A stretch of 64,000 nucleotides of DNA, from assembly GCF_900105725.1 (NCBI RefSeq), contig NZ_FNLM01000036.1, forward strand, positions 248,001-312,000. The letters are read 5' to 3'. The stretch is from Gordonia westfalica (GTDB lineage Bacteria > Actinomycetota > Actinomycetes > Mycobacteriales > Mycobacteriaceae). Positions 1 to 64,000 of the stretch are shown here, in pieces. Every line of letters starts with the position of its first letter. Position 1 is the first letter of the stretch. Position numbers and translations under genes: made by a program. Below the pieces are notes generated by a model that was not told the origin of the DNA, did no database searches, and worked only from the letters and a program-made list of their open reading frames with translations.

Positions 1-579
1 TCGGATGGCGCGGCGCTTCCCGGTGCCGAGGTCAGGGTGGTGGGCGAAGACGGCTACGAAGTCCCGCGGGGCAGCGAGGGCGACATCGCCTACCGCGGAC
101 CCTCGCACATGATCGAGTACCTCAACCGGCCCGAGGAGACCGCCGAACTGTTCACACCTGAAGGTTTTTCGCGTTCCGGCGATGTCGGCGTGATGACCGA
201 CGACGGATTCGTCCGGGTGACGGGACGGACCAAGGACATCGTCATTCGCGGCGGCATGAACATCAGCGTTCGCGAGGTCGAGGACAAGCTGGCCGACCAC
301 CCGGATCTCTTGGCCCTCGCCGTGGTGGGGATGCCGGATGAGAAACTCGGCGAGAAGGTCTGCTGTTACGTCGTCGCCAAGGCCGGACACACCACACCGA
401 CCGTGGACGAGCTCCGCGACTACCTCACGAGCCGCGGTGTGGCGATCCAGAAGACGCCGGAGCGGGTCATCGCGATCGATGAATTGCCCATGACGGCAAC
501 CGGGAAGATCCAGAAGCACGTCCTCCGTAAGAAGGTCGCCGACGAACTCGACCAGCCGTCTGCCGCGGGTGCACTCTGA
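1..579 (+). CDS. Acyl-CoA ligase, C-terminal part (cut by window edge)
   Basis: The reading frame is open from base 1, so this is the last 192 residues of an ANL-superfamily acyl-CoA synthetase, which activates a carboxylic acid via an acyl-AMP. Visible motifs are SGDVG, the hinge region VTGRTKDIVIRGGMNIS, the EVE that follows it, and the C-terminal MTATGKIQK containing the catalytic lysine of the adenylation step. The style of the C-terminal domain, together with BadH/BadI-like genes downstream, suggests a cyclohexanecarboxylate-CoA ligase (AliA-like), but the substrate-binding half is outside the window. A tandem hotdog thioesterase follows on the same strand and is probably cotranscribed. 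Confidence 0.85.
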   Translation, partial: SDGAALPGAEVRVVGEDGYEVPRGSEGDIAYRGPSHMIEYLNRPEETAELFTPEGFSRSGDVGVMTDDGFVRVTGRTKDIVIRGGMNISVREVEDKLADHPDLLALAVVGMPDEKLGEKVCCYVVAKAGHTTPTVDELRDYLTSRGVAIQKTPERVIAIDELPMTATGKIQKHVLRKKVADELDQPSAAGAL

Positions 580-638
580 ACGCGGGCCGGATCCCAACCG
601 ACGACTTCGTCGTCAGCGGCGCGGAAGCGCTTCTGCGC

Positions 639-1379
639 GTGCGTCCGATTTCACTCGGGGCGGATCGGGCCGAGTTGGCTGTCGAGTCCGGGCCATGGTT
701 GGCCGACCCGATCGCCGGCGTGAGCCGAGGCTCCCTCGGGGTGGCTCTCGACGACGTCACCGGGCATGTCGTCGCGCGCGGAACCGACGAGCACCGATGG
801 CCGGTGAGCCTTTCCATCCGTATCGATTTCCTGGCCGACCCACCGCTGGACAAGACGTCCATGAGCGTCCACGGTGAATTGATCGCGCGTGACGAGCGCA
901 GCGGAACGACGCGCGGTTCGGTCACAGACGACTCCGGGCGGACCATCGCGCTGGTCACCCAGCGGTCGCACCTTGTCGCGGTCGAGGCACAGCCGACGAG
1001 TCCGCGGACATCGTTCGACCTTCCCTCGGTCGAGACGACCGTCCGGGACGCGTTGGGATTCACGGTCTCCGCCGGCGGCATTGTCGAGTTGCCGCCGACA
1101 CCGCTGGCGGCCAACGGGATGGGCAATGTCCATGGCGGCGTGCTGATCTGCGGATCTGAGTTCGCCGCCATGTCGGCGGTCGATGCTGGTGGTGTCCTCC
1201 GCACCACCAGCATCGACATCGCCTACGTCCGCCCGGGGAATGCCGGTGATACGACGACCTTCGCATGTGATGTCGTCCACCGTGGTCGTTCCATGTCGGT
1301 GGTCCGAGTGGTTGCGGCCGGTTCGACCGGAAAGCCCTGTGCCGTGGCGACGGTGATCGTGCAGACGGTGCCCGCGTGA
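639..1379 (+). CDS. Tandem hotdog (PaaI-type) acyl-CoA thioesterase
   Basis: A 246-residue protein made of two hotdog-fold halves. The second half carries NGMGNVHGGVLICGSEFAA, the usual PaaI/4HBT-type pattern of a conserved HGG turn followed by the central helix. Such proteins hydrolyse acyl-CoAs or act as acyl-CoA hydratases. The start is uncertain. GTG at 639 is the first standard start codon, but the frame stays open and coding-like back to a CTG at 576 overlapping the stop of the upstream ligase, so the true N-terminus may be about 21 residues longer. It is convergent with the lipase-like gene at 1432. Confidence 0.7.
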   Translation: MRPISLGADRAELAVESGPWLADPIAGVSRGSLGVALDDVTGHVVARGTDEHRWPVSLSIRIDFLADPPLDKTSMSVHGELIARDERSGTTRGSVTDDSGRTIALVTQRSHLVAVEAQPTSPRTSFDLPSVETTVRDALGFTVSAGGIVELPPTPLAANGMGNVHGGVLICGSEFAAMSAVDAGGVLRTTSIDIAYVRPGNAGDTTTFACDVVHRGRSMSVVRVVAAGSTGKPCAVATVIVQTVPA

Positions 1380-1431
1380 AGGGATGTGCCCGCGGGCGTC
1401 TTACGTCGGTGGGGCGTTGTGGGTGAAGGGC

Positions 1432-2304
1432 TCATCCCGGCTGCCCGATCCGTGCCCGTAGCCAAGCGACCAGTTCGCCGATCACCTCGATGCGGTTGGT
1501 CTCGTTCAGCACTTCGTGGCGGCCGTCGGGGTACACAGTGGCGGTGACATCGGTGAACCCGGTGTCGCGGAAGCGTGCCACCAAGGGTTCGAACAAAGCC
1601 AGTCCCGCGTTCACCGGGTCCTTGTCGCCGACGGCGAGGTAGATGGGTAGATCCTTACGGACGCTCGCGAGCGCGGCCGGATCCGACAGCGCTCGGGCGC
1701 CGAGGAACATCGCGCGCGTCCCTTCCACGTCGAGACCGAAGCCGCACAACGGGTCCGCGACGTAGGCGTCGACGATCGAGTCGTCGCGGCTCAGCCAGTC
1801 GTAATCGGTGCGCGGTGGCGCAAATCCGGCGTTGAACATCGCCAGATCCAGCGGTGTGTCGAGATCCAGGGCCGGCTCGAGAAGATCGAGAGCCGCGGTC
1901 CCGGTCAGTGCGATCGCGTCGAACAGTTCGCTGTCTCGCAGCAGCGCTTGCTGAGACGCGAACGAGCCCATGCTGTGCGCGACCAGACCGAGCGGCAATC
2001 CGTCCTCGCGTTCTCGGACATGTTGTGCGAACTCTCCGATGTCGGACACCAAGGAGGGCCACCCTGAGGCGCCGACGTATCCGGGTTCCAGAGCGCCTGT
2101 CGACGCGCCGTGGCCGCGCTGGTCGTATCCGTAGACGACGAAGCCGGCGTCGTTCAGTGCATCGACGACGTGCTGGTAGCGACCGATGTGTTCGCCCATT
2201 CCGTGCACCAGTTCGACAGCGGCCAGGGGGCGCGTCGGTGGTGACCATCGATGGGCTGCCAGGGCGACTCCGGCGACATCGGTGAAGGTGAACGAGTCAT
2301 GCAT
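1432..2304 (-). CDS. Alpha/beta hydrolase, monoacylglycerol lipase type
   Basis: A 290-residue serine hydrolase of the monoacylglycerol-lipase/S33 group. It has the oxyanion-hole segment HGMGEH (about residue 34), the DQRGHGAS stretch, the nucleophile elbow AHSMGS with Ser111, and a late histidine in DGRHEVLNE (about residue 267). No signal peptide or membrane segment is visible, so it is probably cytoplasmic. It is transcribed away from the MFS gene at 2590 and shares the intergenic region holding a TTTGGT-type operator. It may hydrolyse an ester or lipid precursor feeding the acid pathway, but the substrate cannot be read from sequence. Confidence 0.8.
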   Translation of the reverse strand: MHDSFTFTDVAGVALAAHRWSPPTRPLAAVELVHGMGEHIGRYQHVVDALNDAGFVVYGYDQRGHGASTGALEPGYVGASGWPSLVSDIGEFAQHVREREDGLPLGLVAHSMGSFASQQALLRDSELFDAIALTGTAALDLLEPALDLDTPLDLAMFNAGFAPPRTDYDWLSRDDSIVDAYVADPLCGFGLDVEGTRAMFLGARALSDPAALASVRKDLPIYLAVGDKDPVNAGLALFEPLVARFRDTGFTDVTATVYPDGRHEVLNETNRIEVIGELVAWLRARIGQPG

Positions 2305-2412
2305 CTGAAGTCCTCATCTCGATGTGAACCCACGAACCGCTTCAGACTCTAGTGACAACGGCGGCTTCTGGAACCGGGTTCCACCCTTCCGCGCGAAAGG
2401 TCCTACTTCGAA

Positions 2413-2427
2413 ATTGGCCCTACCAAT
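2413..2427. promoter_or_regulatory. GntR-type operator site 1
   Basis: Inverted repeat ATTGGC-CCT-ACCAAT lying between the divergent hydrolase (starts 2304) and MFS transporter (start 2590). It fits the window-wide pattern TTTGGT-N3-ACCAAA found upstream of the GntR gene at 16466-17239. The rest of 2305-2589 shows no other clear gene. Confidence 0.6.
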
Positions 2428-2589
2428 TGTCGAATGGTCCATTTACAGTCTGTGCAGCGCATCACATCGATGATCGACACCGGTTCGGATCACATCAACC
2501 GATGCGTGCGTCGGCGCAAGTCCGGCGGTCGCCATGCCTCCGATCACGCTGACGTGCGGAAGCAACCTGTTCAGAGAAAGTGGTGGGTG

Positions 2590-4014
2590 ATGGATCTCGA
2601 CGAGTCGGAGTCGAACCGCACGTCAGGAAAGGTGCCGATCGGCCGCAGTGCATACGACACTCTCGAGGAGGTGATCGATCGCATCGGAATGAATCCGGTC
2701 CACCTGCGGATCTTGCTGATTGCCGCATGCGGCGGGCTGTTCAACGTCATCGAGCAGTACAACATCGGTTATGCCGCACCACTTCTGGTGGAGCAGTGGG
2801 ATCTGTCAGCGCGTTCGGTGGCGTGGCTGTCGTCCGCCACCTTCCTGGCGATGGCCGTCGGGTCGGTGGTGTCCGGCATCTACGCGGACAGGCTGGGACG
2901 AGAACCGCTCTTCATCGTCAACATCCTGATCTACAGCGTCGGTGCTCTCATCGCGGCCTTCGCGCCGAACTACGAGGTGCTGCTGTTGGTGCGGGTCATC
3001 GTCGGAATCGGACTCGGCGGTGAGATGGCACTCGGATACACGCTGGTGGCCGAGTTCATTCCGCGCCGACAACGTGCGGCCTCGAGCGCAACGATGAGCC
3101 TCATGCATGGCGGAGTCGGGATCTGGGCGGCATCGCTGCTCGCCGCTGTGATCCTCGGGCCAGTGGCTGCCGTACTGGGCCACCCGGAATACGCATGGCG
3201 AATCCTGCTGGGAGTCATGGTCTTCCCTGCGATTCTGGCGTTGATCGCGCGACGGAGCATGCCCGAGACCCCGCGATTCCTGCTTCGAGCGCATCGCATC
3301 GACGAACTCAACCTGACGCTGACCGCCCTCATGCAGAAACGCATTCGCCTGGGTGCGGGAGACGACGTCACCGTCTTCGTGGAGCCAGGGACCCGGCCGG
3401 AAGACGACCCCGCGGCGAGGCTACGGGACCTGTTTCATCCGAAGCTGCTCCGTAAGAACCTCATTGCGTCGGTTCTCGCCACGACGCTCTTCGCCGGAGT
3501 TGCATCGCTGACGGTCTATGTCCCCACCGTTCTCGTCGACCTCGGTTATGAAGCGAGTTCTGCGGCCGCGATCTCGACCCTGATCACCTTCGGCGGACTG
3601 CTCGGTGGGGTGATCGGAATCGTGGTGGGGCACCGCCTTCCTCGCCGCTTTGTTCTCGCGACATGCGCACTCACCAGTGCGATCGCGCTCGCCGTCTTGG
3701 TCGCACATCAGACCACTCTGCTGGTCGTCGTTCTGGGGTTCGCGACAGCACTTGCGTTGCAAGTGTTCTCGGGTTCGTTCTGGGGATACCTGCCCGAGCT
3801 CTACCCGACACGTGTCCGGGCCCTGGGGGTTGCCTTCGCGACCACGGTGGGCCTGGTGGTCGGCGCATCGCTCGGGCCTCTGCTCGCCGGCACGTTGTTG
3901 GACACCTTCGGTTCGACGACGATGTTCACCGCTCTCGCGGCGGTGATGCTGGTCATGCCGACGGCTGCGGTATTCGGTCCAGAAACGCACCGACGCGCGT
4001 TGTCCGAGGACTAG
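2590..4014 (+). CDS. MFS transporter, metabolite:H+ symporter type
   Basis: A 474-residue, about 12-helix major facilitator. Signature segments are DRLGREP between helices 2 and 3, GIGLGGEMALGYTLVAEFIPRRQR in helix 4 and loop 4-5, and LYPTRVRALGVAF in the second half, typical of the sugar/aromatic-acid:H+ symporter branch. It probably imports the carboxylate consumed by the neighbouring acyl-CoA pathway. ATG at 2590 is chosen because it matches the usual short cytoplasmic N-terminus of the family; an in-frame ATG at 2434 would add 52 unlikely residues and overlap the operator region. The operator at 2413-2427 suggests control by the local GntR protein. Confidence 0.85.
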   Translation: MDLDESESNRTSGKVPIGRSAYDTLEEVIDRIGMNPVHLRILLIAACGGLFNVIEQYNIGYAAPLLVEQWDLSARSVAWLSSATFLAMAVGSVVSGIYADRLGREPLFIVNILIYSVGALIAAFAPNYEVLLLVRVIVGIGLGGEMALGYTLVAEFIPRRQRAASSATMSLMHGGVGIWAASLLAAVILGPVAAVLGHPEYAWRILLGVMVFPAILALIARRSMPETPRFLLRAHRIDELNLTLTALMQKRIRLGAGDDVTVFVEPGTRPEDDPAARLRDLFHPKLLRKNLIASVLATTLFAGVASLTVYVPTVLVDLGYEASSAAAISTLITFGGLLGGVIGIVVGHRLPRRFVLATCALTSAIALAVLVAHQTTLLVVVLGFATALALQVFSGSFWGYLPELYPTRVRALGVAFATTVGLVVGASLGPLLAGTLLDTFGSTTMFTALAAVMLVMPTAAVFGPETHRRALSED

Positions 4015-4028
4015 CGCGCCGATTACCG

Positions 4029-4072
4029 GAACCGCTGTGCCCGTGTCGACGACGATTCGGGCACAGCGGTTC
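4029..4072. terminator. Bidirectional terminator hairpin
   Basis: Perfect 15-bp stem (GAACCGCTGTGCCCG at 4029-4043 pairing with 4058-4072) and a 14-nt loop, between the convergent ends of the MFS gene (4014) and the MaoC gene (4111). Confidence 0.8.
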
Positions 4073-4110
4073 TCAGGTGAACCAGAGTGAATCGACCCGA
4101 TCGGGGGCGG

Positions 4111-4539
4111 TCAGTTCGACGCCACTCGGGCGCGTGCCCGCGCGCTGACGACGACCCGGTCGCCGACCGTGGCCTGTAGTGAGAGGTTGGCGACAGCGGT
4201 GTCCGCGGTTGTTTCGATCGAATCGACATCGCCTGCGAGCGTGAGTGTCTCGCCGATCTGCAGGGGTGAGGCGAAGCGCACGGAGAACCCGAGGAGGTGT
4301 TCGACGTGCACGAGGTCGGCAACCCATGCGGCGAGCATCCCCGCTTGCATCTGCCCCATGGAGATGACCCCGGGCAATCCGGCGCGCACCGCGTACTCCG
4401 GATCATGATGCAGCGGATTGAAGTCACCACCGGCTCCGGCGAATCTGACGATGTCGGTCTGGGTCACCGGGCCGATCGACCGGGGTTCGAGGTCCTGGCC
4501 GGCGGTGAGTAGGACGGGTTCGCGCATTGGTTCAGGCAC
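4111..4539 (-). CDS. MaoC-like (R)-enoyl-CoA hydratase, catalytic subunit
   Basis: A 142-residue single hotdog domain of the MaoC family. The hydratase-2 motif is seen as AGAGGDFNPLHHDPEYA (about residues 34-50), with the catalytic Asp and His. It hydrates trans-2-enoyl-CoA to 3-hydroxyacyl-CoA. Its start overlaps by 8 nt the end of the upstream hotdog gene (4532-4981), so the two are translationally coupled. They probably form a two-subunit hydratase like the HadAB or ChsH1-ChsH2 arrangement of mycobacterial-type fatty acid and steroid pathways. Confidence 0.85.
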   Translation of the reverse strand: MPEPMREPVLLTAGQDLEPRSIGPVTQTDIVRFAGAGGDFNPLHHDPEYAVRAGLPGVISMGQMQAGMLAAWVADLVHVEHLLGFSVRFASPLQIGETLTLAGDVDSIETTADTAVANLSLQATVGDRVVVSARARARVASN

Positions 4540-4981
4540 CTCTCTCGATCAGGACCTCACGTTGTACGACCACGGGTTCACCTGCGGCATCGACCCACGT
4601 GGTCTCCAGGGTGACCAGCCGCATCGTCCCGCCCCGCTTACCGTCCCGGGTCGTATCGTCGACGATCCGCCGGGTGCCCGTGAGGTGATCCCCGGCGAGC
4701 AACGGTCGCCGGAACTCCCACTCGACCGAACCGACGACCACCCGCTCGATGGCCAGGCCGAGTGCGGCCACGAACTCGGCCTGATTGCGATGGTGACCGG
4801 CGACGACCACATGTGTCGGGGTCGCCGGAATGCGCTCGAACCCGGCTGCCGTGGCGGCCGCGGGATCGACGTGCACCGCGTCCTCGGCGTGTGTCGCACG
4901 AGCGAACTCCCTGATCTTGCCCGACTCGACGTCGAACGAGACGACGTCGAGGACGTTGTCTCCCGGCACCGCGAGTCCCAT
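4532..4981 (-). CDS. FAS1-type dehydratase/MaoC N-terminal hotdog partner subunit
   Basis: A 149-residue hotdog protein of the HadA/FAS1-like dehydratase type. It lacks the D-x-N-x-x-H hydratase motif that its downstream partner carries, which is normal for the non-catalytic, substrate-accommodating subunit. It is the first gene of a two-gene minus-strand operon, starting 20 bp from a GntR-type operator (5001-5015) shared with the divergent acyl-CoA dehydrogenase operon at 5050. Confidence 0.75.
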   Translation of the reverse strand: MGLAVPGDNVLDVVSFDVESGKIREFARATHAEDAVHVDPAAATAAGFERIPATPTHVVVAGHHRNQAEFVAALGLAIERVVVGSVEWEFRRPLLAGDHLTGTRRIVDDTTRDGKRGGTMRLVTLETTWVDAAGEPVVVQREVLIERGA

Positions 4982-5000
4982 TGAATTCCTCCCTTGGGTT

Positions 5001-5015
5001 TTTGGTCTGACCTAT
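5001..5015. promoter_or_regulatory. GntR-type operator site 2
   Basis: TTTGGT-CTG-ACCTAT lies in the 68-bp divergent gap between the MaoC pair (start 4981, minus) and the acyl-CoA dehydrogenase (start 5050, plus), so one site could control both. A weak half-site GTTGGT follows at 5022. Confidence 0.7.
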
Positions 5016-5049
5016 TGTAGCGTTGGTCCGTAACGATGTGGAGGTTCGA

Positions 5050-6231
5050 ATGGATCTGAGCGATTCGCCCGACGAAGCCCGCTTCCGGACCCGCGTCCGC
5101 GACTGGCTGACCGAGGTGCTGCCGACCCTGCCGTGGCCTGAGCCCTCCCGGCTCGAGGACAAGCGCGAGTTCTGGTCCGCGTGGCAACGACAGCTCTACG
5201 ACGCCGGCTTCGCGGGCCTGTCCTGGCCCGAGGAGTTCGGTGGCGCCGGAGCCGATGCCAAGATCAAGGCCATCTTCAACGAGGAGATGGACCGCGCCGG
5301 TGCGCCGGAGCGGCTCAACATCATCGGCGAGGATTTCGCCGGCCCGACCATCGTCGCCTTCGGGAACAGTGAGCAGAAGCAGCGTTACCTCGGACCCATC
5401 CTGAAGGGTGAGGAGATCTGGTGCCAGCTCTTCTCCGAGCCGGAGTCCGGCTCGGACCTCGCTTCGCTACGGACGAAGGCCACGAAGGTCGACGGCGGTT
5501 GGAGCATCCAGGGCCAGAAGATCTGGACGTCGCGGGCGCAGATCGCGGACAACGCGATCCTGCTGGCACGCACTGGTGGTGGCGATCGACACAAGGGCAT
5601 CACCTACTTCCTGCTCCCCATGGACTCCGCGGGTGTGACGGTACGTCCGCTCGAGCACATGCTCGGCGAGGCCGAGTTCAACGAGGTGTTCCTCGATGAC
5701 GTCTTCGTCCCCGACTCGGCCGTTGTCGGCGAGGTCGACGGTGGCTGGAAAGTGGCGATGGGCACGCTCGCCTTCGAGCGAGTGGGAATCGCCACCGGCC
5801 GGGTGAACACGACCCGCGCGGTCAAGGACCTCGTGGCGCAGGTCTCCTCGACGACCGACGAGAACGGTGCTCCGCTCTCCTCGGATCCCACAGTCCGGCA
5901 GACGATCGCAGATCTGTACGGTCGGGCGCTCACCCACTACCTGATCGGCCAGCGGGTCATCACCGGTGCGGCGTCGGGTGAACCGCCCGGCCCCGTCGCC
6001 TCGATCGGGAAGCTCTACTTCTGCCCGCTGGTGGAGGACATCGCCGACTTCGGACTGTCGCTGGGGGAGATGGGCGGCCAGCTCGGTCTGTCCGACGGCC
6101 CGGCTGACGCCGTCCAGCAGCGGTGGCTTCGGCTCGCGTACCAAGCGCGTGGTACCGCGATCGCCGGCGGCTCGACATTCATCCAACGCAACATCGCGTC
6201 CGAGCGTGTGCTCGGGATGCCCCGCAGCTGA
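5050..6231 (+). CDS. Acyl-CoA dehydrogenase (large-type subunit)
   Basis: A 393-residue flavoprotein that introduces the alpha,beta double bond in an acyl-CoA. FAD/substrate-binding segments are LFSEPESGSDLASLRTKA and WSIQGQKIWTSRA. The C-terminal GGSTFIQRNIASERVLGMP is typical of the FadE subfamily used for cyclic or branched acyl-CoAs. ATG at 5050 is preferred over the upstream TTG at 5023 because GGAGG sits 6 nt before it and the protein then starts at the family's usual MDL-x-D. It is in one operon with the ligase at 6243 and a second, shorter dehydrogenase at 8212, so the two may form a heteromeric enzyme. Confidence 0.88.
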   Translation: MDLSDSPDEARFRTRVRDWLTEVLPTLPWPEPSRLEDKREFWSAWQRQLYDAGFAGLSWPEEFGGAGADAKIKAIFNEEMDRAGAPERLNIIGEDFAGPTIVAFGNSEQKQRYLGPILKGEEIWCQLFSEPESGSDLASLRTKATKVDGGWSIQGQKIWTSRAQIADNAILLARTGGGDRHKGITYFLLPMDSAGVTVRPLEHMLGEAEFNEVFLDDVFVPDSAVVGEVDGGWKVAMGTLAFERVGIATGRVNTTRAVKDLVAQVSSTTDENGAPLSSDPTVRQTIADLYGRALTHYLIGQRVITGAASGEPPGPVASIGKLYFCPLVEDIADFGLSLGEMGGQLGLSDGPADAVQQRWLRLAYQARGTAIAGGSTFIQRNIASERVLGMPRS

Positions 6232-6242
6232 GAGGTCGCGAC

Positions 6243-8201
6243 ATGAGTTCCTACGTCTGGAATCCCACCGCCGAGCATCTCGAGCGTGCCAACGTTCTTC
6301 GATTGGCACGCCGGCACGGCATCGAGTCGATCGACGAGTTGCGCCGACGATCGACGGCCGATGTGTCCTGGTACTGGGATGCCGCGGTGCAGGATCTGGG
6401 CATCCCCTTCGCGACCCCCTACGAGGCCGTGCTCGACACCTCCCAGGGCATCCAGTTCCCCGAGTGGTTCGTCGGGGGCACCTTCAACGCGGTGAACGCC
6501 TGCATCGACCGATGGCTCGCCGGCAGCGCGCAGCGCCCCGCGATCGTCCACGAGCGCGAGGACGGTGCGGTCACCACTCTGACCTACGCCGAGCTGGCCG
6601 AACAGGTGGGACGGGTGGCGGCCGGCCTGATCGAGTTGGGTGTGGGCGAGGGCGACGCGGTCGCGATCTACATGCCGATGGTTCCCGAGGCGGTCATCGC
6701 CTGCTATGCGGCGGTCGGGATCGGCGCGATCATCGTGCCTCTGTTCTCCGGATTCGCCGCCCCGGCGATCGCGTCTCGGTTGAACGACGCCGAGGTCACC
6801 GCAGTGGTCGTGGCCGACGGTACGGTCCGGCGGGGCCGGACGGTCGGCATGTCGGGCGAGTTGAGCAAGGCGCTCGCCGACACTCCGTCGGTTCGATCCG
6901 TGATCACCGTCCAGAACGTCGGCGCTGACGTCGATCTCGGGGTCGACGGCAGGGATGTCACCGTCACCGAGTGGGCGTCACTGGTCGCCGACGGCAAGCC
7001 GGGTCACGTCTTCCGGCCGTTCCCGGCGATGCAGACGATGATGCTCGGATACACCTCGGGCACCACCGGCAAACCGAAGGGTGCGGTTCACACGCATGCG
7101 GGCTTCACGATCAAGGTGGCCACCGAGGTGGCGTACTCGTTCGACATCTCCGAAGGCGACTCGTTCTGCTGGATCACCGACATGGGTTGGGTGATGGGCC
7201 CGCTCGCGGCTTTCGGCACGCACGCCAACGGCGCCACCCTGGTGTTGTACGAGGGGTCGCCCGATGTGCCGGACACGGCCCGGCTGTGGGATCTCGTCGC
7301 ACGCCACCGGGTGACCATGCTCGGCGTGTCGCCGACCCTGATCCGGGCACTGAAGTCGACGCCGCTGGAGCAGATCTCGCGATACGACCTCGGGTCGGTC
7401 CGCGTTCTGGGATCCACCGGCGAACCCTGGGATCCGGACTCCTATGACTGGCTTGCGGCCGAGGTCTTCGGCGGCCGGGTCCCTGTCATCAACTTCTCCG
7501 GCGGCACCGAGGTGGGCGGCTCCTTCCTGGCTCCCTATCCAGTGGAACCGATTCCGAGCTGCTCGCTGGGCGGCCCGTCACTCGGCATGGATGTCGACGT
7601 CGTGAGCGACGACGGAACGCCGCTGCGTGGCGCGATCGGCGAACTCGTGTGTCGTCAACCGTGGCCGGCGATGACCCGCGGGGTCTGGCGTGACCGCGAA
7701 CGGTATCTGGAGTCCTACTGGTCGACCTTCGAGGGCATGTGGTGTCACGGGGACTTCGCGCTGGTCGACGACGACGGCCGGTGGTACATCCTCGGTCGTT
7801 CCGACGACGTGATGAACGTGGCGGGCAAACGACTCGCGCCGGCGGAGGTCGAGTCGGTGCTCACCACGCATCCGGCAGTGGCCGAGGCGGCCGCGGTGGG
7901 GATTCCCGACCCGAAGAAGGGCGAGACGGTGTGGGCCTTCTGGGTTCCCCGCGCCGGTGCCGACACCGAGAGCGTGTCCGACGAGCTGCGTCGACTGGTC
8001 GCTGACGGTCTGGGCAAACCCTTTGCCCCATCACAGGTCTGGATCGTCGACGCGCTGCCGAAGACGCGGTCGGCGAAGATTCTCCGCCGGGCGATCCGAG
8101 CGGCTGCCACCGACACCGACCCCGGCGATCTGTCGAGCGCCGAGAACCCCGACGCGGTGGGCGCGATTCGAGACGTCGTCCGCGGCACGTCGGCGAACTG
8201 A
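6243..8201 (+). CDS. Acyl-CoA synthetase (acetyl/acetoacetyl-CoA synthetase-like)
   Basis: A 652-residue ANL enzyme, long like acetyl-CoA synthetases. Motifs in order: the phosphate loop YTSGTTGKPKGAVHTH, a tryptophan-rich stretch DMGWVMG, the aromatic/gate region NFSGGTEVGG, the hinge YILGRSDDVMNVAGKRLAP, and LPKTRSAKILRRAIR with the catalytic lysine. It activates a carboxylic acid with ATP and CoA. It begins 11 nt after the dehydrogenase at 5050 and is followed 10 nt later by the second dehydrogenase. The substrate is probably an intermediate or side-chain acid of the same pathway. Confidence 0.85.
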   Translation: MSSYVWNPTAEHLERANVLRLARRHGIESIDELRRRSTADVSWYWDAAVQDLGIPFATPYEAVLDTSQGIQFPEWFVGGTFNAVNACIDRWLAGSAQRPAIVHEREDGAVTTLTYAELAEQVGRVAAGLIELGVGEGDAVAIYMPMVPEAVIACYAAVGIGAIIVPLFSGFAAPAIASRLNDAEVTAVVVADGTVRRGRTVGMSGELSKALADTPSVRSVITVQNVGADVDLGVDGRDVTVTEWASLVADGKPGHVFRPFPAMQTMMLGYTSGTTGKPKGAVHTHAGFTIKVATEVAYSFDISEGDSFCWITDMGWVMGPLAAFGTHANGATLVLYEGSPDVPDTARLWDLVARHRVTMLGVSPTLIRALKSTPLEQISRYDLGSVRVLGSTGEPWDPDSYDWLAAEVFGGRVPVINFSGGTEVGGSFLAPYPVEPIPSCSLGGPSLGMDVDVVSDDGTPLRGAIGELVCRQPWPAMTRGVWRDRERYLESYWSTFEGMWCHGDFALVDDDGRWYILGRSDDVMNVAGKRLAPAEVESVLTTHPAVAEAAAVGIPDPKKGETVWAFWVPRAGADTESVSDELRRLVADGLGKPFAPSQVWIVDALPKTRSAKILRRAIRAAATDTDPGDLSSAENPDAVGAIRDVVRGTSAN

Positions 8202-8211
8202 GGAGAAGCGT

Positions 8212-9273
8212 ATGCACTGGGAGTTGTCCGACGAACAGGAGATGTTCGCCTCGTCCCTCCGTGAGTGGATCGGCGCAAAGTTCCCGACCGACGCGGTGCG
8301 GGAACTGCAGTCCGGGGGCGATGCGACGAGCTTCGGCGCCGCACTCCTCGGTGAGGGCTGGTGGGGCGTCGGCTATGCCGAAGAGGCCGGGGGTGAGGGC
8401 GGCGGTGTCCTCGAACTGGCCCTGGCGTCGCGCGAGTTCGGCCGAGCTGCCGTTCCCAACTCGCGGTGGCTGGCCGCGGCGCTGGCCGCTCCGCTCCTGA
8501 CTGCCGACGAACTCGCCGCCCAGGTGGCGGGCGAACGCCGGTTCACCGTGGCCACCCGGGCCGACCGCGTGCCGAGCTGGAATCCGGTGGAGACGAACGG
8601 GTCGGAACTGACCGGATCGGTCGCTCATGTCCTGGGCGCCATCGAAACGGACGTGTTCCTCGTTCCGGTCGACGGTCCCGACGGCCCGGGATTTGCGCGT
8701 GTCGAGGCATCGCAGACCACGGTGACCGCGGACGATCTGCTCGATCGATCCCGTGCGACGGGCATGGTCGACTTCGCCGGCGCGTCGGTCGCCGAGGTCG
8801 TGGGCGGTGTCGACGGTCTCGCCGAGACCGCGAACCTGGCGGCGGTGCTGGTCGCCGCCGACGCACTCGGCAGCGCGGAGCGGATGCTCGAGCTCGCGGT
8901 CGACTACAGCAAGCAGCGCAAGCAGTTCGGGCAGTTCATCGGCTCATTCCAGGCGGTCAAGCATGCTGCCGCGCAGATGCTGGTGACCGTGGAGGCGTCC
9001 TTCTCGACCGTGCTCTATGCCGCGGCAGCTGTCGACGCCGGCCTCGAGGACGTCGAGCCGATCGCGGCGGTCGCCAAGGCCCAGACCACCAAATCGGTCG
9101 CGGATCTCGCCGACACAGCACTGACCGTGCACGGCGCGATCGGGTACACGTGGGAGCACGATCTCCACCTGTTCTACAAGCGGGCCAAGCTCGATCGGAC
9201 GCTGTTCGGTGGTCCGAAGGCGTGGAACGAACGGATCGCCTCGGCTCTGTTGGACGGCACACCGTCGGAATGA
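8212..9273 (+). CDS. Acyl-CoA dehydrogenase (small-type subunit)
   Basis: A 353-residue divergent acyl-CoA dehydrogenase. The C-terminal domain is recognisable (QRKQFGQFIGSFQAVKH and HGAIGYTWEHDLHLFYKRAK), but the central FAD-contact segment normally reading EPxAGSD is not present in recognisable form. This is the usual look of the partner subunit in actinobacterial alpha2beta2 dehydrogenases such as the steroid FadE pairs. RBS GAGGAGAA lies just before ATG 8212. It probably pairs with the 5050-6231 product. Confidence 0.8.
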   Translation: MHWELSDEQEMFASSLREWIGAKFPTDAVRELQSGGDATSFGAALLGEGWWGVGYAEEAGGEGGGVLELALASREFGRAAVPNSRWLAAALAAPLLTADELAAQVAGERRFTVATRADRVPSWNPVETNGSELTGSVAHVLGAIETDVFLVPVDGPDGPGFARVEASQTTVTADDLLDRSRATGMVDFAGASVAEVVGGVDGLAETANLAAVLVAADALGSAERMLELAVDYSKQRKQFGQFIGSFQAVKHAAAQMLVTVEASFSTVLYAAAAVDAGLEDVEPIAAVAKAQTTKSVADLADTALTVHGAIGYTWEHDLHLFYKRAKLDRTLFGGPKAWNERIASALLDGTPSE

Positions 9274-9287
9274 ACAGCCCTCTTGTA

Positions 9288-9302
9288 TTTGGTCAGTCCA
9301 TT
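9288..9302. promoter_or_regulatory. GntR-type operator site 3
   Basis: TTTGGT-CAG-TCCATT, 38 bp before the start of the acyl-CoA dehydrogenase at 9340. It marks an internal promoter that separates the 5050-9273 operon from the 9340-onward operon. Confidence 0.65.
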
Positions 9303-9339
9303 GATATAGTTGCGAAGAAGTGAGAGACGGAGGACCGAC

Positions 9340-10506
9340 GTGGATTTCGAGCTGACAGACGATCAGGCCACGATCCGAGATGCGGTTGCCGAACTGGCCG
9401 CCAAGTTCGACGACCAGTACTGGGCCGAGAAGGACGAGGCTCACGAGTTCCCTCGTGAGTTCTACGATGCGTTTGCCGAGGGGGGCTGGCTGGGCATCAC
9501 CACCCCGGAGGAATACGGCGGCCACGGGTACGGGATCACCGAGGCGTCGATCCTTCTCGAGCAGGTCGCCGCGTCCGGCGCCGGGATGAACGGTGCCAGC
9601 TCGATGCACCTGTCCATCTTCGGTATGCACCCGGTGATCGTCCACGGCAGCGAAGAGCTCAAGCAGCGCACACTGCCCCGCATCGTGAGCGGTGACCTGC
9701 ACGTGTGCTTCGGCGTGACCGAGCCCGGCGCCGGTCTCGATACCACCAAGATCACCACGTTCGCCAAGCGTGACGGGGACAAGTACGTCGTCAACGGTCG
9801 CAAGGTGTGGATCTCCAAGGCCGTCGAGTCAGAGAAGATCCTGCTGCTGACCCGCACGCAGAAGTTCGACGAGTCGCCCCGCAAGACGGATGGGATGACG
9901 TTGTTCCTGACCGACCTCGATCGGGACAAGGTCGACATCCGCCCGATCAAGAAGATGGGTCGCAATGCGGTCACGTCGAACGAGCTGTTCATCGACGGCC
10001 TCGAGATCCCCGTCGAAGACCGGGTCGGCGAAGAGGGCGAGGGCTTCAAGTACATCCTCGACGGCCTGAACCCGGAGCGGATGTTGGTCGCGGCAGAGGC
10101 GCTCGGTATCGGACGGGCGGCGATGCGCGCCGCGGTGCGCTACGGCAACGACCGTGAGGTGTTCGGCCGTCCGATCGGCAAGAATCAGGGAATCCAGTTC
10201 CCGCTGGCGGACTCGCTCGCGCGTCTCGACGCCGCCGAGCTGATGCTGCGGAAGGCGACCTGGCTGTACGACAACGGCAAACCCTGTGGCCGAGAGGCCA
10301 ACACCGCGAAGTACCTATGCGCGGATGCGGGGTTCGACGCGGCTGACCGGGCGTTGCAGACCCATGGTGGGATGGGCTATTCCGAGGAGTACAACGTGTC
10401 CCGCTACTTCCGAGAGGCGCGCCTGACGCGTATCGCCCCGATCAGCCAGGAGATGATCCTGAACTACCTCGGGTCCCACGTTCTCGGCCTTCCCAGGAGC
10501 TACTGA
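9340..10506 (+). CDS. Acyl-CoA dehydrogenase
   Basis: A 388-residue enzyme with complete family hallmarks: GVTEPGAGLDTTKITTFA, VNGRKVWISKA, REVFGRPIGKNQGIQF and THGGMGYSEEYNVSRYFREARL. GTG 9340 is chosen because GGAGG lies 7 nt upstream and the product begins MDFELTDDQ, the family's standard N-terminus; the frame is open further up, but that would run into the operator region. The stop overlaps the ATG of the SDR at 10506 (TGATG). In a cyclohexanecarboxylate-type route this or the 5050 product would be the AliB-like first dehydrogenase. Confidence 0.88.
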   Translation: MDFELTDDQATIRDAVAELAAKFDDQYWAEKDEAHEFPREFYDAFAEGGWLGITTPEEYGGHGYGITEASILLEQVAASGAGMNGASSMHLSIFGMHPVIVHGSEELKQRTLPRIVSGDLHVCFGVTEPGAGLDTTKITTFAKRDGDKYVVNGRKVWISKAVESEKILLLTRTQKFDESPRKTDGMTLFLTDLDRDKVDIRPIKKMGRNAVTSNELFIDGLEIPVEDRVGEEGEGFKYILDGLNPERMLVAAEALGIGRAAMRAAVRYGNDREVFGRPIGKNQGIQFPLADSLARLDAAELMLRKATWLYDNGKPCGREANTAKYLCADAGFDAADRALQTHGGMGYSEEYNVSRYFREARLTRIAPISQEMILNYLGSHVLGLPRSY

Positions 10507-11309
10507 TGACCGCAGTCGACAAAGACGACCTGAATGCCGCCTACCCCGGCTCGGCCGGTGTGTTCGGGTTGACCGGCCGGACGGCGCTGGTCACCGGGGC
10601 AGGAGGCGGCGTCGGGGCCGCGGTGGCCGAGGCATACGCAGCCGCGGGTGCTTCGGTGCTGGTGACCGACATCGACAAGGACGCCGCGGCGTCGGTCTGT
10701 CAGCGCATCACCGCGCGTGGCGGCGTCGCAGAGCCCTTCGCGCTCGACGTCTGTGACAGCGATGGTGCGCGCGACGCAGCGGCGGCGGCCGCCCAGCTCG
10801 GCGGCGGCACCCTCAACATCGTCGTGAACAACGCCGGCGTGATCGCTCCTGCCATGTTCCCGAAGATGGACGAGGCGCGGTTCCGCAAGGTGCTGGACAC
10901 CCATCTCATGGGCAGCTACCACTGCAGCCATGCCGCCCTCGATCACCTACCCGATGACGGCAGCGGCCGAATCATCAACGTGACGTCGGCGGCCGGCCTG
11001 ACCGGGACGATCGGACAGGCCAACTACGGCGCGGCCAAGGCGGCCATCATCGGTCTGACCAAGTCGCTCGCCCGCGAACTCGCCAAGCAGTCGGTGACGG
11101 TCAACGCGGTTGCGCCGCTCGCGGCGACCGCCATGACCGAGAACATCCGTTCCAACGAGAAGCTCGCGGCGAAGACACTGGCTCGGATTCCGCTCGCCCG
11201 CTGGGCCTTTCCGGAGGAGATAGCGCCGACGTTCGTCTTCTTGGCTTCGGATGCGGCAGGGTACATCACCGGCCAGATCTTGCCGGTCGACGGCGGGACG
11301 GTGATCTGA
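10506..11309 (+). CDS. SDR-family dehydrogenase
   Basis: A 267-residue classical short-chain dehydrogenase. The NAD(P) motif TGAGGGVGA is near residue 33 after a longer than usual N-terminus, NNAG is present, and the catalytic Ser-Tyr-Lys appear as VTSAAG and NYGAAKAA. The C-terminal ITGQILPVDGGTVI is typical. It probably oxidises a 3-hydroxyacyl-CoA for the thiolase that follows one base later. It is translationally coupled to the preceding acyl-CoA dehydrogenase. Confidence 0.87.
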   Translation: MTAVDKDDLNAAYPGSAGVFGLTGRTALVTGAGGGVGAAVAEAYAAAGASVLVTDIDKDAAASVCQRITARGGVAEPFALDVCDSDGARDAAAAAAQLGGGTLNIVVNNAGVIAPAMFPKMDEARFRKVLDTHLMGSYHCSHAALDHLPDDGSGRIINVTSAAGLTGTIGQANYGAAKAAIIGLTKSLARELAKQSVTVNAVAPLAATAMTENIRSNEKLAAKTLARIPLARWAFPEEIAPTFVFLASDAAGYITGQILPVDGGTVI

Positions 11310-11310
11310 G

Positions 11311-12507
11311 ATGGCGCGTGTGACAGGACCTTTCGTCTCTTCGGGACGGGAAGTGGTGATCGCCGAAGCGGTGCGAACCCCCATCGGCAAGTCGCATCCC
11401 GAGAAAGGCTGGTTCCGCGACATCCATCCCAACGCGATGCTCGCGGCCTGCTACCAGGACCTCATCGGCCGGTCGGGCATTGATCCGAGCGTTGTCGAGG
11501 ACCTCGTGATCGGCTGCACCGCACCGTTCGGCGAGCAGTCTCGCAACATCGGCCGCAATGCCTGGCTCCAGGCCGGGTACCCGCCCGAGGTGCCCGCCAC
11601 CACCCTCGATCGCCGCTGCGGGTCGGCGCAGACAGCGGTGAACTTCGCCGCGTCGCTCGTGGCCTCAGGAGTCCACGACATCGTCATCGCCGGCGGCGTC
11701 GAACACATGGGACACGTGCCGATGAATTCGCCGGCCAAGATCAGCGAGCTGTACGGCGAGCCGTGGCCCGCGGAATTGCGGGCACGCTACGACTTCGTCA
11801 CGCAGGGGGAGAGCGCCGAACTCATCGCCGAGCGGTGGGAGCTCTCCCGCGAGGAGATGGACCGGTTCGCCGTCCGCTCCCACGAACTCGCGGTGGCGGC
11901 GATCGAGGCCGGCCGCTTCGTCGACGAGATGGTGCCCATGGAGCTCGACGGCGAGGTGCGCACAGGAGACCAGACGGTCCGTCCGGGTACGTCGATGGAA
12001 TCACTGGCCGGTCTGAAGACCGTGTTCCGCTCGGAGAACGGGCGGATCACCGCGGGGACGTCGAGCCCCGTCTGCGACAGCGCGGCCGCGGTGCTGCTGT
12101 GCACCCGGGAGGCCGCCGAGCGGCATGGGCTGCGGATCCGGGCGCGGATCGCCGACCAGACAACGGTCGGGGTGGATCCGATCATCATGCTGACCGGGCC
12201 CATTCCGGCGACGCGAAAACTGCTCGAGCGCAACGACCTCACCGTCGACGACATCGACCTGTTCGAGGTCAACGAGGCGTTCTCGTCGGTGGTGCTGGCG
12301 TGGCAGCGTGAGCTGAAGCCCGACGAGGACCGCGTCAACGTCAACGGCGGGGCCATCGCTCTCGGACACGCCGTCGGCGCGACCGGTGCCCGGCTGATCG
12401 CGAGCATCCTGCACGAGATGGAGCGCCGCGACAGCGCCCTCGGTCTCGTGACGATGTGCTGCGGTGGCGGTCTCGGCACCGGGACCCTCATCGAACGAGT
12501 TGATTGA
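11311..12507 (+). CDS. Thiolase (acetyl-CoA acyltransferase)
   Basis: A 398-residue thiolase II. The nucleophile is Cys103 in LDRRCGSAQTAVN, NEAF is present, the active-site His lies in NVNGGAIALGHAVGATGAR, and the second cysteine lies in TMCCGGGLGTG. It cleaves a 3-ketoacyl-CoA with CoA. It starts 1 nt after the SDR, and its stop overlaps the ATG of the CoA-transferase-like gene at 12507, so dehydrogenase, thiolase and transferase are made together. Confidence 0.9.
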   Translation: MARVTGPFVSSGREVVIAEAVRTPIGKSHPEKGWFRDIHPNAMLAACYQDLIGRSGIDPSVVEDLVIGCTAPFGEQSRNIGRNAWLQAGYPPEVPATTLDRRCGSAQTAVNFAASLVASGVHDIVIAGGVEHMGHVPMNSPAKISELYGEPWPAELRARYDFVTQGESAELIAERWELSREEMDRFAVRSHELAVAAIEAGRFVDEMVPMELDGEVRTGDQTVRPGTSMESLAGLKTVFRSENGRITAGTSSPVCDSAAAVLLCTREAAERHGLRIRARIADQTTVGVDPIIMLTGPIPATRKLLERNDLTVDDIDLFEVNEAFSSVVLAWQRELKPDEDRVNVNGGAIALGHAVGATGARLIASILHEMERRDSALGLVTMCCGGGLGTGTLIERVD

Positions 12508-13739
12508 TGATCGACTTCGGGGCGTGGCTGCGGCCGGAGATGGGGGTGTGGTGGAGCCAGGCGGCCGCCGAGCCCCGTCCCCTGGTCGACCGGCTGCTGG
12601 AGCAGGCGCCGGGGCTGGGGCCACTGCGCCTGTTCACCGGTCTGAGTTGGAACGACCAACTCGCGCACTCGCTGTCACCGGCCGACATGATGGTGTCCTA
12701 CGGCGGTCTCGGCGCGCTCCGCGAGCTCGGCGCCACCGACCAGCTCGACGTCGTGCCCTGTCACTATTCGGCCCTGCCCAGGATGTTCGCCGAGCACCGG
12801 CTGCCCTGTGATGCCGGGCTGCTGCAGGTCGCGCCGCCCGATCGTGACGGGATGTGCTCCCTCGGGATCGGGGTCGACTACATGGCCGACGCGATCGAGC
12901 ACACGTCGCTGCTCTTCGCCGAGATCAACCGGCAGATGCCGGTGGTGGCCGGGTCGCCCCGGATCCCGCTGAGCCGTTTCACCGCCACCATCGAGACCGA
13001 TCGTCCACTGCAAGAGGAGGATCGCAGACCCGTCGGCGACCTCGACCGGGCGATCGCCGGCCACATCGCGACTCTCGTCGATGACGGCGACACCATCCAG
13101 GTGGGCATCGGGTCGACCGGAGCGGCGGTGTTCGACGCGCTCTCCGGTCACCGGGACCTCGGTGTCCACACCGGTATGGTCACCGACGGAGTGCTCCGGC
13201 TGATCGAGAAGGGCGTCGTCACAGGTGCCCGTAAGCAGATCGACGTCGGGATGGCCGTCGCGGGTACCGCGTTGGGCTCCGCTGAACTCTACGAGCGGAT
13301 ATCCGAACTGCCGGTGTCGTTCCGCCCGACCAGCTACACGCACACACCGCCGGTGCTCTCCCGACTGTCCTCCCTGGTCGCCGTGAACTTCGCCATCGAG
13401 GTCGATCTCACCGGCCAGGTCGGAGCCGAGATGAGTCGCGGCACCTATCTGGGTGCCGTCGGCGGGCAGGTCGACTTCGCGCGTGCCGCGGCTCTGACCG
13501 GGAAGCGCTCGATAGTCGCACTCCGGTCGACGATGCGCGGACGGTCGTCGATCAAGTTCGCCCTCGACGAGGGTGTGGTCACCACCGCGCGCGCCGACGT
13601 CGACTGTGTGGTGACCGAGCACGGTGTCGCACATCTGCGCGGGCAACCCCTCGCTGAACGGCGGCGACGCCTCATCGACGTCGCCGCACCCGAATTCCGC
13701 GATGAGCTGGCCCGAGCGGTGCAGTCCGCAACCGGCTAG
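12507..13739 (+). CDS. Acetyl-CoA hydrolase/transferase-family protein
   Basis: A 410-residue member of the 4-hydroxybutyrate CoA-transferase/acetyl-CoA hydrolase family. It has an N-terminal domain with [13 protein letters not shown], the middle segment [16 protein letters not shown], and the C-terminal signature [12 protein letters not shown]. It moves CoA from an acyl-CoA to a carboxylate, or hydrolyses it, and would recycle CoA or activate a pathway acid. ATG 12507 overlaps the thiolase TGA; a TTG one codon upstream is an alternative. It is the last gene before a 39-nt gap to the BadH-like gene. Confidence 0.8.
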
Positions 13740-13778
13740 CGAGTCATCGCACATCCATCACTCTCGAAAGGACACACA

Positions 13779-14537
13779 ATGAGCAACCGGGTAGCACTCG
13801 TCACCGGAGGCGCGCAGGGCATCGGCGAGGGGATCTCGCGCAAGCTCGGCGCCGACGGATTCCGCGTGGCGATCGCCGACCTCAACCTCGAGGTCGCACA
13901 GCAGACGGCCAAGGAGATCGTCGCGGCCGGCGGCGAGGCCATCGCGGTGCCGATCGACGTCACCGACACCGCCTCGGTCAAGGCCGCCGTCGAGCAGGTG
14001 ACCGCCGAACTCGGTCCCATCGAGATCGCGGTGAACAACGCCGGCTGGGACGACTTCATGAAGTTCGTCGACACCGACGAGGACTTCTGGGACAAGATCC
14101 TCGAGATCAACTTCAAGGGCTCGCTGCGCGTGAATCACACGGTGGTCCCGGGCATGGTCGAGCGCGGATTCGGCCGCATCATCAACATCGGCTCCGACGC
14201 CGGGCGCGTCGGCTCCTCTCTCGAGGCGGTCTACTCGGGTGCCAAGGGCGGCACCATCGCCTTCACCAAGACGCTCGCCCGCGAGGTCGCCACCAAGGGT
14301 GTCACCGCGAACAGTGTCTGCCCGGGTCCCACCGACACGCCGGCCCTGCGCAAGTTCGCCGACAATTCGGGCCAGGATGCCGACAAGGTGCTCGGCGGCA
14401 TGACGAAGGCCGTGCCGATGAAGCGCCTCGCCACCCCTGCCGACATCGCGGCCGCGGTCGCGTTCTTCGCTTCCGACGAGGCCGGTTACATCACCGGGCA
14501 GACGCTGTCGGTCAGCGGCGGCCTGACGATGGCATAG
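13779..14537 (+). CDS. badH: SDR similar to 2-hydroxycyclohexanecarboxyl-CoA dehydrogenase (BadH)
   Basis: A 252-residue SDR with [21 protein letters not shown] and the triad Ser139-Tyr152-Lys156 (VYSGAKGG). The NNAGWD-x-F motif and overall pattern resemble BadH of Rhodopseudomonas palustris, which oxidises 2-hydroxycyclohexanecarboxyl-CoA to the 2-keto compound. BadI-like crotonases nearby support this. It starts after AGGAC(A) with good spacing and is followed 2 nt later by a crotonase. General 3-hydroxyacyl-CoA dehydrogenase activity remains possible. Confidence 0.75.
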
Positions 14538-14539
14538 GT

Positions 14540-15382
14540 GTGGACAACGTGACTGTGGAGTGGTCGACGGTTCGTCGTTATGAGGACGTCGACTACTCCC
14601 GCACCGCCGACGGGATCGCCAAGATCACCATCTGTCGGCCCGAGGTACACAACGCCTTTCGCCCGCAGACCCTCATCGAGATCTCCGAAGCCCTCACCCA
14701 TGCACGTGAGGACCCCACGATCGGCGTGATCGTGCTGACCGGTGAAGGCGACAAGGCGTTCTGTTCCGGCGGCGATCAACGCGTGCGCGGCGATACCGGC
14801 TATCTGACCGAACCCGACAAGCCGGGCGCGGTGGGACGGTTCCACGTCACCGATCTCCAGGTCCAGATCCGCCGACTACCCAAACCGGTCGTGGCCATGG
14901 TGGCCGGATACGCCATCGGTGGCGGCCACGTGTTGCAGATCGTCTGCGACCTGACCATCGCGGCCGACAACGCCCGACTCGGACAGGTCGGCCCGCAGGT
15001 CGGCTCATTCGACGGCGGCTTCGGCGCAGGATTGCTGTCGAACATCGTAGGCGCCCGCAAGGCCAAGGAGATCTGGTTTCTGTGCCGGCAATACGATGCC
15101 GCACAGGCCCTCGAGATGAATCTCGTCAACACGGTTGTGCCGCTGGCGGACCTGGAATCCGAGACCGTCGCGTGGTGCCGACGGATGCTGGAGCTGTCGC
15201 CCCTGGCGCTACGACTGATGAAGGCCAGCTTTCACGCGGCCGAGGACGGACTGGCCGGAATTCAGCAACTGGCCCACGACACCAATCTGCTCTTCTACTC
15301 GACCGATGAGGCCAAGGAAGGCCGCGAGGCGTTCAAGGCGAAGCGAACCCCGGACTTCGATCAGTTCCCCCGGCGTTCGTGA
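14540..15382 (+). CDS. MenB/BadI-type crotonase
   Basis: A 280-residue crotonase very like naphthoate synthase Men[69 protein letters not shown] and [16 protein letters not shown]. In the MenB/BadI group these give the oxyanion hole, the Ser/Asp pair and a C-terminal Tyr. No menaquinone genes are nearby, and it sits directly after the BadH-like gene, so a BadI-like role (hydrolytic ring opening of a 2-ketocyclohexanecarboxyl-CoA analogue) is more likely than naphthoate synthesis. A second, more BadI-like copy lies at 24197. The start is GTG 14540; GTG 14549 is an alternative. Confidence 0.78.
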
Positions 15383-15406
15383 CCCGACGGTGAAAGGTTC
15401 TCTCTC

Positions 15407-16453
15407 ATGACGACGTTCGGCATCAACGCCTTCGGTACCGGATCGGGACCCGACCGGTTCTCGACGATGGTCGATCTCGCTCGTGAGGCCGAGGATGCCG
15501 GATGCACCGCGATCTGGACCAGCGAACTCTACAGCCGGTCGGCGACCGTTCCGATGGCAGCCCTGGCGGGCGGCACGAGCTCCATCCAGATCGGGTCGAA
15601 CATCGCCTACGGTGTCGGACGGAGCCCACTGATGTGGGCGGCCGAGGCGCGAGACCTGGACGAGATGTCGGGCGGGCGGATCATCCTGGGGTTGGGCAAC
15701 GGAACCCCGAAGATGATGGAGGCCTGGCACGGCGTGAGCGGTGAGGCGCCCGCGGCGCGGATGGCAGAACTGCTGTCGGTGCTGAAAGCCTTGTGGCGTC
15801 TGCACGAAGGTCCCGTGCACCATGATGGGCGCTTCTACTCGGTTCACGTCGCGCCGACCGCCGATGTCCCGGCGCCGATCCGGCCCGAGATCCCGATCTG
15901 GATCGCGGGCGTCAACAAATACATGCTGCGTACTGCGGGCCGCCACGCCGACGGGTTGGTGGGCCACCCCATGTTCACCGCCGAGTACGTCCGGGGTCCG
16001 GTGAAGGACGAGATCGCAGTCGGCGCGACCAGCGTCGACCGGGATCCCGCCGACGTGACCATCATGGGGATTCGGATGTGCGCGATCAATGACGACGTTG
16101 AACTGGCGCGTCGCCAAGCCGCTTTCGCCATCGGGCAATACGCGGCCTCCCGGGTTTACGATCGGCTGTTCGAGCTACACGGCTGGAGCAAGGACCAGGC
16201 TGTCATTCGGCAAGCCGCGCGGGACCGTGACGAGGAAGCACTCGTGCGAGCGGTCACCGACGACATGATCGACACGATCACCATCGCGTGCAAGCCGGCT
16301 GAGTTCGCGGACGCCTTGGCGCGCATCCCCGACGGCTTCGATCACCTCGACCTGATCGCGCCGCCGTGGGGCCTGTCCGACGAGGAGACCCGGTCGACGA
16401 CCGCGGCGATTCTCGACGGGCTGCGGGTCCACCTCGCGGCCGGTAGATCCTGA
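15407..16453 (+). CDS. LLM-class flavin/F420-dependent oxidoreductase
   Basis: A 348-residue luciferase-like TIM barrel: FGINAFGTGSGPDRF, IQIGSNIAYGVGRSP, AAEARDLDEMSGGRIILGLGNGTPKM, and an IRPEIPIWIAGVNKYMLRTAGRHADGLVGHP region typical of F420-dependent mycobacterial members. It would oxidise or reduce a pathway intermediate using F420 or FMN; the substrate is unknown. It follows the crotonase by 24 nt and ends the plus-strand operon, 12 nt from the convergent GntR gene. Confidence 0.8.
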   Translation: MTTFGINAFGTGSGPDRFSTMVDLAREAEDAGCTAIWTSELYSRSATVPMAALAGGTSSIQIGSNIAYGVGRSPLMWAAEARDLDEMSGGRIILGLGNGTPKMMEAWHGVSGEAPAARMAELLSVLKALWRLHEGPVHHDGRFYSVHVAPTADVPAPIRPEIPIWIAGVNKYMLRTAGRHADGLVGHPMFTAEYVRGPVKDEIAVGATSVDRDPADVTIMGIRMCAINDDVELARRQAAFAIGQYAASRVYDRLFELHGWSKDQAVIRQAARDRDEEALVRAVTDDMIDTITIACKPAEFADALARIPDGFDHLDLIAPPWGLSDEETRSTTAAILDGLRVHLAAGRS

Positions 16454-16465
16454 CGCAGTTGCCGC

Positions 16466-17239
16466 TCAGGCGTCGGCCAGGTCGATCTCGGTACGTTGTT
16501 CGACCTGGACGACCGCCTCGGCGTAGCCGTGGACGTGCTTGGTCATGCGCCGCATCGCCGCGGCGGGATCACCGGCCCGGATCGCGTCGGTGATGTTCTT
16601 GTGTGCGCGATGCGTGGTCTTGCGGACGTCGTCGTCGACGAATGCGGTGTTCTCGGTGGAACTGTAGATGGCGGTCGACAGCGCCGTCATGAATCCGGTG
16701 AGCAGTTCGTTGTGACTGGCAATCGCGACGGCGAGGTGCCAGTCGACATTCGCCTGCAGGAATGCCTCGAGTGGCAAGGTGATGTCGCCCAGAATGGCGT
16801 TCGCCGCGTCGAGTGCGGCGAGGTCGTCCTCGGTGCGATACTTCGCGGCCAGGCTGGCGCAGGCCGGTTCGATCGCCTCGCGGGTTTCCAGAAGCGCGGT
16901 GAGGCGAAGCTGCTGTCCTCTGATCAGCAAGCTGACCGAGGTGGCCACCGAGTCTCCGCCTGGTTGCTGGACGAAGGCGCCGCCGGACCTGCCGGTCTTG
17001 ATCACGACCAGGCCCTGCACTTCGAGGATGCGCAGTGCCTCGCGAACGGTGGTGCGGCTCATCCGGGTCTGGGTGACCAGTTCTCGTTCGGGAGGCAGTG
17101 CTGTACCCGATGGGAAATCTCCCCGAAGAATGCGTTCGCGGAGGTCGTTGGCGAGAACATCGGATGCCTTGGGCACCTGCATCGGCTGGAGTTGAACGGG
17201 ATGGCGCGCAACTGTGCTCGACGAGGATGGCTCGGGCAT
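16466..17239 (-). CDS. GntR-family regulator, FadR/FCD subfamily
   Basis: A 257-residue regulator. The N-terminal winged helix (about residues 27-90) reads SDVLANDLRERILRGDFPSG...LPPERELVTQTRMSRTTVREALRILEVQGLV. The C-terminal all-helical FCD domain (about 100-245) has spaced histidines (DWHLAVAIASHNELL, THRAHKNI, HVHGY) of the kind that bind metal or ligand. FCD regulators usually repress catabolic genes and release DNA on binding an acid or acyl-CoA. Operators TTTGGT-N3-ACCAAA lie 20-34 bp before its own start and before most other operons of the island, so it is proposed as their common regulator, autoregulated. Confidence 0.9.
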   Translation of the reverse strand: MPEPSSSSTVARHPVQLQPMQVPKASDVLANDLRERILRGDFPSGTALPPERELVTQTRMSRTTVREALRILEVQGLVVIKTGRSGGAFVQQPGGDSVATSVSLLIRGQQLRLTALLETREAIEPACASLAAKYRTEDDLAALDAANAILGDITLPLEAFLQANVDWHLAVAIASHNELLTGFMTALSTAIYSSTENTAFVDDDVRKTTHRAHKNITDAIRAGDPAAAMRRMTKHVHGYAEAVVQVEQRTEIDLADA

Positions 17240-17258
17240 GAGACCTACTTCCTGTGCA

Positions 17259-17273
17259 TTTGGTCGTACCTAA
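17259..17273. promoter_or_regulatory. GntR-type operator site 4 (autoregulatory)
   Basis: TTTGGT-CGT-ACCTAA, 20-34 bp upstream of the GntR start codon (17239, minus strand). Confidence 0.75.
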
Positions 17274-17331
17274 TGTAACAGCACTGGAAGAGCATACGCG
17301 ACTTCTAGCTGCGTAAGTGCGTTCATGGTAA

Positions 17332-17346
17332 TTTGGTCGTACCAAA
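17332..17346. promoter_or_regulatory. GntR-type operator site 5 (perfect palindrome)
   Basis: TTTGGT-CGT-ACCAAA is the only site with perfect 6-bp arms. It lies 94 bp before the enoyl-CoA hydratase start (17441) and 73 bp from site 4. TTGACT follows at 17353 and may be a -35 element for the rightward operon. Confidence 0.8.
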
Positions 17347-17440
17347 ATAATGGTTGACTTGCCGTGCGACGACTGGCTACGTTGCAGGAAGAGACCGCGG
17401 TCGACGGACGACCACTGCGACGGGATGTGAGGGATCATCG

Positions 17441-18223
17441 ATGGCCGAGCGAGCCGAGGACATTGTCACCTGGACGACGGCGAAGCCGGGTATCACCTCG
17501 GTCGTGCTGAACCGTCCGCCCGCCAACGCCCTGGGAATCCCGCTCCTGGACGGCATGCATCTCGCCATCGATGCCGCCGAGAAGGCCGGGGACGTCAAGG
17601 TCATGGTGATCTCGTCCGCACAGCCGAAGTTCTTCGCCGCGGGGGCTGACATCAAGCACCTCTCCTCGATCGATGCCGAGACGTTCACCGCCTACGGCGA
17701 CAAGATGCGTGAGGTGAACGATCGCCTGGCCGCAGCGGGGTGGATCTCGATCGCCGCGGTGGACGGCGTAGCCCTCGGTGGAGGCCTCGAACTCGCGATG
17801 GCTTGCACACTCCGGGTCGCCGGTAGCGGCGGGAAGTTCGGCCTGCCCGAGGTGAAACTGGGTCTGATCCCGGGTGCGGGCGGGACGCAACGGCTTCCGC
17901 GGCTCGTCGGTCGTGGCCGGGCGCTCGACATCATGCTCACCGCCCGTCAGGTCGGCACGGACGAGGCGTATCGCATCGGTCTGGTGGACCGCGTGACAGA
18001 CGGTGACGTAGTCGAAGCCGCACTCGCGTTCGCCGACGAACTCGTCGGACCCTCGCTGCCGGCCCAACTGTCGGTCGTCCGCACTGTCGACGCCGCCTTC
18101 GACCTTCCTCTCGGCGAGGGCGCGCGATTCGAGGTGTCCGAGATCCAGTCGCTCTTCGAGCGCGGGGAGGCGGCCGAGGGGATCTCGGCGTTCGTTGCCA
18201 AGCGCGCACCGCAGTTCCGCTGA
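17441..18223 (+). CDS. Enoyl-CoA hydratase (canonical; BadK-like role possible)
   Basis: A 260-residue crotonase with both catalytic glutamates of true hydratases: one in GGGLELAMAC and one in FGLPEVKLGLIPGAGGTQRL. The oxyanion segment is FFAAGADIKHL. It adds water to a 2-enoyl-CoA, and in a cyclohexanecarboxylate route it would hydrate cyclohex-1-enecarboxyl-CoA (BadK role). ATG 17441 is preferred: GAGGG precedes it by 7 nt and the family begins about there, although the frame is open upstream to 17354. It is the first gene of a plus-strand operon controlled by operator site 5. Confidence 0.87.
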   Translation: MAERAEDIVTWTTAKPGITSVVLNRPPANALGIPLLDGMHLAIDAAEKAGDVKVMVISSAQPKFFAAGADIKHLSSIDAETFTAYGDKMREVNDRLAAAGWISIAAVDGVALGGGLELAMACTLRVAGSGGKFGLPEVKLGLIPGAGGTQRLPRLVGRGRALDIMLTARQVGTDEAYRIGLVDRVTDGDVVEAALAFADELVGPSLPAQLSVVRTVDAAFDLPLGEGARFEVSEIQSLFERGEAAEGISAFVAKRAPQFR

Positions 18224-18271
18224 CACCCACCCGAGACCGACATCCGCTATCAACCGGCAAGGAGCCAGGCG

Positions 18272-19081
18272 ATGAAAACTCTGGACGAGACCTTCGAGAC
18301 CTTCCTCGTCGAGGAGGTGAAGCCGGGGATCGTGGTCGTCACGCTCAACCGGCCGGATCGCTACAACGCGATGACCAACACGATGTTCCTGGAGCTGGAG
18401 CGACTTGCCTGGGGCCTCGAGACCGAGGATGCCTGTCGAGTCGTCATCCTCACCGGCGCCGGGAAGGCGTTCTGTTCGGGCTACGATCTAGCCGACGCCG
18501 ATGACCTGCCCAACCTCGGTGCCTTGGGCATGCTCGATCAGCAGGAACGTGCCGCTCGGGCGCTGTCTGCGATCCGGTCGCTGCGGGTGCCGGTGATCGC
18601 CGCGGTCAACGGCCCGGCCGCCGGCGGCGGACTCGCGCTGGCACTCGCCGCCGACATCCGGTTGGCCGGCGCCACTGCCAAGTTCAATGCTGCGTTCGTC
18701 CGGATCGGCCTGTCCGCAGGTGATCTCGGGACGTCCTGGCTGCTGACCCGCCTGATCGGGCCGGCGAAGACCAGCGAGATCTGCTTCACCGGCCGCATCG
18801 TCGAGGCCGAGGAAGCCGCACAGCTGGGCATCGCCAACTCGGTGAGTGCCGACGACGTGGTCGCCGATGCGATCGCCCTGGCCGAGAAGATCGTGTCGAA
18901 TTCCCCCGGCGGGGTCCAGCTGTCGAAGCGCGCGCTGCAGGCGAACCTCGAAGTCGGTTCGTACGCCGCAGCACTCGAACTCGAGAACCGGGGGCAAGCC
19001 CTGCTCACGCGGAGCCCGGACATGGCCGAGGCGTTGAATGCCTTCAAAGAGAAGCGCGCGCCGGTCTTCCAGGGCCGATGA
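18272..19081 (+). CDS. Crotonase-family protein A of a tandem pair (non-canonical active site)
   Basis: A 269-residue crotonase: FCSGYDLADADD, NGPAAGGGLALALAADIRLA, FVRIGLSAGDLGTSWLLTRLIG. The two hydratase glutamates are missing (Ala in GGGLALAL, and no Glu in the AAFVRIGLS stretch), but an Asp lies in AGDLG where isomerase-type members carry an acidic residue. Isomerase, hydrolase or other crotonase chemistry is therefore more likely than simple hydration. Its closest visible relative is the next gene; the C-terminal about 50 residues are nearly the same in both. Confidence 0.82.
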   Translation: MKTLDETFETFLVEEVKPGIVVVTLNRPDRYNAMTNTMFLELERLAWGLETEDACRVVILTGAGKAFCSGYDLADADDLPNLGALGMLDQQERAARALSAIRSLRVPVIAAVNGPAAGGGLALALAADIRLAGATAKFNAAFVRIGLSAGDLGTSWLLTRLIGPAKTSEICFTGRIVEAEEAAQLGIANSVSADDVVADAIALAEKIVSNSPGGVQLSKRALQANLEVGSYAAALELENRGQALLTRSPDMAEALNAFKEKRAPVFQGR

Positions 19082-19117
19082 GCACCCACCGTTCCATCAC
19101 GACCGAGGCAGGCGATC

Positions 19118-19930
19118 ATGACCTTTGAGTTCCCGGAGCTGGAGACACTCACCTTCGAAGAACCCGAACCCGGTGTCGGTGTGCTCCGGATCAACCGGCC
19201 GGACCGGATGAACTCGCAGACCGTGACGATGTTCCACGAATACCTCGCAGCCGGACGTGCACTGCGCGACAGCGGATTGCGCGCGCTCATCCTCACCGGC
19301 ACGGGGGAGCGCGCCTTCTGCGCCGGCTTCGATCTCGACGAGATCCACGTCATCACCGAGATGGGGGTGCGAGAGTTCCTGAAGTTCCAGGAGACCGCGA
19401 CGGGCGGTATCCAGTCCATCCGGCATCTTCCCTTCCCGGTGATCGCCGCCATCCACGGTCCTGCCACCGGTGGCGGTCTGGCACTCGCGCTGGCGGCCGA
19501 CATCCGGTTGGCGGCACCGACTCTGAAGATGAGCGCGGCGTTCGTCAAGGTCGGTCTCTCGATGGGCGAACTCGGCACCTCCTACAATCTCGCCCGTCTG
19601 GTCAACCCGGCGCGGGCGGCTGAGATCGGTTACACGGCACGGATCGTCGGAGCAGACGAGGCACTGGCCATCGGCCTGGTCAATCACGTCCACCCGACGG
19701 ATTCGTTGCTCGACGAGGCGATGGCGATGGCCCGGCAGATCGCGCAGAACTCGCCCGGTGGCGTGCGGATGTCGAAACGGGCCATCCAGCGCAACACCGA
19801 GATCGGTTCGTACGAAGCTGCTCTGGAACTCGAGAACCGCGGCCAGGCGCTTCTCACACGCTCTGAGGACATGCCCGAGGCGTTGGCCGCGTTCAAGGAC
19901 AAGCGGGCCCCCGAATTCATCGGGCGGTGA
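19118..19930 (+). CDS. Crotonase-family protein B of a tandem pair (non-canonical active site)
   Basis: A 270-residue paralogue of the preceding gene, sharing the ADIRLA block, SKRA, GSYEAALELENRGQALLTRS and AFKDKRAPEF. It also lacks both hydratase glutamates (GGGLALAL) but carries a Glu in SMGELGTSYNLARL where copy A has Asp. This looks like an old tandem duplication followed by divergence. Its stop overlaps the GTG start of the kinase-like gene (GTGA), so the two are translationally coupled. Confidence 0.82.
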   Translation: MTFEFPELETLTFEEPEPGVGVLRINRPDRMNSQTVTMFHEYLAAGRALRDSGLRALILTGTGERAFCAGFDLDEIHVITEMGVREFLKFQETATGGIQSIRHLPFPVIAAIHGPATGGGLALALAADIRLAAPTLKMSAAFVKVGLSMGELGTSYNLARLVNPARAAEIGYTARIVGADEALAIGLVNHVHPTDSLLDEAMAMARQIAQNSPGGVRMSKRAIQRNTEIGSYEAALELENRGQALLTRSEDMPEALAAFKDKRAPEFIGR

Positions 19931-20958
19931 CCGGGATGGCTTGGGACTGGGACGAGGAGACCCTCGCGGCGTTGCGTGTGTTCCTCGAGGATCGCGAGGT
20001 GCTCGCCGGTGACATCACGACGAAACCCATCGGCGACGGGCACTCGAACCTGACTTTTCTCGTCAGTGACGGAACTCGCAGCGTGGTGGTCCGCCGCCCG
20101 CCGCCGCCGCCGATCCCACCGGGAGCGCACGACATGCTCCGGGAGGCGAAGCTGCTGTCGGCGTTGTCCTCGAGTCCCGTTCCGGTTCCCGAGGTGCTCG
20201 CCGTCGCCCAGGCGGGCGAGGTGCTGGACGTCCCCTTCTACGTCATGAGCTTCGCCGATGGCCACGTGGTGACCACCACGACGCCGTCGCCGCTGGCTAC
20301 GACGGAAGACCGCCGATCCATCGGCCACAGCATGATCGACACCCTCGCGGAGTTGCATGCGGTGGACTGGCGCGCAGCCGGACTCGAGAAGATGGGTCGC
20401 CCTGAGGGTTTCAACGCGCGTCACCTCCAGCGGATGCGCCGACTGGTGGTCGACGACAACGACCGGGTGCCGGAGGCCTTCGCTGATGTCGACAGCTGGC
20501 TGCAGGAGAACACTCCGCCGGAATCCGGCGGCACCCTCATCCACTGCGACTTCCGGATCGGCAACGTCGTCATCGCTCCGGATTCACCGGGGCGCGTCGC
20601 GGCGGTTCTGGATTGGGAACTCGCCACGATCGGTGATCCGTTGCTCGACGTCGGATATTTCCTAGCGACGGTCCCGTCGCCGGGACTGCCGATGAACCCC
20701 ACCGCCGAGCTCAGTGCCGCGCTGCTGGAAGATGGGTATCCGTCGAAAGAGTCTCTGGCACAGCGGTACAGCGAGAAGACCGGACGCGACCTCGGCACTC
20801 TGGCCTGGTACACGACATTCGCGTTGTGGAAGCTTGCGGTGCTCTACGAATACAGCCGCCGGCGCGTGGAAGTCGGCATCGGCGATCCGTACTACACCGA
20901 TCCTGTGCTCGTGCAGCGGTTCCTCGCCGACGCGCGTCGTGCGTCCGGTCTCGACTGA
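19927..20958 (+). CDS. APH-type phosphotransferase (possible hydroxyacyl-CoA kinase)
   Basis: A 343-residue aminoglycoside-phosphotransferase-fold kinase: an N-lobe with a glycine-containing GDGHSNLTFLV loop, the catalytic loop LIHCDFRIGNVVI (Asp and Asn present; the usual HGD is HCD) and the metal site VLDWELATIGDPLLDVG. This is the type fused to dehydrogenases in ACAD10/ACAD11 and found as LvaA in Pseudomonas levulinate catabolism, where 4-hydroxyacyl-CoA is phosphorylated before elimination. In this operon of crotonases and dehydrogenases a hydroxyacyl-CoA kinase role is more likely than drug resistance. The GTG start at 19927 overlaps the previous stop; ATG 19936 is an alternative. Confidence 0.75.
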   Translation: MTGMAWDWDEETLAALRVFLEDREVLAGDITTKPIGDGHSNLTFLVSDGTRSVVVRRPPPPPIPPGAHDMLREAKLLSALSSSPVPVPEVLAVAQAGEVLDVPFYVMSFADGHVVTTTTPSPLATTEDRRSIGHSMIDTLAELHAVDWRAAGLEKMGRPEGFNARHLQRMRRLVVDDNDRVPEAFADVDSWLQENTPPESGGTLIHCDFRIGNVVIAPDSPGRVAAVLDWELATIGDPLLDVGYFLATVPSPGLPMNPTAELSAALLEDGYPSKESLAQRYSEKTGRDLGTLAWYTTFALWKLAVLYEYSRRRVEVGIGDPYYTDPVLVQRFLADARRASGLD

Positions 20959-21019
20959 GCCCGGCTCCGGCCGGTGACGATCGGCCGCGGACAGCGGCCG
21001 CCAAGGGAAAGGACGGCAG

Positions 21020-22045
21020 ATGGCCGCACACGCAGATACGGGCAGCTTCCGCGACCGCCTGGTCGGTCCGGAGGAAGTGGATCTGCCGCAGGGGTTCTTC
21101 GACCGCCTGATGTTCAACATGCATCCGGTCGAGGAGCAGGCTCCGTCGGTGATCATGGGTTACGGGATCTATCCGCCTCGCGGCACGAGCGACGGCTTCG
21201 TCGTCGTCACGGATCGCGCCGAGCAGCGAAACCTGCGGTTCTCCAGCGAGATCGAGGCCAGCGGGCGACAGGGGGCCGGTCCCTTCTCGTTCGAGATCGT
21301 CGAGCCCAACAAAGAATGGCGTCTCCGGCTGGCGTCGAACGACATCGCGGTCGAGTTCGACCTGACCTGGCGTGCGCGGACGCCGGCCTGGTTCGGCGAG
21401 GTGGCGGTCGAGAACGCGTCCGCCACGCGGACCGCATTCGACCACCTCTTCCAGTCGGGGCGGTACGAGGGCTCACTCCGGATCGACCACCGCGAGATCA
21501 ACGTGAACGGTTGGTACGGGCAGCGGGATCGGTCTCGAGGCGTCCGCACGATGTCTGGTGGGCAGGGGCTGCACGTGTGGTACCAAGCCCAGTTCCCGGA
21601 CTTCGCAATCGGGTTCCTGCTCGTCGAGACGCGCGACCACGACCGGCTGCTGCTCGAGGGCGCCGTCATGCATGAGGACGGCCGGCTGGATCCGATCGTC
21701 GACGTCCGTCATGCTCTGGAGTTCACCGAGACCGGCGACCTGTTGACCGGAGAGGTGTTGGTACTGACCGCCGCGGGCGAGAAGTACCCCGTGCGTGCCG
21801 ACGCGCGAGCAGGTGGCGGTTACATGGCCGGTGCCGGGTACGGGGGCCACCACGGTGAGTCCCACGGTGTCGACCACGTCGAGCACGATCGGTACGCGCT
21901 CGACGGATCGGTGAACCCCCGCACCCTCGATTCTGCTCTCACCGACCGCTTGTGTTCGTTCGACCTCGACGGCACGAGTGGCTCCGGCATCTTCGAGTTC
22001 GCGCTCACCCGGAGTTCGAAGTACCGGTACCGATCCACCCTCTGA
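21020..22045 (+). CDS. Protein of unknown function, probably beta-rich (lipocalin/CrtC-like look)
   Basis: A 341-residue soluble protein without recognised catalytic motifs. It is rich in alternating hydrophobic beta-strand-like stretches (EWRLRLASNDIAVEFDLTW, SLRIDHREINVNGWYGQRDRSRGVR, LHVWYQAQFPDFAIGFLLVETRD), ending in FEFALTRSSKYRYRSTL. WYGQRDRSRGVR followed by a His/Trp-rich segment recalls calycin/hydroxyneurosporene-synthase-like families found beside acyl-CoA pathways in actinobacteria, but this is a resemblance only. It is the last gene of the 17441-22045 operon and ends at a strong terminator. Confidence 0.6.
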   Translation: MAAHADTGSFRDRLVGPEEVDLPQGFFDRLMFNMHPVEEQAPSVIMGYGIYPPRGTSDGFVVVTDRAEQRNLRFSSEIEASGRQGAGPFSFEIVEPNKEWRLRLASNDIAVEFDLTWRARTPAWFGEVAVENASATRTAFDHLFQSGRYEGSLRIDHREINVNGWYGQRDRSRGVRTMSGGQGLHVWYQAQFPDFAIGFLLVETRDHDRLLLEGAVMHEDGRLDPIVDVRHALEFTETGDLLTGEVLVLTAAGEKYPVRADARAGGGYMAGAGYGGHHGESHGVDHVEHDRYALDGSVNPRTLDSALTDRLCSFDLDGTSGSGIFEFALTRSSKYRYRSTL

Positions 22046-22069
22046 GCTGTTCACCGTCACGTCGCACGA

Positions 22070-22106
22070 CAGAAGGGGGCGCATCCGATGGATGCGCCCC
22101 CTTCTG
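22070..22106. terminator. Bidirectional terminator hairpin
   Basis: A 17-bp perfect stem with a GAT loop (left arm 22070-22086, right arm 22090-22106), between the convergent ends at 22045 and 22123. Confidence 0.85.
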
Positions 22107-22122
22107 GCTGTCGGTGGAGGGG

Positions 22123-23019
22123 TCAGACGCTCCGTTGTGCCTTGCTCGTCTCCGAAGCGGCCTTGCTCGTCTCCTTGATCTGCGCCCAGTCGGCGTCGCT
22201 CAGGTTGGTGAGACCGGCGAAGGTGCCGGGGCCCGCCAGCATCTGACCCCCGTCCATTGCGATCGTCTGCCCGGTCAGGTAGTCACAGGCATCCGACAGC
22301 AGGAACATGGTCAGATTCGCGAGTTCTTCCATGGTCCCGGTGCGTCCCGCCGGGATCTGGTCGGCCTGGGTCGCGCCGACCGAGCTCTTGTCGGTCGGGT
22401 TGAGCATCTCCCACGCGTAATCGGTGGGAATGGGCCCGGGGGCAACGGCATTGACGCGGATGTTGTGCTTGGCCCACTCGACGGCCAGCGACATCGTCAT
22501 CGAGTGAACGGCTGCCTTCGCCATGGCCGAGGGGACGACGAACGCCGACCCCGTCCATACCCAGGTGGTGAGCGTCGAAAGGACAGAACCCGGCAATCCG
22601 TCTGCGATCCAGCGCTTTCCAGCGGCGTGCGTGGTGTGGAAGGAACCGTTCATCACGGTGCTGGTGATTGCGGAGAAGGCGCGGGGACTGAGATCCTTCG
22701 TCTGCGCGATGAAGTTCGCGGCTGCGTTGTTGACCACTCCGGTCAGGGGACCGTGGTCGTCCCAGATGCGCCCCATGGTCTCGTCGACGTTGTCGTAGTC
22801 GCGCACATCCACGGTGTGGAAATGCACGGAGCCGGGCCGCGATGCGGACGCCTCTGCCGCCGCCTCCGACAGGACAGCTTCGCGCCGACCCCACAGATGG
22901 ACCTCGGCGCCATGGTCGACGAGGTGCCGAGCGACACCACGTCCCAGGCCGGTACCACCGCCGGTGATCAGGATCCGCTTACCCGACAGGAGTTGTGGTG
23001 AGAATGTGGTTTCGGTCAT
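22123..23019 (-). CDS. SDR of the 2,4-dienoyl-CoA reductase type
   Basis: A 298-residue SDR: ITGGGTGLGRG, VVNNAAANFI and SAMAKAAVHSMT, in which Ser replaces the usual Tyr of YxxxK, as is normal for 2,4-dienoyl-CoA reductases. NNAAANF and AVAPGPIPT also match that family. It would reduce a dienoyl-CoA with NADPH or act on another cyclic enoyl-CoA. A C-terminal tail of about 30 residues rich in Ser, Lys and Glu extends past the usual end. It is the last gene of the minus-strand operon badI-like - dehydrogenase - SDR. Confidence 0.83.
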   Translation of the reverse strand: MTETTFSPQLLSGKRILITGGGTGLGRGVARHLVDHGAEVHLWGRREAVLSEAAAEASASRPGSVHFHTVDVRDYDNVDETMGRIWDDHGPLTGVVNNAAANFIAQTKDLSPRAFSAITSTVMNGSFHTTHAAGKRWIADGLPGSVLSTLTTWVWTGSAFVVPSAMAKAAVHSMTMSLAVEWAKHNIRVNAVAPGPIPTDYAWEMLNPTDKSSVGATQADQIPAGRTGTMEELANLTMFLLSDACDYLTGQTIAMDGGQMLAGPGTFAGLTNLSDADWAQIKETSKAASETSKAQRSV

Positions 23020-23059
23020 CGTGTTTCTCCATCTGTTTCACGGTGTCGGCGGAAGTGAT

Positions 23060-24196
23060 TCACAACCCGACGTGTTTGGCGATGATCTCGCGCTGGATCT
23101 CGTTGGTGCCGCCGTAGATCGGCGGTGCGAGGGCGCGCCGTACCTGCGCCTCCATGCCGTACTCACGCGCGTACCCATAGCCGCCCATCATCTGCATCGC
23201 TTCCAGGCTGGTGTGCTTGGCGACTTCCGTGCATCGCATCTTCGCCATCGCACTCTCCTGGGCGAGGTCGTCCTCGAGGCCTGCGTCGATCTTTGCCGCC
23301 ACGTCATAGACGAAGACGCGGGCGAGCTCGACATCGGTTGCCAGATCGGCAATCCGGTGTCGTAGTGCCTGGAATGAGGAGATCGGTGCACCGAATTGTT
23401 CGCGCTCGCGGGCATAGGCGATGACGTCGTCGAGTGCCCGCCGGGCCGCGCCGATGCTCATCGCTGCGATGATCAACCGCTCGATGCTCAACCCTCGCAT
23501 CAGTTGTTTCCATGCTTTGCGGGGTGTCCCGACGACGGCGTCCACCGGTACTTCCACGTCGGTGAAGAACACGTCGTTGCAGGTGTGGGGTTCCATCGTC
23601 TCGATGGCGCGGATGCCGAGACCGGCTGCGGACGTGGGCACCATCAGCAAGGTCATGCCCTGGTGTCTGGTGCCCGACGAATCCTCACGTGTGAGTACGA
23701 GAATGTGTTCGGCGACGTGTGCGGCGGAGATCCACGTCTTCTGGCCATTGACGATGTACCGGTCGCCGTCACGCCGGGCGCTGACCCGTAGGCCGGCGAG
23801 ATCCGAACCCGCTCCCGGCTCACTGAGGGCGATCGCCTCGAGCCGTCCGGACGTCAGGTTGGTGACGATCGTCTTCTTCTGCGCGTCAGTGCCCCAGCGG
23901 AGATAGGTCTGCGCTGCGGTCAGTCCGGTCGAGTACCCGGTGATGGGGGCGAGTCCGCGCGCGGATTCCTCGAGGAAGATGCACTCATCGACGAATCCGG
24001 CCCCGCCGCCGCCGAACTCCTCGGGTAGGGACACGCCCAGCCATCCGTTGCCGGCCATGTCGGTGAGAACCGAGGGGCTGTTCGACAGCGTGCCACCCTC
24101 GGTCACGGCGTCACGCTGGGCGACGGTTGCCAGTTCGCGGCGACAGTAGTCCTGCACTGCCGCCGCGAACTCGCGTTGTTCTGGGGAGAACAGCAC
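23060..24196 (-). CDS. Acyl-CoA dehydrogenase
   Basis: A 378-residue enzyme with ALSEPGAGSDLAGLRVSARR, VNGQKTWISAA, REQFGAPISSFQALRHRIAD, MMGGYGYAREYGMEAQVRRA and the C-terminal IYGGTNEIQREIIAKHVGL. This complete classical pattern contrasts with the divergent 8212 subunit. The start is GTG immediately after the TGA of the BadI-like gene, so the two are coupled. It could supply the alpha,beta double bond before or after ring opening. Confidence 0.88.
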   Translation of the reverse strand: MLFSPEQREFAAAVQDYCRRELATVAQRDAVTEGGTLSNSPSVLTDMAGNGWLGVSLPEEFGGGGAGFVDECIFLEESARGLAPITGYSTGLTAAQTYLRWGTDAQKKTIVTNLTSGRLEAIALSEPGAGSDLAGLRVSARRDGDRYIVNGQKTWISAAHVAEHILVLTREDSSGTRHQGMTLLMVPTSAAGLGIRAIETMEPHTCNDVFFTDVEVPVDAVVGTPRKAWKQLMRGLSIERLIIAAMSIGAARRALDDVIAYAREREQFGAPISSFQALRHRIADLATDVELARVFVYDVAAKIDAGLEDDLAQESAMAKMRCTEVAKHTSLEAMQMMGGYGYAREYGMEAQVRRALAPPIYGGTNEIQREIIAKHVGL

Positions 24197-24991
24197 TCAC
24201 TTACCCCGGTACTTGGAGAAGTCCGGCTTGCGCTTCTCGTTGAACGCGGTGATGCCCTCTTGAGCCTCCGGCGTGTCGCCGAAGATCTCGAGCGTCGAGT
24301 AGGCCATGGTGCCGATGCTGACGAAGTGCTCGGTGTCGGTGTTCATCGACTGCTTGAGAACCTTGAGCGCGGTGGGCGAGAAGTCGAGCATCTGGTCGGC
24401 CCACGCGCGAACCTCGTTGCGCAGCTCGGCGGCCGGGACAACCCGGTTCACCAGGCCCCAGTCCAGCGCTTCTTCGGCCGACAGTCGGCGCAGCATGAAC
24501 CAGATCTCCCGGGCCCGCTTCTCGCCGACGACGCGTGCGAGGTAGCCGGAACCGAGACCGGCGTCGAACGAGCCGACACGCGGGCCGTTCTGGCCGAACT
24601 GCGCGGTGTCAGCGGCGATGGTCAGGTCGCAGAGGACGTGCAGCACGTGTCCTCCGCCGATGGCGAGGCCGTTCACCGCTGCGATGACCGGCTTGGGTGC
24701 ATCGCGGATGACCCGGTGGAGCGCCTCGACCTCGAACAGGCCGCTTTGCGACGGGCCGTAGTCGCCGGTTTCCATCCGCTGCTTCTGGTCGCCGCCCGCG
24801 CAGAATGCCTTGTCGCCGGCACCGGTGAGCGCGATGACGCCGACTTCGCTGCTCGCCCACGCCTTCTTGAAGGCGAGGACGAGTTCGTCCACGGTCTGCG
24901 CCCGGAACGCGTTGTAGCGCTCGGGACGGTTGATGGTGATCCATGCCAGACCGTTGTCGACTTCGTAGGTGATGTCGCTGAACTCGGTCAT
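24197..24991 (-). CDS. badI: 2-ketocyclohexanecarboxyl-CoA hydrolase-like crotonase (BadI-like)
   Basis: A 264-residue crotonase of the MenB/BadI group: [94 protein letters not shown], and KRKPDFSKYRGK at the end. VARVVGEKRAREIW and the compact length are more BadI-like than MenB-like. BadI hydrolyses the ring of 2-ketocyclohexanecarboxyl-CoA to pimelyl-CoA. The Tyr of the MenB/BadI C-terminal region (LFY or YYDT) appears to be Gly here (IFGDTPEAQEG). ATG 24991 has GAGGAC upstream; it is the first gene of the operon, with operator site 6 before it. Confidence 0.75.
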   Translation of the reverse strand: MTEFSDITYEVDNGLAWITINRPERYNAFRAQTVDELVLAFKKAWASSEVGVIALTGAGDKAFCAGGDQKQRMETGDYGPSQSGLFEVEALHRVIRDAPKPVIAAVNGLAIGGGHVLHVLCDLTIAADTAQFGQNGPRVGSFDAGLGSGYLARVVGEKRAREIWFMLRRLSAEEALDWGLVNRVVPAAELRNEVRAWADQMLDFSPTALKVLKQSMNTDTEHFVSIGTMAYSTLEIFGDTPEAQEGITAFNEKRKPDFSKYRGK

Positions 24992-25055
24992 CAGACTTCG
25001 GTGTCCTCTCGTGTGGTGGGCGCCCGCCCGATTGTGGCCTGTCCAGTTGTGGTTA

Positions 25056-25070
25056 TTAGGACTGACCATT
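25056..25070. promoter_or_regulatory. GntR-type operator site 6
   Basis: Read on the minus strand: AATGGT-CAG-TCCTAA, 65-79 bp before the BadI-like start (24991). A weaker related sequence, TGTGGC-CTG-TCCAGT, lies near 25034-25048. Confidence 0.6.
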
Positions 25071-25153
25071 TGCATGCACCATAGCTGCCGAGCCAAGAGT
25101 GGGCAATAGGGCGCATGTGCGAAGCGGTTGTGGTCACTGGTCCGATCTTTGCA

Positions 25154-25168
25154 TTTGGACTGGCCATA
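25154..25168. promoter_or_regulatory. GntR-type operator site 7
   Basis: TTTGGA-CTG-GCCATA, 72-86 bp before the MFS gene at 25240. With site 6 it occupies the 248-bp divergent region 24992-25239, which holds no gene. Confidence 0.55.
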
Positions 25169-25239
25169 TGTTGCGATTGTGTGACTCGCGGCATAGAGCC
25201 GCCGACGCCTATGAATGACGACGAACAGGAGAGCGGCCG

Positions 25240-26571
25240 ATGATCATGACCGCGACCGACGCCACCGCGTCACCGACACGCCAGTTCAGCCGGTGGTGGT
25301 TCCCCATCACCGGCTTCCTCACGCTGCTCTTCGGCAGCAGCACCGTGAATGTCTTGTTCAACGTGCTGGGTACGGAGATTGCCGATGATTTCGGCTGGAA
25401 CCGGAGCGTCATCACGAACGGGTTCTCCGTCGAGACAATCCTCACCGGTATCAGCATCGTCGTCCTCGGTGTGTTGGTCGACCGCTACGGTCCCCGAATC
25501 CCGGCCATTCCCATGACGATGGGGTTCGGTGCCGGGTTGATGCTGATGGCAGCGCTGCCGAACAACCAGGCCGTTTTCTATCTCTTGTGCATCGTGATCG
25601 GTGCGTGCGCAGGAGCGTTGAATCCGGTCGCGCATGCGACGGTGGTGAGCGCCTGGTTCGCCGACCGTCGAGGTCTCGCGCTCGGCGTGCTCATGGCGGG
25701 TATGGGGGCCTGCGGGGTGCTGATTCCCTACCTCGCGAACTTCGTGTTCGGGTTGGTGGGGTGGCGCGGGACCTTCCTCGTCATCGGAGCCCTCTGCACG
25801 ATCATCCCGACCGCTGTGTACCTCTTCGTGACGCGGATGCCGGCTCGCTTCGACGAAGAGCGGGCACAGGCGCGCGCGGCCGGTCGAACTGCCGGCGAGT
25901 CACTGTGGTCGATCGCACGTCGCTCGCGGCAGTTCTGGTTGCTCAGCGCCGCAATCTTCCTCGTGTCCACGGCGACATTCGGACTGATGTCGCAGGTCGT
26001 CCCGATGACGACAGACAAAGGCATCGACCGGTCCGTGGCTGTGGCAGTGCTCTCGGTACTGAGTCTGTCGTCGGTGTTCGCGCGGCTACTCGTCGGCTAC
26101 CTCCTCGACCGTGTGTTCGCGCCGCTGATCGGGTCGATCATCTTCGCATTGTGCGGCGTCGGCGTGGCGTTGCTCATAGCGTCGAACGGGCCCGCGCTGA
26201 TGTTCCTCGGGGCCGTGCTCGTCGGTCTCGCTCTGGGCGCCGAGGGTGACATCGCGGCCTACATGATCAGCAGGTACTTCCCCAAGCATTCCTATGGACG
26301 CGTGCTGGGCTTCGTGTACTTCCTGTTCGCGATGGGGTCCGCCACCGGCGTGTTCATCCTCGGTCAGGTGTACGGACTCACAGGATCGTACGGTGCCGGG
26401 ATCGTGCCCATCGTGGCGATGGTGGTCGTCGCCATCGTGTGCCTGCTCGGAATGGGTGCGTACCGGTACTCCCTGGACCACCGTGACCTGACCGATGACG
26501 CAGCGGGCGATGTCATGGGCCCGGGGGTGGAGGAAGCATCGCCCGACGACGTCTCGAAGGCTCGACGATGA
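25240..26571 (+). CDS. MFS transporter, monocarboxylate/OFA type
   Basis: A 443-residue, about 12-helix transporter. NVLFNVLGTEIADDFGWNRSVITNGFSVETI near the start, DRYGPRIPAIP after helix 2, and GAEGDIAAYMISRYFPKHSYGRVLGFVYFLFAMGSATG in the C-half are typical of the oxalate/formate-antiporter and monocarboxylate branch. It probably imports or exports an organic acid of the pathway. RBS AGGAGAG precedes ATG 25240. The stop overlaps the start of a 42-residue membrane protein. Confidence 0.85.
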   Translation: MIMTATDATASPTRQFSRWWFPITGFLTLLFGSSTVNVLFNVLGTEIADDFGWNRSVITNGFSVETILTGISIVVLGVLVDRYGPRIPAIPMTMGFGAGLMLMAALPNNQAVFYLLCIVIGACAGALNPVAHATVVSAWFADRRGLALGVLMAGMGACGVLIPYLANFVFGLVGWRGTFLVIGALCTIIPTAVYLFVTRMPARFDEERAQARAAGRTAGESLWSIARRSRQFWLLSAAIFLVSTATFGLMSQVVPMTTDKGIDRSVAVAVLSVLSLSSVFARLLVGYLLDRVFAPLIGSIIFALCGVGVALLIASNGPALMFLGAVLVGLALGAEGDIAAYMISRYFPKHSYGRVLGFVYFLFAMGSATGVFILGQVYGLTGSYGAGIVPIVAMVVVAIVCLLGMGAYRYSLDHRDLTDDAAGDVMGPGVEEASPDDVSKARR

Positions 26572-26696
26572 GTGCGCGGGCAATCGTTTCCATCGGTAGG
26601 ACGTCGATCGAAGTCGTGGCCACCGCCCTCGTTCTGATGGCCGGGATCATCGTCCTGGTCGTCGCCGAACTCGTGGGCTGGCTGTTCCGACCGTGA
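26568..26696 (+). CDS. 42-residue single-span membrane protein coupled to the MFS gene
   Basis: The ATG at 26568 overlaps the TGA of the MFS gene (ATGA). The product is 42 residues with one hydrophobic span running from about VVATALVLMAG to IIVLVVAELVGWLF and a charged N-terminus (about residues 1-15, with two Arg before the Glu). Such small subunits accompany some OFA-type MFS transporters. Coupling, size and the transmembrane span support a transporter accessory role; the protein is too small for certainty. Confidence 0.65.
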   Translation: MSARAIVSIGRTSIEVVATALVLMAGIIVLVVAELVGWLFRP

Positions 26697-26732
26697 CCCG
26701 AGGACGCAGTCGGCATCCGTACGCCGACTGCG

Positions 26733-27589
26733 TCAGGACACGCTCTCGACCACCGAGGTCCAGTGGCGCTTCGTCGGCCCATGCCAGTGCCGGCGAAGCG
26801 CCAGAAGCCGTTGTGCAGCTGCGCGATACGAGCAGTTCGGGTCATAGACGGAGGCAGAGCCGGGTCGGTGACGAGCAGCTGTTGCAATTCGGCGTCGAGC
26901 TGCATGAGTGCGGTCAAGAACTCGGCGCCCCCATCCGGCGTCAGCGCCTCGAATCTCTCGAGCAGGTGCCCGTATCGCTCCTCGAGGGCCGGCACATCCC
27001 ATCCGCGATCGACGATGTCGGCGATCGGCAAGCCCAGCCCGTCCAGTTCACCCACGAATGAGATGCACGACCGGTCGAGTCCGAGTTCTCGGAGAGCCGC
27101 GCTCGTGCGGTGGTGCCGGTCGGTGTGGGGGACACCCACACCGAGGGCAACGGGTTGCCGAACCCATCCCAGCGGAGTGCGCGATAGACCCGATCACGGG
27201 TCGACCGGTGCTCGTTGGAGATCGTAACGATGACGACGCGCCAATGCCCATCCCACTCAGGGGCGTCGGCGAGCTGTTCGACCCCCCGGGATGCCGTCTT
27301 CTACCAGCGTCTGTCCAGCTGGTGTCAGCCGCCATGATGTGTTGCGGCCGTTTCGCTCCTTGGCGATCCAGCCCGCGCTCGAGCCGCGGGCTATCGATTG
27401 CCGGACGGCCGGCTCGGAGAATCCGGCATCCCGCATCACAGCCAGGAACGCCGCGGTGGGTATCGCGACATCGTCGGGATGAACCATGTCGCCCAGGATG
27501 TCCAGGAGAGTCGTCTGTGCGGTGCCCAGGGTGCGGCGCTCCAGACTGGTGATGTCGGTCTGAGCGGGGCTCTCGGCCATCCAAGTCAT
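26733..27589 (-). pseudogene. PaaX-like regulator, multiply frameshifted
   Basis: Reading frames on the minus strand together give a PaaX-type repressor: the N-terminal winged helix (27589 to about 27285) LLDILGDMVHPDDVAIPTAAF and GFSEPAVRQSIARGSSAGWI, then WDGHWRVVIVTISNEHRSTRDRVYRAL in a second frame, PHTDRHHRTSAALREL and FVGELDGLGLPIADIVDRGWDV in a third, and LRRHWHGPTKRHWTSVVE at the end. Shifts fall at a C6 run (27282-27287), a G5 run (27127-27131) and probably twice more between 26820 and 26855. PaaX proteins repress phenylacetyl-CoA-type catabolic genes. At least four shifts in one gene argue for real decay over sequencing error. Confidence 0.75.
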
Positions 27590-27622
27590 GCTCTCATGGA
27601 CTCGCCGACTCGGGTTCGCCGA

Positions 27623-27907
27623 TCACCTCCCGACGAAGTGCGGGGTGCGCCGCTCGAGGAAGGCTGCGCGACCCTCGCGCCAATCCGCGCTCGCGATCAG
27701 CGTCTGCTGTAGCGAAGCCTCGAGTTCGAGGTGGTTGGCCATCTGTCCCGGGACCAGGCCCGGACGGCCTGTTCGGTCATGCCGTAGGCGGCGGTCGGGC
27801 CTTGCGCCGGACGATCGGCCAGCGCGAACGCGTCCGGGAGCAAGTCGCCACTGACACGGCTGACCAGGCCGAGGGCGGCGCACCGTTGCACATCGAGCTT
27901 CTCGGCG
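27623..27907 (-). pseudogene. C-terminal fragment of an enoyl-CoA hydratase
   Basis: The minus strand encodes only the last third of a crotonase: EKLDVQRCAALGLVSRVSGD, ALADRPAQGPTAAYGMTEQAVR, then after a one-base shift near 27760, HLELEASLQQTLIASADWREG and AFLERRTPHFVGR with a proper stop. The first about 170 residues, including the whole active site, are absent. The coding signal stops abruptly near 27907, where a 5'-truncated dehydrogenase begins on the opposite strand. Confidence 0.8.
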
Positions 27908-27908
27908 A

Positions 27909-28890
27909 GTGTACGAACGAGAGAACCCGACGATCGAGGAGCCCACCGACGCGATCATCAAGATCGCCGCGACCTGCGTGTGCGGGTCGGACCTGTGGCC
28001 GTATCGCGGCATCGAAGACGTCGACCACGCGCCGATGGGGCACGAATACGTCGGCACGGTCACCGAGGTGGGAGACCAGGTGTCGACGGTGAAGGTCGGC
28101 GACTTCGTCGTCGGCTCGTTCTTCGCATCCGACAACACCTGCGAGATCTGCCGGGCGGGTTATCAGTCCCGGTGCGTCCATGCGGAGCCGATGGGCGCCA
28201 TCGGCACCCAGGCCGAATACGCCCGGGTGCCGCACGCCGACGGCACCCTCGTCGCCACCCCTGGGCAGCCCGACGCCGACCTCATCCCGTCGCTGCTGGC
28301 CGCGTCGGATGTGCTGGGAACCGGGTGGTTCGGCGCGGTGGCGGGCCGAGGTGGGCCCGGGGAAGACGGCGGCCGTCGTCGGCGACGGTGCGGTGGGTCT
28401 TCTCGCTGTCCTCGCCGCTCAGCGGCTCGGCGCCGACCGGATCATCGCGATGAGTCGGCACGCCGACCGGCAGGCGCTCGCCCGTGAGTTCGGCGCCACC
28501 GACATCGTGACCGAGCGCGGCGACGAGGGCGTGGCCAGGATCAAGGAACTTGCCGACGGTCTCGGGGCGCACTCGGTCATCGAAGCGGTCGGGACACAGG
28601 AGTCGATGATGCAGGCGATCCGCTCGGCACGCCCCGGCGGGCACGTCGGATATGTCGGTGTCTCCCACGACGTGGAGTTGCCCGGGATGGAACTGTTCTT
28701 CTCCGAGATCCACCTGCACGGTGGTCCTGCCCCGGTGCGGCGTTTCCTGCCCGAGCTGATCGACCTCATCTGGAAGCGGGAGATCGATCCCGGGAAGGTC
28801 TTCGACCTGACCCTCCCGCTCGATCAGGCGGCCGAGGGCTACCGGGCCATGGACGAGCGTCGCGCGATCAAGGCGCTCTTGACCGTCTGA
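27909..28890 (+). pseudogene. Zinc-type alcohol dehydrogenase, 5'-truncated and frameshifted
   Basis: Clear medium-chain dehydrogenase: TCVCGSDLWPYRG (catalytic zinc Cys), GHEYVGTV, the structural zinc cysteines in CEICRAGYQSRC, the Rossmann loop GDGAVGLLAV, and the C-terminal LPLDQAAEGYRAMDERRAIKALLTV. About 20 residues that normally precede NPTIEEPTDAI are missing. One base too many in the GGG at 28343-28345 breaks the frame; removing it gives VAAEVGPGKTAAVVGDGAVG. It is probably non-functional as it stands. Confidence 0.8.
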
Positions 28891-28916
28891 CGTCACCGTC
28901 CGACTCGCGCCGAGAG

Positions 28917-28950
28917 CTGATCGTCGACGACGCGGCGGGCCGACGATCAG
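28917..28950. terminator. Hairpin between convergent genes
   Basis: Perfect 10-bp stem CTGATCGTCG (28917-28926) with CGACGATCAG (28941-28950) and a 14-nt loop, in the gap between the dehydrogenase remnant (ends 28890) and the crotonase at 28998 (minus). Confidence 0.55.
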
Positions 28951-28997
28951 ACGGAAGGGCGGCGGTCACCAGCCCGGTCAGGACCGCTTCCAGGCGG

Positions 28998-29753
28998 TCA
29001 CCTCGAGCGGGAAGAGAGCAAGGCGCCCACTTCTTCGGTACCGCCCAGACGGGTGATGGTCAGGGCTTCATCGTCAAGGTGCTGGGCAAATTCCCGCTGG
29101 TAGGACGCTCGAACGAGCCTCCGTGCCTGGCCGACGGCCGACGTCTGTCGATCGAGAAGCAGGGACACAACACGGTCGACGTCGGTGGCGAGTTCGTCCA
29201 GCTCCACCACCGCATCCACGAGGCCCCACGCGAGTGCGGTCGACGCATCGATACGTTCGTTGAGAACGAGCATCTGAAGCGCCCGCCGCATGCCGATCGC
29301 GCGGGGGAGGCCGATCGACACCCCACAATCCGGTGACAACCCGATCATCGAGTACGCAGCGACGTAAGAGCTGGCGGGAGTGGCGGCCACATAGTCGGCT
29401 GCAAGGAGAAGGCCGAGCCCGGCGCCCGCAACCGGGCCCTGGATTGCGGCGACTATCGGGACGGGCAGCTCGTCGAGTGCGATGAGCGAACGATGTATGG
29501 ACCCCGCGAGGTCGGCGAGGAACCGCGGGCGGTCCGACGCCGCTGCCATCGCCCGTACGTCGCCGCCCGCGCAGAAGATCTTTCCGGTCGAAGACAGGCG
29601 GACGACCCGTACGTCGGCATTCTCGCGGATCGACGTGATCGCCTGCGCGAGGCCGCCGGCGACCTCGAGATCGAGTGCATTGCCCGCGGACGGCCGGTTG
29701 AGTTCGATGGAGGCAACACCTCGATCGTCCACTCCGAAAATGACCGAACTCAT
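28998..29753 (-). CDS. Enoyl-CoA hydratase/isomerase (PaaG-type acidic residue)
   Basis: A 251-residue crotonase: IFCAGGDVRAMA, IQGPVAGAGLGLLLAADYVAAT, SYVAAYSMIGLSPDCGVSIGLPRAIG. It has no hydratase Glu pair but has Asp in LSPDCG, the arrangement of PaaG-type delta3,delta2-enoyl-CoA isomerases. ATG 29753 overlaps the TGA of the upstream SDR (ATGA) and is preferred; ATG 29759 would add two residues. It is the second gene of a two-gene minus operon. Confidence 0.82.
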   Translation of the reverse strand: MSSVIFGVDDRGVASIELNRPSAGNALDLEVAGGLAQAITSIRENADVRVVRLSSTGKIFCAGGDVRAMAAASDRPRFLADLAGSIHRSLIALDELPVPIVAAIQGPVAGAGLGLLLAADYVAATPASSYVAAYSMIGLSPDCGVSIGLPRAIGMRRALQMLVLNERIDASTALAWGLVDAVVELDELATDVDRVVSLLLDRQTSAVGQARRLVRASYQREFAQHLDDEALTITRLGGTEEVGALLSSRSR

Positions 29754-30601
29754 GCCCACTCCATCCAGAAATCCAGTTCCAGCTCCACGTCGCCGGGTAC
29801 GACGCGATAACCCGAGAAATCGGTCACACCGTCACCGGCCAGGACCTCGTCATCGATGAAGCACCGTCCGGTGACGAGGTCGGAGGGCTTGGTGATGATG
29901 CTGATCGCTGCATCGGCCATGATGTCCGGCGTTCGGCTACGCGAGATGAGTTCCTCACTCAAGATGTTGCGAACCGCGGCCGTGTTGATGGTCGTTCGCG
30001 GCCACAGGGAATTCACGGCGATGCCGTCGCCGGCGAGCTCGGCGGCAAGTCCGATGGTTACGAGGGACATCGAGAATTTCGAGATCGTGTACGCAGTCCC
30101 TATGTCCGCGAACCACTTCGGCTCGAGGTTGAGCGGCGGCGACAGGGTCAGGACGTGCGGGTTGGCCGATCGCCGTAGATGCGGGATGACGGTCTTCGTC
30201 AGGAGAAAGGCGCCGCGCGCGTTGATGTCCTGCATGAGGTCGTACTTCTTCATGCTGATATCTGCGGTCGGTGTCAGATCGAGCGCGCTGGCGTTGTTCA
30301 CGACGACGTCGATGCCACCGAACTGTTCGACCGTGCGCACGACGGCGTCGGCCACCGACTCGTCGTCCCTGATGTCACCGACAAGTGGCAGCGCCTTGCC
30401 GCCGGCCGACTCGATCGCAGCAGCCGCGGTGTAGATGGTGCCGGGCAGCTTCGGGTGCGGCTCGGTCGTTTTCGCGATCAGGGCCACGTTGGCTCCTCGA
30501 CGGGCCGCCTGGATCGCGATCGCCTCGCCGATTCCTCGGCTGCCGCCCGACATGATCAGGGTGCGGCCTTCCAGTGATCTGTCCTCGGGTTCAGTGTGCA
30601 C
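29750..30601 (-). CDS. SDR of the HSDL2-like type
   Basis: A 283-residue SDR: MSGGSRGIGEAIA, an inserted KTTEPHPKLPGTIYTAAAAIE loop, VVNNASALDLTPTADISMKKYDLMQDINARGAFLL, and YTISKFSM as the Tyr-Lys motif. The inserted loop and the NNASAL...MKKYDLMQ stretch are typical of the hydroxysteroid-dehydrogenase-like 2 group found in terpene and fatty-acid-related clusters. It is coupled to the crotonase downstream. Its promoter region holds a 29-bp interrupted palindrome (30656-30684). Confidence 0.8.
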   Translation of the reverse strand: MHTEPEDRSLEGRTLIMSGGSRGIGEAIAIQAARRGANVALIAKTTEPHPKLPGTIYTAAAAIESAGGKALPLVGDIRDDESVADAVVRTVEQFGGIDVVVNNASALDLTPTADISMKKYDLMQDINARGAFLLTKTVIPHLRRSANPHVLTLSPPLNLEPKWFADIGTAYTISKFSMSLVTIGLAAELAGDGIAVNSLWPRTTINTAAVRNILSEELISRSRTPDIMADAAISIITKPSDLVTGRCFIDDEVLAGDGVTDFSGYRVVPGDVELELDFWMEWA

Positions 30602-30655
30602 GACTGGTCCTTTCGCGAAGGGGCGCCGCCTTCAGGCGCGATGGAAAGTGGGGAT

Positions 30656-30684
30656 TCTCGATGTATTCCAGGAATTACACGAGA
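30656..30684. promoter_or_regulatory. Interrupted palindrome upstream of the SDR-crotonase operon
   Basis: Symmetric arms TCTCG-N4-ATTCC-A-GGAAT-N4-CGAGA, 55-83 bp upstream of the SDR start (30601, minus). The symmetry over 29 bp suggests a repressor operator; no specific regulator is indicated. Confidence 0.5.
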
Positions 30685-30769
30685 GGATCCGGCCCGGAGG
30701 GTTCCCCAGGCGCGAGTGCTCCGGACGGCGCTGCGCCGATGACCGGATCGGATCAGGTCTGAGAGTTGT

Positions 30770-31813
30770 TCAGTCGAACTCGATCCCGATGCGGTCGCTC
30801 GTCGGGGTCGCCTGACAGGTCAGCAGATAGCCGTCGTCGATGTCCTCGGGTTCCAGTGCAATCCCGTTGCCGTGGTCTACTTCTCCGGCGGTCAGGCGTG
30901 CCACACACGACCCGCAGTCCCCTTCGCGACACGAGTACGGGGCGTCGACGTCCGCGGCGAGGAGCGCGTCGAGCAGGACGGTGTCCGTGCCGCACCGGAT
31001 GGTTCGGACGTCTCCGTCGATGGTGACCGTGATCTCCGATGCGCCGGAGCCCTCGTGAACGGGAGCGTCCAGCGTGAACGGATCCCCGGTCAACGACACA
31101 TATCGCTCGACGTGTACCCGGTCGTGGTGGATGCCGTGTGCCCGCAGGGTGTGCTCGACGAGGTCCATGAAAGGTGCTGGGCCACAGATGAATGCTTCGC
31201 CCGTACCGACTGCGTCGGTGAGGACTCCGCTGACCGCATCCGCGGTGGGAAGACCCCGCTCGGTTTCGAGCCAGTGGTTCACGGTCAGTCGCGCGGGATG
31301 ACGAGCTGTCAGTTCGTCGATCGCGCTCGCGAAGATGGTCGACTCATGGTCGCGGTTGGCGTAGAACAACACCACGTCGGTGTCGTGCTCCGCCAGTGCC
31401 GAACGCAGGATCGACATCACCGGGGTCACCCCGCTGCCGGCCGCGAAGAGGTACAGCGGTCCTTCCCAGGACCGTGGCGTGAAGACGCCCGACGGTGGGA
31501 GGATATGCAGCACCAATCCCGGTTCGGCGTTGTCGCACAACCAGTTCGACCCGTAGCCGCCGCGGGTTCGTTTGACGGTGATCGCCGGGGAGGCGTCGAC
31601 GTTCGGGGCCGTGGACAGGGAGTAGCTGCGGGCGACGGGGCCGGTGCGGTCACTGGGGATACGGACGGTGATGAACTGTCCGGGCCGGTAGTCGGTGCCG
31701 GCAGGGAAGTCCAGCACGATCGTGCGGGCCTCCGGGGTCTCGTCGATGACCGCGGTGACGGTCACGTCGATGCCGAGGGTCCGTGCGACGGGAGAGATGG
31801 CCGATTGGGTCAT
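30770..31813 (-). CDS. Ferredoxin-NAD(P)H reductase with C-terminal [2Fe-2S] domain
   Basis: A 347-residue fused electron-transfer protein. FAD domain with RSYS (residues 62-65) and GQFITVRIP; NAD domain with FAAGSGVTPVMSILR and the later ICGPAPFMDLVE; plant-type ferredoxin domain with cysteines 295, 300, 303 and 333 (C-x4-C-x2-C-x29-C). This is the phthalate-dioxygenase-reductase-like layout that can feed a P450 or oxygenase without a separate ferredoxin. ATG 31813 overlaps the stop of the TetR gene by 4 nt. It is the last gene of the P450 operon and is the obvious redox partner. Confidence 0.9.
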   Translation of the reverse strand: MTQSAISPVARTLGIDVTVTAVIDETPEARTIVLDFPAGTDYRPGQFITVRIPSDRTGPVARSYSLSTAPNVDASPAITVKRTRGGYGSNWLCDNAEPGLVLHILPPSGVFTPRSWEGPLYLFAAGSGVTPVMSILRSALAEHDTDVVLFYANRDHESTIFASAIDELTARHPARLTVNHWLETERGLPTADAVSGVLTDAVGTGEAFICGPAPFMDLVEHTLRAHGIHHDRVHVERYVSLTGDPFTLDAPVHEGSGASEITVTIDGDVRTIRCGTDTVLLDALLAADVDAPYSCREGDCGSCVARLTAGEVDHGNGIALEPEDIDDGYLLTCQATPTSDRIGIEFD

Positions 31814-32523
31814 GTGGTGGTCCTGGAGATGAGGGGAATGGCTCGGTACCACAGTTCGCCGAGTGCGGTGCCGAGCGCTTCGAGTCGCTCTCGTCGAGGG
31901 GTGCTGGTCGGCAGCCCGACATGGATGTAGGCCATCTGTTCGGTGGCACATCCCAGCGTCTCCGCGAGCAGATTGGTGTCACAGCTTTCGATCGCGCCGC
32001 TCGCGACGAGGCGTTCGAGCCAACGTTCGGTGCGTCGGACGAAGTCTCCACGAAGGTTGAGCCACAACTGTTTGAATCCCGGGTTCTCGCTGGCCGCGGC
32101 GGCCTCGCGGAGCAGGCGCAGCATGTGGCGGCTACGGGCGTAGGCCTGTAGATATGTCGTGTTGACCTCGATCAGCGATTCCAACTCACCGTGGGTTCGG
32201 TCGGGCCGCAACCGGGCGGTGGCCAGTTCCTGCAGCGACGGCCGGAGAGCCGCGAGGAAGATGTCGTCCAGGCCTACGAAGTGACGGTAGAAGTTGCCTT
32301 GAGAAACGTTGGCGCGGTGGGTGATGTCCGAGATGCGGGTGCGGGTGTATCCGTACTCGGTGAAGCACTCGGTGGCCGCTTTCACCAGTTTGTCGCGGGT
32401 CTGTTCACCGCGCTTGTTGGCGCGTTTGGTCGAGACCGCGGTCTCGTCGAGCAGTCCGGCCGCCGAATAGGCCGCGTTGATCCCGTCGTGCTCGCGTGTG
32501 TCCGGGCCGGTCTCGGTACTCAT
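31810..32523 (-). CDS. TetR-family regulator embedded in the P450 operon
   Basis: A 237-residue TetR protein. After a 35-residue leader, TRDKLVKAATECFTEYGYTRTRISDITHRANVSQGNFYRHFVGLDDIFLAAL is the helix-turn-helix. The C-terminal domain is helical with RSRHMLRLLREAAAASENPGF. It is coupled by 4-nt overlaps to both the PPDK-like gene upstream and the ferredoxin reductase downstream, so the regulator is made only with the operon it probably controls. Candidate operators are the twin palindromes at 37533-37565. Confidence 0.88.
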   Translation of the reverse strand: MSTETGPDTREHDGINAAYSAAGLLDETAVSTKRANKRGEQTRDKLVKAATECFTEYGYTRTRISDITHRANVSQGNFYRHFVGLDDIFLAALRPSLQELATARLRPDRTHGELESLIEVNTTYLQAYARSRHMLRLLREAAAASENPGFKQLWLNLRGDFVRRTERWLERLVASGAIESCDTNLLAETLGCATEQMAYIHVGLPTSTPRRERLEALGTALGELWYRAIPLISRTTT

Positions 32524-34004
32524 CGGGTCGCTGCTTCCAGCGACCGCGCTGCCTGTAGTGCCTTCAGCGGATGGTCATCAGGCAAGGTGTCGGGGAGGAA
32601 CGACAGCAGTTCGTCGAGATACTCGTCGCTGGTGTCCCCGGAGTTCAATGCGTCGCCTGCGTAGACCTTTCCGGTCGTACCGTCGACGGTGACCGTCTGT
32701 CCCGCCAAGGTCTGCGAGAGGCCGATCCCACAGCCGACGACGCACGGCACGCCGATCTCGCGGCACACGAGTGCGGCATGAGAGGTGGTTCCGCCGACCT
32801 CCGTGACCACGGCGACGGAGTCGAACATCGCCGGGACATCGGCCGGGGAGGTCGATGGGCGCACGAGGACCACGCGTTCGCCCTCGGCGGCCGCGATGCA
32901 GGCGGCGTCGGTGTCCGTGTAGACGACGCCGACGGCGGCTCCCGGTCCTGCGCCCGTGCCCGAGGCGAGCAGTTCGGCGCACGCGTCGGCCGAGTTGTGC
33001 TGCGCGAGCGTCTCGGCCTGCTCTGCGCTGATCCGCGAGACGGCCTCCTCGCGGCTGATGAGGCCCTCACGGGCCAGATCGACGGCAATGCGTACCGCCG
33101 CACGTGCAGACCGTTTGCCCGATCGACATTGCAGCATGTAGAGCGTGCCGCTCTCGACGGTGAACTCGATGTCGACCAGATCGCGATGCTCGGCTTCCAG
33201 AGTGGCCGAGATCGCACTCAGATCCTGGTGCAGCTGCGGGGAGTGAACCTGGAACTGATCGATCGTCTGCGGAGTGCGTTCTCCGGAGACCACGTCCTCT
33301 CCCTGTGCTTGCGAAAGCCATTCGCCGAAGAGCTGAGGGTCGCCGGTGGCCGGGTCGCGGCTGAAGATCACACCGGTGCCGGACTGCTCGTCGCGATTCC
33401 CGAACACCATGGCCTGCACGGTCACCGCGGTGCCACCGCCCTCGCCGAGTCCGTGGTGGCGGCGATACGCAGTGACCCGCTCATTGGTCCACGAGCGGAA
33501 CACCGCGCCGATGGCCTCGCGCAACTGGTCGTGCGGATCGGCAGGGGGTGCGGACGTGGCGTCACCGAGAACGATCTCGCCGTATCCCGCGCAGAACCGC
33601 GCCCAGGTGTCGCGCGCCCAGTCGTGGTCCCCGGTCGCCTCGGCCAGCTCGGCGGTCAGCTGCTCGGTCAGACCGAGGTTGAGGACGGTGTCCATCATCC
33701 CTGGCATGCTCTGCGCGGCACCCGAACGCACCGACACCAGAAGGGGAAACGGTCCGGCGCCGAAAGTCTTTCCGGTCTGCTGTTCGAGGACATGCAGTTG
33801 GTTGACGACCTCGTCCCACACCTCGTCGGGGAGCTGGCCTCCGTTGTCGTGGAACCGTGCACAGACCGGCGTGGTGATGGCGAAGGCCGGCGGGACCGGC
33901 AGCCCCAGCGACCGCATGCGGTTGACGCTGTAGGCCTTGCCTCCCAGCAACTCCCGGTCGGCCGGAGCGGTCCCGTCCAGTGCCAGGACAGCGGGTGTGT
34001 TCAT
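32520..34004 (-). CDS. PPDK-like phosphotransferase: ATP-grasp plus phosphohistidine domain, no PEP domain
   Basis: A 494-residue protein matching only the first two-thirds of pyruvate phosphate dikinase. The ATP-grasp domain (about 1-320) has GGKAYSVNRMRSLGLPVPPAFAITT, SVRSGAAQSMPGMMDTVLNLGL, SGTGVIFSRDPATG and the metal/ATP end VDIEFTVESGTLYMLQCRSGKR. The swivelling domain carries the phosphorylatable His409 in GGTTSHAALVCRE. The C-terminal PEP/pyruvate barrel is missing and is replaced by about 50 unrelated residues. Like phenylphosphate synthase subunits or CreH/CreI-type proteins, it could take phosphate from ATP and pass it to a phenol or alcohol. Its partner is probably the 41013-42746 product. 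Confidence 0.82.
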   Translation of the reverse strand: MNTPAVLALDGTAPADRELLGGKAYSVNRMRSLGLPVPPAFAITTPVCARFHDNGGQLPDEVWDEVVNQLHVLEQQTGKTFGAGPFPLLVSVRSGAAQSMPGMMDTVLNLGLTEQLTAELAEATGDHDWARDTWARFCAGYGEIVLGDATSAPPADPHDQLREAIGAVFRSWTNERVTAYRRHHGLGEGGGTAVTVQAMVFGNRDEQSGTGVIFSRDPATGDPQLFGEWLSQAQGEDVVSGERTPQTIDQFQVHSPQLHQDLSAISATLEAEHRDLVDIEFTVESGTLYMLQCRSGKRSARAAVRIAVDLAREGLISREEAVSRISAEQAETLAQHNSADACAELLASGTGAGPGAAVGVVYTDTDAACIAAAEGERVVLVRPSTSPADVPAMFDSVAVVTEVGGTTSHAALVCREIGVPCVVGCGIGLSQTLAGQTVTVDGTTGKVYAGDALNSGDTSDEYLDELLSFLPDTLPDDHPLKALQAARSLEAATR

Positions 34005-34017
34005 CAGAGTGGTCCTT

Positions 34018-34842
34018 TCACTCGGTGGTGTCGACCCGAGCTCGAGGCTGGGACAGAGGGGTGGGGAGGGCTGCTGAACGCAGCGCGGTGAGTCCGCCTT
34101 CGACCGGGACGTCGATGCCGTTGACCCAGTCTGCAGCAGGGCTGAGCAGGAAGTCGATCACCGACGCCGATTCCGCGGCGGTGCCATGGCGGCCGACCAT
34201 CGATGCCGATCGTGCAATGGCGTCGACGCCCATGGACTGTTCGAAGTCGGTGAGGATCGGGGTGTCGGTGGGTCCGGGACTGACCGACAGCGCGCGGATA
34301 CCTCGGGCCTGCAGAGACGCCGACAAGGCGATGGTCCAATCCACGACAGCACGCTTGGACGTGTCGTAGGCCGCCGGGCCGTCTAGCTGTGTCCGGTCCA
34401 GCCATTCACGTAGCTCGTCGCGGTCGCGGACCTCGAGGAGTTCGACGATGTCGTCGTGCCCCAGGCTGTTCCGGTGTGCCGCGATCGAGGCCACGTTGAC
34501 GACCGCACCTCCTGACATCCGCTCGAGCACAGCGAATGTCAGCGCCCGCAGGCCCAGGGTGTTCACCGCCAGGACGGTCTCGGCCGGCGCGGTGCCCGGC
34601 ACGCCGGCGACGTTGGCCAATGCGTCGACGTGGTCGGGTAGATCCAGTGTTGCGATGGCCGCCAGGTCGGACAGGTCGCACCGGAGGGAGTGCGCGCGAT
34701 CGTCCGGGCAGGCGGCTATGTCGATCGCGATGACGCGGGTGTCCGGCTCTCGGTCGAGCAGCCGATTCACCAGGGCCAGACCGATTCCCGACGCGGCGCC
34801 GGTGACGATCACCGTACGTGCGATGGAGGAGGCGTCGTTCAT
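34018..34842 (-). CDS. SDR-family alcohol dehydrogenase
   Basis: A 274-residue SDR similar to 3-alpha-hydroxysteroid-type enzymes: VTGAASGIGLAL, LANVAGVPG, VNVASIAAH for the serine, an inserted helix DDIVELLEVRDRDELREWLDR, then YDTSKRAVV for Tyr/Lys. It probably oxidises the alcohol made by the P450. ATG 34842 overlaps the TGA of the aldehyde dehydrogenase gene, so the pair is coupled and the two oxidations (alcohol to aldehyde to acid) are neighbours in order. Confidence 0.82.
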   Translation of the reverse strand: MNDASSIARTVIVTGAASGIGLALVNRLLDREPDTRVIAIDIAACPDDRAHSLRCDLSDLAAIATLDLPDHVDALANVAGVPGTAPAETVLAVNTLGLRALTFAVLERMSGGAVVNVASIAAHRNSLGHDDIVELLEVRDRDELREWLDRTQLDGPAAYDTSKRAVVDWTIALSASLQARGIRALSVSPGPTDTPILTDFEQSMGVDAIARSASMVGRHGTAAESASVIDFLLSPAADWVNGIDVPVEGGLTALRSAALPTPLSQPRARVDTTE

Positions 34843-36293
34843 GCCATCACCGCCGATACCTCGGTGAACTCGGCGATACCCACACTGCCGAGTTCGCGTC
34901 CGTAGCCGGAGTTCTTGACCCCACCGAAGGGGACGGTGGGCCGTTCGCGGGTACGCACCCCGTTGATCTTGACCTGGCCGACCTCGAGGTGTGTCGCGAC
35001 TTCGACCGCGTGATCCCGGTCTGCGGACCACACCTCGGCGGACAGGCCGTACTGGCTGTCGTTGGCCACCTCGATCGCCTCGGCCACATCGCGGTAATAC
35101 TGCACCACCAGGACCGGTCCGAAGATCTCCTCGCGCACCGCGGACGCGGAGCGGTCGAGATCACCGAAGACGATCGGGGCCACGAAGCAGCGGGAGTTGC
35201 CTATGCCGAGTTGCTCTCCGGTACCGGCGATCACGCGACCACCGTCGTGCCGGGCGAGATCGATGTGGTCCAGAACTCGGCGGGCGTGCGCGGCTGATGC
35301 CAGCGGACCATGGGTGGTCTCGGGTGCTGTCGGGTCGCCGAACACGAGTTCGGCGAGCGCATCGCCGATCAGCTGCTCGATGCGGTCGGCATGCGCGGCG
35401 GGGAGCACGAGTCGTGTGGTCGCGTTGCAGGCCTGGCCGGAGTTGACCAGCCCGGAGGCCAGGATCCTCGGGACGACGGCGTCGAGGTCGGCGTCGGGCA
35501 GCACCACGGCGGGTGACTTGCCGCCGAGTTCGAGCGTGGTCCGGGCCAGTGACTCTGCGGCCGCCGCAGCGACCGCTTTTCCGCCGCGGACGCTACCGGT
35601 GAACGACACATGGGTGATGTCCGGGTGTGACGACAACGCCTGCCCGGTCTCTGGTCCCGTGCCGTTCACGATGGCGAATGCGCCTGCGGGAAGCCCGGCT
35701 TCGAGGAAGCACCGACGGACCAGTGCGGCATCGAAGGGCGTCGCCTCGGAGGGCTTGAGCACCACGGTGCAGCCGGCGGCGAAGGCGGCGGCGACCTTGG
35801 CGATGATCTGATGTACGGGCATGTTCCACGGTGTGATCGCCGCGACGACGCCGCCGGCAACGCGGCGCACGATCGCGCCGTCCACGGTCTGCTCCCAGGG
35901 AAAGCGCTCGGCAGCGTCTGCGGTGGCGCGCAGGACCGATGCAGGCAGCACTTGCTGGGTGGCGGTGGACAGAGCGGTCGGCATTCCCATCTCGGAGGTC
36001 ACGGTCGCCGCGATCCGGTGACCATGGTGATCGATCAGATCCGCGGTCGCACGCAACACCGTTGCCCGATGCGCCGCGCTGGTCCGGGACCATGACGGCA
36101 GGGCGGCCACGGCTGCGGCGACGGCCTCGTCGACGATGGCACCACCGGCCTCATGGGTCGTACCGATCGCGCGGTCGGTGAACGGGTTGATCACCGGGAT
36201 CGGTGCGCCATCGGCGATGACGCGGTCCTCGATCAGGGCCGCGGGACCCGCTCCGACGCCGGCGGGTGTCTCCAGCTCGCCGATAGCGCTCAT
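34839..36293 (-). CDS. Aldehyde dehydrogenase
   Basis: A 484-residue NAD(P)-dependent enzyme: ITPWNMPVHQIIAKVAAAFAAGCTVVLKPSE, FTGSVRGGKAV, the general base in LELGGKSPA, the nucleophile Cys289 in NSGQACNATTRL, EEIFGPVL, and PFGGVKNSGYGRELG near the end. It oxidises an aldehyde to a carboxylate, probably the product of the neighbouring alcohol dehydrogenase. ATG 36293 overlaps the P450 stop (ATGA); the frame is open further upstream, but that part is in antiphase with the P450 gene and is not coding. Confidence 0.9.
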   Translation of the reverse strand: MSAIGELETPAGVGAGPAALIEDRVIADGAPIPVINPFTDRAIGTTHEAGGAIVDEAVAAAVAALPSWSRTSAAHRATVLRATADLIDHHGHRIAATVTSEMGMPTALSTATQQVLPASVLRATADAAERFPWEQTVDGAIVRRVAGGVVAAITPWNMPVHQIIAKVAAAFAAGCTVVLKPSEATPFDAALVRRCFLEAGLPAGAFAIVNGTGPETGQALSSHPDITHVSFTGSVRGGKAVAAAAAESLARTTLELGGKSPAVVLPDADLDAVVPRILASGLVNSGQACNATTRLVLPAAHADRIEQLIGDALAELVFGDPTAPETTHGPLASAAHARRVLDHIDLARHDGGRVIAGTGEQLGIGNSRCFVAPIVFGDLDRSASAVREEIFGPVLVVQYYRDVAEAIEVANDSQYGLSAEVWSADRDHAVEVATHLEVGQVKINGVRTRERPTVPFGGVKNSGYGRELGSVGIAEFTEVSAVMA

Positions 36294-37489
36294 CGGGTTG
36301 CTTCGATCCGGACCGGGAGCGACTTGATGCCACGGAAGAAGTTGCTCTGCAATCGATTCGGCTGATCGAGCACCTTGATGTCCAGTCCGCGCTCGATGAC
36401 GCGGGTGAAGAACAGCCGTGCTTCCATCCGCGCGAGGTTCGAGCCGAGACAGGCATGCGCGCCCCACCCGAAGCCGACGTGCTCGTTGGGGAAGCGGTTG
36501 CCGACGAACGTCTCCGGGTTCTCGAAGGCGCGTTCGTCGCGATTTGCCGAGCAGAACCACATCACGACCTTGTCGCCCTGGCGGATGGTCTTGCCGTGCA
36601 TCTCGAGGTCGCGGGTTGCGGTGCGCCGCATGGAAAGGACCGGCGAGACCCAGCGAACCATCTCCTCGACGACCACCCGGATCTTGGCGGGGTTCTCACG
36701 CATGAAGTCCCACCACTGCGGATTCTCGGACAGGACGTTGACCCCGCCCGACAGCAGATTGCGCGTCGTCTCGTTGCCCGCGACCATCAGGATCAGGTAG
36801 TAGGCGTCGAGGTAGCCACGGCTGAGCGGTACACCGTCGAGTTCGGCCGCGGTCAGCACGCTGATCAGATCGTCGGCGGGGCATTCACGGCGGAGCTTCT
36901 CCAGCCCGCGGAAGTAGTCGAAGACCTCGTCACGCGCTTTCACCGCGGTTTCGGGTCCCTCGGAGTAGTCGGGATCCTCGCTGGCCATCTGGTTCGTCCA
37001 GCGCAACAGGTTCGGGCAGTCCTCGAGCGGTGCGCCGAGGAGGCGCCCGATCATCACCAGGGGGAGCTGCGCGGCGATGGATGCGACGAAGTCGACGTCA
37101 CCGGTGCCGGTGTGGGCATCGAGGAGTTCGTCGATGACGGCGGCGATGTCGCCTTCGAGCGACTTGAGCTTCACGGGCCGCACATGGGGGGTGACGATGC
37201 CGCGCAGCTTGCCGTGCTCGGGAGGGTCGACGTGGTGGATGCTGCGCGCACCCTCTCCTTCGGCGCGTCGACTGGCGATCTGGGTACCCTGCGTGACAGT
37301 GAAGTCTTCGGCGTTGGAGGCCACGGCCTTGATGTCCTCGTAGCGGGTCACCGACCAGAATCCCGGGCCATCGTGTTCGGCGTTCCAGTGCAGCGGGTCT
37401 GTGTCGCGCAGCTGTGCGAACAGCTCGTGGTCGACGCCCGCGGCGAAGGGGCTGAGATCCATCAAGTCGATGTTGTCAGCGATTGTCAT
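36290..37489 (-). CDS. Cytochrome P450 (class I, bacterial soluble type)
   Basis: A 399-residue soluble P450. The I-helix motif MVAGNETTRN gives the oxygen-activation groove, EEMVRWVSP is the ExxR helix, and FGWGAHACLG holds the haem ligand Cys347. HHVDPPEHGKLRGIV is the C-helix HxxxR. The overall pattern is that of the CYP124/CYP125/CYP142-like and CreJ-like actinobacterial enzymes that hydroxylate terminal or benzylic methyl groups. It is the first gene of a six-gene operon that also encodes its likely reductase, and is divergent from an acyl-CoA ligase across a 165-bp gap with two palindromes. Confidence 0.9.
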   Translation of the reverse strand: MTIADNIDLMDLSPFAAGVDHELFAQLRDTDPLHWNAEHDGPGFWSVTRYEDIKAVASNAEDFTVTQGTQIASRRAEGEGARSIHHVDPPEHGKLRGIVTPHVRPVKLKSLEGDIAAVIDELLDAHTGTGDVDFVASIAAQLPLVMIGRLLGAPLEDCPNLLRWTNQMASEDPDYSEGPETAVKARDEVFDYFRGLEKLRRECPADDLISVLTAAELDGVPLSRGYLDAYYLILMVAGNETTRNLLSGGVNVLSENPQWWDFMRENPAKIRVVVEEMVRWVSPVLSMRRTATRDLEMHGKTIRQGDKVVMWFCSANRDERAFENPETFVGNRFPNEHVGFGWGAHACLGSNLARMEARLFFTRVIERGLDIKVLDQPNRLQSNFFRGIKSLPVRIEATR

Positions 37490-37532
37490 GTCGTCTCCAA
37501 AGGACTCTGGTTTGTGACTGCACTTTCACTAA

Positions 37533-37547
37533 ACCATAGTCTATGGT
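37533..37547. promoter_or_regulatory. Perfect palindrome A in the P450/ligase divergent promoter
   Basis: ACCATAG-T-CTATGGT: 7-bp arms with a 1-bp centre, 44-58 bp upstream of the P450 start and 107 bp upstream of the ligase start. Confidence 0.7.
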
Positions 37548-37548
37548 G

Positions 37549-37565
37549 TGTTGTGAACCACAACA
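37549..37565. promoter_or_regulatory. Perfect palindrome B in the P450/ligase divergent promoter
   Basis: TGTTGTG-AAC-CACAACA: 7-bp arms with a 3-bp centre, starting 1 bp after palindrome A ends. Confidence 0.65.
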
Positions 37566-37654
37566 AGAGAAAAGTCCGAGGTTGCTCGCCTGCGATAACC
37601 GGCTGATCGTCCGGGGGTGAGCAATGCGACTTGCGATTCGCAATCAGGAGTGAC

Positions 37655-39226
37655 GTGTACCCACCGTCGACCGTGCGTGACCGCCCCGACGCCATCGCCT
37701 ATGTGATGGCGGGGTCGGGGGAGCGCATCACCTACGCCGAGCTCGATCGACGATCGAACCAGCTGGCTCGATTCTGGCAGTCGCGCGGCGTCGGCCCGGG
37801 CGGCTCGGTCGTGTTGGTGATGGAGAACAACCTGGCCTGGCCGGTGGCGGTGGCCGCCGGGATGCGCAGTGGCCTCTACGTGACGCCGGTGAACTGGCAC
37901 CTCAAGCCTGCCGAGTTGGCGGCACTCATCAGTGAGGACCGTCCGGCGGCGATAGTCACCAGCGTTGCGCTCGCCGAGCAGGTGGTCGCCGCGGTGGGCG
38001 GCACGACCGACGATCACCCGGTGATCGTGTGCGCCGACGGGGCGGTCGAGGGGTGTGTCGAGTGGGATACGGCCCTCGCCGATCAATCCACCGACCCACT
38101 GGAAACCGAGTTGCTTGGTGCGCGAGTGCTATACAGCGGCGGGACCACCGGGCGCCCGAAACGGTTCGCCCAGCCACTGCTCGGAGTACATCCCTCCGAG
38201 GCGCCGCGCCGACACTCCGGGCTGGTCGACAAGCTCGGGGTCGGTGCCGACTCTGTCCTGCTCTCCCCGGCACCCAACTATCACGCGGCGCCGTTCACGT
38301 TCCAACTGATCACCTTGGCTGCCGGCGGCACCGTGGTGTGCATGGAGAGGTTCGACGCCGCAGGGGCGATGAGGGCGATCGTCGACCACGGCGTCACCCA
38401 CTCACAGTGGGTGCCGACCATGCTGGTCCGCCTGCTGCGTCTACCGGATCGGGAATCCATCGCGCTCTCGCCCCGTCACCAGGTGGCCTTCACGTCCGGT
38501 GCCCCGTGCCCGCCGCACGTCAAGGCGGCGATCTTCGACTGGTGGGGGCCGATCCTCCACGAGTACTACGGAGCCTCCGAAGGCTATGGCCACACCTACA
38601 TCTCGCCGCTGGAGGCGCAGTCGCACCCCGGGTCGGTCGGCCGCCCCCTCGGCGCTGCCAGGGTGCACATCACCGACACCGACGGCGCCGACGTCGACCC
38701 CGGCGAACAGGGCACAGTCTGCTTCGAGGCCACCACCGGTTCCGGTGACGCCTCCCGTCCGGCACTTAAGCAGATGGGGGACATCGGGTACCTCGACGAC
38801 GAGGGTTTCCTCTATCTCGTCGGGCGTCGTGGCTTCATGATCATCTCGGGCGGGGTCAACATCTACCCCGAGGAGATCGAGACGGCCCTGATGGCTCACC
38901 CCGCCGTCGCCGACGTGGCGGTGGTCGGTGTCCCGGATGCCGAGTTCGGCGAGTCGGTCAAGGCGGTCGTCGAGGTGCGCCCCGGAGCGGTGGTCACCGA
39001 GGCCGAGTTGATCGACCACGCGCGCGAGCGCCTGGCGCACTTCAAGGCGCCCAGATCCGTCGAGTTCACCACGGACCTACCCCGCCTACCCACCGGCAAG
39101 CTCGACAAGCGCACACTGGTCGACCGCTTCGCCACCGCGGACGAGGGCGCCGGCCCCGGTCCGTCGAAGGTCCCCGATTCGCAACAGTTGCCCAGCCCGT
39201 CGACGTTTCAAGGAGAGAAAGTATGA
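37655..39226 (+). CDS. Acyl-CoA ligase
   Basis: A 523-residue ANL enzyme: phosphate loop LYSGGTTGRPKRF (SGG instead of the common TSG), HEYYGASEGYGHTYI, the hinge YLVGRRGFMIISGGVNIYPEEIE, and LPRLPTGKLDKRTLVDR with the catalytic lysine. It would activate the acid produced by the P450/dehydrogenase set. The GTG start at 37655 has AGGAG 4 nt before it; TTG 37631 is a poorer alternative. Its stop overlaps the ATG of the next gene (ATGA). Confidence 0.87.
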   Translation: MYPPSTVRDRPDAIAYVMAGSGERITYAELDRRSNQLARFWQSRGVGPGGSVVLVMENNLAWPVAVAAGMRSGLYVTPVNWHLKPAELAALISEDRPAAIVTSVALAEQVVAAVGGTTDDHPVIVCADGAVEGCVEWDTALADQSTDPLETELLGARVLYSGGTTGRPKRFAQPLLGVHPSEAPRRHSGLVDKLGVGADSVLLSPAPNYHAAPFTFQLITLAAGGTVVCMERFDAAGAMRAIVDHGVTHSQWVPTMLVRLLRLPDRESIALSPRHQVAFTSGAPCPPHVKAAIFDWWGPILHEYYGASEGYGHTYISPLEAQSHPGSVGRPLGAARVHITDTDGADVDPGEQGTVCFEATTGSGDASRPALKQMGDIGYLDDEGFLYLVGRRGFMIISGGVNIYPEEIETALMAHPAVADVAVVGVPDAEFGESVKAVVEVRPGAVVTEAELIDHARERLAHFKAPRSVEFTTDLPRLPTGKLDKRTLVDRFATADEGAGPGPSKVPDSQQLPSPSTFQGEKV

Positions 39227-39852
39227 CGACTAAGACCTCAACCGCCGAATTCGATGTGCTGCACGCCCTCAAGGTGAAAGGACTCGCCAGTGACGAGGCC
39301 TTGGCTGCGCTGACGGGTCTGGCCTCCGACACGTTGACCGCGACGGTCGATGCGCTCCGGGAATCGGGCTTCGTCCTGCGCCGTGAGGGCGGACGCATCT
39401 CCGGCACGATGATCACTCCGGCAGGCCGCGAGGAGTACGAGCGGTTGGCCGCGGAGTTCGTGCTCGGTGATTCCGAGCGTGTGGCAGTGGGTACGTTCCA
39501 CGAAGCCTTCGGACCGATCAACGGCGATTTCAAGAGAATCTGCTCCGCGTGGCAGGTTCGTCCGGACGAAACGCCCAACGATCACACTGATCCCGACTAC
39601 GACGCATCTGTCGTCGCCGAGTTGGGCGAGGTTCACGAGCGGGTCTCCGCTGCGCTGGATGCGGTCGGCGCCGACATTCCCCGGTTGGGTCGGTACAGCG
39701 CCCGACTGTCGGTCGCACTGCAGAAGGTGCGCGACGGTGACACCGCGGCGTTCGCCCGTCCGATGTACGACAGCTACCACGACATCTGGATGGAGTTGCA
39801 CCAAGACCTGCTGCTGACGTCGGGCCGCGAGCGCGGCGCCGGTGACGAGTGA
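39223..39852 (+). CDS. Winged-helix/helical protein of unknown function, coupled to the ligase
   Basis: A 209-residue protein. Residues about 1-75 look like a winged helix (FDVLHALKVKGLASDEALAALTGLASDTLTATVDALRESGFVLRREGGRISGTMITPAGREEYERL). The remainder is helical with conserved-looking charged stretches (HERVSAALDAVGADIPRLGRYSARLSVALQKV) and ends MYDSYHDIWMELHQDLLLTSGRERG. No known enzymatic motif. It may be a regulator or an accessory subunit of the phosphotransferase encoded nearby. Translation is coupled to the ligase, and a strong terminator follows. Confidence 0.7.
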   Translation: MTTKTSTAEFDVLHALKVKGLASDEALAALTGLASDTLTATVDALRESGFVLRREGGRISGTMITPAGREEYERLAAEFVLGDSERVAVGTFHEAFGPINGDFKRICSAWQVRPDETPNDHTDPDYDASVVAELGEVHERVSAALDAVGADIPRLGRYSARLSVALQKVRDGDTAAFARPMYDSYHDIWMELHQDLLLTSGRERGAGDE

Positions 39853-39890
39853 GAACTCGGTCCGGCAGCAGCGACTGAGCTCCATATCGA

Positions 39891-39925
39891 TTGAGCCGCC
39901 CGTCACCTGGTGACGGGCGGCTCAA
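39891..39925. terminator. Bidirectional terminator hairpin
   Basis: Perfect inverted repeat with 17-nt arms (39891-39907 and 39909-39925; the effective loop is about 5 nt) between the convergent ends at 39852 and 39952. Confidence 0.85.
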
Positions 39926-39951
39926 CCGGTGTACAGGTTTGCTCGGCGCTG

Positions 39952-40740
39952 TCAGGCGAGTCGCGTCAGACCCAGTGCGTCGTCCAATCGCTCTGCTGCG
40001 TCCGCGTCGCGAAGGGGCTCGGTGTCCGCGTCGACTCCGCGCAACGCCGACACCGAGACGAATCCGTCGGCCACGGCGGCACTGTCGGTGCCCTCGCGGA
40101 AGCCGGCATCTCGCAGCACCCGGTTGATCAGCAGTGCGTTCTCGGTGCGTGAGAGTCGAAGGGAGAACATGCTCCTGGCGGCGAGCGAGGTCATCCGGAT
40201 ACCACGGAGATCGGCGAAGTCGACGTCAGGAACATTGACGTTCAACGTCATTCGCGGGGCGTTGGAATCGGCGATCCACCCGACGATGCGCTCGGTCACC
40301 GCCGCGGCGGTGTCGTAACGGCTACGCGGGGCGAAGCCGCAACTGACCGCGATGCCCCCGACTCCGGCCACGCGCGCGGCGAGGACGGCCCCGACCGTGC
40401 TCGAGAACAGGATCGAGCGTCCGGTGTTGTGGCCCTCGTTGATGCCGCTGACCACGAGCTCAGGCGGCGGTCCGAACGCGCCCGAGCAGAACGCGATCGT
40501 CGTCAATGCCGGCGGACAGTCCAACGCGAACACCGGGGTGTCACCGAGTTCGGCGAGCCGGTGCTCGGTCGTGGGAATCAGCGCGCCGTCCTCGATGGTG
40601 CCCAACGAACTGCCACTGCCGCTGCGCTCTGAACTAGGTGCGCCGACGACCACCTCGTGTCCCGCCGTGATGAGCGCCGACGCGACCGCGATCAACCCAT
40701 CGGCGTCGTATCCGTCGTCGTTGGTGACCAGCACTCGCAT
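39952..40740 (-). CDS. SurE-family phosphatase
   Basis: A 262-residue SurE-fold metal-dependent phosphomonoesterase: VTNDDGYDADGL (metal-binding DD) at the start and VSGINEGHNTGRSILFSSTVGAV in the middle. SurE proteins dephosphorylate nucleotides and other phosphate esters. The usual stationary-phase neighbours (pcm, rpoS) are absent. It lies instead between the ligase unit and the PEP-utiliser-like gene, so it may remove a phosphate tag from a pathway intermediate, as CreD does in the p-cresol system. It is divergent from the gene at 41013. Confidence 0.85.
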   Translation of the reverse strand: MRVLVTNDDGYDADGLIAVASALITAGHEVVVGAPSSERSGSGSSLGTIEDGALIPTTEHRLAELGDTPVFALDCPPALTTIAFCSGAFGPPPELVVSGINEGHNTGRSILFSSTVGAVLAARVAGVGGIAVSCGFAPRSRYDTAAAVTERIVGWIADSNAPRMTLNVNVPDVDFADLRGIRMTSLAARSMFSLRLSRTENALLINRVLRDAGFREGTDSAAVADGFVSVSALRGVDADTEPLRDADAAERLDDALGLTRLA

Positions 40741-40880
40741 CAGACTTCTCCTCTCGGCAGCCTGTCATCGCCGGCGTGCCTGCCGTAAATAGTGACTCAC
40801 TCATCACATCTGTGTCCAGTAGGGACGGAGTGGACGGACGAAATCGCGTGTTTAGACGGGCGACAAGCAGTCACGAGTGG

Positions 40881-40917
40881 TTGACAACGTGAGTGGTGTC
40901 ACAGAATAATGTGACAC
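40881..40917 (+). promoter_or_regulatory. Promoter with overlapping inverted repeat
   Basis: TTGACA at 40881-40886 and an AT-rich AATAAT at 40905-40910 fit -35/-10 with an 18-bp spacer. The -10 region lies inside the inverted repeat GTGTCAC (40896-40902) - N8 - GTGACAC (40911-40917), a good place for a repressor. A smaller repeat AGTGA-C-TCACT lies at 40791-40801, nearer the SurE gene. The rest of 40741-41012 shows no gene. Confidence 0.6.
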
Positions 40918-41012
40918 AGCGTTCGCTAACCGCCAAGTCGGCGGTGCGATGCCGGAAGCGGTTCGAGGATTCGGCCGCTGGCCCAAGACGAAACGGAAGG
41001 ACGCCCGGACAC

Positions 41013-42746
41013 ATGACTGCCTGGCCGATCTCGAACGAGACCTCGAAAGTTTTCCCGCTGTACTCCCGCGCCAATGTCGGTGAGATCTTCCCGGACCCGA
41101 TCACCCCGCTGAACGCTTCCCTCGGGTTCCAGCACACTCTCGAACCCGGATGGCGCGATGCGTTCATCGCGTGCGGGGTGTGGGACGACGACCTCTACGA
41201 CGACTCGGTCGACTTCAACATCCTTCCGGCCTTCGGGAGCTACCTCTACATCAACATGTCCCTGATGCGCCTGTTCGGTGTGCGGGTACCGGGCATGGGT
41301 GCCGAGGCGGTCGACCTGCAGTACTTCGGCGACATGCCGGGCATCCCGAGCTACGAGAGTGAGAAGCGGGACTTCGACCAGAGCCCCGAGTACGAGGCCA
41401 AGGCCGGCGCGTGGCTCGCCGAGCAGGTTCTCGGCGCGACCGACCTCGCCGCCTACGACGCCGATCGCGACGAGGTCGACGAGATCCGTCGAAATCGGCC
41501 GGACATGAGCACGCTGTCCGACGCCGAGCTGGTCGAGCGGATGAAGTCGTTCGAGACCCTCTTGCGTCGACTCTTCAAGCATCACATCGAGGCGAGCCTG
41601 AAGTCCGGTGTCGGGCTCGGTGCCATCGCACAGCTGGCCGAGGCGGTCGGTAAGCCGGAACAGTCCCTCACCCTCGTCGCGGGACTCGGCAACGTCGATT
41701 CCGCCGGCCCCTCGCTGCGTATGTGGGATCTCAGCCGTCGGGCTCAGCATCCGGACGTCGCGGCTCTGTTCGACGCAGGCACCAAGGGCCTCTACGCGAA
41801 GCTCAGGGCTTCCGAGTCGGCCGCGGTCGCGGAGTTCACCGCCGAGCTCGACACGTTCCTCGCCGACTGGGATTTCCGTGGCCCCGCCGAGTGGGAGATC
41901 CGAGCCATCACCTGGGGTGTCGACCCGGACCTGGCCCTTGCAACCATCGATCGAATGCGCGATGTCTCGGATGACGAAGCGCCGGAGGCGAAGTCCGCCG
42001 AGCGCGCCGCGCAACGCGATGCTGCAGCAGCGGCGATCCGCGAGATCCTGGCCGCCGACGCGGAAGCCTCCGCGCAGTTCGAGGCGGTTCTCAATGCGTC
42101 CGCGTTGTGGATGCGAGGCCGCGAACGAGGCCGAACCACCGCTGCCATGCTCATCCACGAGCTCCGTCTACCGGCTCTCGAACTCGGTCGTCGCTTCGCG
42201 GACAAGGGCGCGATCGACACGTCCCGCCAGATCTTCATGGTGTTCGCCGATGAACTGCCGGACTTCCTCGTCAACCCGGAGTCCTACCGGGAGACCCTCG
42301 TGGAGCGGGAGAAGGTCTACCTCGAACTCTTCGACCGCACACCACCGTTCGTCGTCGACGGGACCCCGCCGCCGATCAGTGAATGGCCGCTGCGGTCGGA
42401 ATCGAGTGTCGCAACTGCATCCAGCGGTGACACCATCACCGGCGTCCCGGCCTGCGGAGGCGTTGCACGCGGCCGTGCCCGGGTTCTCACGAATCCCGAC
42501 GACCCCTCGGCCCTCGAGCCGGGTGACATCCTCGTCGCGCCGATCACCGATCCGTCTTGGACGCCGTTGTTCGTCGCCGCCGCTGCGGTCGTAGTCGACG
42601 TGGGTGCGCCCTTCTCGCACGCGGCGATCGTCAGCCGTGAACTGGGAATCCCCTGCGTCGTGTCGGCCACCGAAGCCACCCGGCGGATCACTGACGGAGC
42701 CATGGTCGAGGTCGACGGCACCTCCGGCACGGTCACTCTTCTCTGA
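41013..42746 (+). CDS. PEP-utilising-type phosphotransferase subunit with C-terminal phosphohistidine domain
   Basis: A 577-residue protein. Residues about 1-470 have no ATP-grasp motifs and look like the substrate-binding/linker region found in rifampin phosphotransferase and phenylphosphate synthase subunit 1. The C-terminal swivelling domain (about 490-577) is clear: GVARGRARVL, ILVAPITDPSWTPLF and the phosphorylatable His536 in GAPFSHAAIVSRELGIPCVVS. It probably receives phosphate from the ATP-grasp protein at 32520-34004 and transfers it to a small hydroxylated substrate. ATG 41013 has AAGGA 11 nt upstream; the frame is open back to 40893, but that overlaps the promoter. Confidence 0.8.
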   Translation: MTAWPISNETSKVFPLYSRANVGEIFPDPITPLNASLGFQHTLEPGWRDAFIACGVWDDDLYDDSVDFNILPAFGSYLYINMSLMRLFGVRVPGMGAEAVDLQYFGDMPGIPSYESEKRDFDQSPEYEAKAGAWLAEQVLGATDLAAYDADRDEVDEIRRNRPDMSTLSDAELVERMKSFETLLRRLFKHHIEASLKSGVGLGAIAQLAEAVGKPEQSLTLVAGLGNVDSAGPSLRMWDLSRRAQHPDVAALFDAGTKGLYAKLRASESAAVAEFTAELDTFLADWDFRGPAEWEIRAITWGVDPDLALATIDRMRDVSDDEAPEAKSAERAAQRDAAAAAIREILAADAEASAQFEAVLNASALWMRGRERGRTTAAMLIHELRLPALELGRRFADKGAIDTSRQIFMVFADELPDFLVNPESYRETLVEREKVYLELFDRTPPFVVDGTPPPISEWPLRSESSVATASSGDTITGVPACGGVARGRARVLTNPDDPSALEPGDILVAPITDPSWTPLFVAAAAVVVDVGAPFSHAAIVSRELGIPCVVSATEATRRITDGAMVEVDGTSGTVTLL

Positions 42747-42768
42747 CCGGACTCGGCGCCCCCGAACC

Positions 42769-42806
42769 CGGGCGGCCCCGACGGACATTTCCGTCGGGGC
42801 CGCCCG
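42769..42806. terminator. Bidirectional terminator hairpin
   Basis: Perfect 17-bp stem (42769-42785 with 42790-42806) and a CATT loop, between the convergent ends at 42746 and 42841. Confidence 0.85.
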
Positions 42807-42840
42807 TCCATCTGATCCGGGTTCGTTCGTCGGCTGATCG

Positions 42841-44244
42841 TCAGACCTCGCGGTCGGCCAGCTCCCCGGCGTTGCGGGTCCATGCCAGATATCCGACGCC
42901 GACGCCGGTGAACCACACGGCGCCGACGAGGAGCGCGATCCGGCCGTCCTGGTCGAAGAACAGCAGCACGAAGACGAGTGCGAGGAAGGCGAGCGCCAGC
43001 CATGTGGTGACCGGCGCGCCCGGAACGCGATAGTCGGAGGCGGGCAGTTCGCCGCGCGCGACCTTACGTCGGTAGGCCATCTGGCAGAGCAGGATCGTCG
43101 ACCAGATCACGATGATCCCGACCGTGGACACCGCGGTGATGTAGGCGAAGGCGTGCTCGGGGTCGAGAACGTTCACCACCACACCGAGGACCATGACGGC
43201 TGCGCTCAGGGTGATGCCCGCGGCCGGGACCTTGCGGCTCGACAGCTTGGTCAACTGCTTCGGGGCGTCACCGGTGTGCGCCAGCGACCGCAGCATGCGG
43301 CCGGTGGAGTAGATGCCCGAGTTGCACGACGACAGGGCGGCGGTCAGCAGGATGAAGTTGACGATGCCCGCGGCCCCGGGGATGCCGATGTAGGAGAACA
43401 CCGAGACGAACGGGCTCTGGCCCTCCTGGTAGTCCTTCCAGCTGCGCACCGACAGGATCACGAACAGGGCGCCGACGTAGAAGATGCCGATGCGGAACGG
43501 CACCGAGTTGATCGCCTTGCGCAGCGTGACGCGCGGATTCTCGGCCTCGCCCGCGGTGACGCCGACGAGCTCGACACCGACGTAGGCGAACATGACGATC
43601 TGCAGGCTGAGCAGTGCGTTGCTGAAGCCGGTGGCGAAGAACCCGCCCTCGTTCCACAGGTTCGAGACCGACGGTCCGACTTCGGGACCGAAACCGGAGA
43701 TGGGGAGCAGCACGCCGATGCCGACGACGATCATGCCGAGGATCGCGGTCACCTTGATCGTCGAGAACCAGAACTCGGCCTTGCCGAACAGCCCGACGGA
43801 GATGAGGTTGGCGGCGAACAGGATGACCAGTGCGACCAGCGCGGTCACCCAGACGGGGATCGACGGCCACCAGTAGTTGATGTACTTGCCGGCGACCGTG
43901 ATCTCGGCCATGCACGTGGTGGTCCAGACGGCCCAGTACGTCCAGCCCTGGCTGAACCCGGCGAAGCGTCCGAGGAATTCGTCGGCGTATTCGCTGATGC
44001 CACCCGAGACCGGGCGGTAGATCAGCAACTCGCCCAGCGCGCGCATGACGATGAAGATCGCGAGTCCGGCGAGGGCGTAGGCCAGGATGAGCGCCGGTCC
44101 CGCCTTCTCGATGGCACCGCCCGACCCGTAGAAGAGGCCGGTGCCGATCGCGCCGCCGATGGCGATCATCTGGACCGTGCGCGCGGTGAGTCCGCGCTCG
44201 TATCCCTCGTCGACGCCCGGTTCGGCGCCTTGCTCGATCGTCAC
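42841..44244 (-). CDS. Amino acid permease, APC superfamily (AAT type)
   Basis: A 467-residue, about 12-helix permease. The N-terminal RGLTARTVQMIAIGGAIGTGLFYGSG is the family hallmark, followed by YRPVSGGISEYADEFLGRFAGFSQGW and GVELVGVTAGEAENPRVTLRKAINSVPFRI. It resembles the AroP/CycA/AnsP branch of proton-coupled importers; the amino acid cannot be assigned. It has a single-gene layout between a strong terminator and the divergent msrB gene. The 200-bp gap 44245-44444 holds no further gene. Confidence 0.87.
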   Translation of the reverse strand: MTIEQGAEPGVDEGYERGLTARTVQMIAIGGAIGTGLFYGSGGAIEKAGPALILAYALAGLAIFIVMRALGELLIYRPVSGGISEYADEFLGRFAGFSQGWTYWAVWTTTCMAEITVAGKYINYWWPSIPVWVTALVALVILFAANLISVGLFGKAEFWFSTIKVTAILGMIVVGIGVLLPISGFGPEVGPSVSNLWNEGGFFATGFSNALLSLQIVMFAYVGVELVGVTAGEAENPRVTLRKAINSVPFRIGIFYVGALFVILSVRSWKDYQEGQSPFVSVFSYIGIPGAAGIVNFILLTAALSSCNSGIYSTGRMLRSLAHTGDAPKQLTKLSSRKVPAAGITLSAAVMVLGVVVNVLDPEHAFAYITAVSTVGIIVIWSTILLCQMAYRRKVARGELPASDYRVPGAPVTTWLALAFLALVFVLLFFDQDGRIALLVGAVWFTGVGVGYLAWTRNAGELADREV

Positions 44245-44444
44245 GTGGGGAACTCCTGACCGCCGGCGGTTCGTGGGCGGGATTCAGGGTAGACCCGCAC
44301 CGGATCGCGGGTTCACCAGCCTGAATTGTCCGAAAAGTGAAGGCGAGCAGACCGCGGGACCAAATCGCGACCCCCAGGTGTTGTGCACGATGACGCCGAA
44401 AAGCCCGGTCAGATCGACGAGCGCCGGCGTCGACAGGAGGAATC

Positions 44445-44930
44445 GTGAGCAACGAATACCGCAAGACCCCCGAGGCCTTGAACCGCCTCACCGACGCGCA
44501 GTTCCGCGTCACCCAGCGCGACGGCACCGAACGCGCCTTCGACAACGAGTACTGGGACAACCACGAGCCCGGCATCTACGTCGACGTCGTCTCCGGGCAG
44601 CCGCTGTTCTCGTCCACCGACAAGTACGACAGCGGCACCGGATGGCCTAGCTTCACCAGGCCCATCGACGCCGCCGCGGTGACCACCAAGTCCGACCGAA
44701 CCCTGTGGATGCGACGCACCGAAGTGCGTTCGTCGGGTGCCGACAGCCACCTCGGCCACGTCTTCGACGACGGGCCGCGAGACGCCGGCGGGCAGCGCTT
44801 CTGCATGAACTCGGCTGCACTGCGGTTCATCCCGGTTCGAGACCTCGACGCCGAGGGCTACGGCGAGTACGCAGCACTGTTCGGCGACACCCCGAACACC
44901 ACAACCCACACCGACGAGGAGACCGCATGA
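44445..44930 (+). CDS. msrB: Peptide-methionine (R)-S-oxide reductase
   Basis: A 161-residue MsrB that repairs methionine-R-sulfoxide. [22 protein letters not shown] and the catalytic Cys120 in [11 protein letters not shown] are present. The two CxxC zinc-binding pairs of zinc-type MsrB are absent. The GTG start follows GGAGGA. The stop overlaps the ATG of msrA, so both stereo-specific reductases are made together. Confidence 0.93.
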
Positions 44931-45475
44931 CCATCGACACCGGCCAGATCACCGTCCGCCCCGGCACCGAGACCGCGGTCCTCGCCGGCGGATGCTTCTG
45001 GGGGATGGAAGACCTGATCCGTAAGCAGCCGGGTGTCCTCGACACCCGCGTCGGCTATACGGGCGGACAAAACGACCACGCCACCTACCGCAACCATCCC
45101 GGACATGCGGAGGCCGTCGAGATCGTCTTCGACCCGGCGCAGACGACGTACCGGGACATCCTGGCGTTCTTCTTCCAGATTCACGATCCGACGACGCGGG
45201 ACCGTCAGGGCAATGATGTCGGGACGAGCTATCGTTCGGCGATCTTCCCGCTGAGCCCGGAGCAGGAGCAAGTCGCTCGGGACACGATCGCCGATGTGAA
45301 CGCATCGGGACTGTGGCCGGGCGGGGCCGTCACGACCATCGAACCCGCGGGTCCGTTCTGGGAGGCCGAACCCGAGCACCAGGACTACCTGCTCAACTAC
45401 CCGAACGGGTACACCTGCCACTTCCCGCGGGCCGGTTGGGTGCTCCCGAAGCGGGGTGCGTCGACCTCGTCGTGA
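44927..45475 (+). CDS. msrA: Peptide-methionine (S)-S-oxide reductase
   Basis: A 182-residue MsrA with the catalytic Cys23 in GGCFWGMED, the GYTGG loop, [13 protein letters not shown], and [20 protein letters not shown]. It reduces methionine-S-sulfoxide. It is translationally coupled to msrB (ATGA). Confidence 0.93.
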
Positions 45476-45572
45476 CCGGCCGGGGCCGGTCGGAACCCGC
45501 CGGTCCATAGAGGTAACTTGGGTATACAGGTGACGCTCGGTGACGCTGGGTTGACCTCGAGTGAGAACCTGA

Positions 45573-45914
45573 ACGCCAAGTGTCGGTTCGGGCATCTGCA
45601 AGACCTTCGGCGACTGGGTCGACGTCCAATACCGCGACGAGGACGGCCGCCTGGTCACCGAATACGTCACCCCCGAGGGCTACCGCATCCGCGGCGACGC
45701 CGAAACCCTGGAAGACCTGTTCCCGAACCTGCGTCGCATCCGATTCGAACAACCCGCCCAGGCCCCACCGACACCGCGAGTCATCACCGGTGACGACACC
45801 CCGCCACCGACCAACCGAACCGCCGCGAAACACGCCCGGCGGCGAGCCGAACGTGCCCGCAACCAGCGCGAACGCGAACTACGCGAGCAGACCGACGGAC
45901 CCGCGCCGTTCTGA
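45573..45914 (+). CDS. Hypothetical protein without a clear start (possible truncated gene)
   Basis: A well-conserved-looking frame of about 113 codons runs from just after a TGA at 45570 to TGA 45912-45914: CKTFGDWVDVQYRDEDGRL, then VTPEGYRIRGDAETLEDLFP and NLRRIRFEQP, a proline-rich linker, and a very basic tail KHARRRAERARNQRERELRE. Codon choice (C/G-ending) supports coding. There is no ATG, GTG or TTG in the open part, so either the 5' end is lost or a frameshift lies near 45570-45600. Function unknown. The rest of 45476-45960 shows nothing else. Confidence 0.5.
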   Translation, partial: TPSVGSGICKTFGDWVDVQYRDEDGRLVTEYVTPEGYRIRGDAETLEDLFPNLRRIRFEQPAQAPPTPRVITGDDTPPPTNRTAAKHARRRAERARNQRERELREQTDGPAPF

Positions 45915-45960
45915 ACATGCCACAATCGAGAGCACCTGTTGGTACGTCTCGAGGAGCGCC

Positions 45961-46923
45961 ATGTCCGATCCCGGGAGCGCGAAAGTACTCGTGGTGGGCG
46001 CGGTGAACGTCGACCTCGTCGTGAGTGCCGATCGGCTTCCGCAGCCTGGCGAGACCGTCGTCGGGCCGGACGTGGCCAGTCACGGAGGTGGCAAGGGGGC
46101 GAACGCCGCTGTCGCGGCGGCACGCGCCGGGGCGGCTGTCCGATACTGCGGTGCGGTCGGTGACGACGAGATGGGAGCGGCAGCTCTCGCGGAGCTTTCG
46201 GACGAAGGCGTCGATATCGCGGAGGTCGCTCGGGTCGCCGGAGTCTCCACCGGTGCGGCGCTGATCGTGGTGGATCCGTCCGGCGAGAATCAGATCGCGG
46301 TGGGATCGGGCGCGAATGCGCGCGTCGACCCGGACCGTGTGCGCGTTGCTGTCTCCCGCGCGGCGGACTGGGGCGCCGGCTGCGTGCTCATCAGCACGGA
46401 GATAACCCCTCGTGCAGTTGTAGCAGCGGTGAAAGCTGCTGCAGATAAACGCATCCCGTGTGTCGTGAATCCGGCCCCGGTCCTCGACGAGCTCGTCGAG
46501 GTGCTCTCGATCCCGGACATCCTCACCCCGAACTCCTCGGAACTGCGCGACCTGTACGCGCGGACTCCGTCGGCAGGTGCCGACCACGGCAGCCTGACCG
46601 AGACCGAGATGGCGATTGCACTTGCCGAGGGTCTCGAAGTGACCGTCATCGTCACGCTCGGCGCCGATGGAGTACTGGTCGTCGACCCGGCCGGGGGCGC
46701 GACGAGTGTGCCGGCCGGCCCGGTCGAGACGGTGGTCGACACGACCGGCGCCGGCGACACCTTCAACGGCGTGCTCGCGGCCTCGTTGGCCGCGGGAGAT
46801 GACCTCGTCGTGGCCGCCAGGCGCGGTGTGTCGGCGGCCTCGATGTCGGTCGGTCACATCGGGGCTCGGACCGGGATGCCGACCGCAGAAGCGATCGAGC
46901 GTGCCGCGCTGTTGGAAACCTAG
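45961..46923 (+). CDS. rbsK: Ribokinase (PfkB family)
   Basis: A 320-residue PfkB sugar kinase: VVGAVNVDLVVSADRLPQPGETV, the substrate loop GGGKGANAAVAAARAGA, NPAPVLDELVEVLSIPDILTPNSSE, and the ATP/anion-hole signature DTTGAGDTFNGVLAASLA with the catalytic Asp. This is ribokinase-like (D-ribose to ribose-5-phosphate), though another pentose or nucleoside is possible since no ribose transporter is adjacent. ATG 45961 is preceded by GAGGAG. It overlaps the convergent flavin-reductase-like gene by 4 bp. Confidence 0.85.
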   Translation: MSDPGSAKVLVVGAVNVDLVVSADRLPQPGETVVGPDVASHGGGKGANAAVAAARAGAAVRYCGAVGDDEMGAAALAELSDEGVDIAEVARVAGVSTGAALIVVDPSGENQIAVGSGANARVDPDRVRVAVSRAADWGAGCVLISTEITPRAVVAAVKAAADKRIPCVVNPAPVLDELVEVLSIPDILTPNSSELRDLYARTPSAGADHGSLTETEMAIALAEGLEVTVIVTLGADGVLVVDPAGGATSVPAGPVETVVDTTGAGDTFNGVLAASLAAGDDLVVAARRGVSAASMSVGHIGARTGMPTAEAIERAALLET

Positions 46924-47552
46924 CGCGTCGCCGGCTTCGGCCGCTCCATGTAGCGATGGTGGTCGTCGCTGGGGAGGAAGTAGTCTCCCCGGCCGCCGGC
47001 GCGCAGCAGCGCCTGGGCGCGGGCGGTGTCGTAGGTCAGGTCGTCGCCGAGGAGTTCCGGTGAGATGTGCACCTTGACGACCTCCCCGAGGACCATCCAG
47101 GTGTCGACGGACTCTCCTGCGGCGGAACGTAGTTGGAAGACCTCGGTGACCAGGCACTCGAAGTTGACCGGGCTCTGGGCGACCCGGGGCGGTCGTACGA
47201 CGTCGGAGTCGAGTGCCGTGAGGCCGGCGTGGTCGAACTCGTCGGCATCCGCCGGGATCGCAGCCGAGGTGGCGTTCATCTTCTCGCCGAGTGCGTCGGT
47301 CGCGAGATTCCACACGAACTCGCCGGTCGACTTCGCGTTGGCGACAGTGTCCTTCCAGCCGATGCTGGCGAAGCCGATGATCGGCGGGGAGTAGTTGAAG
47401 AGATTGAAGAAGCTGTAGGGCGCGAGGTTTCGCACCCCGGCGTCGGACACCGTGGAGATCCAGCCGATCGGACGCGGCGCGATGATCGCGTTGAGGGGAT
47501 CGTGCGAGAGTCGGTGCCCCTCGGTCGGCGCGTAGGAGTGGTACTCGGTCAT
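46920..47552 (-). CDS. Flavin reductase-like (FMN-binding split barrel) protein
   Basis: A 210-residue split-barrel protein of the flavin-reductase-like group: DPLNAIIAPRPIGWISTVSDAGVRNLAPYSFFNLFNYSPPIIGFAS, DTVANAKSTGEFVWNLAT, and FECLVTEVFQLR. These bind FMN, and some reduce it for partner monooxygenases. It is a single minus-strand gene between convergent rbsK and the divergent phosphatase at 47620. ATG 47552 fits the family's usual N-terminus; a longer frame upstream is antisense to the phosphatase. Confidence 0.83.
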   Translation of the reverse strand: MTEYHSYAPTEGHRLSHDPLNAIIAPRPIGWISTVSDAGVRNLAPYSFFNLFNYSPPIIGFASIGWKDTVANAKSTGEFVWNLATDALGEKMNATSAAIPADADEFDHAGLTALDSDVVRPPRVAQSPVNFECLVTEVFQLRSAAGESVDTWMVLGEVVKVHISPELLGDDLTYDTARAQALLRAGGRGDYFLPSDDHHRYMERPKPATR

Positions 47553-47619
47553 CGCTTCACCGTACGGGAGCGGGGTACGGTGAAGCGGACCTGATCCGGG
47601 CGAGACGATAGGGGCCGGA

Positions 47620-48351
47620 GTGACCTTCTCCACTGCTGATGAGCGCGATACCGATCGGGTCTTGCGTTCGTTCGCGAACATCCGCGATCTCGGTGGGCTG
47701 CCGCTCGTCTCCGGTGGTACGACCTCGCCCGGGGTGCTGATCCGCAGCGACGCCCCGTACGCGGACGACGACGACCCCGTCGGGGTGCCGTGGCCGCCGT
47801 CGACCGTGGTGGATCTGCGCGACCCGTCCGAACGCGGTGCCTTGAGGCTGACCTGGCCGGCCGAGGTGCGGCTGGTCAACCGCCAGGTGTCGTCGGGCGC
47901 CCGGATCGACCGCCTCGCCGACACCGCGCTGTCGGACATCTACACCGCGATGTTGCAGACCGGCGGAGATCGGCTGACGGCGGCTCTCAACGCATTCGAC
48001 GCGACCGGTCCGACCCTCGTGCACTGCGCGGCCGGGAAGGACCGCACCGGCGTGATCGTCGCGATCGCCGCACTGCTCGCGGGGGTCGACGAAGCCGCGG
48101 TCGTGGCCGATTATCGGCGGACCGAGGAGAACATCGCCGGAGTGCTGGCTCGCCTGAAGCAGCGCGATCGGGTTCCGAAGGGAATTTCGCTCGATGCGCC
48201 GATCCTGCGTACGCCGCGGGAAGCGATCGACCTCGTCATCGACGCCCTGACCGGTCACCGGGGCGGACCGTGGGGCTGGTTCGAGGCACATGGCGGCGAC
48301 GTCGAGCATTTCGAGGGCTGGGTGGCGCGGTTCGCGCCCCGCGCTGGATGA
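47620..48351 (+). CDS. Tyrosine phosphatase, PtpB/DSP-like
   Basis: A 243-residue Tyr_phosphatase3-type enzyme: NIRDLGGLPL at the start, TVVDLRDPSERG, and the P-loop HCAAGKDRTGVI with the catalytic Cys136, whose extra Lys-Asp is typical of the mycobacterial PtpB branch. It dephosphorylates phosphotyrosine or phosphoinositides. The GTG start at 47620 is 67 bp from the divergent split-barrel gene. No signal peptide is seen. Confidence 0.85.
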   Translation: MTFSTADERDTDRVLRSFANIRDLGGLPLVSGGTTSPGVLIRSDAPYADDDDPVGVPWPPSTVVDLRDPSERGALRLTWPAEVRLVNRQVSSGARIDRLADTALSDIYTAMLQTGGDRLTAALNAFDATGPTLVHCAAGKDRTGVIVAIAALLAGVDEAAVVADYRRTEENIAGVLARLKQRDRVPKGISLDAPILRTPREAIDLVIDALTGHRGGPWGWFEAHGGDVEHFEGWVARFAPRAG

Positions 48352-48533
48352 CACCGCACCGAATGAGACGATCCGCAGTCGGCCCGCCAGGCGTCGAGGG
48401 GGTTTGGCGCCCGGCGGGCCTCTCGGAGAAATGTCGGGGTGGTGCATTCCTCCGCGACGCGTATGCCCCACGACGCCCGGCGTCAAACACCCGGAACCAA
48501 CTGAGTACCCGCACGAACCGAACAGAGGTCTAC

Positions 48534-48845
48534 ATGCCTGGTCACGAGCCGAATTCACCGTTCGCCGACGAGGTGGTCGCCGGCGTTCTGGCCCACATGA
48601 ACGGCGACCACGCCGACGATTCGCTGGTCATCTGCAAGGCGCTGGGAGATCGCCCGGACGCGACCGCGGCCGTGATGACCGGATTCGACGACCGGGTGGC
48701 GATCTTCGACGTCACGGTCCCGGAGGGCGTCGTCGAGATGCGATTCGACTGGGACCGCCCCATCAAGGACCGGACCGACGTGCGGATGGCAGTCGTGGCC
48801 ATGTTCCGGGACGCCCAGGCCCGCCTCGGCATCACCCCGGCCTAG
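48534..48845 (+). CDS. DUF2470 protein (HugZ C-terminal-like)
   Basis: A 103-residue protein with VVAGVLAHMNGDHADDSLVICKAL, the HMNxDH signature of DUF2470 domains that occur at the end of HugZ-type haem-associated proteins, followed by RFDWDRPIKDRTDVRMAVVAMFRDA. It is present here as a stand-alone domain; a role in haem or iron handling is only by family. In the 182-bp gap before it, the inverted repeat GGCCCGCC (48381) - GGCGGGCC (48413) may be a weak terminator for the phosphatase gene. Confidence 0.78.
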   Translation: MPGHEPNSPFADEVVAGVLAHMNGDHADDSLVICKALGDRPDATAAVMTGFDDRVAIFDVTVPEGVVEMRFDWDRPIKDRTDVRMAVVAMFRDAQARLGITPA

Positions 48846-48870
48846 TCGCACCGGAGGACTCAGGCGGCGG

Positions 48871-50108
48871 TCACACCCGCTCGAAGATCGCGGTCAGTCC
48901 CTGGCCGCCACCGATACACATGGTCTCGAGTCCGAAACGAGCTTCGCGACGGTCCAGCTCACGCAGCAGCGTCGTCAGGATCCGCACGCCGGTCGCGCCG
49001 ACCGGATGGCCCAGCGAGATGCCCGATCCGTTGACGTTGGTGCGATCGAAGTCGGCGTCGGAGAACTTCCACTCACGGGTGACCGCCAGGGCCTGAGCCG
49101 CGAATGCCTCGTTGAGCTCGATGAGGTCGATGTCGGAGAGTTCGAGGCCCGCACGGATGAGTGCCTTGGCGGTGGAGGGGACGGGCCCGATGCCCATCAC
49201 CTCGGGCCCCACCCCGGCGACCGCCCAGGTGACCAGACGGGCGAGCGGTGTGAGTCCGAGGCGTTCGGCGTTCGCCCTGGTGGTCACCAGGCATGCTGCG
49301 GCACCGTCGTTCTGGCCGCTCGCATTGCCCGCGGTGACGGTGGCGTCCGGATCGGACCTGCCCATGATCGGGCGCAGCCTGGCCAGCGACTCCAGCGTGG
49401 TGTCGGCGCGGGGGTGTTCGTCGCGGTCGACGACCTTGTCGTCGCCCTTGCGCTGCGGAACCGACACCGGCACTATCTCTTCCGCGAACCTGCCGCTGTC
49501 GATGGCGGCCACGGCACGTCGATGCGATTCGACGGCCAGTTCGTCCTGCTCCTGCCGCGGGATCGAGTACTCGCGCCGAAGGTTCTCCGCGGTCTCGAGC
49601 ATCCCGCCGGGGACCGGATGGTTCTTCCCCCGGCGGTGACGCGGCCGCGGGCCAGCCGATCGTGCAGCGCCGCAGGCGCACCCTTGGCACCCCACCGCAT
49701 CGACTCGGTGTAATACTCTGCGCGACTCATGGATTCGACGCCGCCGGCGATGACCAGGTCGGCCACCCCGGTCTGGACGCGCATCGCGGCGTCGAGAACC
49801 GCCTGCAGGCCGGAGCCGCACCGCCGGTCGAGCTGTGAGCCCGGCACGGTGACGGGAAGCCCCGCGTCGAGTGCGGCGACGCGGCCGATGGCCGGCGCCT
49901 CGCCGTTCGGATAGCACTGGCCGAAGACGACGTCGTCGATGCGCTCGGGATCGATCGCGGTGCGTCGCACCAGCTCCGAGATCACCGTCGCGGCCAGGTC
50001 GGTGGCCGGGACGTCGACGAACGATCCTCCGTAGCGACCCACCGGAGTGCGGAGTGGCTCGCAGATCACGACGTCGTCGGCTGCCGGTGGTGTGGTGTTG
50101 ACGGTCAT
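48871..50108 (-). pseudogene. Thiolase broken by one frameshift
   Basis: The minus strand encodes a complete thiolase in two frames. The first, from 50108, gives LRTPVGRYGGSFVDVPATDL, SQLDRRCGSGLQAVLDAAM (nucleophile Cys), GGVESMSRAEYYTES and ARGRVTAGG. The second gives [48 protein letters not shown] and ETMCIGGGQG. They join if one base is added to the C5 run at 49627-49631 (G5 on the coding strand). All active-site residues are intact, so a sequencing error is quite possible. Its ATG overlaps the stop of the ligase gene, and it ends the operon that begins at 54592. Confidence 0.8.
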
Positions 50109-51802
50109 TCGGGTGTTCCTTTGCGGTAGTCCACTTCCTGGCCGGACCAGCGTTGCGCCCAGTCACGCAACTCGACGGCCCGGATCTTGGTTCCGTTGCC
50201 GCCGACCGTGGTCGGCATCTCCTCGATCACGTGCACCGCTGCGGGAACCTTGAACGCGGCCAGGCGGTCCCGGCACCAGTTCTTCAATGCCGAAGCGTCG
50301 AGGTCGGAGTCGGCGTCGACCGGCACGACGAAGGCGACGGCCTCGGTGTATCCACCCGAACCAGTGATCCCCACGACCTTCGCGGTCTGCACGTTCTGGT
50401 GTTCGGCGAGACGATGTTCGATCTCGGCGGGGTCGACGAGAAAACCGCGCAGGCGCAACACATCTCCCATGCGGCACACGTAGCGGAAGCCGCCGGTGTC
50501 GAGTGCGCGCGCGAGATCGCCGCTTCGGAACCAGCCGTCAGCGGTGAACGCGCGCGCGGCGGCGTCCGGGTTCCCGAGATATGCGTCGACGACGTTGGGG
50601 CCGCGGAACTGCAGTTCACCCTCCTCGTCGGTGCCGAGGATGCGGTCGTCGAACGGGTCGGCGACCCGTACGTCGATGGCCGATTCGACCGGACGGCCAC
50701 CGCCGTTCCAGCGCACCGATTCCGGGTCGTCGGATGACCAGAGGAGGGCGAGCGCGAAGACCTCCGACGAGCCGAAGACGCCGGTCGTCTGGGCCCCGGC
50801 CTCGTCGCTTGCCCATCGGGCGATGTCGTGGGATCGGCCGAGGAAGTCCGCGATACCGAGCCAGCGCAACGATCTCAGATCGGTTCGTCGCCCCTCGTGC
50901 CAGGTGTCGTACAGGCGCCCGAACAGGTCGTCACCGCCGACGATGTGGGTGACGCGCTGCGACTCGACCCGGTCGAGGGTGGCCGCGGCGTCGAAGACGG
51001 GCTCCATCAGGATGGCGGCGCCACCCGCGAGGCCGGCCATGGCCGTGCTGAATCCGAAGACCCCCGACACGGGGAGGACGCCGAGGATGACGTCACCTTC
51101 GCGGACGCCCATGATGGCGGCGTCGGCCTGCGCATGCCGGACGACCGCCGAATCCCGGTGTGCGGCCAGTTTCGGTGTGCCGGTGGAGCCCGACGTGGTG
51201 AACGCGACCGCGAGTTCGCCGGTGTCCGTGGCCCGGACGCCGGCGGGTGTCCACGCCGCCGTCGACGGCGTCTCGGGTGCGTGAACACCGGTGGTGTCGC
51301 CGCTTCCGGCGATCCAGGCGCCTGCGCCGAGATCGAAATCGGCCGGGGTGGCTTGTGTGTTCGACGGTCCGGGAACGACCGCGATCGCCGGGACGGGATC
51401 GGCAACCGCAATGGCATCGCGCAGCGTGCCGAAGATGTCGAGTCCGTGGAATTGTGCGGGGACGGCGACCACCGCCGGTCGCGCCGAGGTCAGGATGTGG
51501 GCGACCTCTCCGACGTTGTACCGGGTGTTCACCCCGATGACGTGCGCACCGAGGGCCGACGCGGCGAACTGCCAGACGAGTGCGTCGGACCAGTTGGGCA
51601 GATACACCGCCAGGGACTGACCCCGGCGGACACCGATGTCCGACAGCTCTTCTCGCAGTTGGTCGACCCGTCGCGCGAGCTCGGATCGCGTCCGGGCCAT
51701 GACCTCGCCGGCGGCGACATCCATCGCGATGGGGCTGTCCGGGGACCGGCGGACGAGATCGGCGAGCATCCCGGCGAGGGTGGGATGGGTGGTGACGGTC
51801 AT
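50105..51802 (-). CDS. Acyl-CoA ligase
   Basis: A 565-residue ANL enzyme: phosphate loop FTTSGSTGTPKLAAHRDSAV, TGVFGSSEVFALAL, WFRSGDLARALDTGGFRYVCRMGDVLRLRGFLVDPAEIE as the hinge region, and GGNGTKIRAVELR with the catalytic lysine (GTK in place of the more common TGK). It activates an unknown acid for the operon's dehydrogenase and thiolase. Start and stop overlap its neighbours by 4 nt on both sides. Confidence 0.85.
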   Translation of the reverse strand: MTVTTHPTLAGMLADLVRRSPDSPIAMDVAAGEVMARTRSELARRVDQLREELSDIGVRRGQSLAVYLPNWSDALVWQFAASALGAHVIGVNTRYNVGEVAHILTSARPAVVAVPAQFHGLDIFGTLRDAIAVADPVPAIAVVPGPSNTQATPADFDLGAGAWIAGSGDTTGVHAPETPSTAAWTPAGVRATDTGELAVAFTTSGSTGTPKLAAHRDSAVVRHAQADAAIMGVREGDVILGVLPVSGVFGFSTAMAGLAGGAAILMEPVFDAAATLDRVESQRVTHIVGGDDLFGRLYDTWHEGRRTDLRSLRWLGIADFLGRSHDIARWASDEAGAQTTGVFGSSEVFALALLWSSDDPESVRWNGGGRPVESAIDVRVADPFDDRILGTDEEGELQFRGPNVVDAYLGNPDAAARAFTADGWFRSGDLARALDTGGFRYVCRMGDVLRLRGFLVDPAEIEHRLAEHQNVQTAKVVGITGSGGYTEAVAFVVPVDADSDLDASALKNWCRDRLAAFKVPAAVHVIEEMPTTVGGNGTKIRAVELRDWAQRWSGQEVDYRKGTPE

Positions 51803-52671
51803 GACACGACCTCCGGGGTGCGGGTGCCGGCCGGCAGGGATCGCAGCCAGGCGTCGGCGCGTGACCCGAAGTCGGGGAGCTCCTCCATCGGGTAGTGGCC
51901 GTACCCGGCCAGCTCGGTGAACTGCGCACGCGGACCGTCGAGTTCGTTGATCTCGTCGGCGGCGCGACGGACGGCGTCGACGCTGATCCACGGGTCGTCG
52001 GCGCCGCAGATCAGATGCAGCCCACAGGTGAGGTCGGTGAGCCGGTCGCGGACGTCGTGGCTGCCCCAGCCGATGAGGTCCGACGACGAGATCTCCGGGT
52101 CCTCGCGTTTGTGCATGAGGCCGATGAGATGTGCCTGCGCGGCCGGGACCGAGCGTCCGACCGAGGCCAGGCTGCCGAGGTACGTGCGGTCGGCGCGGGC
52201 CGGTCCGGCGACATCTTCGAGTTCGCGTCGCAGACCGGCGATCTTGACCCGCCCCGGTCCGGTCTCGGCGGCCATCGCGACGGCCCCGGCGAGGGGGTAC
52301 TCGGGCCGCGTCGCCAGCTCGAGCGTGAGCTTGCCGCCGATGGAACACCCGATGACGTAGGGCTTCTCGATGTCCAGGAGCCGTAGAACGGCCGTCAGCC
52401 AGTCGGCGTAGTCGACGAGGCTGGTGATCGGCCCGGTCGAGCAGGGTTCGGAACGGCCGTGACCCGGCAGGTCCGGGACGATGACCCGGTAGCCGCGGTC
52501 GGCGATGCCCTGTGCGGCACGGCGCCATTGGACGCCGCTCTGACCTGCGGTGTGGATGCACAGCACCGTCGGGATGTCGACGATGCGTTGCCCCGGCGTG
52601 GTTGGGTCTGGGGTGACGATCTCGACGAACGCCAGGGCGCCCTGGATCTCGAGGTAACGTGCCTCGATCAT
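51799..52671 (-). CDS. Alpha/beta hydrolase (MhpC-like)
   Basis: A 290-residue hydrolase: VLCIHTAGQSGVQWRRAA (oxyanion region), PDLPGHGRSEP, the nucleophile elbow VIGCSIGGKL, the acid in LICGADDPWIS and the histidine in GYGHYPMEELPDF. This is the pattern of C-C bond and ester hydrolases. Within an acyl-CoA operon it may open a lactone or ester or cleave a ring-fission product. It is coupled to both flanking genes by ATGA overlaps. Confidence 0.83.
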   Translation of the reverse strand: MIEARYLEIQGALAFVEIVTPDPTTPGQRIVDIPTVLCIHTAGQSGVQWRRAAQGIADRGYRVIVPDLPGHGRSEPCSTGPITSLVDYADWLTAVLRLLDIEKPYVIGCSIGGKLTLELATRPEYPLAGAVAMAAETGPGRVKIAGLRRELEDVAGPARADRTYLGSLASVGRSVPAAQAHLIGLMHKREDPEISSSDLIGWGSHDVRDRLTDLTCGLHLICGADDPWISVDAVRRAADEINELDGPRAQFTELAGYGHYPMEELPDFGSRADAWLRSLPAGTRTPEVVS

Positions 52672-53402
52672 GAGTGCACCTCCCGCGCCATCGCCCGCGC
52701 GTTCATGATGATCGCGTGCAGCGGTTTGGTGAGTCGAAGGTATTCGTAACCGTTTCCGGCGGAGGAGAACTCACCGCGGAGCGCGCGACGCATGAAGTCG
52801 TCGGTGTCGGACAGCATCAGATCCACCCAGGTGGCGGGGGCGGCCTCGAAGGTGAACGTGGCACCCAGCAGGGCTCGCCGCGTGACATCGATGACCTGAC
52901 CCTTGTAGATGCGCAGGTGCACTTCACGGTCACCGCATCGCAGTCCGACGGTGCCGTCCCAAGTGGAGACCGACGAGGTGAACGCGGCGTCGGAATGCAA
53001 CCGTCCACGCAGTTGCTCACCCCACTCGACCGAGCAGAAGTCAAGAGAAGGAACAACTTCGGGACGGACCTCGGTACGCCAGGTCTCTGTTCCGCATTCG
53101 CGGACCCGCCCGGTGTCGTCGAGGAGACGGATCTCCCGATCGATGCCGTCGGGGCCGACGCGGGTCACGACGGTCGTGGCCTGGATACGGTCCGACTCGG
53201 TGATCGGCTCTGCGGCCGACCAGGTGACACCGGCCCGTGCGGCGGCCGGGATCGGATCGGCCAGCCACTCCGCCAGCACCATCCCGAACGACTGTGAACG
53301 AGAAGGGATGCGGAGTCCGTGACGTTCCAACACGTCGGTGGCGAGGTGGGTGCCGCTGGAGGTCCGGACGCCCACTCGGTGCGACGCGATCACCGTGGTC
53401 AT
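52668..53402 (-). CDS. Protein of unknown function, possible hotdog plus SCP2-like halves
   Basis: A 244-residue protein. The N-half (about 40-125) with TESDRIQATTVVTRVGPDGIDREIRLLDDTGRVRECGTETWRTE has the beta-rich look of a hotdog domain. The C-half (about 140-240), FTSSVSTWDGTVGLRCGDREVHLRIYKGQVIDV, then FTFEAAPATWVDLMLSDTDDFMRRALRGEFSSAGNGYEYLRLTKPLHAI, recalls SCP2-type sterol/acyl-CoA carriers. Neither assignment is firm. It is coupled to the dehydrogenase upstream and the hydrolase downstream. Confidence 0.6.
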   Translation of the reverse strand: MTTVIASHRVGVRTSSGTHLATDVLERHGLRIPSRSQSFGMVLAEWLADPIPAAARAGVTWSAAEPITESDRIQATTVVTRVGPDGIDREIRLLDDTGRVRECGTETWRTEVRPEVVPSLDFCSVEWGEQLRGRLHSDAAFTSSVSTWDGTVGLRCGDREVHLRIYKGQVIDVTRRALLGATFTFEAAPATWVDLMLSDTDDFMRRALRGEFSSAGNGYEYLRLTKPLHAIIMNARAMAREVHS

Positions 53403-54592
53403 GACCCGGCCCTACCCAGCAACTCGTCGGAGATGATGCGCATCTGGATCTCGCTGGTGCCCTCGAAGATCTTGGTGAGACGTGCGTCGCGCCAATGCCG
53501 TTCGACCTGGAAGTCCGTGGTGTACCCGGCGCCGCCGTGGATCTGGACGGCCTCGCTCGTCACGTGTTCGGCCATCTCGGTGGCGACGAGCTTGCACATC
53601 GACGCCTCGAGCGAACACCGCCGGCCGGTGTCGATGTCGGTGGCCACCGAGTACATCAGCTGGCGGGCCGCCTCGATGTCCGCGGCCATCTTGGCGATCT
53701 TGAAACGCAGGTGTTGGAAGTCCGCGAGCTCGTGGCCGAACTGCTTACGGGTGTGCATGTAGGCGATCGAGTCCTCGAGCGCGGCGCGGGCCAGGCCGAT
53801 CGCCCGGGCGGCCGTGTGCGCGCGACCGACCTCGAGCCCGCTGACCGCCAGGTAGAAGCCTTTGCCCTGCTCGCCGAGCATGCGATCGGCGGGGATGCGG
53901 AAGTTGTCGAAGGACAGTTCCCAGGTGCTCCAGCCGAAGTAGCCGATCTTGCGGACCTTGGTGCCGGAGATGCCCTCGGGGAAGACGCCGCGTTCCTTCT
54001 CGACGAGGAAGGCGCTGATGCCGCGGTGCGGCTTGGCCGGGTCCTTGTTCGGGTCGGTGCGGGCGAACAGCACAAGGTAGTCGGCCTCGTCGGCGTAGGT
54101 GCACCACATCTTGGTGCCGTTGACGACCCAGTCGTCGCCGTCACGCGTCGCGCGGCAGGAGATGTTTGCGACGTCGGAGCCCGCCTCGGCCTCGGAGAGC
54201 GCATAGGCGCCGAGGTACTCGCCACGTGCCACGCGTGGCAGCAGCGCGGCCTCCTGCTCGGGGGTGAAGCCGCCGCCCATGCCGTTGCCGCGTGCCAGCA
54301 GTCCCGACACACTCATCCATGCACGCGAGAGCTCCTCGGCGACAAGGCAGTACTCGAAGACGCCGAGTCCGAGGCCGCCGTGCTCCTCGGGGATCATGAT
54401 GCCGAAGAACCCGACCTCGGCCATCGCCTTCTTGAGGGTGTCGGGGATGGTTCCCTGGACTGGGTCGAGCTCGTTGGCGACCGGCAGGACCTGCTTCATG
54501 GCGAAGTCGCGGGCGAGGTCGCGGATGGCGATCCGGTCCTCGGTCAGATATCGCGGGCTGTCGGTCCGGGGCTGTGACGGCCGATGGGTCAT
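53399..54592 (-). CDS. Acyl-CoA dehydrogenase
   Basis: A 397-residue enzyme: EEHGGLGLGVFEYCLVAEELSRAWMSVSGLLARGNGMGG, ALSEAEAGSDVANISCRATRDGDDWVVNGTKMWCTYAD, RKQFGHELADFQHLRFKIA, QIHGGAGYTTDFQVERHWRDARLTKIFEGTSEIQMRIISDELL. The C-terminal FEGTSEIQ is the standard FAD/active-site end. It is the first gene of the five-gene operon ending with the thiolase at 48871; a TetR operator (54648-54662) lies 56-70 bp upstream. Confidence 0.9.
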   Translation of the reverse strand: MTHRPSQPRTDSPRYLTEDRIAIRDLARDFAMKQVLPVANELDPVQGTIPDTLKKAMAEVGFFGIMIPEEHGGLGLGVFEYCLVAEELSRAWMSVSGLLARGNGMGGGFTPEQEAALLPRVARGEYLGAYALSEAEAGSDVANISCRATRDGDDWVVNGTKMWCTYADEADYLVLFARTDPNKDPAKPHRGISAFLVEKERGVFPEGISGTKVRKIGYFGWSTWELSFDNFRIPADRMLGEQGKGFYLAVSGLEVGRAHTAARAIGLARAALEDSIAYMHTRKQFGHELADFQHLRFKIAKMAADIEAARQLMYSVATDIDTGRRCSLEASMCKLVATEMAEHVTSEAVQIHGGAGYTTDFQVERHWRDARLTKIFEGTSEIQMRIISDELLGRAGS

Positions 54593-54647
54593 GGCCTTCT
54601 CCTAGTGAATGCGAGCCGGAGGGATCGAGTCGGTGGCACGATCACTC

Positions 54648-54662
54648 ATTAACGGTCGTTCA
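54648..54662. promoter_or_regulatory. TetR operator, copy 1
   Basis: Read on the minus strand: TGAACGACCGTTAAT (core AACG-N2-CGTT), between the TetR gene (ends 54679) and the acyl-CoA dehydrogenase start (54592). It differs at one base from copy 2 at 55401-55415. Confidence 0.7.
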
Positions 54663-54678
54663 CCATTAGAGCACCGGG

Positions 54679-55305
54679 TCAGCCGGCGGTCAATGCCTGA
54701 TCGAGCCCTGGCCGGTATCCGACGAGGTTGAGCGCGTACTGGCCGTAGTCCTCCGCGACCTCTTCTGCCGTCCGCGGTCCGTCGGGTCGGAACCACACGG
54801 GGATTCCGGCGCACATCAGGAGAACCGCGGTGACCGCCTGGTGTACGCGATCCACATGAAACAAACCCTGGTCGACGGCCCTTTCGGCGATGTCGATGAA
54901 CTGTTGCTCCTGGGCATCACGCGAGCCGACGACGCGCTTGCGGTCGATCTCGCCCAGGTAGCGCAGCTCGGTGTTCGCGACCAGGCATTCGCGAGGCTTC
55001 TGTGCGGTGTAGAGGGCATGCGTGACGACCGCCGCACGCCACTGTTCGGCGGGGGACTTGCCGGCCCGGCGGATCGCGTTACGGGTTGCGGTGAACTGCT
55101 CGTCGCTCGCGGTGCGGAGGATCTCGACCAGTAGATCGGACTTGTTCTCGAAGTGGTTGTACACGTTCGCGGCGCTGCAACCAGCGCGATTGCCGATGGT
55201 GCGCATCGTCGCGCCGTGGAATCCGGCGGTGAAGAACTCGTCGAGCGCGGCGTCGAGTATGCGGTCGCGGGACGCGGCGGTCGCCGACGGCGATCGGGTG
55301 TTCAT
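54679..55305 (-). CDS. TetR-family regulator of the 48.9-54.6 kb operon
   Basis: A 208-residue TetR protein. ASRDRILDAALDEFFTAGFHGATMRTIGNRAGCSAANVYNHFENKSDLLVEIL is the DNA-binding domain; the C-terminal helical domain includes QKPRECLVANTELRYLGEI. It resembles the KstR2/FadR-type TetR group that binds acyl-CoA. ATG 55305 is chosen as the family-length start. Operators of the form TGAACGA-S-CGTTAAT flank the gene on both sides, indicating control of the dehydrogenase operon and of the gene at 55468. Confidence 0.87.
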   Translation of the reverse strand: MNTRSPSATAASRDRILDAALDEFFTAGFHGATMRTIGNRAGCSAANVYNHFENKSDLLVEILRTASDEQFTATRNAIRRAGKSPAEQWRAAVVTHALYTAQKPRECLVANTELRYLGEIDRKRVVGSRDAQEQQFIDIAERAVDQGLFHVDRVHQAVTAVLLMCAGIPVWFRPDGPRTAEEVAEDYGQYALNLVGYRPGLDQALTAG

Positions 55306-55400
55306 CTGCTCAGGGTAAGGCGGAGTCGTCCGACCAGCAAGGACGCGTAGCCGAGGTCGGTTGACGCTTCCCATCGAGTCGGTTTATGGTGTGGCTCACA

Positions 55401-55415
55401 TGAACGAGCGTTAAT
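55401..55415. promoter_or_regulatory. TetR operator, copy 2
   Basis: TGAACGAGCGTTAAT, 53 bp before the SnoaL-like gene (55468) and 96 bp before the divergent TetR start (55305). Confidence 0.7.
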
Positions 55416-55467
55416 CTAGGTAATCAACCACACGGCCCCGATCGCGGGCCGACTCCGGAGGATGCGC

Positions 55468-55962
55468 ATGACCACGAGCACCGAACCCGATCTGGCCGCG
55501 CGGGTGACGCGCCTCGAAGATCTCGAGGCGATCCGCGCGCTGGACGCGCGGTATTGCCGTCACCTCGACGACGGGAACTGGGATGACCTGATGGCCCTGT
55601 TCACCGACGACGGCGAGTTCGACGGCCTGTCGAACCCGCGTGGCAAGACCGAGATGCGGGCCTTCTTCGCAGGCCTCGCCGATGGTGGCCTCACATCGTT
55701 CTGGCACTTCATCACCAACCTCGAGATCGAGATCGACGGTGACCGGGCCGTTGCCCGGTCCTTCCTGTGGCAGCCGTGCGTACTCGACGGCATCGCGTCG
55801 ATCGCAGCAGGTCGGTACACCGACGAGCTGGTCAAGCAGGACGGGCGGTGGCTGTACCGGGTGAAGAAGGTGCGCTTCCATTTCTTCGGACCGCTCACCG
55901 ACGGATGGGACGAGGATCAGTTCGCGCTGGACTCGGCACGCGCTGCGGCGGTGAACCGGTGA
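55468..55962 (+). CDS. SnoaL-like/NTF2-fold protein
   Basis: A 164-residue cone-fold protein: LEDLEAIRALDARYCRHLDDGNWDDLMALFTDDGEFDG at the start and RYTDELVKQDGRWLYRVKKVRFHFFGPLTDGWDEDQFA near the end, as in SnoaL_4-type polyketide cyclases, dehydratases and small isomerases. ATG 55468 is preferred over 55462 because GGAGG sits 6 nt upstream. Its stop overlaps the GTG start of the DUF485 gene. Confidence 0.8.
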   Translation: MTTSTEPDLAARVTRLEDLEAIRALDARYCRHLDDGNWDDLMALFTDDGEFDGLSNPRGKTEMRAFFAGLADGGLTSFWHFITNLEIEIDGDRAVARSFLWQPCVLDGIASIAAGRYTDELVKQDGRWLYRVKKVRFHFFGPLTDGWDEDQFALDSARAAAVNR

Positions 55963-56336
55963 CCGAGCCGAGAACGCCGGCGGCCGGGGTGCGCTGGACC
56001 GACATGCTGGCCCTGCCCGAGATCGTCGAACTGCGTCGGCGTCGCCGAACCGTCACCATCGGCCTGGGCGTTGCGACGATCGCGCTGTTCGCGGCGTTCA
56101 TCGTCGGCTTCGCCTACTTCCCCGAAACCCTGGGTAGCACGATGATTGCCGGAATTCCGTTGTCTCTGTGGGTGGTTCTCGCGGAGTTCGTCGGCACCTG
56201 GGTTCTGGTGTTCTCCTACTTCAAGCTGTCGGCGACCTATCTACAACCGGCCGCGGACTCTGCGACCGCCGCGGTGACGGCGGTCATCAGGGACGCCGAC
56301 ACGACGGGCATCTCGACGAGGGAGTACTCGGCATGA
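55959..56336 (+). CDS. DUF485-family membrane protein, symporter partner
   Basis: A 125-residue protein with two hydrophobic spans (TIGLGVATIALFAAFIVGFAYF and IPLSLWVVLAEFVGTWVLVFSYFK), an N-terminal cytoplasmic stretch LALPEIVELRRRRR, and a soluble tail. DUF485 proteins (YjcH type) accompany ActP-like solute:cation symporters. The GTG start overlaps the previous TGA, and its own stop overlaps the symporter ATG, so the pair is tightly coupled. Confidence 0.8.
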   Translation: MTEPRTPAAGVRWTDMLALPEIVELRRRRRTVTIGLGVATIALFAAFIVGFAYFPETLGSTMIAGIPLSLWVVLAEFVGTWVLVFSYFKLSATYLQPAADSATAAVTAVIRDADTTGISTREYSA

Positions 56337-57943
56337 GCAACGACACCGACTTCTTGGCCATCGCCATCTGCGTGGCGGTCATCTCGCTGACCCTGTGGAT
56401 CACCTTCGCGGTGGCGCGACGGTCGCGCAGTGCAGACGGGTTCTTCGCTGCGGGACGGTCGATCAAGAGCTGGCAGAACGGCTTTGCCATCTCCGGCGAG
56501 TTCATCTCGGCGGGCAGCTTCCTGGGTACCACCGGATTGATCTTCTACAAGGGTGTCGACGGAACGATCATCCTGTTCACCTCGGTCATCTCGTTCATCC
56601 CGGTCCTGCTGCTCCTCGCAGAGAAGATGCGCAACATAGGCAAGTACACGATCGGCGACGTTCTGGTCTTCCGGACCGAGTCCCGTGGCGTGCGTGTGGC
56701 CGTCGCCCTCAGCACCGTCGCGACCGGAACGTTCGTCCTGCTCGCCCAGTTGGTCGCCGCGGGCACACTTCTCGAGGCGATCTCGGGAGTCCCGTTCTGG
56801 GTTTCGGTGCTCGTCGCGGGAACCCTCATGGCGGTCTATGTCTTCGTCGGCGGGATGGTCGCCACCACCTGGGTTCAGGTGATCAAGTCCTCCATCCTGG
56901 CCATTCTCGCGGCGGTGATCGCGCTGGGCGTGCTGGCGAAGTTCGGCTTCAGCCTCCCTCTCCTGTTCTCGTCGGCCACCGAGCACGCCGTGGAGAGCGA
57001 CGCGATCTTCACCCCGGGCGTGATCTTCGGCGACGGTGGAACGATCAACCTGCTCTCCTACGCACTGACTTTCGCGCTCGGCACGGCCGGCATGGCGCAC
57101 ATCCTGATCCGGTTCTTCACCGTGCCGGAGGCGGGAAGCGCGCGTCGCTCGCTGGGATGGACCGTGGCGCTGTGCAGCATGTTCTACCTGATCGTCGTCC
57201 TCATGGGCTTCGGCGCGGCTGCTGTTCTCGGTGGCGACGGTTCCGAGAAGGTCGGTCCCGGAGGCAACCTCGCAGCACCGGTGCTGGTCACGGAGCTGGG
57301 CGGCGGCGAGGGAACTCTCGGCGGCTCGCTCGCGCTCGCGCTCGTCTCGGCAGTGGCCTTCGCCTCGATCGTCGCGGTGGTCGCCGGCGTGGTGATCTCC
57401 GCCGCCGGCACTTTCGCGAGGGATGTGTGGCCGTCGCTGGTCCGGGCGAACCGTGGCGCCGGTGACCCGGCGGTCGAGGTCGACGAGGAGCAGCAGGCTC
57501 GGGTGGCCCGCTACGGCGCAGTGGTGTTCAGTGTCTTCGCGATCGGGACCACCCTCATGATCGGCGACGACACCAACATCACCTACTTCATGGGGATGGC
57601 GTTCATGGTGGCCGGCAGTGCTCATCTCCCGGCGCTGGTGCTCAGTCTGAGCTGGCGGCGCTTCACCGCAGTCGGGGCCAGATGGGGAATCCTCACCGGT
57701 TTGATCTCGACGATCCTCACCCTCATGCTGACCGACGCCCTCTGGATGGGCAGCGGCGACGCACCTCTCGGCATACAGCTGCCGGTCATCATCACCTTGC
57801 CGCTCGGCCTCGCCGCCTGCGTGCTGGGATCCCTGCTCTCGGGGCGCACCATCGAGGATGCCGGTCACGACGACGAGAAGTTCGCCGAGATGATCGTGCG
57901 GGCGGAGACCGGAATCGGTGCGGAGGCCGCCTCGACGCACTGA
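56333..57943 (+). CDS. Solute:sodium symporter, acetate/monocarboxylate (ActP) type
   Basis: A 536-residue, about 13-helix SSS-family transporter: ARRSRSADGFFAAGRSIKSWQNGFAISGEFISAGSFLGTTGLIFYKGVDG at the start is typical of ActP, and GTAGMAHILIRFFTVPEAGSARRSLGWTV is a second signature. It takes up a short carboxylate, acetate- or pyruvate-like, with Na+ or H+. The overlap with the DUF485 gene supports the two-component arrangement known for yjcH-actP. Confidence 0.86.
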   Translation: MSNDTDFLAIAICVAVISLTLWITFAVARRSRSADGFFAAGRSIKSWQNGFAISGEFISAGSFLGTTGLIFYKGVDGTIILFTSVISFIPVLLLLAEKMRNIGKYTIGDVLVFRTESRGVRVAVALSTVATGTFVLLAQLVAAGTLLEAISGVPFWVSVLVAGTLMAVYVFVGGMVATTWVQVIKSSILAILAAVIALGVLAKFGFSLPLLFSSATEHAVESDAIFTPGVIFGDGGTINLLSYALTFALGTAGMAHILIRFFTVPEAGSARRSLGWTVALCSMFYLIVVLMGFGAAAVLGGDGSEKVGPGGNLAAPVLVTELGGGEGTLGGSLALALVSAVAFASIVAVVAGVVISAAGTFARDVWPSLVRANRGAGDPAVEVDEEQQARVARYGAVVFSVFAIGTTLMIGDDTNITYFMGMAFMVAGSAHLPALVLSLSWRRFTAVGARWGILTGLISTILTLMLTDALWMGSGDAPLGIQLPVIITLPLGLAACVLGSLLSGRTIEDAGHDDEKFAEMIVRAETGIGAEAASTH

Positions 57944-57994
57944 TTCGGTGACAATCTCCTCGGACCCAGGGCTTCGGCGGTAGGGTCCGGGGAG

Positions 57995-58840
57995 ATGAAA
58001 GGGGTTCGGCACGTGGGATCTTCGGCGCAGGGACGGCTGGCAGGCAAGGTCGCGTTCATCACGGGCGTCGCCCGAGGTCAGGGGCGGGCCCACGCGGTAC
58101 GGCTGGCGTCGGAGGGTGCGCAGATCATCGGCGTCGATCTCGCCGGGCCGCTGCCGGGCGTTCCGTACGATCCCGCCACCGAGGACGATCTCGCCGAGAC
58201 CCGGCGGCTGGTCGAGGACCTCGGCGCCAAGGCTGTCCTCACCCGTTGTGACACCAGAGATCTCGACGGACTCTCCGCGGCCGTCGGCGACGCGGTCGAG
58301 GCACTCGGCGGGCTCGACGTCGTGGTCGCGAACGCGGGTATCTGCATCCCCGAGACGTGGGATGAGGTGACCCCGCAGAGCTTCCGCGACACGATGGACA
58401 TCAACGTGACCGGCGTCTGGAACACCGTCACCGCTGCGGCTCCGCATCTCATCGACCGCGGTGGGGGATCGATCATCCTGACCAGCTCACTCGCCGGGAA
58501 GAAGCTGCAGCCCTTCATGGTCCACTACACGACGAGCAAGCATGCGCTGGTCGGGATGTCGCGTGCCTTTGCGGCGGAGCTGGGACAGCACGACATCCGC
58601 GTCAACACAGTGCACCCCGGTGCGGTGATCACGCCGATGGGCTCCGGGCGCATGGTGGAACGCATCGAGGAGACGAACAAGGCGAACCCGCGTCTCGCCG
58701 GCATGGGGATGACCTTCCTGAACCAGTTCGCCGCCGAGGCCGACGAGGTCGCGAACGTGGTGGCCTTCCTGGCGTCCGACGAGTCGAAGTTCATCACCGC
58801 CGAGGAGATCTCGATCGACGGTGGCGCGCAGCATTTCTGA
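57995..58840 (+). CDS. SDR of the mycofactocin-coupled type
   Basis: A 281-residue SDR with FITGVARGQGRAHAVRLASEGAQIIGVDLAGP, an extended loop VPYDPATEDDLAETRRLVEDLGAKAV, VVANAGI, YTTSKHAL and AEEISIDGGAQHF. The GxARGQGRxHA motif plus the inserted D-L-A-E-T loop define the mycofactocin-dependent SDR group, which keeps NAD bound and hands electrons to mycofactocin. The mft biosynthesis genes are not in this window. It probably oxidises an alcohol linked to the neighbouring catabolic operon. Confidence 0.83.
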   Translation: MKGVRHVGSSAQGRLAGKVAFITGVARGQGRAHAVRLASEGAQIIGVDLAGPLPGVPYDPATEDDLAETRRLVEDLGAKAVLTRCDTRDLDGLSAAVGDAVEALGGLDVVVANAGICIPETWDEVTPQSFRDTMDINVTGVWNTVTAAAPHLIDRGGGSIILTSSLAGKKLQPFMVHYTTSKHALVGMSRAFAAELGQHDIRVNTVHPGAVITPMGSGRMVERIEETNKANPRLAGMGMTFLNQFAAEADEVANVVAFLASDESKFITAEEISIDGGAQHF

Positions 58841-58852
58841 GGAGACCGCAGA

Positions 58853-58892
58853 ACGCGCAGTATGGGCCGTGTACCCGGCCCGCACTGCGCGT
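58853..58892. terminator. Terminator hairpin between convergent genes
   Basis: ACGCGCAGT (58853-58861) pairs with 58884-58892, continuing after a 2x2 internal loop with GGGCC/GGCCC, between ends at 58840 and 58922. Confidence 0.7.
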
Positions 58893-58921
58893 CCACGCCC
58901 TTGCCACACTGATGGATCAGA

Positions 58922-60115
58922 TCAGCGCATCTCGCCGGCTCCCTCGTAGGGGTTGAGGCTCAGCAGCAGGTCGCCCTCTTCGAAGCGCGAGTACCGGAAG
59001 TCGCGCGGGTCGACGTTCTTGAGGGTCGTGGTGCCGGTGAGCAGGAGGTCGGCGACCAGTTTGCCCACGGCGGGAGAGATCTTGAAGCCGTGGCCGGAGA
59101 ATCCGGTCGCGAGGAACAGGCCGTCGACCGGAGCGGGACCGATGATCGGGTTGTAGTCCGGTGTGACGTCGTACGCGCCGACATACGAACTGGTGATGCG
59201 AGGGTCGGGCATGTCCGGGAGGCGATGCCCCGCCTTCATGACGATCTTGTCGACCGTGCTCGCGTCGGCGCGATTGATGTAGTTGTCGGGGTCGATGTAC
59301 TCGGGCGCCGAATGGTCCGAATTGCCCATGAGCAGTTCGCCGTTGGGCTCGCGGCAGATGTAGGAGAGGCCGGCGAGGTCGGAGAGCACCGGTACGACGG
59401 GCGTCGGTTCGCCCTGGTCGATGAGAACCAGCTGCGCGCGTTGTGCCTTCACGTCGACCGGGACGCCGACACCGGCGGTCAGCTGCGGGGTCCACGGGCC
59501 GGCGGCGACGATGACCGTGTCGGCGTGGATGGCGTCGCCGTTGGCGAGCTGCGCGCCGATGACTCGACCGCTGCTGTCCTGCAGGAGTTCCGTGACCGCG
59601 GTCGACTGCTTGATCTTGACCCCGAGTTTGCGGGCGGACGCGCCGAAGGCCATACCGGCCATGTAGGCCTCGCCACGTCCGCCGAGCGGCTCGTAGGCGA
59701 AAGCGGCGAAGTCGTCGAGGTGCAGTCCTGGCCACAGTTCGGCCATCTTGTCGTGACCGATGAGTGAGACGTCGATCCCGAGGCCCTGCATCATGGAGAC
59801 GTTCGCCTCCAGCGGCGCGATGTTGTTCTCACCCACGCCCACCACGTATCCGCACTGCTGGAAGGCCATGTCGTCGCCGAAGAGCTCAGTGGCCCGCGTG
59901 AAGATGTCGACGCCGTACCAGGACATCGCAGCCAGCGACGGGTTGCCGTAATGGCAGCGCACGACGCCGCTGGACTTGCCGGTCATTCCCGAGCAGAGGG
60001 TGTCCCGCTCGACGACGAGAACATCGGTCACGCCCTGGTCGGCGAGAGACCACGCGATCGCGAGACCCTCGAGTCCGCCGCCGACGATGAGATAACGAAC
60101 AGTTGTGGTTGCCAT
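58922..60115 (-). CDS. FAD-dependent amine/amino acid oxidase (DAO, SoxB-like)
   Basis: A 397-residue DAO-family flavoprotein: the Rossmann motif YLIVGGGLEGLAIAWSLADQG at the N-terminus, SGMTGKSSGVVRCHYGNPSLAAMS, VIVAAGPWTPQL, and FSGHGFKISPAVGKLVADLL at the C-terminus. This matches sarcosine oxidase beta/glycine oxidase-like enzymes that oxidise secondary amines or amino acids. It is followed in the same orientation by an M20 amidohydrolase and HutD genes, suggesting use of a nitrogen compound. Confidence 0.85.
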   Translation of the reverse strand: MATTTVRYLIVGGGLEGLAIAWSLADQGVTDVLVVERDTLCSGMTGKSSGVVRCHYGNPSLAAMSWYGVDIFTRATELFGDDMAFQQCGYVVGVGENNIAPLEANVSMMQGLGIDVSLIGHDKMAELWPGLHLDDFAAFAYEPLGGRGEAYMAGMAFGASARKLGVKIKQSTAVTELLQDSSGRVIGAQLANGDAIHADTVIVAAGPWTPQLTAGVGVPVDVKAQRAQLVLIDQGEPTPVVPVLSDLAGLSYICREPNGELLMGNSDHSAPEYIDPDNYINRADASTVDKIVMKAGHRLPDMPDPRITSSYVGAYDVTPDYNPIIGPAPVDGLFLATGFSGHGFKISPAVGKLVADLLLTGTTTLKNVDPRDFRYSRFEEGDLLLSLNPYEGAGEMR

Positions 60116-60176
60116 GGCAGTTCACCTTTCGGTTGAGGTCAGGGGGATGAAGCGTTGGGGGTGTGAAGGATTCGGT

Positions 60177-61409
60177 TCAGCCGAGGAGTTCGGCGAGAAC
60201 GGTGGCGAGGGCGTCGCCGCCGCGATCGGCGTCGGGGTCTTCGACGTACTCCTCGGGGGAGTGCGAGATACCGGTCGGGTTGCGCACGAACAACATTGCG
60301 GTGGGGATACGCTCCTTGAGGACGCCGGCGTCGTGTCCGGCGCCGGTCGGGAGGATGGGGGCGTCGGGCAGGATCGACGACAACCGTCCGCGCAGCGCGG
60401 GGTCGAAGTCGACGCGCGGGCTCATCGAGGCCTCGGTCAGCGTCATCGTGCAGCCCTCGGCGGCCGCGTGTTCGCGTGCCGCCGCGGCGATGTCGGCGAC
60501 GAGAGCGGCGACGACCCCGTCGTCGGAATGCCTGACGTCGAGCCACACGTCGACCCGCGAGGCGATCACGTTGCTGCCGCCGGGAACCGGATCGAGTTTG
60601 CCGACCGTCGCGCGTGCACCGTCGACCAGCTTGCCCAGGCGCCGGACATCGATCACCGTGGCGGCCGCGGCCACCATCGGATCGCTGCGGTCGTTCATCA
60701 GCGTCGTCCCGGCGTGGTTGCCCTGCCCCGAGAAGGAGAGCAGCCATCGGCCGTGGCCGAGGATCGACGACCCGATCGCGACGGGCGAGCCGTGGTCGAT
60801 GAGGCCGCGGCCCTGCTCGACGTGGAGTTCGACGAAACACCCGATCTGGGAGAGACGTTCGTCGTCGCGTCCCATGTGAGCCGGGTCGAGGCCGTTGCGG
60901 GCGGCCAGCTCGGCGAACGTGGTGCCATCGGCATCGGTGAGGCCCATGGCACGTTCGACCGAGACCGCCCCGGTCATCAACTGCGAACCGAGACAGGCGA
61001 GTCCGTAACGTGAGCCCTCTTCCTCCGGGAACACGGCGAGTGCGAGCGGGCGTGCCGGCTCGATGTTCCGGGCCCGCAGGATGTCCACGGCATTGAGGGC
61101 CGAGGCGACGCCGAGAGGGCCGTCGAAGGCGCCGCCGCCGGGCACCGAATCGAGATGGCTCCCGGTGACCACCGCATCGGACAGTGGCGCCCCGGTCGGG
61201 TTCCACCATGCCCAGATGATCCCGTTGCGATCGCATTCGACGTCGAGGGAGCGGTCCGTGGCGGCCGCGGTGAACCATTCGCGCAGTTCGAGTTCGGCAC
61301 TCGAGTACACGGGCCGGCTGTAACCGCCTCGCGATGCATCCGTGCCGATGCCGGCGATCTCGGCCATCAGGCCGCTCACCGTCGAACCGACGTGTGTGTT
61401 GTCTGCCAT
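60177..61409 (-). CDS. Zn-dependent M20 amidohydrolase (allantoate/N-carbamoyl amino acid hydrolase type)
   Basis: A 410-residue M20 enzyme: VVTGSHLDSVPGGGAFDGPLGVASAL (metal His and Asp), VFPEEEGSRYG (general-base and metal Glu), CFVELHVEQG, GQGNHAGTT in the lid domain, and PTGAGHDAG plus GISHSPEEY near the C-terminus. This is the AllC/HyuC pattern that hydrolyses ureido groups of allantoate or N-carbamoyl amino acids. ATG 61409 is used; a TTG two codons upstream is less likely. It is adjacent to hutD (stop at 61412). Confidence 0.87.
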   Translation of the reverse strand: MADNTHVGSTVSGLMAEIAGIGTDASRGGYSRPVYSSAELELREWFTAAATDRSLDVECDRNGIIWAWWNPTGAPLSDAVVTGSHLDSVPGGGAFDGPLGVASALNAVDILRARNIEPARPLALAVFPEEEGSRYGLACLGSQLMTGAVSVERAMGLTDADGTTFAELAARNGLDPAHMGRDDERLSQIGCFVELHVEQGRGLIDHGSPVAIGSSILGHGRWLLSFSGQGNHAGTTLMNDRSDPMVAAAATVIDVRRLGKLVDGARATVGKLDPVPGGSNVIASRVDVWLDVRHSDDGVVAALVADIAAAAREHAAAEGCTMTLTEASMSPRVDFDPALRGRLSSILPDAPILPTGAGHDAGVLKERIPTAMLFVRNPTGISHSPEEYVEDPDADRGGDALATVLAELLG

Positions 61410-61411
61410 TC

Positions 61412-61987
61412 TCAATTCCTCACTGTCGGTGTCGAATACGGCGCTCGGATGGTCACTCGGGCGAGTACGGAATCGCCGCTCACGTCGAGTCGTCCCTGCT
61501 CGAGTGACAGCGTGTCGAACGGTGCGAGTGTCTCCCCGCCGACGGTGAGCGAGCCGGACAGGAGGACCCAGGCTGCTCCCTCGACGGCGTCGAGTACCGC
61601 ATCGCCGTGGGTGTGCTGCAACGTCAGTTCGCCGGTGCCGGCGTCGCGCCTGACCATCAGGTTGAGGAGCATGGTCGGTCCGCGCGTGAGCGTCGCGTCG
61701 ACGACGCTCTCGCCGGCGAACCTCACCCGGTCCAGGCTGTCGAGGTGCCGCGCGTCTCCGTCGACCGTCAGGATCAGCGGATCGGCACCGACCACGAGCG
61801 CGACGCGTTCGAGGCCGTCAAAGGTCGAGAACGGTCCGGTGGCGTCGATGTTCGCCAGGCTGAGAGTCCAGTCCGGCCCGTCGTCGCCACCGACGGTGGC
61901 GATCCGCCGGGTGCGTCCGGCGCCGTTGCGCCACGGCGTCTCGGCGATGTCGCGGAGCCGGGTGACGCGATGGGTCATCGTCGACAT
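61412..61987 (-). CDS. HutD/Ves family protein
   Basis: A 191-residue bicupin of the HutD family: TPWRNGAGRTRRIA, WTLSLANIDATGPFSTFDGLERVALVVGADPLILTVDG, RFAGESVVDATLTRGPTMLLNLMVRR. HutD acts in histidine utilisation regulation in other bacteria; here it sits with an amidohydrolase and an amine oxidase, so a similar accessory role in nitrogen-compound use is inferred. It is the first gene of the minus-strand set and divergent from the LysR gene. Confidence 0.82.
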   Translation of the reverse strand: MSTMTHRVTRLRDIAETPWRNGAGRTRRIATVGGDDGPDWTLSLANIDATGPFSTFDGLERVALVVGADPLILTVDGDARHLDSLDRVRFAGESVVDATLTRGPTMLLNLMVRRDAGTGELTLQHTHGDAVLDAVEGAAWVLLSGSLTVGGETLAPFDTLSLEQGRLDVSGDSVLARVTIRAPYSTPTVRN

Positions 61988-62090
61988 GGCGGTGATCCCC
62001 TCTTGTGGAGTCGGGTGAGTGGGAGTCGGTTGATCGGTACATCAAGTAGACGTCCTCGATAAGAGAAACTCCAATATGTATTGCACGCCC

Positions 62091-62113
62091 ATTATTCTGT
62101 GGCGCAGAATAAT
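62091..62113. promoter_or_regulatory. Perfect inverted repeat before the LysR gene
   Basis: ATTATTCTG - TGGCG - CAGAATAAT: 9-bp perfect arms, ending 3 bp before the LysR start codon (62117), in the hutD/LysR divergent region. It is a candidate autoregulatory site. Confidence 0.65.
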
Positions 62114-62116
62114 CCG

Positions 62117-63015
62117 ATGGAGTTACGACACCTGCGCTCGTTCCAGGTCCTCGCCGAGGAGCTGCACTTCGGTCGGGCCGCGGCTCGGCTGCACATTTCG
62201 CAACCGCCGCTGACCGCGCACATCAAGGAGCTCGAACGCGAGGTCGGCACCGCCCTGTTCCATCGATCGACGAGGCGCGTCTCACTGACCGACGCCGGTG
62301 AGATCTTCGCGGTCCGGGTCGGTGACATCCTCGGTTCGCTCGACGAGGCCGTGGCCGAAGTGCGGGCGTATGCGTCCGGGAAGCGCGGGCGGGTCCGGGT
62401 CGGGTTCGTCAGCTCGGCGAGCGGGACCGTTCTCGGCCCGGGCCTGCGGATGTTCCGTGACCGGCGTCCCGAGGTTCAGCTCGACCTCGCGCCTCTCACG
62501 ACGCGTGAGCAGATCGACGCGCTGTCGCAAGGGGACCTCGACGTCGGCCTGATCCGATCGGCCGGGTCCGGGCCCGGGTACACCGCCGAGGTGCTGGTGG
62601 AGGAGCCGCTGGTGGCCGTCATGCCGGCGACACATCGGTTGGCGAGGAAGGCGGAGGTGGAGATCGCCGACTTGCTCGAAGAGAAGCTGATCCTCTTCCC
62701 TGCGCATCTGATGCCCGGTTACGTCGCCCAGATCTGGTCGTTGTTCACCCCCACGGCGCCGAGCCGCGGGTGGTCCAGGAGGCGATCCATCACGAGACGG
62801 TGCTCGGCTTCGTCTCCGCCGATGTCGGGATCTCGATCCTGCCCGCGTCGGTGTCGCGTTTCCGTACCGACGACATCGCGATCCGGCCGATCAGCGGGTC
62901 GCCGACCACGCCGTTGATGGTGGCCCGCAACCCGGAGTCGCGGAATCCGGCGGTCGGGGCCTTCATCGACTGCCTCTACGCGGCCCTGCCGGGCGACCTC
63001 GGCGTCACCGAGTAG
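62117..63015 (+). pseudogene. LysR-family regulator broken by one frameshift
   Basis: ATG 62117 opens a LysR HTH: MELRHLRSFQVLAEELHFGRAAARLHISQPPLTAHIKELEREVGTALFHR. The effector domain follows (RVRVGFVSSASGTVLGPGLRMF) to LMPGYVAQIWSLF. The frame is lost at about 62755, and the rest continues in another frame as EPRVVQEAIHHETVLGFVSADVGISILPASVSRF to the stop at 63015. Adding one base in the GG/CG stretch 62755-62758 restores a full-length protein of about 300 residues. Both halves are well conserved, so sequencing error or a very recent mutation is likely. Confidence 0.8.
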
Positions 63016-63035
63016 GCCATGGGGTGCGGAGACCG

Positions 63036-64000
63036 TCAGGTGGTGCCGCGAGCCATCAGCTCGACGGGGAGACGGCGGGACTCCACGTCGCGTCCGGCCG
63101 TCAGATCCAGCAGCCCGCGGACCGCGGTCTGGCCGATCTCGAGGGCGGGGGAGTGAATCGTGGTGAGCGGCACGGGAAGTTGCGCCGCGATCGGGATGTC
63201 GTTGTAACCGACGAGCGCCAGGTCCTCGGGGATGCGCAGACCGAGGTCGCGGGCGACGCCGAGCACGCCGACGGCGATCGTGTCGGACACCGCGAAGATC
63301 GCGCGCGGCCGGTTCGGTGTGTCGAGCAGAATCCGCCCGGCCTCGGTTCCGCCGCGCACCTCGAAACTCGACGGGACGACGCGATGATCGGGTAGCTCGA
63401 TCCCGGCCGCGGCGGTCTCGGCGCGGAAGCCGGCCAGGCGGTCCGTCGCCGTCGTCGCGTGGGTGGGACCCGAGATGACGGCGAGGTCGGTGTACCCGCG
63501 GTCGATCAGGTGGCGTGCGGCCAGTGCGCCGCCGCGCACATCGTCGCCGCCGACGAAGGGGAGTCCGGCGTCGGCATGCCGGGTCAGCGTCATCATCGGG
63601 ACGTCGCCGACCCGCAGCGACGCGATGAAGTCCTTCCCCGGTCGGTGCAAGCCGCTGAGGAGGAGGCCGTCGACCTGCCGTCCCACGAGCAGCTCGATGG
63701 CCGCACGCTGGGCTTCCGGGTCGTCGGGCGGGCTGGAGAGCAGCACCGAGTAGCCGGCGCGGGTCGCCTCCTGTTCGATGCCCTGATAGGTCGTGGCGAC
63801 CACGCCGTCGGTGAGTCGGGTCATCACCACGCCGAGGGTCGTGGTCCTGCGGGTACGGAGACTCGCGGCCCAGAGATTGCGCTGGTAGCCGAGCTCATCG
63901 GCGACCTCGCGGACCCGCAGGGCCGATTCCGACCACCCGTCGGCCGGTTCGGACTGCCGCAGAACCCGGGACGCCGTCGACACGTGGACACCCGCGGCCT
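63036..64000 (-). CDS. LacI-family regulator, cut at its N-terminus by the window edge
   Basis: The minus strand is open to base 64000; the first visible residues AAGVHVSTASRVLRQ are the recognition helix of a LacI HTH. REVADELGYQRNLWAASLRTRRTTTLGVVM is the hinge, then the periplasmic-binding-protein-like core with ISGPTHATTATDRLAGFRA, AIFAVSDTIAVGVLGVARDLGLRIPEDLALVGYNDIPIAAQLPVPLTTI, and a normal C-terminus. The effector, usually a sugar, cannot be told. It is convergent with the LysR gene, 20 bp apart. Confidence 0.88.
   Translation of the reverse strand, partial: AAGVHVSTASRVLRQSEPADGWSESALRVREVADELGYQRNLWAASLRTRRTTTLGVVMTRLTDGVVATTYQGIEQEATRAGYSVLLSSPPDDPEAQRAAIELLVGRQVDGLLLSGLHRPGKDFIASLRVGDVPMMTLTRHADAGLPFVGGDDVRGGALAARHLIDRGYTDLAVISGPTHATTATDRLAGFRAETAAAGIELPDHRVVPSSFEVRGGTEAGRILLDTPNRPRAIFAVSDTIAVGVLGVARDLGLRIPEDLALVGYNDIPIAAQLPVPLTTIHSPALEIGQTAVRGLLDLTAGRDVESRRLPVELMARGTT

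What the first reader, a model, noticed from the sequence alone, without database searches (positions are those of the whole stretch)
30770..42746. Phosphate-tag P450 catabolic cluster resembling the p-cresol (cre) logic
Seen: a split dikinase-like system (ATP-grasp plus His409 domain at 32520-34004; substrate-type region plus His536 domain at 41013-42746), a P450, a [2Fe-2S] reductase, an SDR, an aldehyde dehydrogenase, a SurE-type phosphatase and a CoA ligase, clustered in coupled operons. Known: in Corynebacterium glutamicum CreHI phosphorylates p-cresol, a P450 system oxidises the phosphate ester, CreD removes the phosphate, and dehydrogenases complete oxidation; phenylphosphate synthase uses similarly split subunits. 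Inferred: this cluster phosphorylates a hydroxylated substrate, oxidises it by P450, dephosphorylates it and activates the acid as CoA thioester. The fused reductase-ferredoxin, SurE phosphatase and CoA ligase would be a variant of that theme.
Basis: partly seen in the sequence, partly recalled or inferred. Interest (0 to 1): 0.85.

Follow-up and report, generated by a model that had tools for sequence, protein, structure and literature searches.

The report
Three-part kinase in a P450 cluster
A soil actinobacterium carries a gene cluster in which a hybrid, probably three-protein kinase may put a phosphate tag on a hydroxylated compound before a P450 oxidises it; its ATP-using half is built like an unusual kinase described in the tuberculosis bacterium.

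Summary
The cluster is real and strongly conserved. In 19 of 19 relatives (10 genera by record title) with long flanks, the split dikinase lies with a P450, an SDR, a FadD CoA ligase and a 209-aa winged-helix protein that the finding does not mention. The cre-like logic (phosphorylate, oxidise, dephosphorylate, activate) is the best reading; phosphatases of three families recur beside such clusters.

Shown: anatomy, conservation, predicted folds, fusions. Inferred: complex formation, reaction order, substrate. This is a new variant of a known kind, and it suggests where to look for acceptors of VadK-type kinases.

The parts
41013..42746 (+). Acceptor subunit: rifampin-phosphotransferase-like substrate domain (about 1-465) plus C-terminal swivel (phosphohistidine) domain with H536; no ATP-grasp
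32520..34004 (-). Donor subunit: PPDK-type ATP-grasp plus swivel domain with H409, no PEP/pyruvate domain (VadK architecture)
   Evidence: PPDK_N and PEP-utilizers; NCBIfam NF004531 628 bits over cut-off 456; aligns to PPDK 14-510 of 874; K23, R93, R136, D278, E280, Q292, R294, H409 in 23 of 23 aligned sequences, window included
39223..39852 (+). Third component: MarR-like winged helix (1-81) plus a conserved helical C-terminal domain; probable kinase subunit or adaptor
36290..37489 (-). Cytochrome P450 (nearest solved: CYP125/CYP124-type; a CYP125 ancestral reconstruction, by its name, scores highest)
   Evidence: PF00067; 8vxi 335 bits, M. tuberculosis CYP125 entries about 236; C347 in at least 97% of 31 aligned; closest paralogues lie in other VadK-type dikinase clusters
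34839..36293 (-). Aldehyde dehydrogenase
   Evidence: PF00171 460 bits; 16 of 19 full-flank loci
34018..34842 (-). Short-chain dehydrogenase (nearest NCBIfam: coniferyl-alcohol dehydrogenase subfamily, below its cut-off)
   Evidence: 19 of 19 full-flank loci
31810..32523 (-). TetR-family regulator
   Evidence: PF00440; 16 of 19 full-flank loci
30770..31813 (-). Fused FAD/NAD reductase with C-terminal plant-type [2Fe-2S] domain, candidate electron donor of the P450
   Evidence: PF00970, PF00175, PF00111; 9 of 19 full-flank loci
37631..39226 (+). FadD-type acyl-CoA ligase (TTG 37631 or GTG 37673 start), overlapping the 39223 gene by 4 bases
   Evidence: PF00501, PF13193; 19 of 19 full-flank loci
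39952..40740 (-). SurE-family phosphatase, candidate remover of the phosphate tag
   Evidence: PF01975 136.7 bits; 13 of 19 full-flank loci; His_Phos_1 in 5 of the 6 without it
37533..37565 (.). Two perfect inverted repeats in the P450/FadD divergent promoter (15 and 17 bases), candidate operators
   Evidence: repeats resembling the second (by eye) in L019, L020, L021, L023, L046, L048 and L054
29750..30601 (-). SDR next to the operon; relatives of it in 4 other loci, doubtful member
28998..29753 (-). Enoyl-CoA hydratase/isomerase; relatives of it in 2 other loci, doubtful member

Best explanation
The 32520 (VadK-type donor), 39223 (winged-helix subunit) and 41013 (RPH-type acceptor) proteins form one ATP-dependent small-molecule dikinase. 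ATP phosphorylates H409 of the donor. The phosphoryl group then reaches H536 of the acceptor swivel, either by a His-to-His relay or by the acceptor swivel docking directly on the donor's ATP site. The acceptor swivel phosphorylates a hydroxyl of a hydrophobic growth substrate, an alkylphenol or a terpenoid-type alcohol or phenol. The phosphate ester is oxidised at a methyl group by the P450 (electrons from the fused reductase), then by SDR and ALDH to the acid. SurE removes the phosphate and FadD makes the CoA thioester for beta-oxidation. Shown: gene content, domain architecture, invariant catalytic residues, conservation, fusions. Inferred: complex formation, phosphoryl path, order of steps, substrate.
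Against: No phosphorylated intermediate, interaction or activity has been measured. SurE is missing from 6 of 19 full-flank loci, and in L040 none of the three phosphatase families was found in the fetched 21.7 kb. SurE and a His_Phos_1 relative co-exist in 7 of 33 loci, so they do not simply replace each other. The fused reductase is in only 9 of 19 full-flank loci. G019 has an acceptor-like gene but no short PPDK or 39223-type gene. Of the 17 loci left out of the count, none shows a donor match and one (L066, 39%) a 39223-type match within the fetched DNA; several are on short contigs. In the genomes of L055, L060 and L062 the nearest PPDK-like matches sit in frames of 918-1053 aa, longer than VadK type. 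SurE is a 5'/3'-nucleotidase family by annotation and might act on AMP or other phosphates.
Confidence: 0.6

Rival explanations
1. Order reversed: the P450 first makes the hydroxyl, and the dikinase then phosphorylates it to activate it for elimination or to trap it, as 25-hydroxysteroid kinase does for tertiary alcohols in anaerobic sterol breakdown.
For: The gene set does not fix the order; a phosphorylated tertiary alcohol intermediate is described for 25-hydroxysteroid kinase and a putative lyase (PMC11061730, passages); the P450 resembles CYP125/CYP124-type enzymes.
Against: None of the constant genes matches a family annotated as a lyase (no dedicated lyase search was made), whereas alcohol and aldehyde dehydrogenases, phosphatases and a CoA ligase recur.
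Confidence: 0.2
2. The donor and the winged-helix protein are a VadK-like regulatory histidine kinase pair that modulates enzymes, and the 41013 protein works separately.
For: VadK is interpreted as a regulatory kinase of the methylcitrate cycle (PMC13400623, abstract, sections 17 and 18 and passages); the 39223 protein has a MarR-like wHTH; an acceptor-like gene without either exists (G019).
Against: Donor, 39223 gene and acceptor co-occur in 19 of 19 full-flank loci and in tandem in L070 and L085; the 39223-type domain is fused to phosphohistidine acceptor-like chains.
Confidence: 0.12
3. Plain cre/hpe-type pathway with an orthologue of CreHI acting on p-cresol.
For: Same functional classes as the cre operon: kinase, P450, dehydrogenases, phosphohydrolase (gene table in PMC7764795, passages).
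Against: Donor is PPDK-type, not HpeI-type; swivel motif differs; the acceptor profile does not hit the 246 aa held of the presumed H-type protein of a hpe/cre-type locus (L091, cut by the contig end); the P450 of that locus is only 30% identical.
Confidence: 0.05
4. A biosynthetic ligase of PigC/RedH type in a natural-product cluster.
For: RedH and PigC models match the 41013 protein at 137 and 128 bits.
Against: Both are far below their curated cut-offs (1350 and 1300); the surroundings look catabolic (FadD, ALDH, acyl-CoA dehydrogenase and thiolase genes).
Confidence: 0.03

Closest known systems
HpeHI (Rhodococcus rhodochrous GD02), CreHI (Corynebacterium glutamicum), PpsAB (Thauera aromatica): two-component phenolic dikinases
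   Same: Separate ATP-binding and substrate/swivel chains; acceptor chain resembles rifampin phosphotransferase without ATP-grasp (PMC12167813 for HpeH; here)
   Different: Donor here is PPDK-type with its own invariant swivel histidine; acceptor lacks T/SxxGGxxxH; a third, winged-helix component is constant in the full-flank loci
cre operon (CreH/I, J, E, F, G, C, D) of C. glutamicum
   Same: Kinase, P450, alcohol and aldehyde dehydrogenase and phosphatase in one cluster
   Different: Different kinase lineage, SurE or His_Phos_1 phosphatase, fused reductase-ferredoxin, CoA ligase; substrate unknown
VadK / Rv1127c (Mycobacterium tuberculosis), with operonic partner Rv1126c
   Same: PPDK ATP-grasp plus histidine domain without the PEP domain; a small partner gene in the same neighbourhood
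   Different: Here coupled to an RPH-type acceptor and a P450 pathway; VadK was interpreted as a regulatory kinase, and the parts of the paper that I read name no small-molecule acceptor
Rifampin phosphotransferase (RPH)
   Different: RPH is one chain with its own ATP-grasp; here the ATP-grasp is a separate PPDK-type chain
25-hydroxysteroid kinase of Sterolibacterium denitrificans
   Same: ATP-dependent phosphate ester as a catabolic intermediate
   Different: Acts after hydroxylation and leads to elimination; kinase family not compared here

Membership tests
Two-component phenolic dikinase (HpeHI/CreHI/PpsAB) | H-type chain = RPH substrate domain plus swivel, no ATP-grasp | tested here: met
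Two-component phenolic dikinase (HpeHI/CreHI/PpsAB) | Swivel motif T/SxxGGxxxH (PMC12167813) | tested here: not met
   window reads VDVGAPFSH; position H-8 is V and the second G is A
Two-component phenolic dikinase (HpeHI/CreHI/PpsAB) | I-type chain = PEP-synthase-like ATP-grasp only | tested here: not met
   32520 product 31.8 bits to HpeI 9goj, 377 bits to PPDK, has swivel H409; control L091 253 bits to 9goj
Two-component phenolic dikinase (HpeHI/CreHI/PpsAB) | Phosphorylates a phenolic hydroxyl, releasing AMP | not testable with these tools
   needs assay
cre-type phosphate-tag P450 pathway | P450, alcohol and aldehyde dehydrogenase and phosphatase clustered with a dikinase | tested here: met
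   phosphatase family varies between relatives
cre-type phosphate-tag P450 pathway | P450 works on the phosphorylated, not the free, substrate | not testable with these tools
   needs assay; the feature itself is recalled
cre-type phosphate-tag P450 pathway | Separate ferredoxin reductase and ferredoxin (CreE, CreF; PMC9549646, passages) | tested here: not met
   one fused FAD/NAD/[2Fe-2S] protein
VadK family | PPDK ATP-grasp and histidine domains without the PEP/pyruvate domain | tested here: met
   aligns to PPDK residues 14-510 of 874; 494 aa; NF004531 above cut-off
VadK family | Autophosphorylation of the catalytic histidine | not testable with these tools
   H409 and ATP-site residues invariant in 23 of 23
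VadK family | Adjacent Rv1126c-type partner | tested here: inconclusive
   39223 gene is in the cluster, not adjacent, here; adjacent or overlapping in L070, L082, L084, L085. Homology to Rv1126c itself was not tested
Pyruvate phosphate dikinase | C-terminal PEP/pyruvate-binding domain | tested here: not met
   protein ends shortly after the swivel domain
Rifampin phosphotransferase | Single chain with its own ATP-grasp domain | tested here: not met
   577 aa, model starts at RPH residue 320

The most novel reading that the evidence does not exclude
Actinobacteria use a modular, PTS-like phosphorelay for small molecules: a VadK-type donor (ATP to His) charges exchangeable swivel/acceptor subunits (second His) through a winged-helix adaptor family now often annotated as MarR or transcriptional regulators, and one donor can serve several substrate-specific acceptors. 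The host genome has two donors and four acceptor-like genes. Acceptors without a donor beside them occur in genomes that hold a PPDK-like gene elsewhere (4 of 4 checked). Standalone swivel proteins and swivel-substrate-adaptor fusions exist in relatives. Mycobacterial VadK would then be a donor whose acceptor has not been recognised.
Probability: 0.35. Interest if true: 0.87.

Novelty: new variant of a known kind. Interest (0 to 1): 0.74.

Why it matters
It joins two lines of work that the papers I read do not connect: split phenolic dikinases of catabolism and the PPDK-derived VadK kinase. If the three proteins form one enzyme, a large family (672 proteins matched in one capped search; the named ones among the 120 listed are mostly called MarR-type, transcriptional regulator or hypothetical) would be kinase subunits, there is a ready test for what VadK-type kinases phosphorylate, and P450 pathways on phosphate-tagged substrates may be more common than the cre example suggests.

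Tried and rejected
Considered and rejected: an orthologue of CreHI; a full PPDK; a PigC/RedH ligase (far below cut-offs). The idea that phosphatase families strictly replace each other was dropped: 7 of 33 loci hold both SurE and a His_Phos_1 relative, and L038 and L043 also have a weak Y_phosphatase3-type match. The separate substrate-like protein of the paralogous clusters (L081:13227-14552) shows no detectable relation to the acceptor's substrate domain (hhalign probability 0.2) and has no Pfam match at E 0.01. A structure match for the C-terminal half of the 39223 protein was not found; the whole-model search was filled by the winged helix, so this is inconclusive. Shared operators between the acceptor promoter and the P450/FadD promoter gave only one 12-base match with one mismatch; not pursued. 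Sequences of CreH, HpeH and Rv1126c were not obtained, so direct identities to them are not given. Substrate prediction from neighbours (HpaB in 6 loci; luciferase-like in 15 and SnoaL and EcKL genes in 14 loci) stayed open. Literature searches showed no paper on this gene set in their listings; only the listed part was seen, and most subscription papers are not held. First drafts of the count script used wrong frames for ALDH and the reductase; the counts given come.
Full report
WHAT IS THERE. The window lies in a 6.4 Mb genome (G000:C36:248001-312000); the closest named relatives of the acceptor protein are from Gordonia. Gene calls and Pfam/NCBIfam scans confirm every gene in the finding. 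On the minus strand P450 36290-37489, ALDH 34839-36293, SDR 34018-34842, PPDK-like 32520-34004, TetR 31810-32523 and a FAD/NAD/[2Fe-2S] reductase 30770-31813 form one run; four junctions overlap by 4 bases and SDR/PPDK are 13 bases apart. On the plus strand a FadD-type ligase ending at 39226 overlaps a 209-aa gene (39223-39852) by 4 bases. SurE (39952-40740, minus) faces away from the 41013-42746 gene.

CONSERVATION. A pattern-based scan of the GTDB species-genome collection with the 41013 product gave 50 loci. I used the 33 with 57.5% identity or more for the neighbourhood count and left out 17 more distant or partial ones. Of the 33, 19 have more than 8.5 kb on both sides. All 19 hold, at 40% identity or more, the PPDK-like gene, the 39223 gene, P450, SDR and FadD; ALDH is in 16, TetR in 16, SurE in 13 and the reductase in 9 of 19. 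The lowest identities in the 19 are 42.6% for PPDK, 43.1% for the 39223 gene and 50.8% for P450; the PPDK match is partial in L023 and L042. Over all 33, short contigs included, the counts are PPDK 26, 39223 gene 27, P450 28, SDR 27, FadD 30, ALDH 24, TetR 22, SurE 21, reductase 13. By record title the 19 cover Gordonia, Aldersonia, Rhodococcoides, Rhodococcus, Nocardia, Nocardioides, Pseudonocardia, Microbacterium, Actinomycetospora and Sinosporangium. Gene order and strands differ between them, which argues for selection keeping the set together. The clear exception is L034, just under the flank limit: acceptor gene and SurE without the rest. Its genome, however, has a 67% identical PPDK-like gene and a 39223-type gene 5.2 kb apart on another contig.

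THE DONOR CHAIN (32520). It aligns from PPDK residue 14 to 510 of 874 and stops, so the PEP/pyruvate domain is missing. K23, R93, R136, D278, E280, Q292, R294 and the histidine H409 are present in 23 of 23 aligned sequences (the roles of the ATP-site residues are recalled from PPDK work). Against HpeI (9GOJ, identified as HpeI) it scores 31.8 bits, against PPDK 377. A control from another genome of the genus, L091, has a P450 directly followed by an HpeI-type protein scoring 253 bits to 9GOJ and 50.6 to PPDK. A cre/hpe-like arrangement therefore also occurs in this genus and is different. The architecture of the window's donor is that of VadK (Rv1127c), which lacks the PEP domain and autophosphorylates His422 (PMC13400623: abstract, sections 17 and 18 and passages read). 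The authors interpret VadK as a regulator of the methylcitrate cycle. [quoted passage not shown]

(1) Co-occurrence with short PPDKs in 41 related genomes: 12 of 14 with against 1 of 27 without (that one, in G028, read with a stop), Fisher p 1.4e-7. I classed PPDK-like matches with an open frame up to 740 aa as short after seeing the frames; with 800 aa it is 12 of 16 against 1 of 25, p 2.6e-6. The genomes are related, so p values are only indicative.
(2) Adjacent or overlapping gene order with the donor in L070, L082, L084 and L085.
(3) In the genomes of L034, L055, L060 and L062, whose acceptor loci show no donor, a 39223-type gene and a PPDK-like gene are present elsewhere (4 of 4); in the genomes of L055 and L062 they are about 570 bases apart, though the PPDK-like frames there are 918-1053 aa.
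(4) Fusions. In relatives a chain of about 790 aa is swivel, then a substrate-like domain, then a 39223-type domain (L087, L088). Of the 120 best listed of 359 homologues of that chain, 90 carry the 39223-type domain and 119 have a swivel motif near the N-terminus; all 89 of 760 aa or more carry both parts, and 1 of the 31 under 700 aa carries the 39223-type domain. The query itself contains the domain, so this shows that the fusion is widespread, not how often acceptors are fused. The domain is also fused to FadD in L040 and to a His_Phos_1 phosphatase in L061.

PHOSPHATASES. SurE is in 13 of 19 full-flank loci. In 5 of the other 6 (L032, L033, L038, L043, L051) a His_Phos_1 protein sits beside FadD. 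In L040 none of the three families was found in the fetched stretch. His_Phos_1 relatives occur in 14 of 33 loci, 7 of them with SurE as well. Paralogous dikinase clusters of related genomes carry Y_phosphatase3 (L080, L085, L087, L088, L090). Recurrence of different phosphatases is what a removable phosphate tag would need, though other roles (AMP, other phosphates) are not excluded and no background rate of phosphatase genes was measured.

THE P450. Its best solved match is named CYP125MRCA, apparently a reconstructed ancestor (335 bits), then CYP125 and, further down, CYP124-type enzymes. Of 55 matches in four genomes of the genus, the query itself and an identical copy in G018 come first. 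The next five by bit score (372-428 bits, 45-50% identity) all lie in VadK-type dikinase clusters; the next best has 298 bits. A P450 subfamily therefore goes with this kinase type. The P450 of the cre/hpe-type locus L091 is 30% identical.

THE OWN GENOME. It holds four acceptor-like genes, two short PPDKs (one read in two frames), two 39223-type genes, one 793-aa PEP-synthase-like protein and, at the threshold used, no free HpeI-type ATP-grasp. The acceptors' only visible ATP partners are the VadK-type donors, and two donors may serve four acceptors.

HOW IT MOST LIKELY WORKS. ATP phosphorylates H409 of the donor; the group passes to H536 of the acceptor swivel and on to a hydroxyl of the substrate; P450, SDR and ALDH oxidise a methyl group of the ester to an acid; SurE removes the phosphate; FadD makes the CoA ester. 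That the three proteins form one enzyme I hold at about 0.8, the cre-like order at about 0.55, and a phenolic or terpenoid substrate at about 0.35. Whether H409 is an obligatory relay or the acceptor swivel docks directly on the donor is open.

AGAINST. No activity is shown. G019 has an acceptor-like gene and no short PPDK or 39223-type gene. Of 8 genomes with a strong acceptor match, 7 have both other components, against 5 of the 33 without (p 2.5e-4; those 5 have donors without this acceptor type). Of the 17 loci left out of the count, none shows a donor match in the fetched DNA.

KNOWN OR NEW. Works like: CreHI/HpeHI-initiated catabolism (HpeHI paper read in part; cre gene functions from a table in PMC7764795, and passages of PMC9549646; the rest of the cre pathway recalled). 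Member of: the VadK-type donor architecture and an RPH-like acceptor fold; not a member of the HpeHI/CreHI/PpsAB pair by two tested features. I rate it a new variant of a known kind.

Noticed in passing
L082:5526-12556 (relative G005): A short-PPDK operon with a 39223-type gene, a 116-aa standalone swivel protein and a 392-aa unknown protein lies directly beside microcompartment shell genes (BMC, EutN) and an aldehyde dehydrogenase.
   Followed up: partly
L070:5003-6540 (own genome, C34): The second short PPDK of the host genome is read in two frames, a possible frameshift; described only.
   Followed up: no
L019:11928-15579 and relatives in other loci: Downstream of the acceptor gene, relatives carry a block of luciferase-like monooxygenase (15 loci), SnoaL-like and ecdysteroid-kinase-like genes (14 loci each; a further kinase-like gene in 7); only one weak 50-aa match lies in the window.
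   Followed up: partly
L024:16075-17481 and 5 other loci: An HpaB-type flavin phenol hydroxylase lies near the cluster, a hint that the substrate may be phenolic.
   Followed up: no
window:4111-13739: A run of MaoC, acyl-CoA dehydrogenase, AMP-binding ligase, thiolase and CoA-transferase genes; genes with similar starts, by eye, follow a P450/dikinase cluster in L090 of relative G018.
   Followed up: no
window:47620-48351: A Y_phosphatase3 (protein tyrosine phosphatase-like) gene 5 kb beyond the cluster, the family seen beside paralogous dikinase clusters.
   Followed up: no
P0260: A 1383-aa Solirubrobacteraceae MAG protein with two swivel-plus-substrate units in tandem and one 39223-type domain at the end.
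   Followed up: no
L083:13685-16324: A sugar-epimerase-like domain fused to a swivel/acceptor-like region, 879 aa.
   Followed up: no
L086:3463-6629 and G042, G044: A larger PPDK-like protein (847 aa in L086; frames of 918-1053 aa in G042 and G044) lies next to a 39223-type gene in genomes that also hold the more distant acceptor type, perhaps a second donor type.
   Followed up: no
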